A DNA stretch of 42,918 nucleotides from assembly GCA_007125585.1 (NCBI GenBank), contig SLCY01000038.1, positions 1 to 42,918 on the forward strand, given 5' to 3'. Of this stretch, positions 1-42,918 are shown piece after piece. The notes beneath the pieces are model-generated. The model was not told the origin of the DNA, did no database searches, and saw only the letters and a program-made list of their open reading frames with translations. Within the stretch, counting starts at the first letter, position 1, and each line of letters begins with the position of its first letter. The position numbers and the translations under genes are program-made. The stretch comes from Bacteroidales bacterium (lineage in GTDB: Bacteria > Bacteroidota > Bacteroidia > Bacteroidales > UBA7960).

Positions 1-977
1 ATGGCCTGCGACATGGGGTCGTCCGGACTGCCGGGGCCGCCCAGGCTGACATTTAATATGTCTACCCCATCAATGACCGATTGCTCTATTCCCGCAATGA
101 TCCAGGAAGCATATCCGTATCCCTCATGATCAAGCACCTTATACCCGACAAGCCGGGCATCTGGCGCCACACCCTGCAGCTGCCCATTGGCTGCCACAAT
201 CCCTGCTACGTGCGTCCCATGTCTGTGGTCGTCCATCGGATCATTGTTGCCATTAACAAAATCGTAGCCACCCATCACTTTATAGTCCGGCCCCAATCCC
301 CCGCCCAGATCAGGATGCATATAATCTATGCCCGTGTCAAGAATTCCAACCACGATCCCTTCTCCCGTAATGTTGTAATCGGACCATATGTCGTTTGCCC
401 CTATGATACCAATACTCTGATCAATCAGCGCATATACCGTTTCGTCAGCATGCACTTTCCTGACATAAGGCAAGGATTGGATCTCGGCTGTTACCGCTTG
501 TTTTGCCGTGAGTGATACGCCGTTGAATACCTTTTTGTAAACAAAATGGAGGCGGCCGTCCCGGGTATAGGGCTCTCCGGTGTCAATATCAATCATCCTC
601 TCTATTCGTGCGAGGTCGGAAAGAAAAAGGTCCTGCTCGGCATGGATTTGCGTTCTTAATTCCTCCTGCTCGCCGGGGAAAGGGATCCTGCCTGATGCGC
701 GCAGAGAGGACAGGGGAGGGGATGCAAACTGGACAATGATCCGCGAATCCCCTTCAGGGTGGGTGACGAACTTATCAACAATACTGTCGCCATGGCTTAC
801 AAAAGTTGCATGCCCTTCGGTCAGCGTATGCCTTTGACCATCAGGCCCGGTTATGGTGTTGACAATTTGCTTTTCCTGGCTTAATGCAGCAGTCAAAGGT
901 TGCAACAGAGCGAATGCAATTACCAGAATCGTGAATAAACTTCTTGTTTTAAATGAATTTTCACTGGATCTTTTCAT
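1..977 (-). CDS. S8 (subtilisin-like) serine peptidase with N-terminal propeptide, truncated at the window edge
   Basis: Not in the ORF track because it runs off the left edge. Reverse-strand translation from the ATG at 977-975 gives MKRSSENSFKTRSLFTILVIAFALLQPL... (signal peptide), then ...GIVVGILDTGIDYMHPDLGGG..., DDHRHGTHVAGIVA and DGVDILNVSLGGPGSPDDPMSQA, which are S8 Asp and His motifs. Confidence 0.9.
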   Translation of the reverse strand, partial: MKRSSENSFKTRSLFTILVIAFALLQPLTAALSQEKQIVNTITGPDGQRHTLTEGHATFVSHGDSIVDKFVTHPEGDSRIIVQFASPPLSSLRASGRIPFPGEQEELRTQIHAEQDLFLSDLARIERMIDIDTGEPYTRDGRLHFVYKKVFNGVSLTAKQAVTAEIQSLPYVRKVHADETVYALIDQSIGIIGANDIWSDYNITGEGIVVGILDTGIDYMHPDLGGGLGPDYKVMGGYDFVNGNNDPMDDHRHGTHVAGIVAANGQLQGVAPDARLVGYKVLDHEGYGYASWIIAGIEQSVIDGVDILNVSLGGPGSPDDPMSQA

Positions 978-1060
978 GTTTGTGGACGAGGAATTGGTAA
1001 AGATTAAAACAGGTTGGGTCTACGAATATATTGTTATTTTATTAATTCACCATTTAATTT

Positions 1061-1143
1061 GTTTTTCCTGTAAAAAAATTCATTTTGTTTGAAAAAATTT
1101 ACAAAATGAACGCTTACAGGAAGAACCGCTGCGCTTTCACATG
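1061..1143. repeat. Repeat module delta, copy A (inverted relative to copy C)
   Basis: The reverse complement CATGTGAAAGCGCAGCGGTTCTTCCTGTA..CATTTTGTA....ACAAAATG..TTTTTTTACAGGAAAAAC closely matches 41141-41226. Confidence 0.82.
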
Positions 1144-1378
1144 AACCGGTTCATCCGAATGACCCGGTTCTGTCTCTGCAAATAACTGGCAGATGCATCA
1201 GAAGCGGGTATATATCATACAAAACAAAAACTGGCAGTTCATTTCTTTTCATGAGTGGTTTTTATTCTGGGTATAGCAGGCAAGATCTTTGTGTCATATT
1301 TTTATTACTTTTATGCGTAAGAATAACAACGAAGGGTACGCGTTATTTTTAAAGCAAAATGATTGAGCCAATTCTTAA

Positions 1379-2941
1379 TTGGCTTCATGTATCGTATGTT
1401 ATAATCTGTGTTTGTTATTACAGAAATTGTCAGCAGCTACTCTTATAGTTCACAATATGGTTTCAGATCTTCTTCCCGACAAAAAACTTCGGTCAATCAA
1501 GGGTAAACTTTTCATTTATTGTTTTCGCAGCCTAATTTTTCTATCTGCCCTGCTGGTATTTTTGTTGTTTGGCAAAGTATATGCTTTCGGTGACCAGTCT
1601 GCCGGAACAAACCCCGCCGACTTATTGAGTTCTTATGTTCAAATCCCCTCCGTGTCGGGTGAAGAGAAAGAAGCCGGTGAGTTTTTTGCCCGGTTTTGCC
1701 GCGACCATGGTCTGCACGTCCATGTGTTTACCGATGAGGAAGACAGTTATAATTTTGCCGCCTCCCTGTATCCCCTCGAAAAAGGAAAACCCAATATTGT
1801 CTTTTTGACACATATTGACGTGGTGCCGGCCGGCGATGAGGATGGGTGGACCCATCCCCCTTTTTCGGGTGAGATAGCGGACGGCATGGTGTGGGGTCGT
1901 GGTGCCATCGACAACAAGGCGATGGGGGTGATGCAGGTACTGGCAATATTGCAGTTTGTGGAGAAGGCTGCTGCGCGGGACTTACCTTACAATGTCAGTC
2001 TTTTGGCTGTATCAGGTGAAGAGACGGGTGGGGATAAGGGCGCCAGGATCATTGCTGAGAAGTTTCTCGGCGAATTGAATCCTGTGGTGGTGTATGGTGA
2101 AGGTGGGGCTGGCATAACGGGCCTTCTCGGCGCTGAACCGGAAAAGCCGGTGTTTGGCCTGGGTGTGGCGCAGAAGCGCAGGATGTTTCTTGCCATAGAG
2201 TCGAAGGTTGAAGCTTCAGGACATGGTTCTGTGCCAAGGAAGCGCTATCCCACCAAGGAGGTTGTTGAGGCCACCGGTGCGTTGCTGGAAGCCAGGCCAA
2301 AGATCACCGTATCGTCGACTGTCAGGGAGACCATGGATCAGTTGGCCAGACATGAGAGAGGGTTCAGGAGGAGGGTGATGCGCAACATTGATTTTTACGG
2401 GCCCTTGTTTGGCCGTTTTGTCCGCAACGACCCTCTCATCGCCTCGATGCTGACCAACACCCTTTCCCTGACCAGCCTGACAAGTGCTGAGGGCGCCTAT
2501 AACCAGATCCCGGCACATGCCCGGGCGGTGTTTGACTGCCGCCTCTTACCGGAAACCGACGAAGACGAATTCCTTGCCCATATACAACGCATTGTGTCCC
2601 CATACGATGTGAATGTTGAGGTGATCCGGGCCAGTCCCGGGACCCCTGTCTCCGATCAGGGTGTTTTTTATAAGGCCATGGAGAACAGTATTAGGGAGGT
2701 TTTTGATGATGCGTTGGTTGTGCCCTTTATGTTTGTCGCCATCAACGACAACCGTTTTTTCCGACGGCAGGGGATCCCTGCTTACGGACTCCTGCCTGCA
2801 ATGATGTCTGAAGAGCTGATGGAGTCCATCCATTATTTTGATGAACGTTTTCCTGTTGACGCCCTCGATAAGGGCATAGAGGTGTATGTACACCTTATCA
2901 GCCAGTTATTGATTCCAATAGAAGAATACAACGAAAATTAG
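1379..2941 (+). CDS. M20 family metallopeptidase (CPS1/PM20D1-like), N-terminal membrane/signal segment
   Basis: THIDVVPAGDEDGWTHPPFSG, GRGAIDNKAMGVM, SGEETGGDKGA and the dimerisation-domain motif SGHGSVPRKRYP. The true start is probably internal (e.g. M at about 1457). Confidence 0.9.
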   Translation: MASCIVCYNLCLLLQKLSAATLIVHNMVSDLLPDKKLRSIKGKLFIYCFRSLIFLSALLVFLLFGKVYAFGDQSAGTNPADLLSSYVQIPSVSGEEKEAGEFFARFCRDHGLHVHVFTDEEDSYNFAASLYPLEKGKPNIVFLTHIDVVPAGDEDGWTHPPFSGEIADGMVWGRGAIDNKAMGVMQVLAILQFVEKAAARDLPYNVSLLAVSGEETGGDKGARIIAEKFLGELNPVVVYGEGGAGITGLLGAEPEKPVFGLGVAQKRRMFLAIESKVEASGHGSVPRKRYPTKEVVEATGALLEARPKITVSSTVRETMDQLARHERGFRRRVMRNIDFYGPLFGRFVRNDPLIASMLTNTLSLTSLTSAEGAYNQIPAHARAVFDCRLLPETDEDEFLAHIQRIVSPYDVNVEVIRASPGTPVSDQGVFYKAMENSIREVFDDALVVPFMFVAINDNRFFRRQGIPAYGLLPAMMSEELMESIHYFDERFPVDALDKGIEVYVHLISQLLIPIEEYNEN

Positions 2942-2948
2942 TGTTTTT

Positions 2949-4451
2949 ATGCTTATTTCCACAGGAGCAAAACTATTCGCCAGGTTGAGCAAGTCCCGCT
3001 TCAACCGGTGGTACCGCGATCCTGTCGGCTTGCAGGAAAAGGTGTTTGCACACCTTATCGCCAAAGGCCGGCAAACGGTTTTTGGACGCGACCACCATTT
3101 TGAGGGGTTGGAAGATTACGGGTCATTTAAAAAGCAGGTCCCCATCCGTGATTATGAAGGGATAAAGTCATACATTGACAGGGTGGTGGCAGGGGAGAAG
3201 GATGTGCTTTGGCCCGGTTATCCCATGTATTTTTCAAAGACCTCCGGCACCACCTCTGGCGCCAAATACATCCCCATTACAAGGGAATCCATGCCGTATC
3301 ACGTCCACTCGGCGCGGCATGCCCTGCTGATGTATTTGCTGAAGACCGGCCGCACGGACTTCCTGCGAGGCAGGATGATCTTCATCTCAGGGAGCCCTGA
3401 GCTCGACACCAGCGGCGACATCCCAACAGGGAGGCTGTCGGGGATCTCTCACAGGCATGTGCCGGCATACCTGCGCAGGCGTCGGCTGCCATCCTATGAC
3501 ACCAATTGTATCCCCGACTGGGAAGAAAAACTGGATGCCATCGTTGAGGAGACCAAAGATGAAAACCTGAGCCTGATCAGCGGCATCCCACCCTGGGTGG
3601 AGATGTATTTTGAAAGGTTGCTGGAAAAAACGGGAAAATCGGCGGTTTCTGATATATTTCCCGGGTTCTCACTCTTTGTTTATGGGGGGGTAAACTTTCA
3701 GCCTTATGAGAAAAAATTCTATGAGTTAATGGGAAAGGATGTCCCGTCGCTGGAAACCTTTCCTGCTTCGGAGGGCTTTATCGGCTTTCAGGATGAATGG
3801 CCTTCAGAAGGGTTGCTGTTGATTCCGGATGGGGGTATCTTTTACGAGTTCGTTCCGGCCGGCCGGTTCCATGATGAAGATCCGCCCCGTATGTCACTGG
3901 CCGATGTGGAAACGGGAGTGAACTATGTGATGATACTCAACACCAATGCCGGGCTGTGGGGTTATAATATCGGGGATACGGTGCGCTTCACATCGCTGAA
4001 CCCTTACCGTTTTGTTTCCACCGGCCGCCTGAGCCACTTCACTTCGGCGTTTGGCGAGCATGTGATCGCCCAGGAGGTGGATGATGCGATGACAGAAGCG
4101 GTAAAAGAAACCGGTGCACTGGTTTCGGAATTTCACCTGGCTCCCCTGGTAGATAATCCGGAAGGGTTGCCTTGTCACCAATGGTTCGTAGAGTTCAGCA
4201 AGGAGCCGGAAGAGCTGGAACGCTTTGCCAAAGTCCTTGATGAAGCTCTTCAGAAGAGAAACCCCTATTACAAGGACCTGGTAACGGGCAATATCCTGCA
4301 ACACGCAATGGTGCAAAAAGTCCCGGCCAACACCTTCAAAAAGTACATGAAGTCGATCGGCAAACTGGGCGGACAAAATAAAGTCCCGCATCTGTCAAAT
4401 GACCGTAAGATAGCTGACTGGATATCACAAAACATACATTCCCCCAAATGA
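2949..4451 (+). CDS. GH3 auxin-responsive-promoter family protein (acyl-acid amido synthetase-like, ANL superfamily)
   Basis: MYFSKTSGTTSGAKYIPIT ATP-binding motif, YGGVNFQPYEKKFYEL, ETFPASEGFIGFQ and NIGDTVRFTSLNPYRFVSTGR are typical of bacterial GH3-fold proteins. Confidence 0.88.
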   Translation: MLISTGAKLFARLSKSRFNRWYRDPVGLQEKVFAHLIAKGRQTVFGRDHHFEGLEDYGSFKKQVPIRDYEGIKSYIDRVVAGEKDVLWPGYPMYFSKTSGTTSGAKYIPITRESMPYHVHSARHALLMYLLKTGRTDFLRGRMIFISGSPELDTSGDIPTGRLSGISHRHVPAYLRRRRLPSYDTNCIPDWEEKLDAIVEETKDENLSLISGIPPWVEMYFERLLEKTGKSAVSDIFPGFSLFVYGGVNFQPYEKKFYELMGKDVPSLETFPASEGFIGFQDEWPSEGLLLIPDGGIFYEFVPAGRFHDEDPPRMSLADVETGVNYVMILNTNAGLWGYNIGDTVRFTSLNPYRFVSTGRLSHFTSAFGEHVIAQEVDDAMTEAVKETGALVSEFHLAPLVDNPEGLPCHQWFVEFSKEPEELERFAKVLDEALQKRNPYYKDLVTGNILQHAMVQKVPANTFKKYMKSIGKLGGQNKVPHLSNDRKIADWISQNIHSPK

Positions 4452-4556
4452 CCAGCATGCTGTCACTGTCCGTGACGCAGCCAGGGCGACCCATGTCATT
4501 TGCGGTAAGCGGAAGCGCTTGACAGGGAATCAACAACAGGAAACCTTTGGCGGATA

Positions 4557-5897
4557 CTATTGAATGATCTCACTTTCCGGCAGGCCATATTCCTCTTCCA
4601 TGCGAATATCCATTTGTTCCAGCGCATCCAGGATCGGATGGTAGATAGCCGGAATAACGGGTATATGAACCCCTTTCTCGGCAATCTGCCCGTCCAGTAT
4701 CATATCCACAGCTACAGCTGCCGGAAGTGCCACAGTGCGTGCAATTGCCGTGTCGGTTGCCGGGGTGCCGGAGTCCAGCATGGACGATTTAATCACCTCT
4801 TTCTTGCCACCGGGATAGGACACCAGGAACACATGCTGCATGGCTACCATGTCGCGCTCATCCTTGCCGATCATCATCTTTTCTATCATCAGGTCCGAAA
4901 CAATCTCGAAAGGCGTGTCGTGGCGGCGGTTCATGCGTTTGTTTTCAAACAGGCCCAGCCATGCCATGGCTTCAATGGCATAGGATTGAACGGGAATGTT
5001 GAGGTAGTCAGCCACTTTTTGATTTATATCGCCTGCATTCTGTTCGCCTATAAGCATGGCAACCATTTCAGCATAGGTCTTGTTCGTGAAATCATAGGTA
5101 TCGTTGGTGATCAGCTTCAGTGACTTCATGGCATCCATACTCTCGCACCAGCCCGGATAACGGAAAGTGCCGCGCATCATCGTCCTGGTTTCCTGAATAC
5201 CATACAGGTCAATGTAAGGCATGCTGTTGCGGTTGGGATAAATATCCAGCTTCCCCACATCGGGGAAATTGATGGAGAGAGGGTCTTTAAACAGGTTTTC
5301 TGTGGGGACAACCACTTCTTTTCCGTGGCGCAAATAACGCCCGTCATTGTTCCCTGCAAGCACCACACCCTTCGGACTCCATGAGAACTTGTACCTGAAG
5401 GGGTTGTCGCCGGCGACTTCAGGAGCAGGCAAAGCCCCGCAGATGCTGTAAAACTCCTCTATCTTACCACCTTTCCCATGAACATGGTCGATGATACGCA
5501 TGGCCGACATGTGGTCGATGCCCGGATCAAGTCCCAGCTCATTCAAAATGATGATCCCTGCATCCCTGGCATCCTGGTCAAGGGCCTTCATCTCCGGCTT
5601 CACATAAGAAGTGGTGACCATGTTCTTTTGATGCCTTATGCAGTGCCTGGCCACCATGATATGGTGTATCCATGGCAATAAACTGACTGTCAGGTCATTT
5701 TCCGCAACCATTTTGTCGAGTGCGGGGGAGTCATCAACCGTCCATTGAAGCGCAGTGCCACCGGGATGATCATTGATCATGGCTTCAGCTTTGGATTTTG
5801 TCCTGCTCGCCACGGTCACACGAACATCTTTCTCCAGTAAATAGGTGACGATCGGCTTTACCACCATCCCCGCTCCAAGAATAAGTACTTTCTTCAT
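4557..5897 (-). CDS. Saccharopine dehydrogenase (glutamate-forming, LYS9/AASS C-terminal type)
   Basis: MKKVLILGAGMVVKPIVTYLLEKDVRVTVASRT Rossmann fold; SLLPWIHHIMVARHCIRHQKNMVTTSYVKPEM; NELGLDPGIDHMSAMRIID. The ORF track starts at 5915; MKKVLILG at 5897 is the likelier start. Confidence 0.9.
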   Translation of the reverse strand: MKKVLILGAGMVVKPIVTYLLEKDVRVTVASRTKSKAEAMINDHPGGTALQWTVDDSPALDKMVAENDLTVSLLPWIHHIMVARHCIRHQKNMVTTSYVKPEMKALDQDARDAGIIILNELGLDPGIDHMSAMRIIDHVHGKGGKIEEFYSICGALPAPEVAGDNPFRYKFSWSPKGVVLAGNNDGRYLRHGKEVVVPTENLFKDPLSINFPDVGKLDIYPNRNSMPYIDLYGIQETRTMMRGTFRYPGWCESMDAMKSLKLITNDTYDFTNKTYAEMVAMLIGEQNAGDINQKVADYLNIPVQSYAIEAMAWLGLFENKRMNRRHDTPFEIVSDLMIEKMMIGKDERDMVAMQHVFLVSYPGGKKEVIKSSMLDSGTPATDTAIARTVALPAAVAVDMILDGQIAEKGVHIPVIPAIYHPILDALEQMDIRMEEEYGLPESEIIQ

Positions 5898-6097
5898 ATC
5901 CAGAATTTTAAGCATTTATATTGTTGAATTATTCTACATTTTATCGTTTTGGTTTTTGTGTGGCGGGAAACAGATCAGGTACCGGTTCCATGTCCGCCGG
6001 CAATCCTGTTGCATTCTTTATTCTTCATTTTCTCCCGCATCATTTTCGGTAATCTTCACTGCATCCAGTTATTCCCCAAAAGCAGGTGGACGGTGTT

Positions 6098-7405
6098 TCA
6101 GAGGTATTTCCTGATATATTCATAATCAGGTGTTAACTGTCCCTTGTGCAATATCAGTGCTCTTTTGATGGCTGCCGGCAGCTTCAGGTCCTCGAAGGAG
6201 GCAGAATAATCGGCGGTGGCAATGGGCTGGATAAAGGGAAACAGGGCATCTGAAAAAGCCATGGATGCGTCCCTTGGCAGTTCGCTGGGCAGGATGTCAA
6301 CCGCCATCACCAGGATGCCATGTCCCTTGAACCCCATGGCAGGCCTGCCGGTTTGGGGATCATAGACAAATACCGGGTCTTCAATGGCTGTCCCTTTGTG
6401 GGTGCATTCAACCGAGCCATCCGGGTCGCATGTCACATCACCAACGACGGTGAGTTTTGGACGGCCTGCACTGTAAAGCTTTTTTAAATAATTTTTTGTC
6501 ACAATGCGCGGATAACGGCTGTCCCAGTACATGCAATTCATCAGTATGGACAAGTGTGGTATATACTGACCGAAAATGTTTTCGTATTTTTCCGGGTGGT
6601 TATAATAGTCATGCAGCTCAAAAGCGCTACCGTCTTTCCGTTTTGAAATATCTTCCTCTTTGAAGATCACTTTATAGATGATGTTGTTGGGCAGGGTTTC
6701 CCGGCTTTCCAATTCCAGCAATTGTCCTGGTGTGATCTCCTTGGATGGCAGTAAGTTTGCGATCTCCTGTGCGCCGACTGACACGTTGCCATAACCGGTA
6801 AAGCCGATCGTCAGCGGAATCAGGTCGTCTGGCAGGCCATTTTCAGCAATATGCCGCCCAACCATCGAAACGGCCCTTTTTGCTTCTTTAAGGGAAGTGT
6901 AATGTTGTGACTGTTTGATCTTCAGAAAGGCGTTATCGGCATAACCGTATTCTTTGAGCCTCTCGCCCATACTCCACAGCGCATTGATCATGCCGGCAAG
7001 ACCGGCAAATTTACCGAAAAAGATCAGCCGTTTGTCCTGATCATCTACAATGCATTCATAATCAATCAGGTTACAGCCTTTCTGCATCATCTTTTTCAGC
7101 ATGGGCATGTTGTAGGGTTGCCCTTTGATCACATGGCTGAAAAAAACATATGTCTTGTGCTCTTCAAATACTGGTTCCGGGATCTCCTTTACCCCAAAGA
7201 TAACACCGCAACCTTTCAGGTCTTTTTCAACCCTGGCACCTGCTTCAAGATATTCTTTGTCGGGAAAAACTCTTTTGGGAGATGTTTCGGCTACAATTTT
7301 CAGGCCGTGCTTGTCAGTCAGTTTTTTTGCATGGATGGGTGTAATGGGCGTTCGCCGTTCCATTGTGTATTTGTCTTCATGTCTGATCCCGATTACTGCA
7401 TGCAT
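6098..7405 (-). CDS. Lysine-ketoglutarate reductase (LKR, AASS N-terminal/alanine-dehydrogenase-like domain)
   Basis: IGIRHEDKYTMERRTPITPIHAKKL, FFSHVIKGQPYNMPMLKKMM, NLIDYECIVDDQDKRLIFFGKFAGLAGMINALW, GDVTCDPDGSVECT. Confidence 0.85.
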   Translation of the reverse strand: MHAVIGIRHEDKYTMERRTPITPIHAKKLTDKHGLKIVAETSPKRVFPDKEYLEAGARVEKDLKGCGVIFGVKEIPEPVFEEHKTYVFFSHVIKGQPYNMPMLKKMMQKGCNLIDYECIVDDQDKRLIFFGKFAGLAGMINALWSMGERLKEYGYADNAFLKIKQSQHYTSLKEAKRAVSMVGRHIAENGLPDDLIPLTIGFTGYGNVSVGAQEIANLLPSKEITPGQLLELESRETLPNNIIYKVIFKEEDISKRKDGSAFELHDYYNHPEKYENIFGQYIPHLSILMNCMYWDSRYPRIVTKNYLKKLYSAGRPKLTVVGDVTCDPDGSVECTHKGTAIEDPVFVYDPQTGRPAMGFKGHGILVMAVDILPSELPRDASMAFSDALFPFIQPIATADYSASFEDLKLPAAIKRALILHKGQLTPDYEYIRKYL

Positions 7406-7444
7406 AGGATGGTGTATTTAGAGGATGGAATTAAATTTATACGG

Positions 7445-7452
7445 CAAATGTA
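7445..7452 (-). promoter_or_regulatory. Putative Bacteroidota -7 box (TACATTTG) for the LKR/saccharopine dehydrogenase genes
   Basis: The + strand CAAATGTA is the reverse complement of TACATTTG, an exact TAnnTTTG match, 40 bp upstream of the start codon. Confidence 0.45.
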
Positions 7453-7506
7453 CACGTTATTTTTTCATATTTTGTCCAAAGGTCGAAATGTCAAATAGGT
7501 TTAAGG

Positions 7507-7564
7507 GTTTAAAAGTTTATGGGTTTAATGGTTTAAAAGTTTATGGGTTTAATGGTTTAAAAGC
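7507..7564. repeat. 24-nt tandem repeat (GGTTTAAAAGTTTATGGGTTTAAT), about 2.4 copies
   Basis: Read directly: ggtttaaaagtttatgggtttaat, ggtttaaaagtttatgggtttaat, ggtttaaaag. Confidence 0.85.
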
Positions 7565-7622
7565 CAATAGCTAACAGCCAAAAGCCAAAAGCTTCGTTCT
7601 ATCGTTTCATCGTTCTTCTGTC
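7563..7622. repeat. Interspersed repeat module gamma, copy 1
   Basis: gccaatagctaacagccaaaagccaaaagcttcgttctatcgtttcatcgttcttctgtc aligns ungapped with 21116-21175 (53/60 by eye). Confidence 0.85.
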
Positions 7623-7649
7623 TTCCCCCTTCCGTCCCCGGTCCTCTGT

Positions 7650-7732
7650 CATCATTCATTGTTGACTGCTTGCAGATGGCCTCCCCTGCTGAAGTGGCCT
7701 TGTTTTACAGGCAGATCGATCAAATGCGGATT
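7650..7732. repeat. Interspersed repeat module epsilon, copy 1
   Basis: CTGCTTGCAGATGGCCTCCCCTGCTGAAGTGGCCTTG...CAGATCGATCAAATGCGGATTT recurs at 31713-31798 with one indel in the 37-nt core. Confidence 0.85.
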
Positions 7733-7804
7733 TGCCTTCAACCCTGCATTTGGCAAATGACAAATGGCAGGATGATGGATCATCGAACCCGGTATCCATG
7801 CTGG

Positions 7805-8749
7805 TCATGCCTGTTCCAAAAAACGAAGGCAGTTGTCCTGGATTCGCTGATAAACATTCTCATTGGGGGTTTTAATGAACTTTTCGCCGGTTATTTTTTC
7901 GAAGAGTTCGATGTAACGGTCGGAGACCTGTTGTACGAACTCGTCGGACAGGTCAGGCACCGTTTGTCCTTCCTGGCCGTGAAACCCATGTTCCATAAGC
8001 CACTCCCTGACGAACTCCTTCGAAAGTTGTTTCTGGGGTTTTCCGGCGTTTAGCCTTTCCCTGTATCCATCCAGGTAAAAATAACGGGAAGAGTCGGGGG
8101 TATGGATCTCATCGATGAGTGTTATTTTACCCATTGCCATGCCAAATTCATACTTGGTATCTACCAGTATGAGTCCCATTTTTTTTGCCATTTCTGTCCC
8201 TCTCTGGAAAAGCTTCCGTGTATAGGTTTCCATCTGTTCATAATCTGCTTGTTTTACCAGTCCCTGGCTGAGGATCTCTTTTCTGGAGATATCCTCATCA
8301 TGGCCCACATCTGCTTTGGTCGTTGGTGTGATGATGGGGTCAGGGAAGGCTTCGTTCTCTTTCATCCCTTCGGGCAAGGCGACCCCGCACAGGCTGCGCT
8401 TCCCTTTTTTGTATTCGCGCCAGGCATGGCCGCACAGATATCCCCTGATCACCATCTCCACCTTGAACGGCTCACATAAAATGCCGGCAGTGACCATCGG
8501 GTCGGGCGTACCTGTTTTCCAGTTGGGCACAATATCGGCGGTGGCGTCAAGAAACCTGGCTGCGATCTGGTTCAAAACCTGTCCCTTGTAAGGTATGCCC
8601 CTGGGGAGCACCACATCAAACGCAGAGATCCGGTCGGTGACAACCATCAGCATGATCTTCTGGTCAATGGTATACACATCCCTGATCTTGCCCTTGTAGT
8701 ACCCGGTTTGCCGGGGAAACTGAAAATCGGTTTGAGTGATGGCATTCAT
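7805..8749 (-). CDS. purC: Phosphoribosylaminoimidazole-succinocarboxamide synthase
   Basis: [66 protein letters not shown]-type motif; [25 protein letters not shown]. Confidence 0.97.
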
Positions 8750-8935
8750 GGTGTTGACATTTGGGTTGGTTTTGAAAGAAAGCCTTTATTGGTTAAGGGA
8801 TTGGGTTACTTTGGGTCGCCCTCCTGCCTGTCCTTTGGGGTGGCTGCCGTGATCCGGCCTTTGTTGTCCCGGGCTGAGACCATTCATCCCCCTGTCTGTG
8901 CAAGACGAGAGCGATCTGTGACCTCCGTGTACCAA

Positions 8936-9928
8936 TCATTCTTTATTTTTATGTTCATCGTGGTCTTTCTTCTTATCTGGTGAAACATGCTCATAGGCTT
9001 CAATGATGCGTGTTACCAGCTCGTGACGTATCACGTCCCTCTCGTTGAGAAAGACAAAGTCAATGCCTTTGATATGGTTCAGTATTTTAACGGCCCTGAG
9101 GAGTCCCGGGACCTGGCTTTTAGGCAGGTCGATCTGGGTGATGTCGCCGGTAATGATGAACCGGGCACTTTTCCCCATCCGGGTGAGGAACATTTTCAGC
9201 TGGTTTTCCGTGGCATTCTGAGCTTCGTCAAGTATGGCGAAAGCATTGTCGAGCGTTCTCCCTCTCATAAAGGCAAGGGGGGCGATCTCGATGGTCCCGT
9301 CTTCAAGATAGGTGGCCAGCCTGGCGGGTGGGATCATATCGCGCAATGCATCGTACAGGGGACGCAGGTACGGATCCAGCTTGTCTTTCAGGTCGCCGGG
9401 AAGGAAACCCAGGTTCTCGCCGGCTTCAACAGCGGGACGGGCAAGGATGATGCGCTTGACCTCCTTGTTTTTCAAAGCCCTTACCGCCAGCGCCACGGCA
9501 GTATATGTTTTTCCTGTACCCGCCGGACCGATCGCAAAGAGCATATCATGCTTTTTGGAACTCGTAACCATGCGACGCTGGTTGGGGGAACGGGCCTTGA
9601 TCGCCATGCCGTTGCGCCCGTAGAGCAACAACTCTCCGGTTTTGTCATCGCCCTGTACTTTCGCAGCATAACCATTGTCGTGGGCCATGATTTCCAGGAT
9701 GTTCTCCTCCGTGAGTTTGCCAAAACGCTCAAAATGAGCCAACATTAAATCAAACTTGCCTTTGAAAAAAGAGACCTCCTCGTTGTCACCAACCAGGATC
9801 AGCTCCTCTCCACGGGAGATCATCTTCAGCTTAGGGAATATATTTTTCAACAGTTGCAGCTTCTCTTCCCGCAGCCCGAAAATATCAGGCGGATGAACCC
9901 CCTCTATTTTTATTGTTTTTTCCCCCAT
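8936..9928 (-). CDS. phoH: PhoH family ATPase
   Basis: MLFAIGPAGTGKTYTAVALAVRAL (Walker A), RIILARPAVEAGENLGFLPGDLKDKLDPYLRPLYDAL, FAILDEAQNATENQLKMFLTRMG. Likely start MGEKTIKIEG at about 9928 (track start 9976). Confidence 0.95.
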   Translation of the reverse strand: MGEKTIKIEGVHPPDIFGLREEKLQLLKNIFPKLKMISRGEELILVGDNEEVSFFKGKFDLMLAHFERFGKLTEENILEIMAHDNGYAAKVQGDDKTGELLLYGRNGMAIKARSPNQRRMVTSSKKHDMLFAIGPAGTGKTYTAVALAVRALKNKEVKRIILARPAVEAGENLGFLPGDLKDKLDPYLRPLYDALRDMIPPARLATYLEDGTIEIAPLAFMRGRTLDNAFAILDEAQNATENQLKMFLTRMGKSARFIITGDITQIDLPKSQVPGLLRAVKILNHIKGIDFVFLNERDVIRHELVTRIIEAYEHVSPDKKKDHDEHKNKE

Positions 9929-10123
9929 TAATTCATTACTTTTGAATGAGCCAGGCAAGGAACAATGTTCATACAAAAAAGTCTTAAAATCAACATGTCA
10001 GGCCCCGTTTGACCTGTTTAATCCGATTATTAACACACAAATTGCAAAATAACAATATTTTTGTCAATAAATGTGAAGTTACACCGTCTTTTCTAACTTT
10101 ATGGAGGTTAGCATAACAAACAT

Positions 10124-10909
10124 ATGACAATCATTACCCTGACAAGCGACTGGGGTACCGGTAATCATTATGCAGGTGCCGTCAAGGGGGCGTTGTTGAA
10201 ACAACTGCCTGGAGCATTGATCGTTGACATCACGCACAACATTGCTTGTTTTGATATCATGCAGGCCAGCTTTGTGATAAAAAACGCATGGCCGGATTTC
10301 CCGGATGGCACCATTCATCTGATCGGGGTGAATACTGAAGGGGGCATTGACAGTCCGCACATCGCTGTGAAATTTCAGGGGCAGTTTTTTATTGGTGCCG
10401 ACAACGGCATTTTTTCTCTTCTGTTTGATGATAAACCACTTGAAGCCATCGAGCTCGACATTATACAAGATTCCGACTTTTTTACGTTCTCTACCCGTGA
10501 TGTATTTGTAAAGGCCACAGCGATGATCGCCACCGGAAAACCCTTTAGTGAAGCCGGACAACCTTATCCATCGCTGAATGAACGCTTTCTCTTCAAGCCT
10601 GTGGTATATCCCGGAAAGATCATCGCCAAGGTGATCTTTGTTGATCATTATGGAAATGCATTTGTGAACATAGATCAAAAATTGTTCAGAGATGTGGGGA
10701 TGGGCCGGGATTTTACGATCAGCTTTCGGGCTCCGGGAGATGGCATATCGAAGTTGCACCGTTCTTACTCCGACGTGGTACCCGGCGAAAAAGTTGCCTT
10801 GTTTGGAACCACAGGATTGCTTGAGATCGCTATCAACCAGGGGAAAGCTTCGTCGTTGCTGGGCCTGCAAATGAACGATGGCATCACTGTGGAATTTATG
10901 GAAGAATAG
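10124..10909 (+). CDS. SAM hydrolase / SAM-dependent hydroxide adenosyltransferase family (DUF62)
   Basis: ITLTSDWGTGNHYAGAVKGALLKQLPGALIVDITHNI; FVDHYGNAFVNI. Confidence 0.92.
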   Translation: MTIITLTSDWGTGNHYAGAVKGALLKQLPGALIVDITHNIACFDIMQASFVIKNAWPDFPDGTIHLIGVNTEGGIDSPHIAVKFQGQFFIGADNGIFSLLFDDKPLEAIELDIIQDSDFFTFSTRDVFVKATAMIATGKPFSEAGQPYPSLNERFLFKPVVYPGKIIAKVIFVDHYGNAFVNIDQKLFRDVGMGRDFTISFRAPGDGISKLHRSYSDVVPGEKVALFGTTGLLEIAINQGKASSLLGLQMNDGITVEFMEE

Positions 10910-10915
10910 CAGTTT

Positions 10916-13315
10916 ATGTGGGCATTATTTAAAAGAGAGCTGAACGGCTTTTTCAACAGCCTTATCGCCTATGTCGTTGTAGCGGTTTTTTTACTGATCA
11001 TGGGCCTGTTCCTATGGGTGTTCCCGGCTGAATTCAACATTGTTGAGTCTGGCTATGCCAACATTGATGGGCTGTTTGTCCTTGCTCCCTTTGTCTTCAT
11101 CTTCATGATCCCGGCCATCACCATGCGGTTCTTTGCGGAGGAGAAACGTACGGGAACCATTGAGATGCTGATGACCAAACCGGTCACCGACCTGCAACTG
11201 GTTCTGGCCAAATATTTTGCCGGAGTAGCCCTTATTGTGGTTGCCTTGCTACCCACGCTGGTATATCTGATTACAGTGTATTTGTTTGCTGCTCCTCCCG
11301 GGGTGGATATGGGGGGTGCCTGGGGGTCATATATTGGATTGCTGTTTCTGGGGATGGTTTTCGTAGCCATCGGTCTCTTTGCCTCTGCCTTGACAGAGAA
11401 CCAGATCGTGGCATTTATCATCGCCCTCTTTCTTTCCGGTTTTCTGTTCATTGGCTTTGAAATGGTTCATTCCCTGGAGTTCCTGGGCAGAATGGACATG
11501 TTTGTCAGGGACCTGGGTTTGTTTTCCCATTATTCTTCCCTGGGGAGGGGGGTGATTGACAGCAGGGATGTACTTTATTTCCTGGGGGTGATCGTTGTAT
11601 TCGTCGCACTGGCACAACTGCAAATAGTCAGAAAGAATACCTTGCGACCGGCCGGCATTCGCTTTCTCACGATAGCCCTCCTGGTGATCGCTATAAATAT
11701 TATTGGCACAGTACGGTTTCAACGGTTAGACCTTACCAGTGAAAAGAGATATTCGCTTACACGGGCAACAAAGAAGATGCTTCGCGACCTGGATGACATT
11801 GTGTATTTTAAAGTCTACCTGGATGGGAGCCTCCCTGTAGAGTTCCGTCGCCTGCGCAATGATACCCGCGAGATGCTCGACGAATTCAGCGCCTATTCAG
11901 ACCATATCCAGTTTCAGTTTATCAGCCCCTCCGATGAAGTGAACGACGACCCACAGCGCCTGCAGCAGTTTTACCTTACGTTGTCCGCAAAAGGGCTGGA
12001 GCCCGCACAGATCCAAATGAGGGCAGGTGACGGAACATCACAGCGGGTCATCTTTCCGGGTGCATTGGTTTCCTATAAAGACCGGGAAGTGCCCCTGCAC
12101 CTTCTGCAAGACCATCTTGGCTTGTCCATCCGCGAAGTGCTCCACAACTCATCCCTGGCCCTGGAGTACAACCTGGCCGCCACCATACGCCAACTAACCG
12201 CTGACAAAAAAGAAAGCATAGCATTCCTTGAAGGTCATGATGAACTCGGTCCGCGATATGTGGCCTCTATAACAGAATCGCTAAAAAGGTTTTACAACGT
12301 GGAGAGGGTTGAAATAGCATCCGGATACCAGAACATCATGGATTATCAGACCCTGATATCGGCAAAACCAAGAAAACCTTTCACTGAAGAAGAGAAGTTT
12401 GTCCTGGATCAATTCCTCATGAATGGAGGCTCCATGTTATGGCTGGTGGACCCGGTGTTTGCTGACATGGACAGTTTACATCATGCACGGGAAACCATTG
12501 GCATGGCAACGGACATCAACATGGATGATTTCTTTTTCAGGTACGGTGTGCGGCTGAACCCGGTGTTGATAAAGGACCTGAATGCCGCCCCACTTCCGGT
12601 CACCACAGGCCCTGTGGCCGGAAGACCGCAGATAAACCTGCTCCCCTGGTATTTTTTCCCTGCCATCACACCCACTGCCGATCACGAGATCGTAAAGCAT
12701 CTCAATGTGATCCGGACCGAGTTCATCAGCAGCATCGACACGGTAGAAGCCCCCGGCATAGACAAACACATCCTGTTGGCGTCATCACCCTATACCCGGG
12801 TGATGCCTGTGCCTGTGCTTATCAGCCTGGATATTCTGCAGCAGCCAGTGGATGAATCCCTCTACAGCGGTCCCCCCCAGACTGTAGCTGTTTTGCTGGA
12901 GGGCAGCTTTGAGTCACTTTTCCGAAACCGCCTGATGCCCCGCGTGGAGATGCCCGACGACTTTCAAAGACGTGATACCGGTCTGCCTGCCTCAATGATC
13001 GTGGTCGCAGATGGCGATATGATCAGAAACCAGTTTGGAAGCGACGGAAGGCCATTGCCCCTTGGATATGACAGGTATTCCGGACAAACGTTTGGCAATA
13101 AGGACTTTATTATGAATGCCGTGAATTATCTTACCGATGATTCGGGCATCATCGAAGCCCGTGCAAAAGATATCCGACTCCGTTTGCTGGATGAACAGCG
13201 GGTCAAGAACCATCAGATGAGGTTACAGGTCCTGAACACCTCACTGCCTGTCCTGTTGATACTCGCTTTCGGTGCGATCAGGCTGGCGTGGAGAAAAAGA
13301 CGCTATACACGATAG
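10916..13315 (+). CDS. gldFG: GldF-GldG fusion: gliding-motility-associated ABC permease plus GldG-type domain
   Basis: N-terminus MWALFKRELNGFFNSLIAYVV...FAEEKRTGTIEMLMTKPVTDLQLVLAKYFAG (GldF-like ABC-2 permease). It continues in frame into QRLDLTSEKRYSLTRATKKMLRDLDDIVYFKVYLDGSLPVEFRRL (GldG-like) with a C-terminal TM helix. 799 aa in one ORF. Confidence 0.88.
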   Translation: MWALFKRELNGFFNSLIAYVVVAVFLLIMGLFLWVFPAEFNIVESGYANIDGLFVLAPFVFIFMIPAITMRFFAEEKRTGTIEMLMTKPVTDLQLVLAKYFAGVALIVVALLPTLVYLITVYLFAAPPGVDMGGAWGSYIGLLFLGMVFVAIGLFASALTENQIVAFIIALFLSGFLFIGFEMVHSLEFLGRMDMFVRDLGLFSHYSSLGRGVIDSRDVLYFLGVIVVFVALAQLQIVRKNTLRPAGIRFLTIALLVIAINIIGTVRFQRLDLTSEKRYSLTRATKKMLRDLDDIVYFKVYLDGSLPVEFRRLRNDTREMLDEFSAYSDHIQFQFISPSDEVNDDPQRLQQFYLTLSAKGLEPAQIQMRAGDGTSQRVIFPGALVSYKDREVPLHLLQDHLGLSIREVLHNSSLALEYNLAATIRQLTADKKESIAFLEGHDELGPRYVASITESLKRFYNVERVEIASGYQNIMDYQTLISAKPRKPFTEEEKFVLDQFLMNGGSMLWLVDPVFADMDSLHHARETIGMATDINMDDFFFRYGVRLNPVLIKDLNAAPLPVTTGPVAGRPQINLLPWYFFPAITPTADHEIVKHLNVIRTEFISSIDTVEAPGIDKHILLASSPYTRVMPVPVLISLDILQQPVDESLYSGPPQTVAVLLEGSFESLFRNRLMPRVEMPDDFQRRDTGLPASMIVVADGDMIRNQFGSDGRPLPLGYDRYSGQTFGNKDFIMNAVNYLTDDSGIIEARAKDIRLRLLDEQRVKNHQMRLQVLNTSLPVLLILAFGAIRLAWRKRRYTR

Positions 13316-13325
13316 TCACTGTATA

Positions 13326-14435
13326 ATGAAAAATATAAAATTGTGGCTGCCCCTGGTTTTGTCCCTGATGGGATTGGCCATTGCTGTATATGTTCTGTTC
13401 TCAGATGGTGCAGGCGACCTATTGCAGTCCGGCGACTTTCGTATTGACCCCAAGGAACAAGTAAGCAAGCTGACGCTCAGCGATCAGCAAGGCAATATGG
13501 TGCAGATTGAAAACACCGGTGAAGGACTATGGGTGTTGAACAATATCGGTCCTGCCAACATGGCTGCCATGAGAGACATTCTTTCAACATTGCAGCGGAT
13601 GGATGTTCGCCGCCCTGTTCCTTTGGAAAGAAAAGATGAGGTAATGGAGCAGCTTTCCAATGAGGGGGTGGTCGTGGAGGTATTTGCGACCAGCCATTGG
13701 ATAAGCCTGCCGGGAGACATTCGTTTGTGGCCACGCCAGAAAAAGATACGAACATTTTTTGTCGGCAGGAATACCGGCGATGGGGAAGCTACCTACATGC
13801 TATTGATGAATGCCGGACGTCCGGTTGAAATATATCTTCCCGGCGTATCCGGAGGCATAAAGGAGGTTTTTGTTCCCAAAGAGCATCTCTGGAGAGACCC
13901 CGTGGTTTTGAGGCTGCCCCCCGGCCAGATAAAAAACATCCGGCTCCTTTGGCCGGACAATCGACAGGGGTCGTTTGAAATAAAGCATGATGCGGATGAA
14001 GGTTACCGGATAAAAAACCATCTGGGGGAACCCCTGGAAAGGTCCGCCATCTGTCCGGAACGCCTCGAAAGGTACGTAACAACTTTTTCTAAACTATACC
14101 ATGAGCGGCTAATACCGGGATCCGGAACAAACCCGCCCCGAGACATGGTATCTGTTGATGGACCCTTCCTGGAGATCGTGGTCACTGACATTGACGGGAA
14201 CGAGACCTTGATGCAGTTTTTCAGGCGCTATCCGCCCGGAGATGGGTCCTTGGTTTCATCAAGGCGTGATCATGACCCCAATCGTTTTTACCTCAGGAAA
14301 GACCGCGGCGATTATGCACTTGCGCAATATTTTGTTTTCCAGCCAGTCATGCGCCCCCTGTCGTGGTTTCTCACAGAAAATGACCAGTCAATAAAAAAAA
14401 ATCAGATAAACCAGGAAAATTTATCAGAATCTTAA
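13326..14435 (+). CDS. DUF4340-like protein following gldFG
   Basis: MKNIKLWLPLVLSLMGLAIAVYVLF N-terminal TM anchor, then LTLSDQQGNMVQIENTGEGLWVLN. Track start 13272; the ATG at 13326 fits better. Confidence 0.65.
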   Translation: MKNIKLWLPLVLSLMGLAIAVYVLFSDGAGDLLQSGDFRIDPKEQVSKLTLSDQQGNMVQIENTGEGLWVLNNIGPANMAAMRDILSTLQRMDVRRPVPLERKDEVMEQLSNEGVVVEVFATSHWISLPGDIRLWPRQKKIRTFFVGRNTGDGEATYMLLMNAGRPVEIYLPGVSGGIKEVFVPKEHLWRDPVVLRLPPGQIKNIRLLWPDNRQGSFEIKHDADEGYRIKNHLGEPLERSAICPERLERYVTTFSKLYHERLIPGSGTNPPRDMVSVDGPFLEIVVTDIDGNETLMQFFRRYPPGDGSLVSSRRDHDPNRFYLRKDRGDYALAQYFVFQPVMRPLSWFLTENDQSIKKNQINQENLSES

Positions 14436-14455
14436 GATCATTTTTAATAAAAGGC

Positions 14456-14463
14456 TATATTTG
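14456..14463 (+). promoter_or_regulatory. Putative -7 box TATATTTG upstream of dnaN
   Basis: Exact TAnnTTTG about 27 nt upstream of the dnaN ATG. Confidence 0.5.
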
Positions 14464-14489
14464 CTATTCATTTCAAAATCAGGAAACCT

Positions 14490-15614
14490 ATGAAGTTCAT
14501 TGTATCCAGCTCATTATTGCTCAAGCAATTGCAAGCAATCAGCGGTGTGCTGAGCGCCAACAACACCCTGCCCATTCTCGACAACTTTTTGTTTGAGTTA
14601 ACCGACTCAGAGATAAAGATATCGGCTTCCGACCTGGAAACCACCATGACTTCCCGCATCAATGTGGATATGGCTGAAGGGGAGGGGGATGTGGCGATCC
14701 CTGCCAAGATATTATTGGATACCCTGAAAACTTTTTCTGATATTCCTGTAACACTGGATATAGACCCTGAAAACTTTGGGGTGACGCTGACGGCCGGAGA
14801 CGGAAAATACCGTTTGGCTGGGCAGAACGGTGAAGAATATCCAAAGGTTCCCCCCATCGAAGATGCAGCTACTGTTTCCATTGAGTCAGATATCCTTTAT
14901 CAGGCCATTTCGAAGACCATATTTGCCGCCAGCACCGATGACCTCCGTCCGGTAATGGCCGGTGTATACTGTGAGCTATCAGACGAAGGGACCATCTTTG
15001 TGGCAACCGATGCCCATAAACTGGTACGTTACCGTCGCAACGACGTGAAAGCGTCTGAAACAGCAAGCTTCATACTCCCGAAAAAACCCCTTAACCAGCT
15101 TCGCCAGATTCTGCTGCACGACGAAATGCCTGTACAAATTGAATACAGCGATACCAATGCACGGTTTACCTTCAAAAATATTATCATGACATGCCGCCTC
15201 ATCGAAGGCAAATACCCCAATTATTCAGCGGTGATCCCTTCCAGCAATCCCAACAAGATGACGGTAGACCGCCAGCCCTTCCTCAATGCCATCAAGAGGG
15301 TGTCAATCTTTTCAAACCAGACCACCTATCAGGTGAAGTTCAAAATTGCCGGAAGCGAACTAACCCTATTGGCCGAGGACCTGGATTATAGCAATGAAGC
15401 CCACGAACGCCTGTCGTGCCATTACGACGGCACAGACCTTGAGATCGGGTTCAACAGCAAGTTTATGGTAGAGATGCTCAACAACCTGGGCACCGAGCAG
15501 GTGATGCTGGAAATGTCAGAGCCAAACCGCGCCGGATTGATCACGCCCGTCAACAACGAGAATAAAGACGAAGATATCCTGATGCTGGTGATGCCGGTAA
15601 TGCTGGGGGCGTGA
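14490..15614 (+). CDS. dnaN: DNA polymerase III subunit beta (sliding clamp)
   Basis: MKFIVSSSLLLKQLQAISGVLSANNTLPILDNFLF; YQAISKTIFAASTDDLRPVMAGVYCEL; ending LMLVMPVML. Confidence 0.97.
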   Translation: MKFIVSSSLLLKQLQAISGVLSANNTLPILDNFLFELTDSEIKISASDLETTMTSRINVDMAEGEGDVAIPAKILLDTLKTFSDIPVTLDIDPENFGVTLTAGDGKYRLAGQNGEEYPKVPPIEDAATVSIESDILYQAISKTIFAASTDDLRPVMAGVYCELSDEGTIFVATDAHKLVRYRRNDVKASETASFILPKKPLNQLRQILLHDEMPVQIEYSDTNARFTFKNIIMTCRLIEGKYPNYSAVIPSSNPNKMTVDRQPFLNAIKRVSIFSNQTTYQVKFKIAGSELTLLAEDLDYSNEAHERLSCHYDGTDLEIGFNSKFMVEMLNNLGTEQVMLEMSEPNRAGLITPVNNENKDEDILMLVMPVMLGA

Positions 15615-15723
15615 CTGGTGAGCCGATACCATAACCAACCCTGGTAAAACGCCTGGACTGACCCAGCGGCCTTTTTCCCCTGCGGGCGATACAACAACCC
15701 TGACCACAGGCGAAACGAAGCTG

Positions 15724-17613
15724 TCAGATCAACTCGGACAGTTCCAGCCAACGGTCTGTTTTTTCATTTATGAGGGCTTCCGTTTCCTGAAATCGTTTGG
15801 ATGCTTTGACCAGTTCCTCCGGGGACAAGTGGCCTGCGTTCATTTTTTCCAGCAATTGTATTTTTTCTGTTTCAAGCTTCTGAATCGCTGCATCCAGCAA
15901 CTCAAACTCTTTTTCTTCCTTATAGCTTGGCTTTTTCTTTTCACGCGGGCGAACCGTTCTTACCGTTTTCTCATCCTTTCTTGTTTTTTTCCCTGCAGGG
16001 GTTGTTTGTTGCTGTTTCTTGCGATAAGCTGTATAGTTTCCGGGAAAGTCCTTGATGTCACCAACATTTTTGAAGACGAACAGATGGTCAGAAAGCCGGT
16101 CGAGAAAGTACCTGTCGTGCGAAACGATGACCAGGCAGCCCTGGTAACGAAGCAGGTAATCTTCCAGCAGGTTCAGTGTGTCAATGTCCAGGTCGTTGGT
16201 GGGCTCATCCAGGATGAGGAAATTAGGGTTCTTTATGAGGACTGTCAGCAAATATAACCGGCGTTTTTCCCCTCCGCTGAGTTTTTCAACCCTGTCGTGG
16301 TGCATATGGTTTGGAAAATTGAAGTAGCGGAGAAACTGCGCTGCACTCATCCAATGGTCCTTGTCCATACGAATGCGTTCGGCATGATCGGTGATCACCT
16401 CTATGACCTTTTTGTGGTTCTCTGCCTTGATCCCTTCTTGCCGGAAATAGCCAAACTGAATGGTTTCGCCGGTGATCACCTTTCCGGCATCTGGCTGAAC
16501 AGCCCGGGTGATGATATTCAGCAGGGTGCTTTTGCCGGTGCCATTCGGCCCAACGACCCCAACCCTTTCCCCCCTGTTGAATACATGGGAGAAGTCATGG
16601 ACCACGGCTATAGAATCATAGGATTTGCGGACATTCTGTAGCTCCAGGACCTTCTTCCCAAGACGGGCCATGTCCATCCGTATCTCTCCTGCACCTGCCT
16701 CCTGTTGTTTTGCCGCCTTGTCTGTTAACTCATGAAAAGCCTGTATCCTGGCTTTGGACTTGGTGGTACGTGCAGGCGGACTTCGACGCATCCATTCTGT
16801 TTCCCTGCGCAGCAGGTTGATGGCCTTTTCGTTTTGGCTTGCCTCAGCATTTTTCCGCTCTTGTTTCTTTTCAAGGTAATGGGCGTAACCGCCTTTGTAA
16901 GTATGGATGATGCCATTTTCCATCTCTAAGATCTCATTGCATACCGAATCAAGAAAATAGCGGTCGTGGGTCACCATCAGCAGGGTGATCTTCTGCCGGG
17001 ACAAGAAAGCTTCCAGCCACTCGATCATGGAGATGTCCAGGTGGTTTGTCGGTTCATCCAGCAGCACAAAACCGGGTTCCTCGATGAGGATCCTGGCCAG
17101 TGCCAGCCTTTTCACCTGTCCGCCCGAGAGGCTCTTTACTTTTGCCCTCAGGTTGCCGACCTTCAGCATGGTGAGGATCTGTTTGACACGTTGTTCGTAG
17201 TCCCATGCCTGCAGGGAATCCATACGCTCTATCTGTTTTTGCAGTTCGCCGGCTTTGGCCGGGTCGTTTGCGTTGCCTGCCTCCCCCATGAACTCTTCAT
17301 AGGACCGGATGGCACGTGTCTGCTCGTTATCGACCGACAACAGGGCTTCAGAAACACTCAATCCCGGGTCGAAGGAGGGCTCCTGGGGCAGGTAAGCAAT
17401 GCGGAGCCCGGTCTTGTAAGTGCAATACCCCTCATCGGGCTGATCCAGACCGGCAAGAATATTCAGCAAGGTCGTCTTGCCGGTCCCGTTACGGGCGATC
17501 AGGGCCACCTTTTGACCCTGGGCAATGCTTAGTGAAATGCCCTGAAACAACACCTTCTCACCGTATGCTTTGCTGATATCTTTGGCCTGGATGGCATTGA
17601 CCGGTTCCATCAT
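15724..17613 (-). CDS. ABC-F family ATPase (Uup-like)
   Basis: Two ABC cassettes: ALIARNGTGKTTLLNILAG / LSGGQVKRLALARIL / FVLLDEPTNHLD and GPNGTGKSTLLNIITR / LSGGEKRRLYLLTVL / LILDEPTNDLD. Charged C-terminal coiled coil. Likely start at 17613. Confidence 0.93.
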   Translation of the reverse strand: MMEPVNAIQAKDISKAYGEKVLFQGISLSIAQGQKVALIARNGTGKTTLLNILAGLDQPDEGYCTYKTGLRIAYLPQEPSFDPGLSVSEALLSVDNEQTRAIRSYEEFMGEAGNANDPAKAGELQKQIERMDSLQAWDYEQRVKQILTMLKVGNLRAKVKSLSGGQVKRLALARILIEEPGFVLLDEPTNHLDISMIEWLEAFLSRQKITLLMVTHDRYFLDSVCNEILEMENGIIHTYKGGYAHYLEKKQERKNAEASQNEKAINLLRRETEWMRRSPPARTTKSKARIQAFHELTDKAAKQQEAGAGEIRMDMARLGKKVLELQNVRKSYDSIAVVHDFSHVFNRGERVGVVGPNGTGKSTLLNIITRAVQPDAGKVITGETIQFGYFRQEGIKAENHKKVIEVITDHAERIRMDKDHWMSAAQFLRYFNFPNHMHHDRVEKLSGGEKRRLYLLTVLIKNPNFLILDEPTNDLDIDTLNLLEDYLLRYQGCLVIVSHDRYFLDRLSDHLFVFKNVGDIKDFPGNYTAYRKKQQQTTPAGKKTRKDEKTVRTVRPREKKKPSYKEEKEFELLDAAIQKLETEKIQLLEKMNAGHLSPEELVKASKRFQETEALINEKTDRWLELSELI

Positions 17614-17617
17614 CCTG

Positions 17618-17625
17618 CAAAGGTA
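17618..17625 (-). promoter_or_regulatory. Putative -7 box TACCTTTG 4 nt upstream of the ABC-F ATG
   Basis: The + strand CAAAGGTA is the reverse complement of TACCTTTG, followed by CAGG then ATG. Confidence 0.5.
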
Positions 17626-17686
17626 GGAAGAATATGGCAATGTGTCTGTTTGATGATATGCAGGCTTGTCAATGTGCTGATGTCCC

Positions 17687-20110
17687 TTATTCCTTCTTCT
17701 TCACGTACTTATCAAACCATTCCAGCCACTCCCAGTGCATGTGCAGTACAGATTCGAGTGCCCGGTATCCGTGGCTTTCGTGTGGCAGCATGACAAGGCG
17801 TACAGTGGCGCCATGCCCGCGAAGGGCGTCATAGTAGCGCTCGCTCTGCATGGGATAGGTGCCGGCATTGTTGTCGTCACTGCCATGGATCAGCAGCATG
17901 GGCGTTTCCATCTTGTCGGCATGCATGAACGGCGACATGGTGTTGTATATTTCAGGGGCTTGCCAGTAAGTTCTCTCTTCCAGCTGGAAGCCAAAAGGGG
18001 TGAGCGTCCTGTTGTATGCCCCGCTGCGCGCCACGCCGGCTGAAAAAATGTCACTATGTGTCAAAAGGTTTGCTGTCATGAAAGCGCCATAAGAATGGCC
18101 TGAAACACCCACTCTCTCCGGATCGGTGATGCCCATCTCCACCAGGGTGCTGATGGCCGCTTCGCCATTGGCAACCAACTGCTCCACGAAGGTGTCGTTG
18201 GGCTCCCCGCCATCTTCTGCCACGATGGGGAAGGAGGCATTGTTCAGGATGGCATATCCCTGGGTGGCCAGCATCACGATAGAGGTGGGACCTAACCTGG
18301 TATAGGTATAGGGTGATCCGGTAACCTGCCCGGCACCGTCGGTGGTGAGAAACTCCCTTGGGTAGGCCCAGAGTATGGTGGGAAGAGGGTCGTCAGTTTC
18401 AGGATCATGGCTGGGGGGCAGGAACAGCTCTCCCGATAAGGGGATCCCGTCGGCACGTTCATAATGTATCATCTCCTTGTGCAGCTCACGCAGTTGGGGG
18501 AAGGGCTCCGGAAAGCCGGTGATCTGCGTCAGGGCGTCCTGCCGCAGATCGCGCAGGAAAAAGTTGGGGTGTTGTTCAACAGACTCCCTGCGGGTGATCG
18601 CCAGCTGGCTGTCGGGGTCGATGATCCTGACAGGGCGCTCATAAAACGGTGCCTCACTGCGCCAAAGCCGTGTCGTTTCGCCGGTAACAAAGTCATACTG
18701 GTCTATGAAGGGCCTGTTCCCCTCGGGCGAGGCACCCTGTCCAATCAGGTAAAGATGTTGGCCGGATTCGTCAAACATCAGGACGCTGCGGCCGTATTCA
18801 TTCACTGTGGATTGCAGGTTGCCGGGATCGCCATACCGGTCTTCCACCGACCTCTCCCTGATGAGGGTCAGTCCTGCAGCCGGGTCGCCGGGATGGAAGG
18901 CGCTCATTTTTGCCATCCGGGTCGGACGCCAGAACTCACTGACCAGCGCAAACTCACTGGTGCCCCAATTGATCCAGGAGAAACGGTAGTTGGTCCTGAA
19001 ACCTGCCACGGGCTCCCCTTCAAAGGGCGCTTCCATAAAGAATACCTGGTCGCGGTATTCTGCTTCAACGGCAGGGTCACCACCGTCCAGTGCTTCGACC
19101 CACAAGATCGTCGCGGAAGCATCATTCCGCCATGATATGCTGCGCGGCCCTTCACGGGTGGCACCAAAACCCTGTGGCATCTCTTCAACAACAGGGATGG
19201 TTGCAATGGTCCTGACAGGATTGCCTTCAACATCAATCAACTCATAACGCTGTGCAAAGCGGGTATAGGGAACAATATACGAATAGGGCTTTTGCAGTGT
19301 GGTGACACGGATATAGTTGCCGTCAGGGGAAACATTAAAGGACCATATGACGGCCGGCTCCCAGATCTTTTCTTCATTGCCGTTCAGATCGGTTTTGTAA
19401 AGCTGCGCCGTCGTGTAATGATCGAAGATGGCTTCGTCATAAGGGTCGCTCAGAAGATCCTGGAAGGTACGCACGGCTGCACGGCGACCGATACTCTCCT
19501 GTAAAATGGGGCCACCGGCAACAAGGGGAGGTGTGGGTGCCGGCCCACGGTCTTCCGGTATGGCCGAATACACAAGGGTCTTGCTATCGGACAACCAGTT
19601 GTAAGCGTTGCCAAGGATGTCGTTGATCACCGGGCCGGTGAGCGCTGCCGCATGGGCTGTTGCCACATCGAGCACCCATAACTCAATGCCTTCATCGGCG
19701 GTATGGGTAAAAGCAACCTTCTGTCCGTCGGGCGACCAGGAGGTATTGCGTATCCTCGGGTCCTCCGGTAAACCGTTGACCTCCCTCAGGTTGCTTCCGT
19801 CGATATCCATCAGGGACATTCCCGTTCTGTGCCAGCCACGGCTCGGACCATTGGTACGCGGATCGAAACGGATGCCCCCAAGCCGTAACTCCTTTCCAGC
19901 AAGATCCTCTATCAACGGAAGACTCGGGTTTTCCATGAGCAGGATCACATTATTCCGCGGACTGATGTCCATCGATGGCGTGGTGGGTGCATCTACCAGC
20001 TCAACAATCTCCGCGGGAGGGAGCTGGTAAGTCATCTCATCCTGCCCCATCGCATAACAACTGACAATAAATATCAGGGAAAAACAGGAAACAAATCGCT
20101 TTTTCATCAT
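17687..20110 (-). CDS. S9 family (prolyl oligopeptidase-like) secreted serine peptidase
   Basis: Signal peptide MMKKRFVSCFSLIFIVSCYAMG; RVGVSGHSYGAFMTANLLTHSD (nucleophile elbow); LLIHGSDDNNAGTYPMQSERYYDAL; LPHESHGY. Confidence 0.92.
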   Translation of the reverse strand: MMKKRFVSCFSLIFIVSCYAMGQDEMTYQLPPAEIVELVDAPTTPSMDISPRNNVILLMENPSLPLIEDLAGKELRLGGIRFDPRTNGPSRGWHRTGMSLMDIDGSNLREVNGLPEDPRIRNTSWSPDGQKVAFTHTADEGIELWVLDVATAHAAALTGPVINDILGNAYNWLSDSKTLVYSAIPEDRGPAPTPPLVAGGPILQESIGRRAAVRTFQDLLSDPYDEAIFDHYTTAQLYKTDLNGNEEKIWEPAVIWSFNVSPDGNYIRVTTLQKPYSYIVPYTRFAQRYELIDVEGNPVRTIATIPVVEEMPQGFGATREGPRSISWRNDASATILWVEALDGGDPAVEAEYRDQVFFMEAPFEGEPVAGFRTNYRFSWINWGTSEFALVSEFWRPTRMAKMSAFHPGDPAAGLTLIRERSVEDRYGDPGNLQSTVNEYGRSVLMFDESGQHLYLIGQGASPEGNRPFIDQYDFVTGETTRLWRSEAPFYERPVRIIDPDSQLAITRRESVEQHPNFFLRDLRQDALTQITGFPEPFPQLRELHKEMIHYERADGIPLSGELFLPPSHDPETDDPLPTILWAYPREFLTTDGAGQVTGSPYTYTRLGPTSIVMLATQGYAILNNASFPIVAEDGGEPNDTFVEQLVANGEAAISTLVEMGITDPERVGVSGHSYGAFMTANLLTHSDIFSAGVARSGAYNRTLTPFGFQLEERTYWQAPEIYNTMSPFMHADKMETPMLLIHGSDDNNAGTYPMQSERYYDALRGHGATVRLVMLPHESHGYRALESVLHMHWEWLEWFDKYVKKKE

Positions 20111-20188
20111 TTTGTAATTAATGGTTAATCAATGAGCGTACCAAAATAGTCATAATCACGGATTTAAAAAAAAGTTTATGCCGATATA

Positions 20189-20986
20189 TTATAAGCCTTT
20201 ATCGAAGAGTGGTTTCAAGAGCCACACCCAGACAGCTGCCACAAGGTAGGATACAAGTGTGCCCCACCATATCCCGATGATGGGGAAGAGCGTTCCGGCA
20301 ACAAAGCTGTAGATGACAATATTGGTTGAGGCCAGTAGCATCACCTTGCCAGTTGCCCGGGCAAAAGGGAAGCCAGCCGACAAAGTGAGTATTACCATGG
20401 CCGACAGCATCATGGCAGGGAACGAGGCGAACAACCCTGCCCAGAAGGCCGACCCTGTCCTGGCAATCAGCACCGACGCACCAACCACGCTACCCGCAAA
20501 CAACGCCCTGAAAAGGATCTGGCCGGCAGAATAGCGTCTCTTAAGCCTGCCCAGGGAAGGGATCTTCAAAACCTTTTCCGCCAGGAGCCAGGTGGCAATC
20601 GCCCCCGAGAAATACAAAACCGTCCAGGCCATTCGTCCCGTTTCCTGGAACAATGACGCAAGCAATGCAAGCAAAATCCAGGCGGCAAGCCCCCCTGACA
20701 CCGCGATGGCAAGGCCCTTGCTGACCAGACTGATAAAGACGTAAAGAAAAATGGTGCTCAGAAACATCCCCAGTGGGACCGTCACGGTGGCTTCCCCTGC
20801 AAACTCAGGGGTTTGTGTAATACCAATAAACAAAAGGGAAGTAAGGATGGTTGACGGCAGGTTGCCGACCATGCCACCCACCTTCGTGCCCATTCTTTCC
20901 GATACCATGGTGGCCAATGTGATCCACACACCGGCGACGATCACAGACAGGGTCAATTGTTGAAGAAACTGGACAGACATTGGCAT
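20189..20986 (-). CDS. Polytopic membrane protein, function unknown (possibly DUF3147/GlpM-like)
   Basis: Multiple hydrophobic helices; VWITLATMVSERMGTKVGGMVGNLPSTILTSLLFIG. Start set downstream of the putative -7 box at 21005-21012 (track start 21007). Confidence 0.6.
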   Translation of the reverse strand: MPMSVQFLQQLTLSVIVAGVWITLATMVSERMGTKVGGMVGNLPSTILTSLLFIGITQTPEFAGEATVTVPLGMFLSTIFLYVFISLVSKGLAIAVSGGLAAWILLALLASLFQETGRMAWTVLYFSGAIATWLLAEKVLKIPSLGRLKRRYSAGQILFRALFAGSVVGASVLIARTGSAFWAGLFASFPAMMLSAMVILTLSAGFPFARATGKVMLLASTNIVIYSFVAGTLFPIIGIWWGTLVSYLVAAVWVWLLKPLFDKGL

Positions 20987-21004
20987 CAATGGTAATGATG
21001 ATGG

Positions 21005-21050
21005 CAAATATACATGAATATTTTTCGTTCGAAATTACACACAGACACAC
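21005..21050. repeat. Interspersed repeat module alpha, copy B (degenerate stem, conserved loop)
   Basis: CAAATATACATGAATATTTTTCGTTCGAAATTACACACAGACACAC; compare 41085-41137 and 41226-41278. Confidence 0.85.
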
Positions 21051-21057
21051 AAAAGCC

Positions 21058-21093
21058 TCTCAAGGCCTTTCACCCGGTCGTTGCTTGTTTATT
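21058..21093. repeat. Interspersed repeat module beta, copy 1
   Basis: tctcaaggcctttcacccggtcgttgcttgtttatt; 33/36 identical to 31640-31675 by eye. Confidence 0.85.
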
Positions 21094-21115
21094 AATGTTT
21101 ATCGTTTGTCAAAAG

Positions 21116-21175
21116 GCCAATCGCTAACAGCCAACGGCCAAAAGCTTCGTTCCATCGTTCCATCATTCTTCCGTC
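21116..21175. repeat. Interspersed repeat module gamma, copy 2
   Basis: gccaatcgctaacagccaacggccaaaagcttcgttccatcgttccatcattcttccgtc; compare 7563-7622. Confidence 0.85.
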
Positions 21176-21186
21176 ATCCGTCAACA

Positions 21187-21230
21187 TACAAAATGCTGGT
21201 GTTTTTTACAGGAGAAATAGATATGAATTT
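21187..21230. repeat. Right half of repeat module delta followed by the start of module alpha (truncated copy)
   Basis: TACAAAATGcTGGTGttttttACAGGAGAAATAgatATGAATTTT; compare 41195-41240. Confidence 0.75.
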
Positions 21231-21425
21231 TCACTGTCTCCGGAAGTCACTTTAAAAAAGCAGTGCGGAGATTTTTTTTATCACCCGGAAATGTTTATTT
21301 TGGAGACCGGTTTCTGAGGTTGAGGTCAAGGTCATTTTGCGACAGCACCTGGGCTGTCTGTTGTTGAGGCTGGGTATGGATCCTGATTGATAATATACAT
21401 ATTCACACTTAAACATTTTCCAGTT

Positions 21426-22754
21426 ATGAGACAAGATACCCCCATTCCTTCAGCAGTGGTTAAAAAGTATGTCGAACAGATGAACCTGGACAATGTCGGA
21501 AAGGCTTCTATCCGTGAGATCAAAAGACTGGTTGACCTTGTAGAGGAAGAGACCGGCCAGCGATATGTCCGCATGGAGATGGGCATTCCGGGATTAAAAC
21601 CGTCACAGATTGGTGTTGAGGCGGAGAAAGCGGCCCTCGACAAAGGTGTTGCGGCCATTTATCCTGATATTGACGGTGTGCGCAGCCTGAAAAAAGAGAT
21701 AAGCCGCTTTGTCAAGCTTTTCATGAACATTGACGTGCAACCGCGCGGTTGTATCCCAACGGTCGGCTCCATGCAGGGAAGCTTCGCTGCATTTATGACG
21801 GTCACAAGGATGAACAAGCAGAAAGACACCATCTTGTTCCTCGATCCCGGGTTCCCCGTCCATAAACAGCAATGCCGGGTGCAGGGCACCAGGTTTGACA
21901 GTTTTGACGTGTATAACCATCGTGGTGAAAAACTCAGGGCAAAACTTGAGTCACATCTGGCAAAAGGCAATGTGGCCGCCCTGCTATACTCCAATCCCAA
22001 CAATCCTTCCTGGATATGTTTCACCGAGACGGAGTTGAAGATCATTGGGGAGTTGGCAACCAAATATGATGTGGTGGTCATTGAAGATCTGGCATATTTT
22101 GCGATGGACTTCCGCCAGGACATGTCCAAACCAGGGCAGCCCCCCTATCAGCCATCGGTGGCGAACTTTACCGACCAGTACCTGTTGCTTATATCAAGCT
22201 CCAAAGCATTCAGCTATGCTGGGCAGCGCATTGGCATGATGGTGATCTCTGATACGTTGTTTGAAAAGGGGTCCAAAGACCTGCTTCCTTATTATGGGAT
22301 GGAACAGTTTGGCAGGGCCATGGTCTTTGGCACGATGTATGCCCTGAGCAGCGGCACTTCCCACTCTCCCCAATATGCCCTTCAGGCCTTGCTGAAAGCC
22401 TCCAATGACGGGGAGTATGACTTCGTGGAGGTGGTGAAGGAATACGGTGAAAAGGCAAAGATCATGAAGAAACTGTTTACCGACAATGGGTTTAAAATTG
22501 TATATGACAGGGATGAGGACAAGCCCCTTGCCGATGGCTTTTATTTCACGATTTCCTATCCCGGCTTCTCCGGAGAGGAGCTGATCGAAACGCTTGTATA
22601 TTATGGCATCAGTGCCATATCGCTTGCCATAACCGGAAGTGAGCGCCTGGAAGGCCTGCGTGCCTGTGTTTCACTGGTGGACAGGGAACAGTTTCCGGAC
22701 CTGGCATACCGGCTGGCTAAATTCCATGAGCACCACGGCGGACAAGGCGTATGA
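21426..22754 (+). CDS. PLP-dependent class I/II aminotransferase
   Basis: LLYSNPNNPSWICFTETELKIIGELATKYDVVVIEDLAYFAMDF; LLISSSKAFSYAGQRIGMMVIS (PLP lysine region). Start at MRQDTPIPSA. Confidence 0.92.
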   Translation: MRQDTPIPSAVVKKYVEQMNLDNVGKASIREIKRLVDLVEEETGQRYVRMEMGIPGLKPSQIGVEAEKAALDKGVAAIYPDIDGVRSLKKEISRFVKLFMNIDVQPRGCIPTVGSMQGSFAAFMTVTRMNKQKDTILFLDPGFPVHKQQCRVQGTRFDSFDVYNHRGEKLRAKLESHLAKGNVAALLYSNPNNPSWICFTETELKIIGELATKYDVVVIEDLAYFAMDFRQDMSKPGQPPYQPSVANFTDQYLLLISSSKAFSYAGQRIGMMVISDTLFEKGSKDLLPYYGMEQFGRAMVFGTMYALSSGTSHSPQYALQALLKASNDGEYDFVEVVKEYGEKAKIMKKLFTDNGFKIVYDRDEDKPLADGFYFTISYPGFSGEELIETLVYYGISAISLAITGSERLEGLRACVSLVDREQFPDLAYRLAKFHEHHGGQGV

Positions 22755-22973
22755 CCGTCAAGGCGTTCTGCAGTTATGAGCCGGTGCGCTGATCTGCTTG
22801 ATCGCTGATGTGTGACCACAACAAGAAGGCCGGGATAAAAAATAACCCTGCCGGAAATGATAATCCTAAAGTTACATGATGCTTCTTTAATAAGAGAAAT
22901 GAGCGATTCAAAATCTATTCCGATCACCACGAAGTTCTTATGATCAGGTTGGGATAATTATTTTGGATATGAC

Positions 22974-22981
22974 TATCTTTG
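22974..22981 (+). promoter_or_regulatory. Putative -7 box TATCTTTG 4 nt upstream of the guaA ATG
   Basis: TTGG (22949-22952) - 21 nt - TATCTTTG - CACC - ATG. Confidence 0.5.
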
Positions 22982-22985
22982 CACC

Positions 22986-24515
22986 ATGCAAGAAATGATT
23001 CTGGTCCTTGATTTTGGTTCACAATATACTCAGCTGATAGCCAGAAGGGTAAGAGAACAAAACGTGTATTGTGAAATCCATCCCTATCATTACCGTCCCC
23101 CAAAAACAGAACATATCAAGGGGGTCATCTTATCCGGAAGTCCTTTCAGCGTTCGGGATGCACAGGCACCCCGGCCGGATCTCAGCTGGTGTGAGGGACA
23201 CATTCCCATGCTCAGCATTTGTTATGGTGCACAGCTGATCATCATGATGCATGGGGGTGAGGTAATGCCATCCTCAACAAGGGAATATGGGCGTGCCAAT
23301 TTATCCTTTATTGCCAAAGGCGAAAGCCTGTTCAACGGCATTGAACTGCAGTCGCAGGTGTGGATGTCGCATGCCGACACCATCACCCGCCTTCCCGGCA
23401 ACTACGATCTGATTGCGAGGACCAATGACATGGGGGTGGCAGCTTTCAGGGCGCGCGGCAAAGATGTATTCGGTCTGCAGTTTCATCCGGAGGTATATCA
23501 TTCTACTCAAGGGAAGCAGTTGCTGAAGAATTATATTGTGGATATATGTGGTTGCTCGCAGGACTGGACACCGGAATCGTTCATTCAAAACACGGTGGCA
23601 AGCTTAAAGGAAAAGTTGGGCGCCGACAAGGTTATCCTGGGCTTGTCGGGGGGCGTCGACTCCAGCGTTGCGGCGACCTTGCTACACAGGGCCATCGGCA
23701 CCCAGCTGTATTGCATCTTTGTTGATAACGGCTTGTTGCGAAAGAATGAGTTTGAAGAGGTGTTGCTGACCTACAAGGACATGGGATTGAATGTGCGGGG
23801 CATACGCGCTGCCAATCATTTTTTGGCAGCCCTGAAGGGGATCACGGATCCCGAAGCCAAGCGCAAAGCCATTGGCCACGTTTTTATCGAGGTTTTTGAG
23901 CGTGAAGCCCTCAGGGTAAAAGACGTGCACTGGCTCGCCCAGGGTACAATCTATCCTGATGTGATAGAATCTGTATCTGTCAAAGGCCCCTCCATGACCA
24001 TAAAATCCCATCACAACGTCGGCGGACTGCCGGAGGTTATGAACCTCAAAGTGGTTGAACCACTGAATTCATTGTTTAAGGATGAGGTCCGAAAGGTCGG
24101 GCGAAGCCTTGGTATATCCTCCACCATCCTTGACAGGCATCCTTTTCCCGGGCCGGGGCTGGGAGTGCGGATTCTGGGCGAGGTCACCGCCGAAAAGGTC
24201 AGGGCCCTGCAGGAAGTGGACCATTACTTTGTGAAGGCCTTAAAAACCTCAGGGCTGTATAAAGACGTATGGCAGGCTGCAGCGATCCTGTTGCCTGTAC
24301 AATCGGTGGGTGTCATGGGCGATGAAAGGACCTACGAAAATGCCGTGGCCCTGCGCGCCGTTGAGTCAACAGACGGCATGACGGCAGACTGGGTGCATCT
24401 GCCATATGACTTCCTGGCAAGGGTGAGCAACGACATCATCAACAACGTGAAAGGCGTAAATCGCGTGGTATACGACATCAGCTCCAAACCGCCAGCTACC
24501 ATTGAATGGGAATAG
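22986..24515 (+). CDS. guaA: GMP synthase (glutamine-hydrolysing)
   Basis: [51 protein letters not shown]-terminus [16 protein letters not shown]. Confidence 0.98.
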
Positions 24516-24520
24516 TTTTG

Positions 24521-24528
24521 TACTTTTG
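24521..24528 (+). promoter_or_regulatory. Putative -7 box TACTTTTG between guaA and the LysM-protein gene
   Basis: Exact TAnnTTTG just after the guaA stop codon. Confidence 0.35.
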
Positions 24529-24602
24529 CAGGGAGGGAGTTTTTGAAAAACCACCAGCTGTGCTGGAATACAGGGCGTATTGAAATTAATGCATTGACAA
24601 AG

Positions 24603-26804
24603 ATGTTGAAAAATGTTGTGTTAATATTGACCGCATTCGTTGGCCTTGGTTTGATCTATCCGCCTAAGGCGTTGGAACGACAACAGCATCATTACAATCA
24701 TGAATACAAGGATGAACAGCAAATCCAGGAGATCACCAACCGTTCGATCATACCCCAGACCATTGACGGGAAGCAATATTTCCTTCATGCTGTGCTCCAG
24801 GGACAGACCCTTTACTCCATTGCCAGGGCTTATGGTGTGGATGAAGAAACCATCATAGAGGAAAATCCGGATATCCGCGATGGGTTGCGTTTTGACCAGA
24901 TCATACGGATCCCGGTGACGGATGATGCTGAACAGCCCAGCATCCCTTCCAGGGTTCACCTCGAGGAGGTCGCCCCTGCGCCTGACGGTGATTATATTGA
25001 ACATGAAGTACAACGCCGTGAGACCCTCTTTGGGCTTTCTCAACAATATGGGATCTCCATTGAAAAGCTCCTTTTTTATAACCCTGAAGCCAGGGAAGGG
25101 TTGAAGGTCGACCAGGTTCTGCAGATCCCGCTGACTTTGGAAGACGAAGCCGGCCAGGCTTATCAGACCTATACGGTGTCATCGGGCGAGACAAAATACA
25201 GTATATCCAGGGCGTTTGAGATGTCGGTGGAGGAGCTGGAATCTTTAAACCCTGAAACCAAAGAAGGACTCCGGGCGGGCCAGCAGCTGCGAATCCCCCT
25301 CGATGACAAAATACCGCCAGGGGAGCCTGCCACCGCTTCTGAGGGGTATATCTTCCTGCCCCCCGATTTCCGGACTGAGGATGACCCCAGGGTCGACACC
25401 TATTGTTTTGATCCGGACATCCGTGAACAATATAATGTAGCATTGCTCATCCCCCTGTATCTGGAAGACCTGGCCCCTGACGACGGATCCGTTCAGGATG
25501 GAGAACCCTCACCCGTCAGAATGCCTGAAAACAACCTGCTGGTTGACGCAGAAGACAGGACGACCGCCGACAGCCTTCCGGATATTGAATTGCCACTCGA
25601 TCATAAATCGTTCAGCTTTATCTCATATTATCATGGGGTGCTGCTGGCGCTGGACTCCATCAAGAAAATGGGCGGCAACATCAACCTGCGGGTTTATGAC
25701 GTTTGTCAGGACCTGGCCAAAGCAACAAAGCTTACCGATAAGGATGATCTCCTCGATACGGATCTTATCATCGGCCCTTTTCACCGTCAAACACTGGACC
25801 ATATCGCTGCATTTGGCCTCGGCCATGATATCCCTGTGGTCTCCCCCATGCTGCCGGACCTGGAACAGCTGGAAGGCTTCCCAAATTTATTCAAGGCCAC
25901 ACCCTCTCTTGAGTCTATGCTGAAAGAGTTGGCCGGATACGTATCCAGGCACTATCCAAAACAAAATATTCTGCTGGTGCATGATAATCAGCCGGGGGCC
26001 ATCGATATCATCAGTGCCTTTCATGATACCTTGCTTACAGAAGTGGCCATCAGCAATCATTTTTACGACAGCCTGCACCTTACAAGGATAAACGGGTATT
26101 ATTTTGATAACACCCTGGTCGGTAACAGGCGAACCAATGTGCTGATCATGCCTGAATCCGCTTCCAACAGGTGGCTTCCTGACGGCCTTGATGCAGAGCA
26201 TGAAAGACAAACCCTCCCCAAACCACAAAATGTGAGGGAGGTGATCTATCGCACCGAAGGTTTTGAAGGATTGGTGAATCAATTACAAAAGGATAAAAAC
26301 AATGTACTCATCACCCTGATAGGAGGAGAACCTTTTCTTGCCGACTACCTCAGGAAATTGAACGAACAGCGTCATTTTTACAACATCACTGTTTTCGGTA
26401 TACCTGATTGGCAAACCTATGCAAACATTGAAGTCGACTACCTGCAAAACCTAAAGGTGCACTATTTTGTCCCCCACTTCTACGATTATTCTGAACCCCA
26501 CATTCAGGATTTTGTGCTTCGGTACAGGGAATGGTTTCTGGCCGAACCTGATCAGGACGCCTTTATAGGGGGCCAAACAGCCTGGTTCTTTTTCAACTCC
26601 TTGCTCGAATATGGCAGGGATTTTCAAAGGTGCATGCCGTTGTTGAACCAGCTGGGCCATGAAAGCCCGTTTTCTTTTCAAAAGTCCTTTGGTGACGACA
26701 ATGGATGGGAAAACCGGAACACCTTTGTTTACAGGATACAAAACTACCGTGTGGTGGATGTAATGAAGCCCGTTGAAGGGGTCGTGACCCAAAAGACGGA
26801 ATAA
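24603..26804 (+). CDS. LysM-repeat protein (three LysM) with C-terminal type I periplasmic-binding-like domain
   Basis: Three LysM units: VLQGQTLYSIARAYGVDEETIIEENPDIRDGLRFDQIIRIPV; VQRRETLFGLSQQYGISIEKLLFYNPEAREGLKVDQVLQIPL; VSSGETKYSISRAFEMSVEELESLNPETKEGLRAGQQLRIPL. Then YNVALLIPLYLED...LIIGPFHRQTLDHIAAFGLGHDIPVVSPM. Track start 24543; MLKNVVLILTAF at 24603 looks like the signal-peptide start. Confidence 0.85.
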   Translation: MLKNVVLILTAFVGLGLIYPPKALERQQHHYNHEYKDEQQIQEITNRSIIPQTIDGKQYFLHAVLQGQTLYSIARAYGVDEETIIEENPDIRDGLRFDQIIRIPVTDDAEQPSIPSRVHLEEVAPAPDGDYIEHEVQRRETLFGLSQQYGISIEKLLFYNPEAREGLKVDQVLQIPLTLEDEAGQAYQTYTVSSGETKYSISRAFEMSVEELESLNPETKEGLRAGQQLRIPLDDKIPPGEPATASEGYIFLPPDFRTEDDPRVDTYCFDPDIREQYNVALLIPLYLEDLAPDDGSVQDGEPSPVRMPENNLLVDAEDRTTADSLPDIELPLDHKSFSFISYYHGVLLALDSIKKMGGNINLRVYDVCQDLAKATKLTDKDDLLDTDLIIGPFHRQTLDHIAAFGLGHDIPVVSPMLPDLEQLEGFPNLFKATPSLESMLKELAGYVSRHYPKQNILLVHDNQPGAIDIISAFHDTLLTEVAISNHFYDSLHLTRINGYYFDNTLVGNRRTNVLIMPESASNRWLPDGLDAEHERQTLPKPQNVREVIYRTEGFEGLVNQLQKDKNNVLITLIGGEPFLADYLRKLNEQRHFYNITVFGIPDWQTYANIEVDYLQNLKVHYFVPHFYDYSEPHIQDFVLRYREWFLAEPDQDAFIGGQTAWFFFNSLLEYGRDFQRCMPLLNQLGHESPFSFQKSFGDDNGWENRNTFVYRIQNYRVVDVMKPVEGVVTQKTE

Positions 26805-26805
26805 T

Positions 26806-27465
26806 TTATCGAAGGTCAACCACTTCAATGCCGGGATATTGATCCGGGTCGAAAAAAAACTGGTTTTCCGGGATCTCGGGGTTGGGATCGAACGCTGTGA
26901 TCTCATATCGGTACGTGCCGCCCTGGCGATCGTAGGCTTCGGTATAGCGTATCTGCCTGCTCAAATCATCTATGGCCACCCGGTATTTGAAGAAAGCATG
27001 GGGCTCGTTGGGAACAAGGTCAATGATATGGACGTTCTTATCACCGTCTCTTTCTTCGCGTATCCATTTTGACCGGAAGTCAGCGGTAAAATTTTCAAGC
27101 AAGGATGTTGGGGTAATGGTTTCGCCGGCATCTTCAGCCATACTGATATGCACTTCATTCACCTCTTCCAGGAAGGACCATACTGTTACACCATCCGAGA
27201 TGAACTGATTGTATCCAACCTTCATAAAATATTTATCCCCCTTGGTATATAACCATGCATCCGTCTGTTCCTGCAGGTCCGGCTCTGTATTTGTAACAAT
27301 AAAGTCAAAGCGGATATACAGGGATTCATGTGATTTGATCTCTTCGCTGGCTTCCCGGAGGATCTTTTCGGCTTTCTCTTCGTACACCTTCTGCGGGCTG
27401 GTATCCTGATATGCGGGAGATGCAGCGAAAAAGAGCATGATAAGGGATTGAAGAAGGAGTATCAT
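26806..27465 (-). CDS. LolA-like outer-membrane lipoprotein carrier family protein
   Basis: Secreted, about 220 aa; DAWLYTKGDKYFMKVGYNQFISDGVTVWSFLEEVNEVHIS; IDLVPNEPHAFFKYRVAIDDLSRQIRYTEAYDRQGGTYRYEITAF; downstream of ftsK. Confidence 0.82.
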   Translation of the reverse strand: MILLLQSLIMLFFAASPAYQDTSPQKVYEEKAEKILREASEEIKSHESLYIRFDFIVTNTEPDLQEQTDAWLYTKGDKYFMKVGYNQFISDGVTVWSFLEEVNEVHISMAEDAGETITPTSLLENFTADFRSKWIREERDGDKNVHIIDLVPNEPHAFFKYRVAIDDLSRQIRYTEAYDRQGGTYRYEITAFDPNPEIPENQFFFDPDQYPGIEVVDLR

Positions 27466-27502
27466 CAGTGTTTCCTTTAAAGAGGTTGTTTATACAGGCT
27501 TT

Positions 27503-30037
27503 TCAATCTTCCTGACGCAAAATCTGTTCCAAACTTACCTCATCCTTTATCTTCACCTCTCTTGCTTTGCTACCTTCAAAGGGGCCGACGATGCCAGCAG
27601 CTTCGAGCTGGTCGATGATCCTGCCGGCCCTGTTGTATCCAAGCTTCAGCTTCCTTTGTATCAGGGAGGTGGATCCTTGTTGTGTTGAGACCACGATACG
27701 GGCTGCATCCTCAAAGAGGTCATCTCTTTCGGTGGGATCCATGGCTTCTGTTACCGACGCTTCATCTTCGAAATATTCGGGCAGATGGAACGCATCGGGA
27801 TACGCCCTTTGTGATCCGATGAAATCGGTGATACGTTCTATCTCGGGGGTGTCGATGAAGGCACATTGCAGGCGAAGCAGGTCACTTCCGGTAGACAGCA
27901 GCATGTCGCCCCTGCCGATGAGCTGGTCAGCACCCCCGCTGTCAAGGATGGTACGTGAATCCACCTTGGCGGTGACCCTGAAAGCGATACGTGCAGGGAA
28001 GTTGGCTTTGATGGTCCCAGTGATGATATTTACTGACGGACGCTGGGTGGCGATGACCAGGTGAATCCCCACAGCCCTTGCCAGCTGAGCAAGTCGAGCT
28101 ATGGGGAGCTCCATCTCTTTGCCGGCAGTCATGATCAGGTCAGCAAACTCATCAATAAACAACACGATGTAAGGCAGGAACCGGTGCCCCATGTTCGGGT
28201 TCAGGCGGCGGGCCACGAACTTGGCGTTGTACTCCTTCACATTGCGAGCCTGGGCATCTTTCAGGAGGTCGTAACGGTTGTCCATCTCCACACAAAGGGA
28301 ATTGATGGTCCGGATCACCTGTCTCGTCTCCGTGACGATGGCCTCCTCCGCGTCGGGCAGCTTGGCAAGGAAATGGCGTTCTATTTTCGAAAATATATTG
28401 AGCTCTACCTTCTTGGGATCCACCAGAACAAACTTCACATATGCAGGATGCTTTTTAAACAGTATCGAAGCCAATATGGCGTTCAGTCCCACCGACTTCC
28501 CCTGTCCGGTGGCGCCTGCCATCAGCAGGTGAGGCATCCTGGTGAGGTCGGCAATGTAAGTTTCGTTGGCGATGGTCTTTCCCAAACCTATGGGCAGTTC
28601 AAAGGATGAGTTACGGAACCGGTCGCTGCCAAGCACCGATTTCATGGAAACGATCTCCGGATTGCTGTTTGGCACTTCGATACCGATGGTACCCCTGCCG
28701 GGGATGGGGGCAATGATGCGGATGCCCAGGGCTGACAGGCTGAGGGCAATATCGTTCTCCAGGTTCTTGATCTTTGAGATGCGAATGCCCGGGGCGGGGA
28801 TTATCTCGTACAGGGTTACGGTGGGACCGACGGTAGCCTTGATCTTGTCGATATCGATGGCATAATTTTTCAGGGTCTCGATGATCTTGTTCTTGTTCTC
28901 TTCAAGCTCCTGCTTGTTGACATGGATGGTGCCGCTCCCTTTGTCATCCAGTAAGCCCAGGTCAGGCAATTTGTAATGGGGCAGATCCAGGGTGGGATCA
29001 TACTCCCCCAGGTGAGAAAGGTCAGGCACATTGCCATCGTCATTCTGAAAGGGGTCATCGATCTCCTGGTAGTCGCTGCCGGAAACCTTGCCGCTAGCCA
29101 CCTCGATCTCCCATTCAGGACCTTCCCCGGGCCTGCGCTCCTGGTTGTCCCCGGTGCCTGTATCCAGCTCCACAGTGCTGCTCCTGTCGTCACCACCGGC
29201 GGTATGACCATGGTCCACTTCCGTTTCTGGAATGGTTTGGCGCTGGTTTGCGCTTTCATCATCCGACAGACCTTCATCGTCTGTGTCCTCCTGCTGAGAA
29301 CCTTCCGGCCATTGATCATCCTCTTCTGGCGTTTGTTCGCCTGGTGCTGGCTTTTTGGAAGAGATGCCGCCAAAAAGGTTGGCCAGGAAGGTCCCCAATA
29401 CACGAAAGTTTGGATCGAACACCATGATGACAAATGCACCCATGGAGAAGAACAACAAGATAGCTGTGCCCACCCTGCCCAGCAGTCCATTCAGCCAAAC
29501 AGAGATCTCGTAGCCAAAAATACCGCCCAGTATCAGCAGGTTACCCGAGGATATGACATAGCCAAAAAAGATCGACAGCCAGAGGAGAAAGAACAGGGAG
29601 TACCCAATGGTTTTACTGAGCGGGAGCAATCGGAACCCGAACAACTGGCGAACGCCGATGGTAAAGAAAATCAATAAAAAAAGAAAGGAAGACACCCCAA
29701 ACCATTGCTTGATAAAAAGGTGCGCCAGGATTGCACCGGCGCGGCCCATCATATTGTCCACGTTGACAGAGGCATCTGTAAGCAATCCCCAGTTGAGGGT
29801 CCTGCCGTCGAGCAAGGCATCATCTGCCTTCCAGCTGAAAAGATAGGACACAAAAGCCAGTAGAAGAAAAACCGATATCAGGATGAAGAACAGCCCCGTT
29901 GCCTTTTTCAGGCGACTGTCCCTGAAAAAGTCACTGACAGAGGACCAGTTGAAATCACGACCTTCAATATCCTGTCCGGCCTTGCCTTTTGACGACTTGT
30001 AGGTGTTCTTCTGGAATGTGTTGGACTTTCCGGACAT
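27503..30037 (-). CDS. ftsK: DNA translocase FtsK/SpoIIIE
   Basis: N-terminal TM helices, acidic linker, LLMAGATGQGKSVGLNAILASILFKKHP, VLVDPKKVELNIFSKI, C-terminal gamma domain STSLIQRKLKLGYNRAGRIIDQLEAAGIVGPFEGSKAREV. Confidence 0.96.
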   Translation of the reverse strand: MSGKSNTFQKNTYKSSKGKAGQDIEGRDFNWSSVSDFFRDSRLKKATGLFFILISVFLLLAFVSYLFSWKADDALLDGRTLNWGLLTDASVNVDNMMGRAGAILAHLFIKQWFGVSSFLFLLIFFTIGVRQLFGFRLLPLSKTIGYSLFFLLWLSIFFGYVISSGNLLILGGIFGYEISVWLNGLLGRVGTAILLFFSMGAFVIMVFDPNFRVLGTFLANLFGGISSKKPAPGEQTPEEDDQWPEGSQQEDTDDEGLSDDESANQRQTIPETEVDHGHTAGGDDRSSTVELDTGTGDNQERRPGEGPEWEIEVASGKVSGSDYQEIDDPFQNDDGNVPDLSHLGEYDPTLDLPHYKLPDLGLLDDKGSGTIHVNKQELEENKNKIIETLKNYAIDIDKIKATVGPTVTLYEIIPAPGIRISKIKNLENDIALSLSALGIRIIAPIPGRGTIGIEVPNSNPEIVSMKSVLGSDRFRNSSFELPIGLGKTIANETYIADLTRMPHLLMAGATGQGKSVGLNAILASILFKKHPAYVKFVLVDPKKVELNIFSKIERHFLAKLPDAEEAIVTETRQVIRTINSLCVEMDNRYDLLKDAQARNVKEYNAKFVARRLNPNMGHRFLPYIVLFIDEFADLIMTAGKEMELPIARLAQLARAVGIHLVIATQRPSVNIITGTIKANFPARIAFRVTAKVDSRTILDSGGADQLIGRGDMLLSTGSDLLRLQCAFIDTPEIERITDFIGSQRAYPDAFHLPEYFEDEASVTEAMDPTERDDLFEDAARIVVSTQQGSTSLIQRKLKLGYNRAGRIIDQLEAAGIVGPFEGSKAREVKIKDEVSLEQILRQED

Positions 30038-30065
30038 TTCAACGGTGTTGAGGATTCCTGGCAGG

Positions 30066-30073
30066 CAAAGTTA
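30066..30073 (-). promoter_or_regulatory. Putative -7 box TAACTTTG for ftsK-lolA
   Basis: The + strand CAAAGTTA is the reverse complement of TAACTTTG, an exact TAnnTTTG match 28 bp upstream of ftsK. Confidence 0.45.
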
Positions 30074-30086
30074 ACAAAAAGCAGCA

Positions 30087-31484
30087 TTAAAACCCCAAAG
30101 TTTTCAACATCGACTTGTAGCTCTGCTCTTTGGCAAAGAGCTTGGTGTGGTATTCCCCTTCATCGTCCCTGTCAATGATCACCAATTTAGGTGCAGGAAT
30201 GAGGCAATGTTGCAGACCACCAAACCCGCCCAGGGTTTCCTGGTAGGCACCCGTGTGAAACATGCCGACGTATTGGGTGTCGTCAGCCCTGATTTTTGGG
30301 AGGAAGACGGCATTTGCATGTGACTCGGCATTGTAGTAATCCTGGCTGTCGCAGGTCAGCCCTCCCAGGTTGACACGCTCGTACTCCTTATCCCAGTTGT
30401 TGAGCGCCAGCAAGATGAAGCGCTGCTTGCTGGCCCATATATCGGGCAGGGTGGTCATGAAGCTGCTGTCAATCATATTCCACCGCTCCCTGTCATTCTG
30501 CTGTTTCTGATCGAGTATTGAATAAAGCACCGCCCCGCTTTCGCCCACGGTAAATGCCCCGAATTCGGTAAAGATATCCGGATCGGGCACATCATTCTGC
30601 GCACAGATCATCTTTACCTGGGCAATGATCTCTTCCGTCATGTATTCAAAATCGTAATCGAAGCCAAGAGAATTCTTTACGGGAAAGCCACCGCCAATGT
30701 TCAGGCTGTCAAGCCCTGGACATATCTTTTTGAGCTCGCAGTAAATGTTGACACACTTTGAAAGCTCGTTCCAATAGTAGGCATTGTCCTTGATCCCCGT
30801 GTTGATAAAGAAATGGAGCATCTTCAGCTCAAAGCGCGGGTCATTGCGAATGTTGGCCTTGTAATAAGGGACAATGTCCTGGTATCGGATGCCCAGTCGC
30901 GAAGTATAAAACTCAAACATGGGCTCTTCTTCGGCGGCAATCCTGATCCCAAGCTTGCATTTCCTGTCTTTACGGATCAACTGGTCATAGATCCTGATCT
31001 CGTTCTTATTGTCCAGCACAGGGATGGTATTCTCAAACCCATGATTGATCAGGTCACTGATCTTTTCAGTATACAGGGGCCTTTTGAACCCGTTGCAAAC
31101 GATATATCTGGACTTGTCGACCAGACCCAGGTTCAACAATTCTTCAATGATATAAATATCAAAAGCCGAAGAGGTCTCTATATGAATGTCATTTTTGAGG
31201 GCCTCCTCGAGCACAAAGATGAAATGTGAACTTTTTGTACAGTAGGAATAATGATATTCCCCGTTATAATCCACCCTCGCCATGGCCACATTGAACATCC
31301 TTTTTGCTTTCTGTATCTGCTGGCTGATCTTCGGGAGGTAACTGATCTTTAGCGGTGTGCCATATTGTTTTACCAGGTCCATCATGCATATGTCATGGAA
31401 ATACAGCTCATTATCAATTACTTTGAACTCTTCCTGCGGAAAGTCAAAGGTTTGTTCGATCAGGTCGATGTATTTATTTTTCAT
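30087..31484 (-). CDS. PLP-dependent arginine decarboxylase (fold III, biosynthetic type common in Bacteroidota)
   Basis: YHYSYCTKSSHFIFVLEEALKNDIHIETSSAFDI; LDSLNIGGGFPVKNSLGFDYDF; FTEFGAFTVGESGAVLYSIL. Confidence 0.85.
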   Translation of the reverse strand: MKNKYIDLIEQTFDFPQEEFKVIDNELYFHDICMMDLVKQYGTPLKISYLPKISQQIQKAKRMFNVAMARVDYNGEYHYSYCTKSSHFIFVLEEALKNDIHIETSSAFDIYIIEELLNLGLVDKSRYIVCNGFKRPLYTEKISDLINHGFENTIPVLDNKNEIRIYDQLIRKDRKCKLGIRIAAEEEPMFEFYTSRLGIRYQDIVPYYKANIRNDPRFELKMLHFFINTGIKDNAYYWNELSKCVNIYCELKKICPGLDSLNIGGGFPVKNSLGFDYDFEYMTEEIIAQVKMICAQNDVPDPDIFTEFGAFTVGESGAVLYSILDQKQQNDRERWNMIDSSFMTTLPDIWASKQRFILLALNNWDKEYERVNLGGLTCDSQDYYNAESHANAVFLPKIRADDTQYVGMFHTGAYQETLGGFGGLQHCLIPAPKLVIIDRDDEGEYHTKLFAKEQSYKSMLKTLGF

Positions 31485-31591
31485 TGCAAAGGCAGTGGGT
31501 TAAAATGAAAAAACATACTAAAGTAACTTACACGGATTAAACCATTAAGATGAATCCAAATGAACTACTTTGTCGTTTCTAGTTAGAAAAA

Positions 31592-31634
31592 CAAAGATAC
31601 ATGACAATTTTCAATTGACGCACAGACACATGAA
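31592..31634. repeat. Interspersed repeat module alpha, copy D (diverged)
   Basis: CAAAGATACATGACAATTTTCAATTGACGCACAGACACATGAAAA; followed directly by module beta, as at 21005-21093. Confidence 0.7.
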
Positions 31635-31639
31635 AAACG

Positions 31640-31675
31640 TCTCAAGGTCTTTCACCCGACCGTTGCTTGTTTATT
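31640..31675. repeat. Interspersed repeat module beta, copy 2
   Basis: tctcaaggtctttcacccgaccgttgcttgtttatt; compare 21058-21093. Confidence 0.85.
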
Positions 31676-31712
31676 GATCTGGTTTTTTCCATTGTATTTT
31701 TTTTTGACGTAT

Positions 31713-31798
31713 CATCAGTCATTGTGGCCTGCTTGCAGATGGCCTCCCCCTGCTGAAGTGGCCTTGATTTTTTAACGCAGATCCATCAAATGCGGGTT
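31713..31798. repeat. Interspersed repeat module epsilon, copy 2
   Basis: CTGCTTGCAGATGGCCTCCCCCTGCTGAAGTGGCCTTG...CGCAGATCCATCAAATGCGGGTTT; compare 7650-7732. A partial third piece (tttacaggaaaatcaatcaaatgtggatttg) lies at about 31842-31872. Confidence 0.85.
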
Positions 31799-31982
31799 TA
31801 TTCGCCGCTCAGGCATATTCAATGATGGGTTTGCGGATGCTTTACAGGAAAATCAATCAAATGTGGATTTGTCTTCTTCACAGGCCCGGTCAGATACAAC
31901 ATTTTTCATTGCAGGTGCGCCGCGGCCGGGTTTATGGGTAAAGACACAGGTGAGGGGAAGCGGGGTTTCTCAACCACAGCAG

Positions 31983-32372
31983 TTATTTTTCCCGTTTCTT
32001 GATAAACAAACGTATTTGGAGGGAAACAGACACGATCAGTGCTGCGAGCCACCCCAGTAAGGTTATTACATCTGCCGTACGGGCTGTCAGGGATATCCCC
32101 AGCAGGCGGTTGATTATGTATGGGATATAGGCGTGGGGGAGGCTGGTTTCTCCCAGTTTACGAAGGACTTGCCAGTGCCAGTCGGTGAGGGGGCAATAAC
32201 CAATGCCATAGAACAGTCCAAGGATAAACCAGGACCCGCCGGTAAGTAAAATGCATACAAGATGTACCATGCGCAGGCGCGGGATCATCCAACCGAAAAG
32301 GATGAACAGGATGAGCAGGGAGTGAAAGACAATAAAAAACCCATCAAGTAGTTGTAGCGACCAGTATGGCAT
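31983..32372 (-). CDS. DUF2784-like small membrane protein
   Basis: About 4 TM helices; LLILFILFGWMIPRLRMVHLVC, GIGYCPLTDWHWQVLRKLG. Confidence 0.75.
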   Translation of the reverse strand: MPYWSLQLLDGFFIVFHSLLILFILFGWMIPRLRMVHLVCILLTGGSWFILGLFYGIGYCPLTDWHWQVLRKLGETSLPHAYIPYIINRLLGISLTARTADVITLLGWLAALIVSVSLQIRLFIKKREK

Positions 32373-32450
32373 CTTGGGTTATGTTTTGCATGCTGATGAT
32401 TGATGGCAAGATACAAAAAAGCGGCTGTTTGACGGGGTTTAGCCACCTTT

Positions 32451-33944
32451 TTACCGGATCACCCGCAGGCTTTTGTCAAAGCGAATATTGGCAGGGAAGC
32501 CCTTGTGGGGTGAGAGTGAAAGCCAGACGAACATGGCCCGGCCCACGATATGGTCTTCCGGAACGAAGCCCCATGATCTTGAATCGGCAGAGTTGTGGCG
32601 GTTGTCTCCCACCATCCAGTAATAATCCATCTCAAAAGTATATGAATGGCTTTCTTGTCCGTTGATATAGATCCTGTCACCTTCTATCAGCAGGTCATGA
32701 CCTTCGTATACTGAGATGATGCGTTCATACAGGACGATGTTGTCGGTGTTGATCCCTATTGTGGCACCTTTTTGCGGGATATACAAAGGCCCGAAATTGT
32801 CTTCATTCCAGGGGTAGGACGGGTCGTGTGGGAAAATATGCCGATCGCCCCGTCCTTTGGCGCGAATAGTTTTTTCCACTCTTGTCACATAATCGAGCCT
32901 TTGGAGCTCGTTGGCAGCAGTCTCTGTCATTGCCAGTATGTAGCTGTTCTGGGTCAGCTGTCGCCATTCGGTGATATTTAACCTGTTGATGAGCCGGCTG
33001 GATATTGCCCTGTCTTCAGTGGTAACGTGGTAATTGTGCTGAACATCCCCCGGTTCATCAAGGACCTGGTCATTGATATAAATTGTTCCGTTGCGCATCT
33101 CGAAAGTGTCTCCCGGGATGGCCACACATCGTTTGATGTAGTTTTCCCGCTTATCCACCGGGCGGCTGATCACATCATAATGTTGCCATACCGCTTCGCG
33201 CCCCATCTCTCTCACCAGGCTATAGTAACTTTGATTTTGCAGTTGCAGGGCCACGGTATCCCCTTCAGGATAATGGAAAACAACCACATGGTTGTTGGCG
33301 ATGTCGCGCAAAGCGGGAAAACGGTAATGTGGCAGCCGGATCCACTTTAGGTAAGACCTGGTATAGTCTGTCAATGGAAGGGTATGGTGCGTAAAAGGGA
33401 AAGCGATGGGGGTCTTGGGAACCTTCGGTCCGTAACTGAGCTTGCTGACGAACAGATAGTCACCCACCAGCAATGACTTCTCCATGGAGGAGGTGGGGAT
33501 GGTATAGGCTTCCAGCATAAAGGTGCGGATGATTGTGGCTGCGATCACAGCAAAGATGATGGCATCAGCCCATTCACGTACCGCCGTTTTTTTCACCGCC
33601 GGGATTTTCGAGGGGTGCGTGTATGTTTCCTTATTTGAAAAGCCGAGCCATGGTAAATATACAAAGGGAAACAGCACGCCAAGAGCCTGTTCTCCAAGGC
33701 CGTCCTTGCGGAAACACTTAAGGGTCTCCACCACCATCAGCAATACAGTAAATACATTGATAAACGGGGTGAGGATAAAGAGATACCACCACAAGGGTTT
33801 ATCAATGACCTTCAGCCATATGTAAACATTATAGAAAGGAATAACAGCCTCCCAACCTTTGTAGCCTGCCTTGATGAATATTTTCCATAATCCGGCCACG
33901 GATGACAGGAAGAACAATATGGTCAGCAGCATGTATACGCTCAT
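32451..33944 (-). CDS. lepB: Signal peptidase I with N-terminal multi-TM extension
   Basis: S26 motifs: AYTIPTSSMEKSLLVGDYLFVSKLSYG (Ser), RENYIKRCVAIPGDTFEMRNGTIYINDQ (Lys), YYWMVGDNRHNSADSRSWGFVPEDHIVGRAMFVWLS. Extra TM/DUF5684-like N-terminus. Confidence 0.94.
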   Translation of the reverse strand: MSVYMLLTILFFLSSVAGLWKIFIKAGYKGWEAVIPFYNVYIWLKVIDKPLWWYLFILTPFINVFTVLLMVVETLKCFRKDGLGEQALGVLFPFVYLPWLGFSNKETYTHPSKIPAVKKTAVREWADAIIFAVIAATIIRTFMLEAYTIPTSSMEKSLLVGDYLFVSKLSYGPKVPKTPIAFPFTHHTLPLTDYTRSYLKWIRLPHYRFPALRDIANNHVVVFHYPEGDTVALQLQNQSYYSLVREMGREAVWQHYDVISRPVDKRENYIKRCVAIPGDTFEMRNGTIYINDQVLDEPGDVQHNYHVTTEDRAISSRLINRLNITEWRQLTQNSYILAMTETAANELQRLDYVTRVEKTIRAKGRGDRHIFPHDPSYPWNEDNFGPLYIPQKGATIGINTDNIVLYERIISVYEGHDLLIEGDRIYINGQESHSYTFEMDYYWMVGDNRHNSADSRSWGFVPEDHIVGRAMFVWLSLSPHKGFPANIRFDKSLRVIR

Positions 33945-33954
33945 GGTAATGGAT

Positions 33955-34692
33955 TTAAATATTTAACATCTCTCTCATTGTAAACACTCCCTGCTTGTTG
34001 TGTACCCATTCAGCGGCCAAAATCGCCCCTTCGGCGAATCCGCTTCTATCGTGGGCTGTATGTTTGATCTCGATGCTGTCGAGGACTGAATCGTAGGCCA
34101 CTACATGGGTGCCGGTGACATTGTCTATACGGTACGATTTGATCGGCAGCATTTCTTCGGGCAGTTGCTGGTCAGCGTTGCCCCATTTTTTTTTATCCTT
34201 CCTTGCGGCGATGATGTCGTTGGCCAGTGTGATGGCTGTGCCGCTGGGAGCATCCAGTTTTTGTGTGTGATGGCTTTCCACGATGCGTGGTGAATAACCT
34301 TTCATGTCAGCCAGCATCGTGGCCAGGCGAAGGTTCAGTTCAAAGAATAAGTTCACCCCGATGCTGAAGTTGGATGCGTGGAAGAGACAACGCTTCTTTT
34401 GCCTGCAGAGGTTGACGATGGCGGGCAATTCATTAAGCCAGCCTGTGGTCCCTGTTACAACCGGCACATCCAGGTCGAAGCACCGGCTGATGTTTGCTGG
34501 CGCTGCTGCCGGAGTGGTGAACTCAATGGCAACATCACATGCTGCCAGTTGTTCTTTACGGGATTTCCAATCGGATTCGCTGTCGATGACTGCCTTGATC
34601 TTATGTTGACGGGCCAAAGCCAGTTTCTCAATGGTTTTGCCCATCTTGCCGTACCCGATAAGGGCGATATTCAATCTTTTTTCCATCATCAT
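33955..34692 (-). CDS. dapB: 4-hydroxy-tetrahydrodipicolinate reductase
   Basis: IALIGYGKMGKTIEKLA; VVTGTTGW; ESHHTQKLDAPSGTAITLAN; HTAHDRSGFAEGAILAAEW. Confidence 0.95.
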   Translation of the reverse strand: MMMEKRLNIALIGYGKMGKTIEKLALARQHKIKAVIDSESDWKSRKEQLAACDVAIEFTTPAAAPANISRCFDLDVPVVTGTTGWLNELPAIVNLCRQKKRCLFHASNFSIGVNLFFELNLRLATMLADMKGYSPRIVESHHTQKLDAPSGTAITLANDIIAARKDKKKWGNADQQLPEEMLPIKSYRIDNVTGTHVVAYDSVLDSIEIKHTAHDRSGFAEGAILAAEWVHNKQGVFTMREMLNI

Positions 34693-35252
34693 TAGAACCG
34701 GAATCTTAAAGTGATCTGTGCGCTTTGTCTTGACAGGCTTGCATCCGCAATAGAAGGCACTGCAATGGGCTGCATGCCCAGGCTCAGGTCTTCTCCCACG
34801 TCGAAATTCATCAGATGGGCATCGACACTGGCATCCAATATGTTGAGCAGATAGAGTGCCACGGTGAGGATGTAGGTTATCTCCAGGTTGCGCCGGTAAT
34901 AGTTCATTGCCCTTTCCAGCACATCGGCGGAGTGCAATGGAAAGTCATCGACGGTATTGGGGTTGCCGTCTATTCGTGCAATCCAGGCCTCACGCCACAC
35001 CCTGTACTCACGATTGTTAAAATCAATAAAATAGGCCAGGGTCCCGAATCCTGCATAAATGATGGGCACTTTCCAGTACTTCCCGTTGTAGATCTGCCCC
35101 AGTCCGGGAAATGTGGCTGACAACATGGCGGCTTTCGATGGTGAAGGTGCTGCCATATCCGTCCTGACGGCACTCTCCGGGACCTGATTGCTGTTTACCT
35201 GCGCAACGGTTGTTCCGGAGGATATCAGGGTAATGAACAAACAGCAAATCAT
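34692..35252 (-). CDS. DUF5683-like membrane protein
   Basis: SKAAMLSATFPGLGQIYNGKYWKVPIIYAGFGTLAYFIDFNNREY. The track ORF extends to 35456 and overlaps parB; the start is probably MICCLF (35252) or GTG (35333). Confidence 0.8.
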   Translation of the reverse strand: MICCLFITLISSGTTVAQVNSNQVPESAVRTDMAAPSPSKAAMLSATFPGLGQIYNGKYWKVPIIYAGFGTLAYFIDFNNREYRVWREAWIARIDGNPNTVDDFPLHSADVLERAMNYYRRNLEITYILTVALYLLNILDASVDAHLMNFDVGEDLSLGMQPIAVPSIADASLSRQSAQITLRFRF

Positions 35253-35349
35253 CAGAAAGGCGGCCCTTCTCAGGATGGCAGTTGCCGGCCCGGGGCCTGG
35301 TGGGGTTTTGCTATGTGCTTCATATATGGACACCTTGAACTGTTGTGGG

Positions 35350-36258
35350 CTATTTTTTAAGAATCCGGGCAATTCTCTCAAAGTCTTCTTTTGAATGAAA
35401 GCTGATGGTGATGGTTCCCTTTCCGCCAGTGCTGTTTTTGAGCTTGACGGGTGCATCCAATATTTGTTCCAGTTTAAGCTGGAACGCTTGCTGGGCCGTA
35501 TTCAGATTTTTGCTTGCAGGTTTGTCTTTTTCTGGATGTTTTTTTTGTTTTTCCTGGCTGGTAATGTTTTTGATGACCTCTTCCACTTCCCTGACTGACA
35601 GCGATTGTGCCAGGGTATCCTGGTAAATGTCAAGCAGTGTTGGTATGTCATCAACCGCCAGCATGGCCTTGGCATGCCCCATGGAGATCAGTTCCCGGCG
35701 AAGCCCGATCTGTATCTCACCGGGCAAATTAAGCAGGCGCAGGTAATTTGCAATGGATGACCGGTTTTTTCCGAGCCTTTCACTGAGCATCTCCTGGGTA
35801 AGTTTATAGTCCTCTATAAGCTGTTTATACCCCAGGGCGATCTCAATGGGGTTCAGGTTCTCCCTTTGTATGTTTTCCACGATGGCCATTTCCAATAAGG
35901 AATGGTCGTCGGCGGTAACGATATATGCCGGGATATCATGAAGACCCGCCATCCTGGCGGCTATAAGCCTTCGTTCACCAGAGATCAGTTGCAGTTTGTT
36001 CTCTTCCAGCTTCCGCAAGGTGACAGGCTGTATGACCCCTTGTTCTTTGATGGATGCCGCAAGATCCTTCAGGGCTTCATCGTCAAAATCGGTCCTGGGT
36101 TGATAAGGGTTTACCTCAATGATGTCGATGGGAACTTTCCCGATGGTGCCTACAGGCAACAGGTCTTTTTCAACATCGTAGGTGGGTTGTGCTTCATAGC
36201 CTGAATTATCAAGCAGTGCGCCCAGTCCTCTGCCCAATGCACGTTTTTTGGCATTCAT
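35350..36258 (-). CDS. parB: Chromosome-partitioning protein ParB
   Basis: RALGRGLGALL; NPYQPRTDFDDEALKDLAASIKEQGVIQPVTLR; ISGERRLIAARMAG; VENIQRENLNPIEIALGYKQLIEDYKLTQEMLSERLGKNRSSIANYLRLLNLP. Confidence 0.96.
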   Translation of the reverse strand: MNAKKRALGRGLGALLDNSGYEAQPTYDVEKDLLPVGTIGKVPIDIIEVNPYQPRTDFDDEALKDLAASIKEQGVIQPVTLRKLEENKLQLISGERRLIAARMAGLHDIPAYIVTADDHSLLEMAIVENIQRENLNPIEIALGYKQLIEDYKLTQEMLSERLGKNRSSIANYLRLLNLPGEIQIGLRRELISMGHAKAMLAVDDIPTLLDIYQDTLAQSLSVREVEEVIKNITSQEKQKKHPEKDKPASKNLNTAQQAFQLKLEQILDAPVKLKNSTGGKGTITISFHSKEDFERIARILKK

Positions 36259-37058
36259 ACCTTGATTTTTTTGTCTTCTTCTTTGATTTTTGTCATGCCG
36301 CTTTTTTGCAATATTTCACGGGCCAGGTTCAGGTGGTTCAATGACCCCCTGCTCTGTGCATCATGCATGATGATGGTCTCGCCGAAGCTGGGCGCTTCTC
36401 CCAGCTTGATGTTACGGTATATGATGGTGTCAAAAACCAGATCCCGGAAATGCATCCTCACTTCTTCCACCACCTGGTTGGCAAGCCTTAACCTGGAATC
36501 GTACATGGTCAGCAGGATGCCTTCGATCTCCAGGTCGGTATTCAGGCGTGTCTGCACGATCTTGATGGTATTCAGCAGCTTGCCCAGGCCTTCAAGGGCA
36601 AAATACTCGCACTGGACGGGAACGATCACACTGTCGGCTGCAGTGAGTGCGTTCACCGTGACCAACCCCAGGGATGGCGAACAGTCAACGAGCACGAAAT
36701 CATAGTCCTGCCTGATCTTGTCAATCACCTTACGCATCATCTTCTCCCTGTTGGGCAAATTGATCATTTCAATCTCGGCCCCCACAAGATCGATGTGGGC
36801 AGGGATGAGGTGAAGGTTGGGGGTATTGGTTTCAATGACAATATCCTGAGGTGCCACATCATCGATGATACACTCATAAATACTGGTTTTAACGTGTTTG
36901 GGGTCCACACCCACACCGGAGGTGGCATTGGACTGTGGGTCAGCATCTATCAGCAGAGTTTTGTATTCCAACACAGCCAGGCTGGCAGATAAATTGATGG
37001 CGGTGGTGGTCTTTCCGACACCCCCTTTTTGATTCGCTATGGCAATGACTTTACTCAT
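36255..37058 (-). CDS. parA: Chromosome-partitioning ATPase ParA/Soj
   Basis: VIAIANQKGGVGKTTTAINLSASLAVLEYKTLLIDADPQSNATSGVG; VLVDCSPSLGLVTVNAL. Confidence 0.97.
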   Translation of the reverse strand: MSKVIAIANQKGGVGKTTTAINLSASLAVLEYKTLLIDADPQSNATSGVGVDPKHVKTSIYECIIDDVAPQDIVIETNTPNLHLIPAHIDLVGAEIEMINLPNREKMMRKVIDKIRQDYDFVLVDCSPSLGLVTVNALTAADSVIVPVQCEYFALEGLGKLLNTIKIVQTRLNTDLEIEGILLTMYDSRLRLANQVVEEVRMHFRDLVFDTIIYRNIKLGEAPSFGETIIMHDAQSRGSLNHLNLAREILQKSGMTKIKEEDKKIKV

Positions 37059-37144
37059 AATATAATAAACGGTAGGTTTGATAAATTCGTGTAATGAAGC
37101 ATAGACGACGGCTGGTTTTGTGCCAACATCGTCAATACGACCTG

Positions 37145-37152
37145 CAAATTTA
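37145..37152 (-). promoter_or_regulatory. Putative -7 box TAAATTTG for the parA-parB gene block
   Basis: The + strand CAAATTTA is the reverse complement of TAAATTTG, an exact TAnnTTTG match about 87 bp upstream of parA. Confidence 0.4.
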
Positions 37153-37225
37153 CATCTTTTGCTTGCTTTTTCGGTGTATTATTGAAGAAAAAAACCGATA
37201 TCGCCTATAGCCTTGGGCAGGCAGG

Positions 37226-38029
37226 TCATTGCATGTTTTCTTTTGTCCAGTCAATCTCTGAGCCAAACAGGCTATGGGGGATGAGATAGATCAGCAGGAG
37301 TATGATGGAGGCCACCAGCACCCAGGTCCGGTGGTGTGGGTTCTGCCTTGATTTGACGAAGGCGATCACCCAAAAGATCAATGCGAAGGCGGTCTTATTA
37401 TCTGTAAGATCGGTGCCAAAGGGCCAGCCTGTCCAGTAATCGCCGAAGGCATATTTCTGTACAACAGGCCCGAATATCAGTCCGCCCGTGATGAAGGTGA
37501 CAATGGTCCACAATGTCAGGCGATATGTCTTTTGTTTGTAGAGCGCGGCAAGGCCGGCCCTGGTGCTGAACAACATGGCCGCGAACATAAGTATTACATG
37601 GGGCAACAGTGCCCAGGCCGGCACGTCGTCGCGAAAACGGATGATGATGGGTTCTTCCGGCAATTTGACCTGTTCATCTCCTTTTTCAAGGAATAACTGG
37701 TACATCACCTTCCCGGCAGCCGGCTGCTGAGGGATATAAGCCACAAGGTGTTCGTCTTCACGTACAAGGAGTTTGATTTGCCATTCATCATTGCTTGGAT
37801 GGCGCTTGTAACGGAAAAAGCCGGTGACCTCCCTGTCTTCAACTTTCAATTTTGCCGGTGCATCGGCAGGCCTTGGAAAGGACCTGATGAGACGGTACCG
37901 GATCTCTTCACCTGCAATCTCGGTACTCCCCCGATAGGGGTGCGTTGGCCCTGTCATTCGCTGATAGATGGCGCTGGACAAGGTAATCACTATGGCAATG
38001 ATCCAGAAGAGGATATTTTTTCTGTTCAT
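37226..38029 (-). CDS. Membrane protein of unknown function (extracytoplasmic beta-rich segment plus C-terminal TM helices)
   Basis: N-terminal TM, then EIRYRLIRSFPRPADAPAKLKVEDREVTGFFRYKRHPSNDEWQIKLL, then about 4 TM helices. Confidence 0.6.
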   Translation of the reverse strand: MNRKNILFWIIAIVITLSSAIYQRMTGPTHPYRGSTEIAGEEIRYRLIRSFPRPADAPAKLKVEDREVTGFFRYKRHPSNDEWQIKLLVREDEHLVAYIPQQPAAGKVMYQLFLEKGDEQVKLPEEPIIIRFRDDVPAWALLPHVILMFAAMLFSTRAGLAALYKQKTYRLTLWTIVTFITGGLIFGPVVQKYAFGDYWTGWPFGTDLTDNKTAFALIFWVIAFVKSRQNPHHRTWVLVASIILLLIYLIPHSLFGSEIDWTKENMQ

Positions 38030-38033
38030 ATCT

Positions 38034-41000
38034 TCATTGATTTAGCATCGTGGATGTGGTAAAATGCTCGAGTGTTGTGGAATAGTATATGGCATCGTAA
38101 ATGGCCTGGTGGATCTCTGTGCGGATATTCATCTCTATCAGCTTATTGTTATCCTGATCGGGATAAGTGCGGTTTGACAGGAAGACATATACGAGGTTCT
38201 CTACCGGGTCGGCCCATGCAAGGGTACCGGTAAATCCGCTGTGACCAAAGCTCAGGTGTGAAGCGCTTATGGCAGAGGGGCCGTTTTCAGTCTTGTCAGG
38301 CAGAGGCTTGTCGAACCCCAGCCCACGGCGATTATCGTTGTCCGGGAACTGCAACCTTGTAAACTCGTTGATGGTGTTTTGATCGAAAAACTGCTGGCCG
38401 CCATAACGGCCCTCATTCAGAAAAACATGCATCAGCACGGCCAGATCGGCGGCATTCGAGAAAAGGCCTGCATGTCCGCTGACGCCTCCCAGCATTGCCG
38501 CCGTCTGATCATGTACATGTCCGTGCACCACCTGTCGTCGCCATAATGTATCGTTCATGGCGGGGATGATTCGTCCCGGGTCGAACCGGTCAGCAGGCGT
38601 GAACCCCGTCGTGGATAAGCCCATGGGCCGGTAAAGGAAGTTATCAGCAAAAAGGTCAATGCGCTGGCCTGCGACCTCTTCTATGATCTCTGCCAGCAGG
38701 ATAAACCCCAGGTCGCTATACACGTATTCGTTGTTTTCAAGTAAATCAGACGCTGTGATCCGGTCAAAGATGGTGTCGCGGTAATGCTTGCCCAGAAAGA
38801 GATCTTTGGCCACCCTGACGGGGAACTCCTTTGTGGGTATGCTGTTATAAATGCCATCCAGGTACTCCCCATTTTCCATGGTTTCCAGATAAAAGGGGAT
38901 CCAGGGAGCGAGCCTTCCCTGGTGAGCCATCAATTCTCTGAGGGTGATCGCTTCCTTGTTTGTCCCTTCCAGCCAGGGCAGGTATGCTGACAGCGATTGG
39001 TCCATCTCCAGCAGGCCTTTATCGTACAGACGCATTATGGAGGCTGTGGTGGCTGCGATCTTGGTGATCGATGCCAGGTCGTAAATATCGGCAGCCGTTA
39101 CACGATAAAGGCTGTCGCAGGTATGGTGACCGAAGGCTTTGTTGTATATCATGATGCCATCTTTGATGATCGCGATCTGGCATCCCGGATAGGCGTTCTT
39201 TCGTATCCCCTGTTCTGCAATGCTGTCAATGGCTGCCAGTAACCCTGAACGGATCCCCGCTTCTTCGGCCATGCCGAATCGTATCCTGGCTGGCTCCGGG
39301 GTGACAATGCCATGGCCTGCCGGAAAATGTTTGCCGGCAGTGACAGGCAGCCTACCCCTGGTCTGAAGGCCCCCAAATATTGCTTGTGCAGCCGCTTCTT
39401 CATAGACCCGCCCCTCCTGGTAAGTGACCAGCACCGCCTCTGCATCCAGAATCCCATCACCAAAAAAATTAAGGCTGTAGGGATTGGCGAACAAACTAAG
39501 GATGACATCCTGGTCTTTTGCTATGGTATTGATAAGCCCAATCGTTTTGCCATTGATCCCGTAGTCTTTTGTTACATCAAAGTTGTTGTCATGAATGGAT
39601 ATGATCACCAGGTCGTAGGCTTTCAGCTTTCGTTTGATCTGGGTGGCGCGTTCAGGGGTATGATATTTGTCGATCCCATAGGTGGATACCGGTGAGTAAT
39701 TGCCAAGCATTTTATGGAATGTGTTTCCCGGATATTCACCGATGGAAAGAGCGGCAATACGGCGATGCGACAAACCGGTCAGGGGCACCAGGTTTTTTTC
39801 GTTCGACACCAGTGTTAATGAAGACGCCACCATGGCTTTGTTAAGAATTTTGGCACCGGTGCTGTTCAGCTCTTCCGTAAGGTTTTCCAACGGGGTGTAA
39901 CGGAAGTTGAAGAGTCCTGCCTTTTCCTTGTAATACAATATTTTCCTGCATTTGTTGTTGACCAGTTCTTCGGATATCGTTCCGTCAATTATTGCCTCTT
40001 TGATGGCATTGATGGCGGCAGGCACGTCTTCCGGAAGCAGCAGGATGTCATTGCCGGCCATCAGGGCGCGCAGTTCCAGCTCCCCGGAATCAAAAAAATC
40101 ACTTACGCCGCGCATGTCGAGTGCATCGGTGATCACGAGTCCCTGAAAACCCATCTCGATCTGCAGCAGCTTGGTCACTATGTTGTACGACAGGGTAGAT
40201 GCAAGCGCCGGCTCCGGCTCCAGCGAGGGCATCTCCAGATGGGCAACCATGACAGTGTGCAGGCCCTGGTCTATCAATTGCCGGAAAGGGTATAAGTGCA
40301 CGGAATCCAATTCCTCGAAAGATTGACTGAGCAGTGGCAGGGTATGGTGGGAGTCGGCATCGGTGTCACCGTGGCCGGGAAAGTGCTTTGCGCAGGCAAA
40401 AATGCCGGCGTCTTGCAGTCCATGCATATAGGCCAGCCCCTTGGCGGAAACGGCATATTGGTTTTCTCCAAAAGCCCTTTTATTGATCACAGGGTTGTCG
40501 GGGTTGTTGTTCACGTCCACCACAGGGGCAAAGTTGATGTGTACGCCCAGGCGTTTTAGCTGCCTGCCGACCTCCATCCCCATCTGATAGATCAGCTGGT
40601 CATCTTCAATGGCCCCCAATGCCATCTGCCGTGGAAAAGGCACAAGGCTGTCAAGGCGCATCGCCGGCCCCCATTCAGCATCCATGGCAACCAGCAAAGG
40701 GGTCTTCGCCTGACTCTGCATGCGATTGGTAAGCAGCACTTGCTGCCAGGGGCTGCCACTGAAAAAAGCGGCACCACCAATATTGTAATCTTTTACTTTG
40801 TGCACGATGCTGTCGTAGTAATGATCATCGCGGCCGGTATGGACACGTACCATCAATAGCTGGGCAATGCGCTCTTCCATACTGAGCGATGCAAATACCG
40901 AATCAACCCAGGGTGAGGAGTAATGGGGGTTCCCCTGGTGTAAGTTCCCGTCGCCGCCGGAAGGGTGCACACCGGAGGGAGAGATCAAAAAAAACAGAAA

Positions 41001-41042
41001 CAGTAAAATGAAGTGAATTGCAATCAGAAAAACCTTGCGCAT
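38034..41042 (-). CDS. Glycoside hydrolase family 3 (NagZ-like) fused to a C-terminal serine beta-lactamase-like domain
   Basis: N-terminal half: CAKHFPGHGDTDADSHHTLPLL and ALVITDALDMRGV-type motif (GLVITDALDMRGVSDFF). C-terminal half: YDLASITKIAATTASIM (SxxK), VYSDLGFILLAEI (YxN-like), GHSGFTGT (KTG-like). Confidence 0.92.
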   Translation of the reverse strand: MRKVFLIAIHFILLFLFFLISPSGVHPSGGDGNLHQGNPHYSSPWVDSVFASLSMEERIAQLLMVRVHTGRDDHYYDSIVHKVKDYNIGGAAFFSGSPWQQVLLTNRMQSQAKTPLLVAMDAEWGPAMRLDSLVPFPRQMALGAIEDDQLIYQMGMEVGRQLKRLGVHINFAPVVDVNNNPDNPVINKRAFGENQYAVSAKGLAYMHGLQDAGIFACAKHFPGHGDTDADSHHTLPLLSQSFEELDSVHLYPFRQLIDQGLHTVMVAHLEMPSLEPEPALASTLSYNIVTKLLQIEMGFQGLVITDALDMRGVSDFFDSGELELRALMAGNDILLLPEDVPAAINAIKEAIIDGTISEELVNNKCRKILYYKEKAGLFNFRYTPLENLTEELNSTGAKILNKAMVASSLTLVSNEKNLVPLTGLSHRRIAALSIGEYPGNTFHKMLGNYSPVSTYGIDKYHTPERATQIKRKLKAYDLVIISIHDNNFDVTKDYGINGKTIGLINTIAKDQDVILSLFANPYSLNFFGDGILDAEAVLVTYQEGRVYEEAAAQAIFGGLQTRGRLPVTAGKHFPAGHGIVTPEPARIRFGMAEEAGIRSGLLAAIDSIAEQGIRKNAYPGCQIAIIKDGIMIYNKAFGHHTCDSLYRVTAADIYDLASITKIAATTASIMRLYDKGLLEMDQSLSAYLPWLEGTNKEAITLRELMAHQGRLAPWIPFYLETMENGEYLDGIYNSIPTKEFPVRVAKDLFLGKHYRDTIFDRITASDLLENNEYVYSDLGFILLAEIIEEVAGQRIDLFADNFLYRPMGLSTTGFTPADRFDPGRIIPAMNDTLWRRQVVHGHVHDQTAAMLGGVSGHAGLFSNAADLAVLMHVFLNEGRYGGQQFFDQNTINEFTRLQFPDNDNRRGLGFDKPLPDKTENGPSAISASHLSFGHSGFTGTLAWADPVENLVYVFLSNRTYPDQDNNKLIEMNIRTEIHQAIYDAIYYSTTLEHFTTSTMLNQ

Positions 41043-41084
41043 GTCAGTAACAGTATATGCTTAACCATGGAGATTACTATCGTA

Positions 41085-41137
41085 CAAATATACATGAATT
41101 TTTTTCATTCGAAATTACACACAGACGAATGAAAAAA
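41085..41137. repeat. Repeat module alpha, copy C1: hairpin TTTTTTCATTCG-[AAATTACACACAGA]-CGAATGAAAAAA
   Basis: Perfect 12-bp stem (41100-41111 with 41126-41137), 14-nt loop. Confidence 0.9.
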
Positions 41138-41140
41138 GAT

Positions 41141-41222
41141 CATGTGAAAGCGAAGCGGTTCCTCCTGTACACCAGCATTTTGTATATTATTTTTTACAAA
41201 ATGGTGGTGTTTTTTTACAGGA
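41141..41222. repeat. Repeat module delta, copy C: nested palindrome
   Basis: TCCTGTA-CACCA-g-CATTTTGTA ... TACAAAATG-g-TGGTG-tttttt-TACAGGA (41163-41222). Confidence 0.88.
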
Positions 41223-41225
41223 GAA

Positions 41226-41278
41226 ATATACATGAATTTTTTTCATGTGAAATTACACACAGACACATGAAAAAAATT
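41226..41278. repeat. Repeat module alpha, copy C2: hairpin AATTTTTTTCATGTG-[AAATTACACACAGA]-CACATGAAAAAAATT
   Basis: Perfect 15-bp stem (41235-41249 with 41264-41278), 14-nt loop identical to C1. Confidence 0.92.
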
Positions 41279-41435
41279 AATCTTGCAATGATTGATTAAA
41301 GCGGTAAGATTGAGCTCGCCACCCTCCGGGTAAGTTAAATATCCGCGATTTAGATATGAGTGGCCCGGTCCATTACGTTTTTGCATATGCTGTACGAGCA
41401 AATGCCATAAACGCGGATGGTGTGTTGCCGGGAAG

Positions 41436-42767
41436 CTATATCTTAAAGACTTTCCACTTGCCTGTTCTGAGATAGGCCAGCGAAACCAGTCCCATGATGC
41501 TGAAATAGATCACTTCCACGAACCACACCATTGGGGCGGTGGCATCAAAAAAGAACACCATCAAAAAGGCGGACACCAGGTAAAAGGTGATGGAGAGTAT
41601 CTCGATGATGAGGGCCACGAGGGTCTTGCCGGTACCGCTAAGGCCGCTGAAGAGTATCATGCCGAAGGCAAAGGCGAAGAGGGCAAGGGATATTACGTGC
41701 AGCAAGGGGATGGTGGCATCGATCAGATGAGGTTCGTTTGTAAATAATCCGGCGATCCGGCCGGGGATAAAAAGGGTTAACTGGATGATGACCAGGGTGG
41801 AGAGCATGCCGGTCAGCAGCACCTTCTTGATCAGTGGGATGACCTCATGGCTGCGGCCCTGGCCGATGATGTTGCTCACCAGTGTATTGGTGGCTGAACA
41901 AAGGCCCCATACCGGGATCATCAGCAGCATATAGAAGCTGCGGGTGATGTTGGAGGCAGCCAGGGCCGTTTCGCCGATCTGTTCGATCACCATGAAGAAC
42001 ACAAACCAGGCGGCGAAAGAGAGGAAGTACTGGAACATTACGGGTATGGCGACCCTGAACAGTGGCTTGTATTGCATCCAGTTGGGACGGTGGAAGCGGA
42101 ACAAGCGGTAGTTGGGCAATGTTTTGTTCCTGAGGGACCACAGCAGGAAAAACAAAAAAGTCATCACCTCGGCGATGTTGGTGGCTGTGGCGGCCCCCGC
42201 TATACCCATTGCCGGCATTCCGAAATGACCGAAGATCAGGCTGTAATCGAGCAGGATGTTGATGGTGGCCATGAGAGACGTGCTGGCGATCAGTAACCTG
42301 GTACGGGTGATCCCGATATAGAAGCTGTTAAAGGTAAGCACCATGAAGCCAAACAGAAACCCGAAACGCCGGAAGTCAAGGTATGTCAGGCTCTCGGCCA
42401 AAATAAGCTCCGATCGAAGGAACCAGGAAAGGAAAACCGGGGCGATGAAGGTAAGAAACAGGAACAAAAGGATGGCCAGGGCGACCATGAAATACAAAGC
42501 ATGATCGAATACGCTTCCGATCTGTCGGTATCTGCCTTCACCGTTGCGCCGGCCGATCACGATCTGTAAACCGACGGCAAAGCCGGCACCAAGCATTACC
42601 AGGCAAAGGTAGAAAATGCCACCGATGGCCGCAGCGCCGAGGGTGACCTCCCCCAGCCGCCCCAAAAAAGCTGTATCGATCACCACCATAAGGTTCTGAG
42701 CCATCAGTCCGATGATGATGGGGTAGGAGATCCGCCATATGCTTTTGTATGTGTTGTCGGCCTGCAA
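41436..42767 (-). CDS. MATE family efflux transporter; start codon uncertain (TTG at 42767)
   Basis: YKSIWRISYPIIIGLMAQNLMVVIDTAFLGRLGEVTLGAAAIGGIFY; about 12 TM helices. No in-frame ATG upstream before the stop at 42873-42875. Confidence 0.93.
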   Translation of the reverse strand: MQADNTYKSIWRISYPIIIGLMAQNLMVVIDTAFLGRLGEVTLGAAAIGGIFYLCLVMLGAGFAVGLQIVIGRRNGEGRYRQIGSVFDHALYFMVALAILLFLFLTFIAPVFLSWFLRSELILAESLTYLDFRRFGFLFGFMVLTFNSFYIGITRTRLLIASTSLMATINILLDYSLIFGHFGMPAMGIAGAATATNIAEVMTFLFFLLWSLRNKTLPNYRLFRFHRPNWMQYKPLFRVAIPVMFQYFLSFAAWFVFFMVIEQIGETALAASNITRSFYMLLMIPVWGLCSATNTLVSNIIGQGRSHEVIPLIKKVLLTGMLSTLVIIQLTLFIPGRIAGLFTNEPHLIDATIPLLHVISLALFAFAFGMILFSGLSGTGKTLVALIIEILSITFYLVSAFLMVFFFDATAPMVWFVEVIYFSIMGLVSLAYLRTGKWKVFKI

Positions 42768-42779
42768 AACCTGTTTCAG

Positions 42780-42857
42780 GGTTAAGGTTGAGGTTGAGGT
42801 TGAGGTTGAGGTTGAGGTTGAGGTTGAGGTTGAGGTTGAGGTTGAGGTTGAGGTTAA
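42780..42857. repeat. Hexanucleotide tandem repeat GGTTAA-(GGTTGA)x11-GGTTAA
   Basis: Counted directly: 13 units of 6 nt, 78 bp, the 11 internal units identical. Confidence 0.97.
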
Positions 42858-42872
42858 GATTTGGTCTGACTG

Positions 42873-42918
42873 TTAATCCACCACCAGCACCAATCCTTTG
42901 AGGTACTGCCCTTCCGGA
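42873..42918 (-). CDS. C-terminal end of an unidentified CDS (…PEGQYLKGLVLVVD*), truncated by the window edge
   Basis: Reverse-strand reading to the TAA at 42873-42875; too short to assign. Confidence 0.4.
   Translation of the reverse strand, partial: PEGQYLKGLVLVVD

What the first reader, a model, noticed from the sequence alone, without database searches (positions are those of the whole stretch)
41085..41278. Two tandem hairpins with an identical 14-nt loop but covarying stems
C1 (stem CATTCG/CGAATG) and C2 (stem CATGTG/CACATG) both close perfectly on the same loop, AAATTACACACAGA. The stem changes are compensatory: both arms changed together while the loop stayed fixed. This suggests selection on a folded RNA or on cruciform ssDNA, rather than simple shared descent. 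The degenerate copies at 21005 and 31592 keep most of the loop but have lost pairing. The loop/stem pattern does not match an intergenic element I can name.
Basis: partly seen in the sequence, partly recalled or inferred. Interest (0 to 1): 0.62.

Follow-up and report, generated by a model that had tools for sequence, protein, structure and literature searches.

The report
Promoter-hugging hairpin repeat, probably mobile
The two hairpins are copies of a short DNA repeat found about 77 times in this bacterium, nearly always joined in one orientation to the promoter start-box of a neighbouring gene, so they look like the end of an unnamed mobile element that settles at promoters rather than an RNA gene.

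Summary
The two hairpins are real: identical 14-nt loop, perfect different stems. They are two of about 77 copies in this 2.57 Mb soda-lake-type Bacteroidales genome. The repeat occurs in 9 of 21 genomes of its genus and none of 26 from other genera of the family. Between species the loop is mostly kept while stems change in a paired way along about 20 bp (CATTCG, CATGTG, CATGCG, CATTGG), so pairing is real. Within this genome the arms also re-assort: 21 of 69 copies mispair at the key position. A.C and G.T mispairs are equally frequent, which speaks against RNA. The hairpin is the left end of a modular, non-coding element whose right end is a second covarying hairpin (ending ACAGGAG). Its left edge abuts CAAANNTA, the reverse complement of the Bacteroidota -7 box TAnnTTTG, and the gene on that side points away from the element at 48 of 54 sites; the right side shows no bias. 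In relatives without the element the same box lies at a similar distance from the start codon. Best reading: a non-autonomous, hairpin-ended mobile repeat that inserts at, or rebuilds, promoters. No transposase was found, and target duplication was not supported.

The parts
41085..41092 (-). CAAATATA = TATATTTG on the - strand: sigma-A type -7 box of the leftward gene (38034-41042); the left edge of the element abuts it
   Evidence: TAnnTTTG is the Bacteroidota -7 consensus (PMC9723704, PMC7366714). The box lies at a similar distance from the start codon in orthologous sites without the full element.
41092..41145 (.). Left-end hairpin 1 (C1): arms 41092-41111 and 41126-41145, loop AAATTACACACAGA 41112-41125
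   Evidence: model R2 57.8 bits
41146..41161 (+). Conserved spacer GAAAGCGAAGCGGTTC of the type-a element
   Evidence: present in type-a copies of several species
41162..41223 (.). Right-end hairpin, CTCCTGTA...TACAGGAG; its outer stem also covaries between copies
   Evidence: 41 copies of the end motif in the genome; DNA z -7.9
41093..41223 (+). Complete type-a element, 131 bp
   Evidence: copies in G000, G013, G017, G009, G002
41224..41230 (.). AAATATA heptamer shared between the two tandem elements
41231..41281 (.). Left-end hairpin 2 (C2), stem CATGTG/CACATG, loop 41250-41263
   Evidence: 55.8 bits
41276..41398 (+). Module c: structured segment (AATCTT...AAGATT; GAGCTCGCCACC...) shared with full-length elements in relatives and with free repeats in other genera of the family; decayed here
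   Evidence: R1 match, E 1.3e-18
21005..21054 (+). Degenerate left end: exact loop, stem lost, type-b interior to the right, beside a leftward gene
   Evidence: 39.3 bits
31592..31637 (+). Variant left end on box CAAAGATA (left arm CATGACAATTTTCAATTGA), joined to a type-b right part
   Evidence: 13.6 bits
1060..1160 (-). Right-end relic with a differently paired stem, TTCCTGTA...TACAGGAA

Best explanation
The hairpins are the left end of a non-autonomous, non-coding mobile repeat (MITE-like, about 70-330 bp) specific to one genus of soda-lake-type Bacteroidales. The repeat has two palindromic ends and interchangeable interiors. SHOWN: dispersed high copy number; conserved ends; stems that covary between species; left edge abutting CAAANNTA, the reverse complement of the -7 box, with the neighbouring gene reading away; orthologous promoters in relatives having the box but not the full element. 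INFERRED: the element moves as DNA. A recombinase or transposase supplied in trans, or by the host, recognises the palindromic ends (as ssDNA hairpins, or as inverted half-sites in duplex DNA) and joins the left end to the AAANNTA core of a promoter. Because the -7 box is kept or rebuilt at the junction and the element supplies the sequence upstream of it, the gene is not silenced, so insertions at promoters persist.
For: Copy number: 77 left-end matches in this genome; 24, 14, 7, 5, 4, 3, 2, 2 in eight congeners; none in 26 genomes of other genera. Right end: 41 copies. Many copies lie at contig ends, as dispersed repeats do. Type-a elements are 92% identical within this genome and about 87% to other species, while the orthologous genes around the window site are about 66-81% identical. 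Orientation: the left gene points away in 54 of 60 copies (binomial p 1e-10; 48 of 54 after dropping six second copies of tandems); the right side is 23 to 20, p 0.76. At four sites compared with 3-5 orthologues each, a CAAANNTA box lies at a comparable distance from the start codon without the full element. Hairpin covariation at the left end and right end. Stems are 6/6 paired in 21 of 22 type-a copies but in about half of the type-b copies (read).
Against: No movement was observed and no autonomous partner was found. The flanking AAANNTA heptamers do not match each other better than shuffled pairs, so a locus-specific target duplication is not supported. Some promoters in different species share left ends, e.g. 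L201/L007 and L212/L001, which could be old inheritance. The left arm also occurs alone at promoters, and two of the 'empty' orthologues at the window site carry left-arm-like sequence, so part of the left end could be ordinary promoter sequence. Start codons are mechanical ORF starts, not mapped transcripts.
Confidence: 0.62

Rival explanations
1. The left end is a regulatory palindrome: a dimeric protein binds the two arms (six-base half-sites centred 20 bp apart, about two helical turns) upstream of the -7 box, and the repeat spread by recombination because it works as an operator or promoter.
For: Promoter position and orientation. Palindromic copies with outward -7-like boxes on both sides lie between divergent genes (L012, L078). 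Strand-symmetric mispairs fit duplex DNA.
Against: Covariation reaches the outer A/T-rich stem, 20 bp in all, farther than usual half-sites. The linked right-end hairpin and the burst of near-identical copies are not explained. Two arm types coexist in one genome.
Confidence: 0.17
2. A structured non-coding RNA is made from the element (hairpin, module c, right hairpin), and pairing is kept by selection on that RNA.
For: Stable folds; covarying module-c stem; covarying end hairpins.
Against: G.T and A.C mispairs are equally common, whereas RNA selection should favour G.U on one strand. No Rfam family matches. The hairpin lies upstream of the inferred start site of the adjoining gene. Type-b and solo copies lack module c.
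Confidence: 0.1
3. Paired stem changes come from quasi-palindrome correction (template switching within the palindrome) or gene conversion between copies, not from selection on folding.
For: Species-typical stem types suggest homogenisation, and chimeric arms show recombination between copies. The mechanism is established for long palindromes (own knowledge).
Against: Type-a copies are almost all paired while type-b copies in the same genome are not; a purely mutational process should repair both alike. The same stems recur at unrelated loci.
Confidence: 0.11

Closest known systems
BrickBuilt and related MITEs of Porphyromonas gingivalis (PMC4596501)
   Same: Multicopy, intergenic, modular, non-coding repeat of a Bacteroidota genome, with promoters reading outward.
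   Different: BrickBuilt has conventional terminal inverted repeats and a 23-nt minisatellite. Here the ends are two different hairpins, and the left end abuts the -7 box of the neighbouring gene in one orientation.
Correia elements (Neisseria)
   Same: Small transposase-less elements upstream of genes, carrying promoters (PMC10969869).
   Different: Correia elements have true terminal inverted repeats (own knowledge); here the two ends are unlike each other. Promoter activity is inferred here, not measured.
REP palindromes with RAYT (GTAG/CGTC families, PMC3733652)
   Same: Hairpin repeats whose subfamilies differ by complementary stem changes; single-strand DNA recognised by an IS200-like enzyme.
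   Different: No GTAG/CGTC tag was seen at the stem foot, the loop is a conserved 14-mer, and no Y1 transposase was found in this genome. Strict promoter placement is not a REP feature (own knowledge).
Left and right ends of IS200/IS605 transposons and their miniature derivatives
   Same: Two subterminal hairpins; insertion beside a short fixed motif would look similar.
   Different: No Y1_Tnp in G000, which has the most copies, nor in G017, G002 or G009.

Membership tests
MITE (miniature non-autonomous transposable element) | Short, non-coding, many dispersed copies with conserved ends | tested here: met
   77 left-end and 41 right-end matches; type-a elements 125-132 bp
MITE (miniature non-autonomous transposable element) | Terminal inverted repeats matching each other | tested here: not met
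   By inspection the left end (CATGAATTTTTTT) and the inverted right end (CTCCTGTAAAAAAA) are not clear inverted copies; each end is its own palindrome
MITE (miniature non-autonomous transposable element) | Target site duplication | tested here: inconclusive
   AAANNTA on both sides, but left and right copies match no better than shuffled pairs: own p = 1, relatives p = 0.18
MITE (miniature non-autonomous transposable element) | Autonomous parent element with the same ends | tested here: inconclusive
   No gene seen between a left and a right end in the loci read; genomes are fragmented and few transposase families were searched
REP / RAYT system | Y1 (HUH) RAYT enzyme in genomes with many copies | tested here: not met
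   PF01797 absent from G000; across the family it does not track copy number
REP / RAYT system | GTAG or CGTC tetranucleotide at the foot of the stem | tested here: not met
   Left end begins CATG/CATA after CAAANNTA, right end finishes ACAGGAG, by inspection
Structured RNA family (Rfam) | Match to a curated covariance model | tested here: not met
   No match at gathering thresholds in the window; at permissive threshold only sub-threshold matches, mostly to long microRNA-type hairpins
Structured RNA family (Rfam) | G.U wobble preferred over A.C on the transcribed strand | tested here: not met
   G.T 32 vs A.C 29 in G000; 15 vs 14 in relatives (counts summed)
Promoter-bearing element (Correia/BrickBuilt-like) | Measured promoter activity out of the element | not testable with these tools
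   Sequence gives a TAnnTTTG box at the edge only

The most novel reading that the evidence does not exclude
A class of transposase-less, hairpin-ended mobile DNA that uses the sigma-A -7 box (TAnnTTTG) itself as its insertion site, joining in one orientation so that the promoter is kept or rebuilt at the junction.
Probability: 0.25. Interest if true: 0.8.

Novelty: new variant of a known kind. Interest (0 to 1): 0.55.

Why it matters
Mobile DNA that lands at a promoter usually disrupts or adds to it. An element that repeatedly sits flush against the -7 box, in one orientation, without displacing the box would be a way to spread through a compact genome at low cost and to replace the upstream half of dozens of promoters at once. 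It would link promoter evolution in Bacteroidota to a mobile-element mechanism that can be tested in close strains. It also shows that covarying stems with a fixed loop, usually read as a sign of RNA, can belong to a DNA element.

Tried and rejected
RNA gene: Rfam at gathering and permissive thresholds gave nothing, and wobble symmetry speaks against it. RAYT/REP or IS200/605: Y1_Tnp absent here and uncorrelated with copy number. 7-bp target duplication: tested, not supported. Module c resembled group II intron domain V by eye; the bulge spacing does not fit and Rfam gave only a sub-threshold plastid group II intron match on the other strand, so it was dropped. A tandem array of GTGAACTCGCCACC in G005 proved to be an unrelated 240-bp tandem repeat, apparently coding. 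Viral contigs held no copy of AAATTACACACAGACGAATGA. Exact text search for the loop in papers found nothing. The full hairpin pattern gave no hit in genome contigs; a shorter one gave four stretches in three Bacteroidales/Bacteroidetes MAGs. G004:C213 carries a near-identical copy of a G000 locus (99.7% aa), possibly a contaminant contig, so it was not used as evidence.

Full report
WHAT IS THERE. The two hairpins are present exactly as described: C1 CATTCG-AAATTACACACAGA-CGAATG (loop 41112-41125) and C2 CATGTG-AAATTACACACAGA-CACATG (loop 41250-41263). Both fold far better than shuffled sequence as DNA and as RNA. Their stems are longer than six bases; in C1 the arms are 20 nt. The window is contig 115 of a 2.57 Mb genome in 120 contigs. 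In it the loop occurs 55 times exactly and 73 times with up to one mismatch, with none for the reversed control. A sequence-only model of the left end (R2) finds 77 places in this genome, 24 in G013, 14 in G017, 7 in G002, 5 in G009, 4 in G004, 3 in G003, 2 in G018 and 2 in G010, and none in the other 12 congeners or in 26 genomes of seven other genera of the family. Named relatives with the motif are Bacteroidales/Bacteroidetes MAGs whose isolate names (CSSed, T3Sed) look like the Siberian soda-lake sediment series (the habitat is inferred from names).

ARCHITECTURE. In type-a copies the hairpin is followed by TCATGTGAAAGCGAAGCGGTTC and a second hairpin, CTCCTGTACACCAGCATTTTGTA...TACAAAATGGTGGTG...ACAGGAG, then AAATATA. 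The window holds one complete type-a element (41093-41223, 131 bp) followed at once by a second left end (C2), itself followed by module c (41276-41398). Type-b copies have the same left end and often the same last 30 bases but another interior (TCTCAAGGTCTTTCACCCGGTCG...). Full-length copies with left end, module c and right end together occur in G018, G009 and G000. Module c without the left end is widespread in other genera of the family.

COVARIATION. On 24 copies from seven genomes, 94.2% of stem cells pair (88.5% after shuffling), 15 cells carry two-sided changes against 3.9, and all slid controls collapse. I chose those 24 copies by hand, which can favour paired ones; the larger set aligned with the sequence-only model is the fairer test. 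There, in relatives, the main variable pair is paired in 52 of 56 copies (37 expected if independent), but in this genome in 48 of 69 (37.9 expected); association in G000 Fisher p = 0.004. So coupling is strong between species and loose within this genome, where arms of the two types have been shuffled. Copies with a type-a right part are almost all paired (21 of 22 with six of six pairs), type-b copies in about half (read). The outer stem covaries (G-C to A-T in G000 and G013) and so does the right-end hairpin. The loop is highly conserved in G000 but varies in relatives, e.g. AAATTTCACACAGA in G013; part of the relative set was found by the exact loop, which inflates its conservation.

DNA OR RNA. 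A folded RNA should tolerate G.U on its own strand more than A.C. Summed over the six inner pairs, G.T and A.C cells are 32 and 29 in this genome, and 15 and 14 in relatives. That symmetry points to a DNA-level role or to no selection on RNA. No Rfam family matches.

PROMOTERS. The left edge abuts CAAANNTA; reverse-complemented it is TAnnTTTG, the sigma-A -7 box of Bacteroidota, placed at -12 to -5 (PMC9723704, PMC7366714). The pattern CAAANNTACATGA occurs 68 times in the genome with no control match; some occurrences are solo left arms without the hairpin. With mechanical ORF calls the gene on the left points away from the element in 54 of 60 copies (48 of 54 after dropping six second members of tandem pairs), while the right side is 23 to 20. 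At four sites (window 41085, window 31592, G017 L076, G000 L045) I read orthologous upstream regions in relatives: every one of those tabulated has a CAAANNTA box at a comparable distance from the start codon, without the full element. At the window site two of the three relatives keep left-arm-like sequence beside the box, so 'empty' is certain only for the rest of the element there.

MECHANISM. Near-identical copies at unrelated loci (92% within the genome) and conservation above that of neighbouring orthologous genes indicate recent spread or conversion. I infer DNA movement with recognition of palindromic ends and joining at the AAANNTA core. The flanking heptamers look like a duplication but match no better than shuffled pairs, so a shared recombination core or an element-borne heptamer is as likely as a target duplication. 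Selection alone, keeping only insertions that leave a working promoter, could also yield the promoter bias, but would less easily give the flush junction.

COMPARISON. It works most like promoter-bearing MITEs (Correia, BrickBuilt), and in its stem subfamilies like REPs. It fails the REP membership tests made here and one classical MITE criterion (matching terminal inverted repeats). I therefore call it a new variant of a known kind. The promoter-box targeting would be the new part if junction-level polymorphism confirms it.

Noticed in passing
window 41276-41398; L146-L165: Module c (ATCTGTTTATAATTTGATTAAATCGGTCAGATGGAGCTCGCCA...TGGCTCGGTTCAT) is itself a dispersed repeat, often in tandem, in several other genera of the family; its first stem covaries (ATCTG/CAGAT, ACGCTT/AAGCGT, ACTCT/AGAGT). 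No Rfam family.
   Followed up: partly
window 31640-31900; many G000 loci: Type-b interiors and a further repeat around GTACTTTTTCTTTGGCTCCCATCCAAAGAAAAAGCTACCAAAAAGAAAGATCACCGC are spread through the genome, with TTTAAGGG-like tandem repeats in some copies (e.g. L010).
   Followed up: no
window 42779-42855: Tandem GGTTGA repeat (ggttgaggttgaggttgag...) just upstream of the MatE-family gene; it matches many places in G006 and G010.
   Followed up: no
window 38034-41042, - strand: The gene next to the element encodes a 1002-aa protein joining a glycosyl hydrolase family 3 domain to a beta-lactamase-family domain.
   Followed up: no
G000:C9 (L004) and G004:C213 (L070): Nearly identical locus (99.7% aa) in two genomes whose other genes are about 68-81% identical in DNA: contamination or recent transfer.
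   Followed up: no
G005:C221 (L129): More than 12 tandem copies of a 240-bp, apparently coding unit, typical of a repetitive surface protein.
   Followed up: partly
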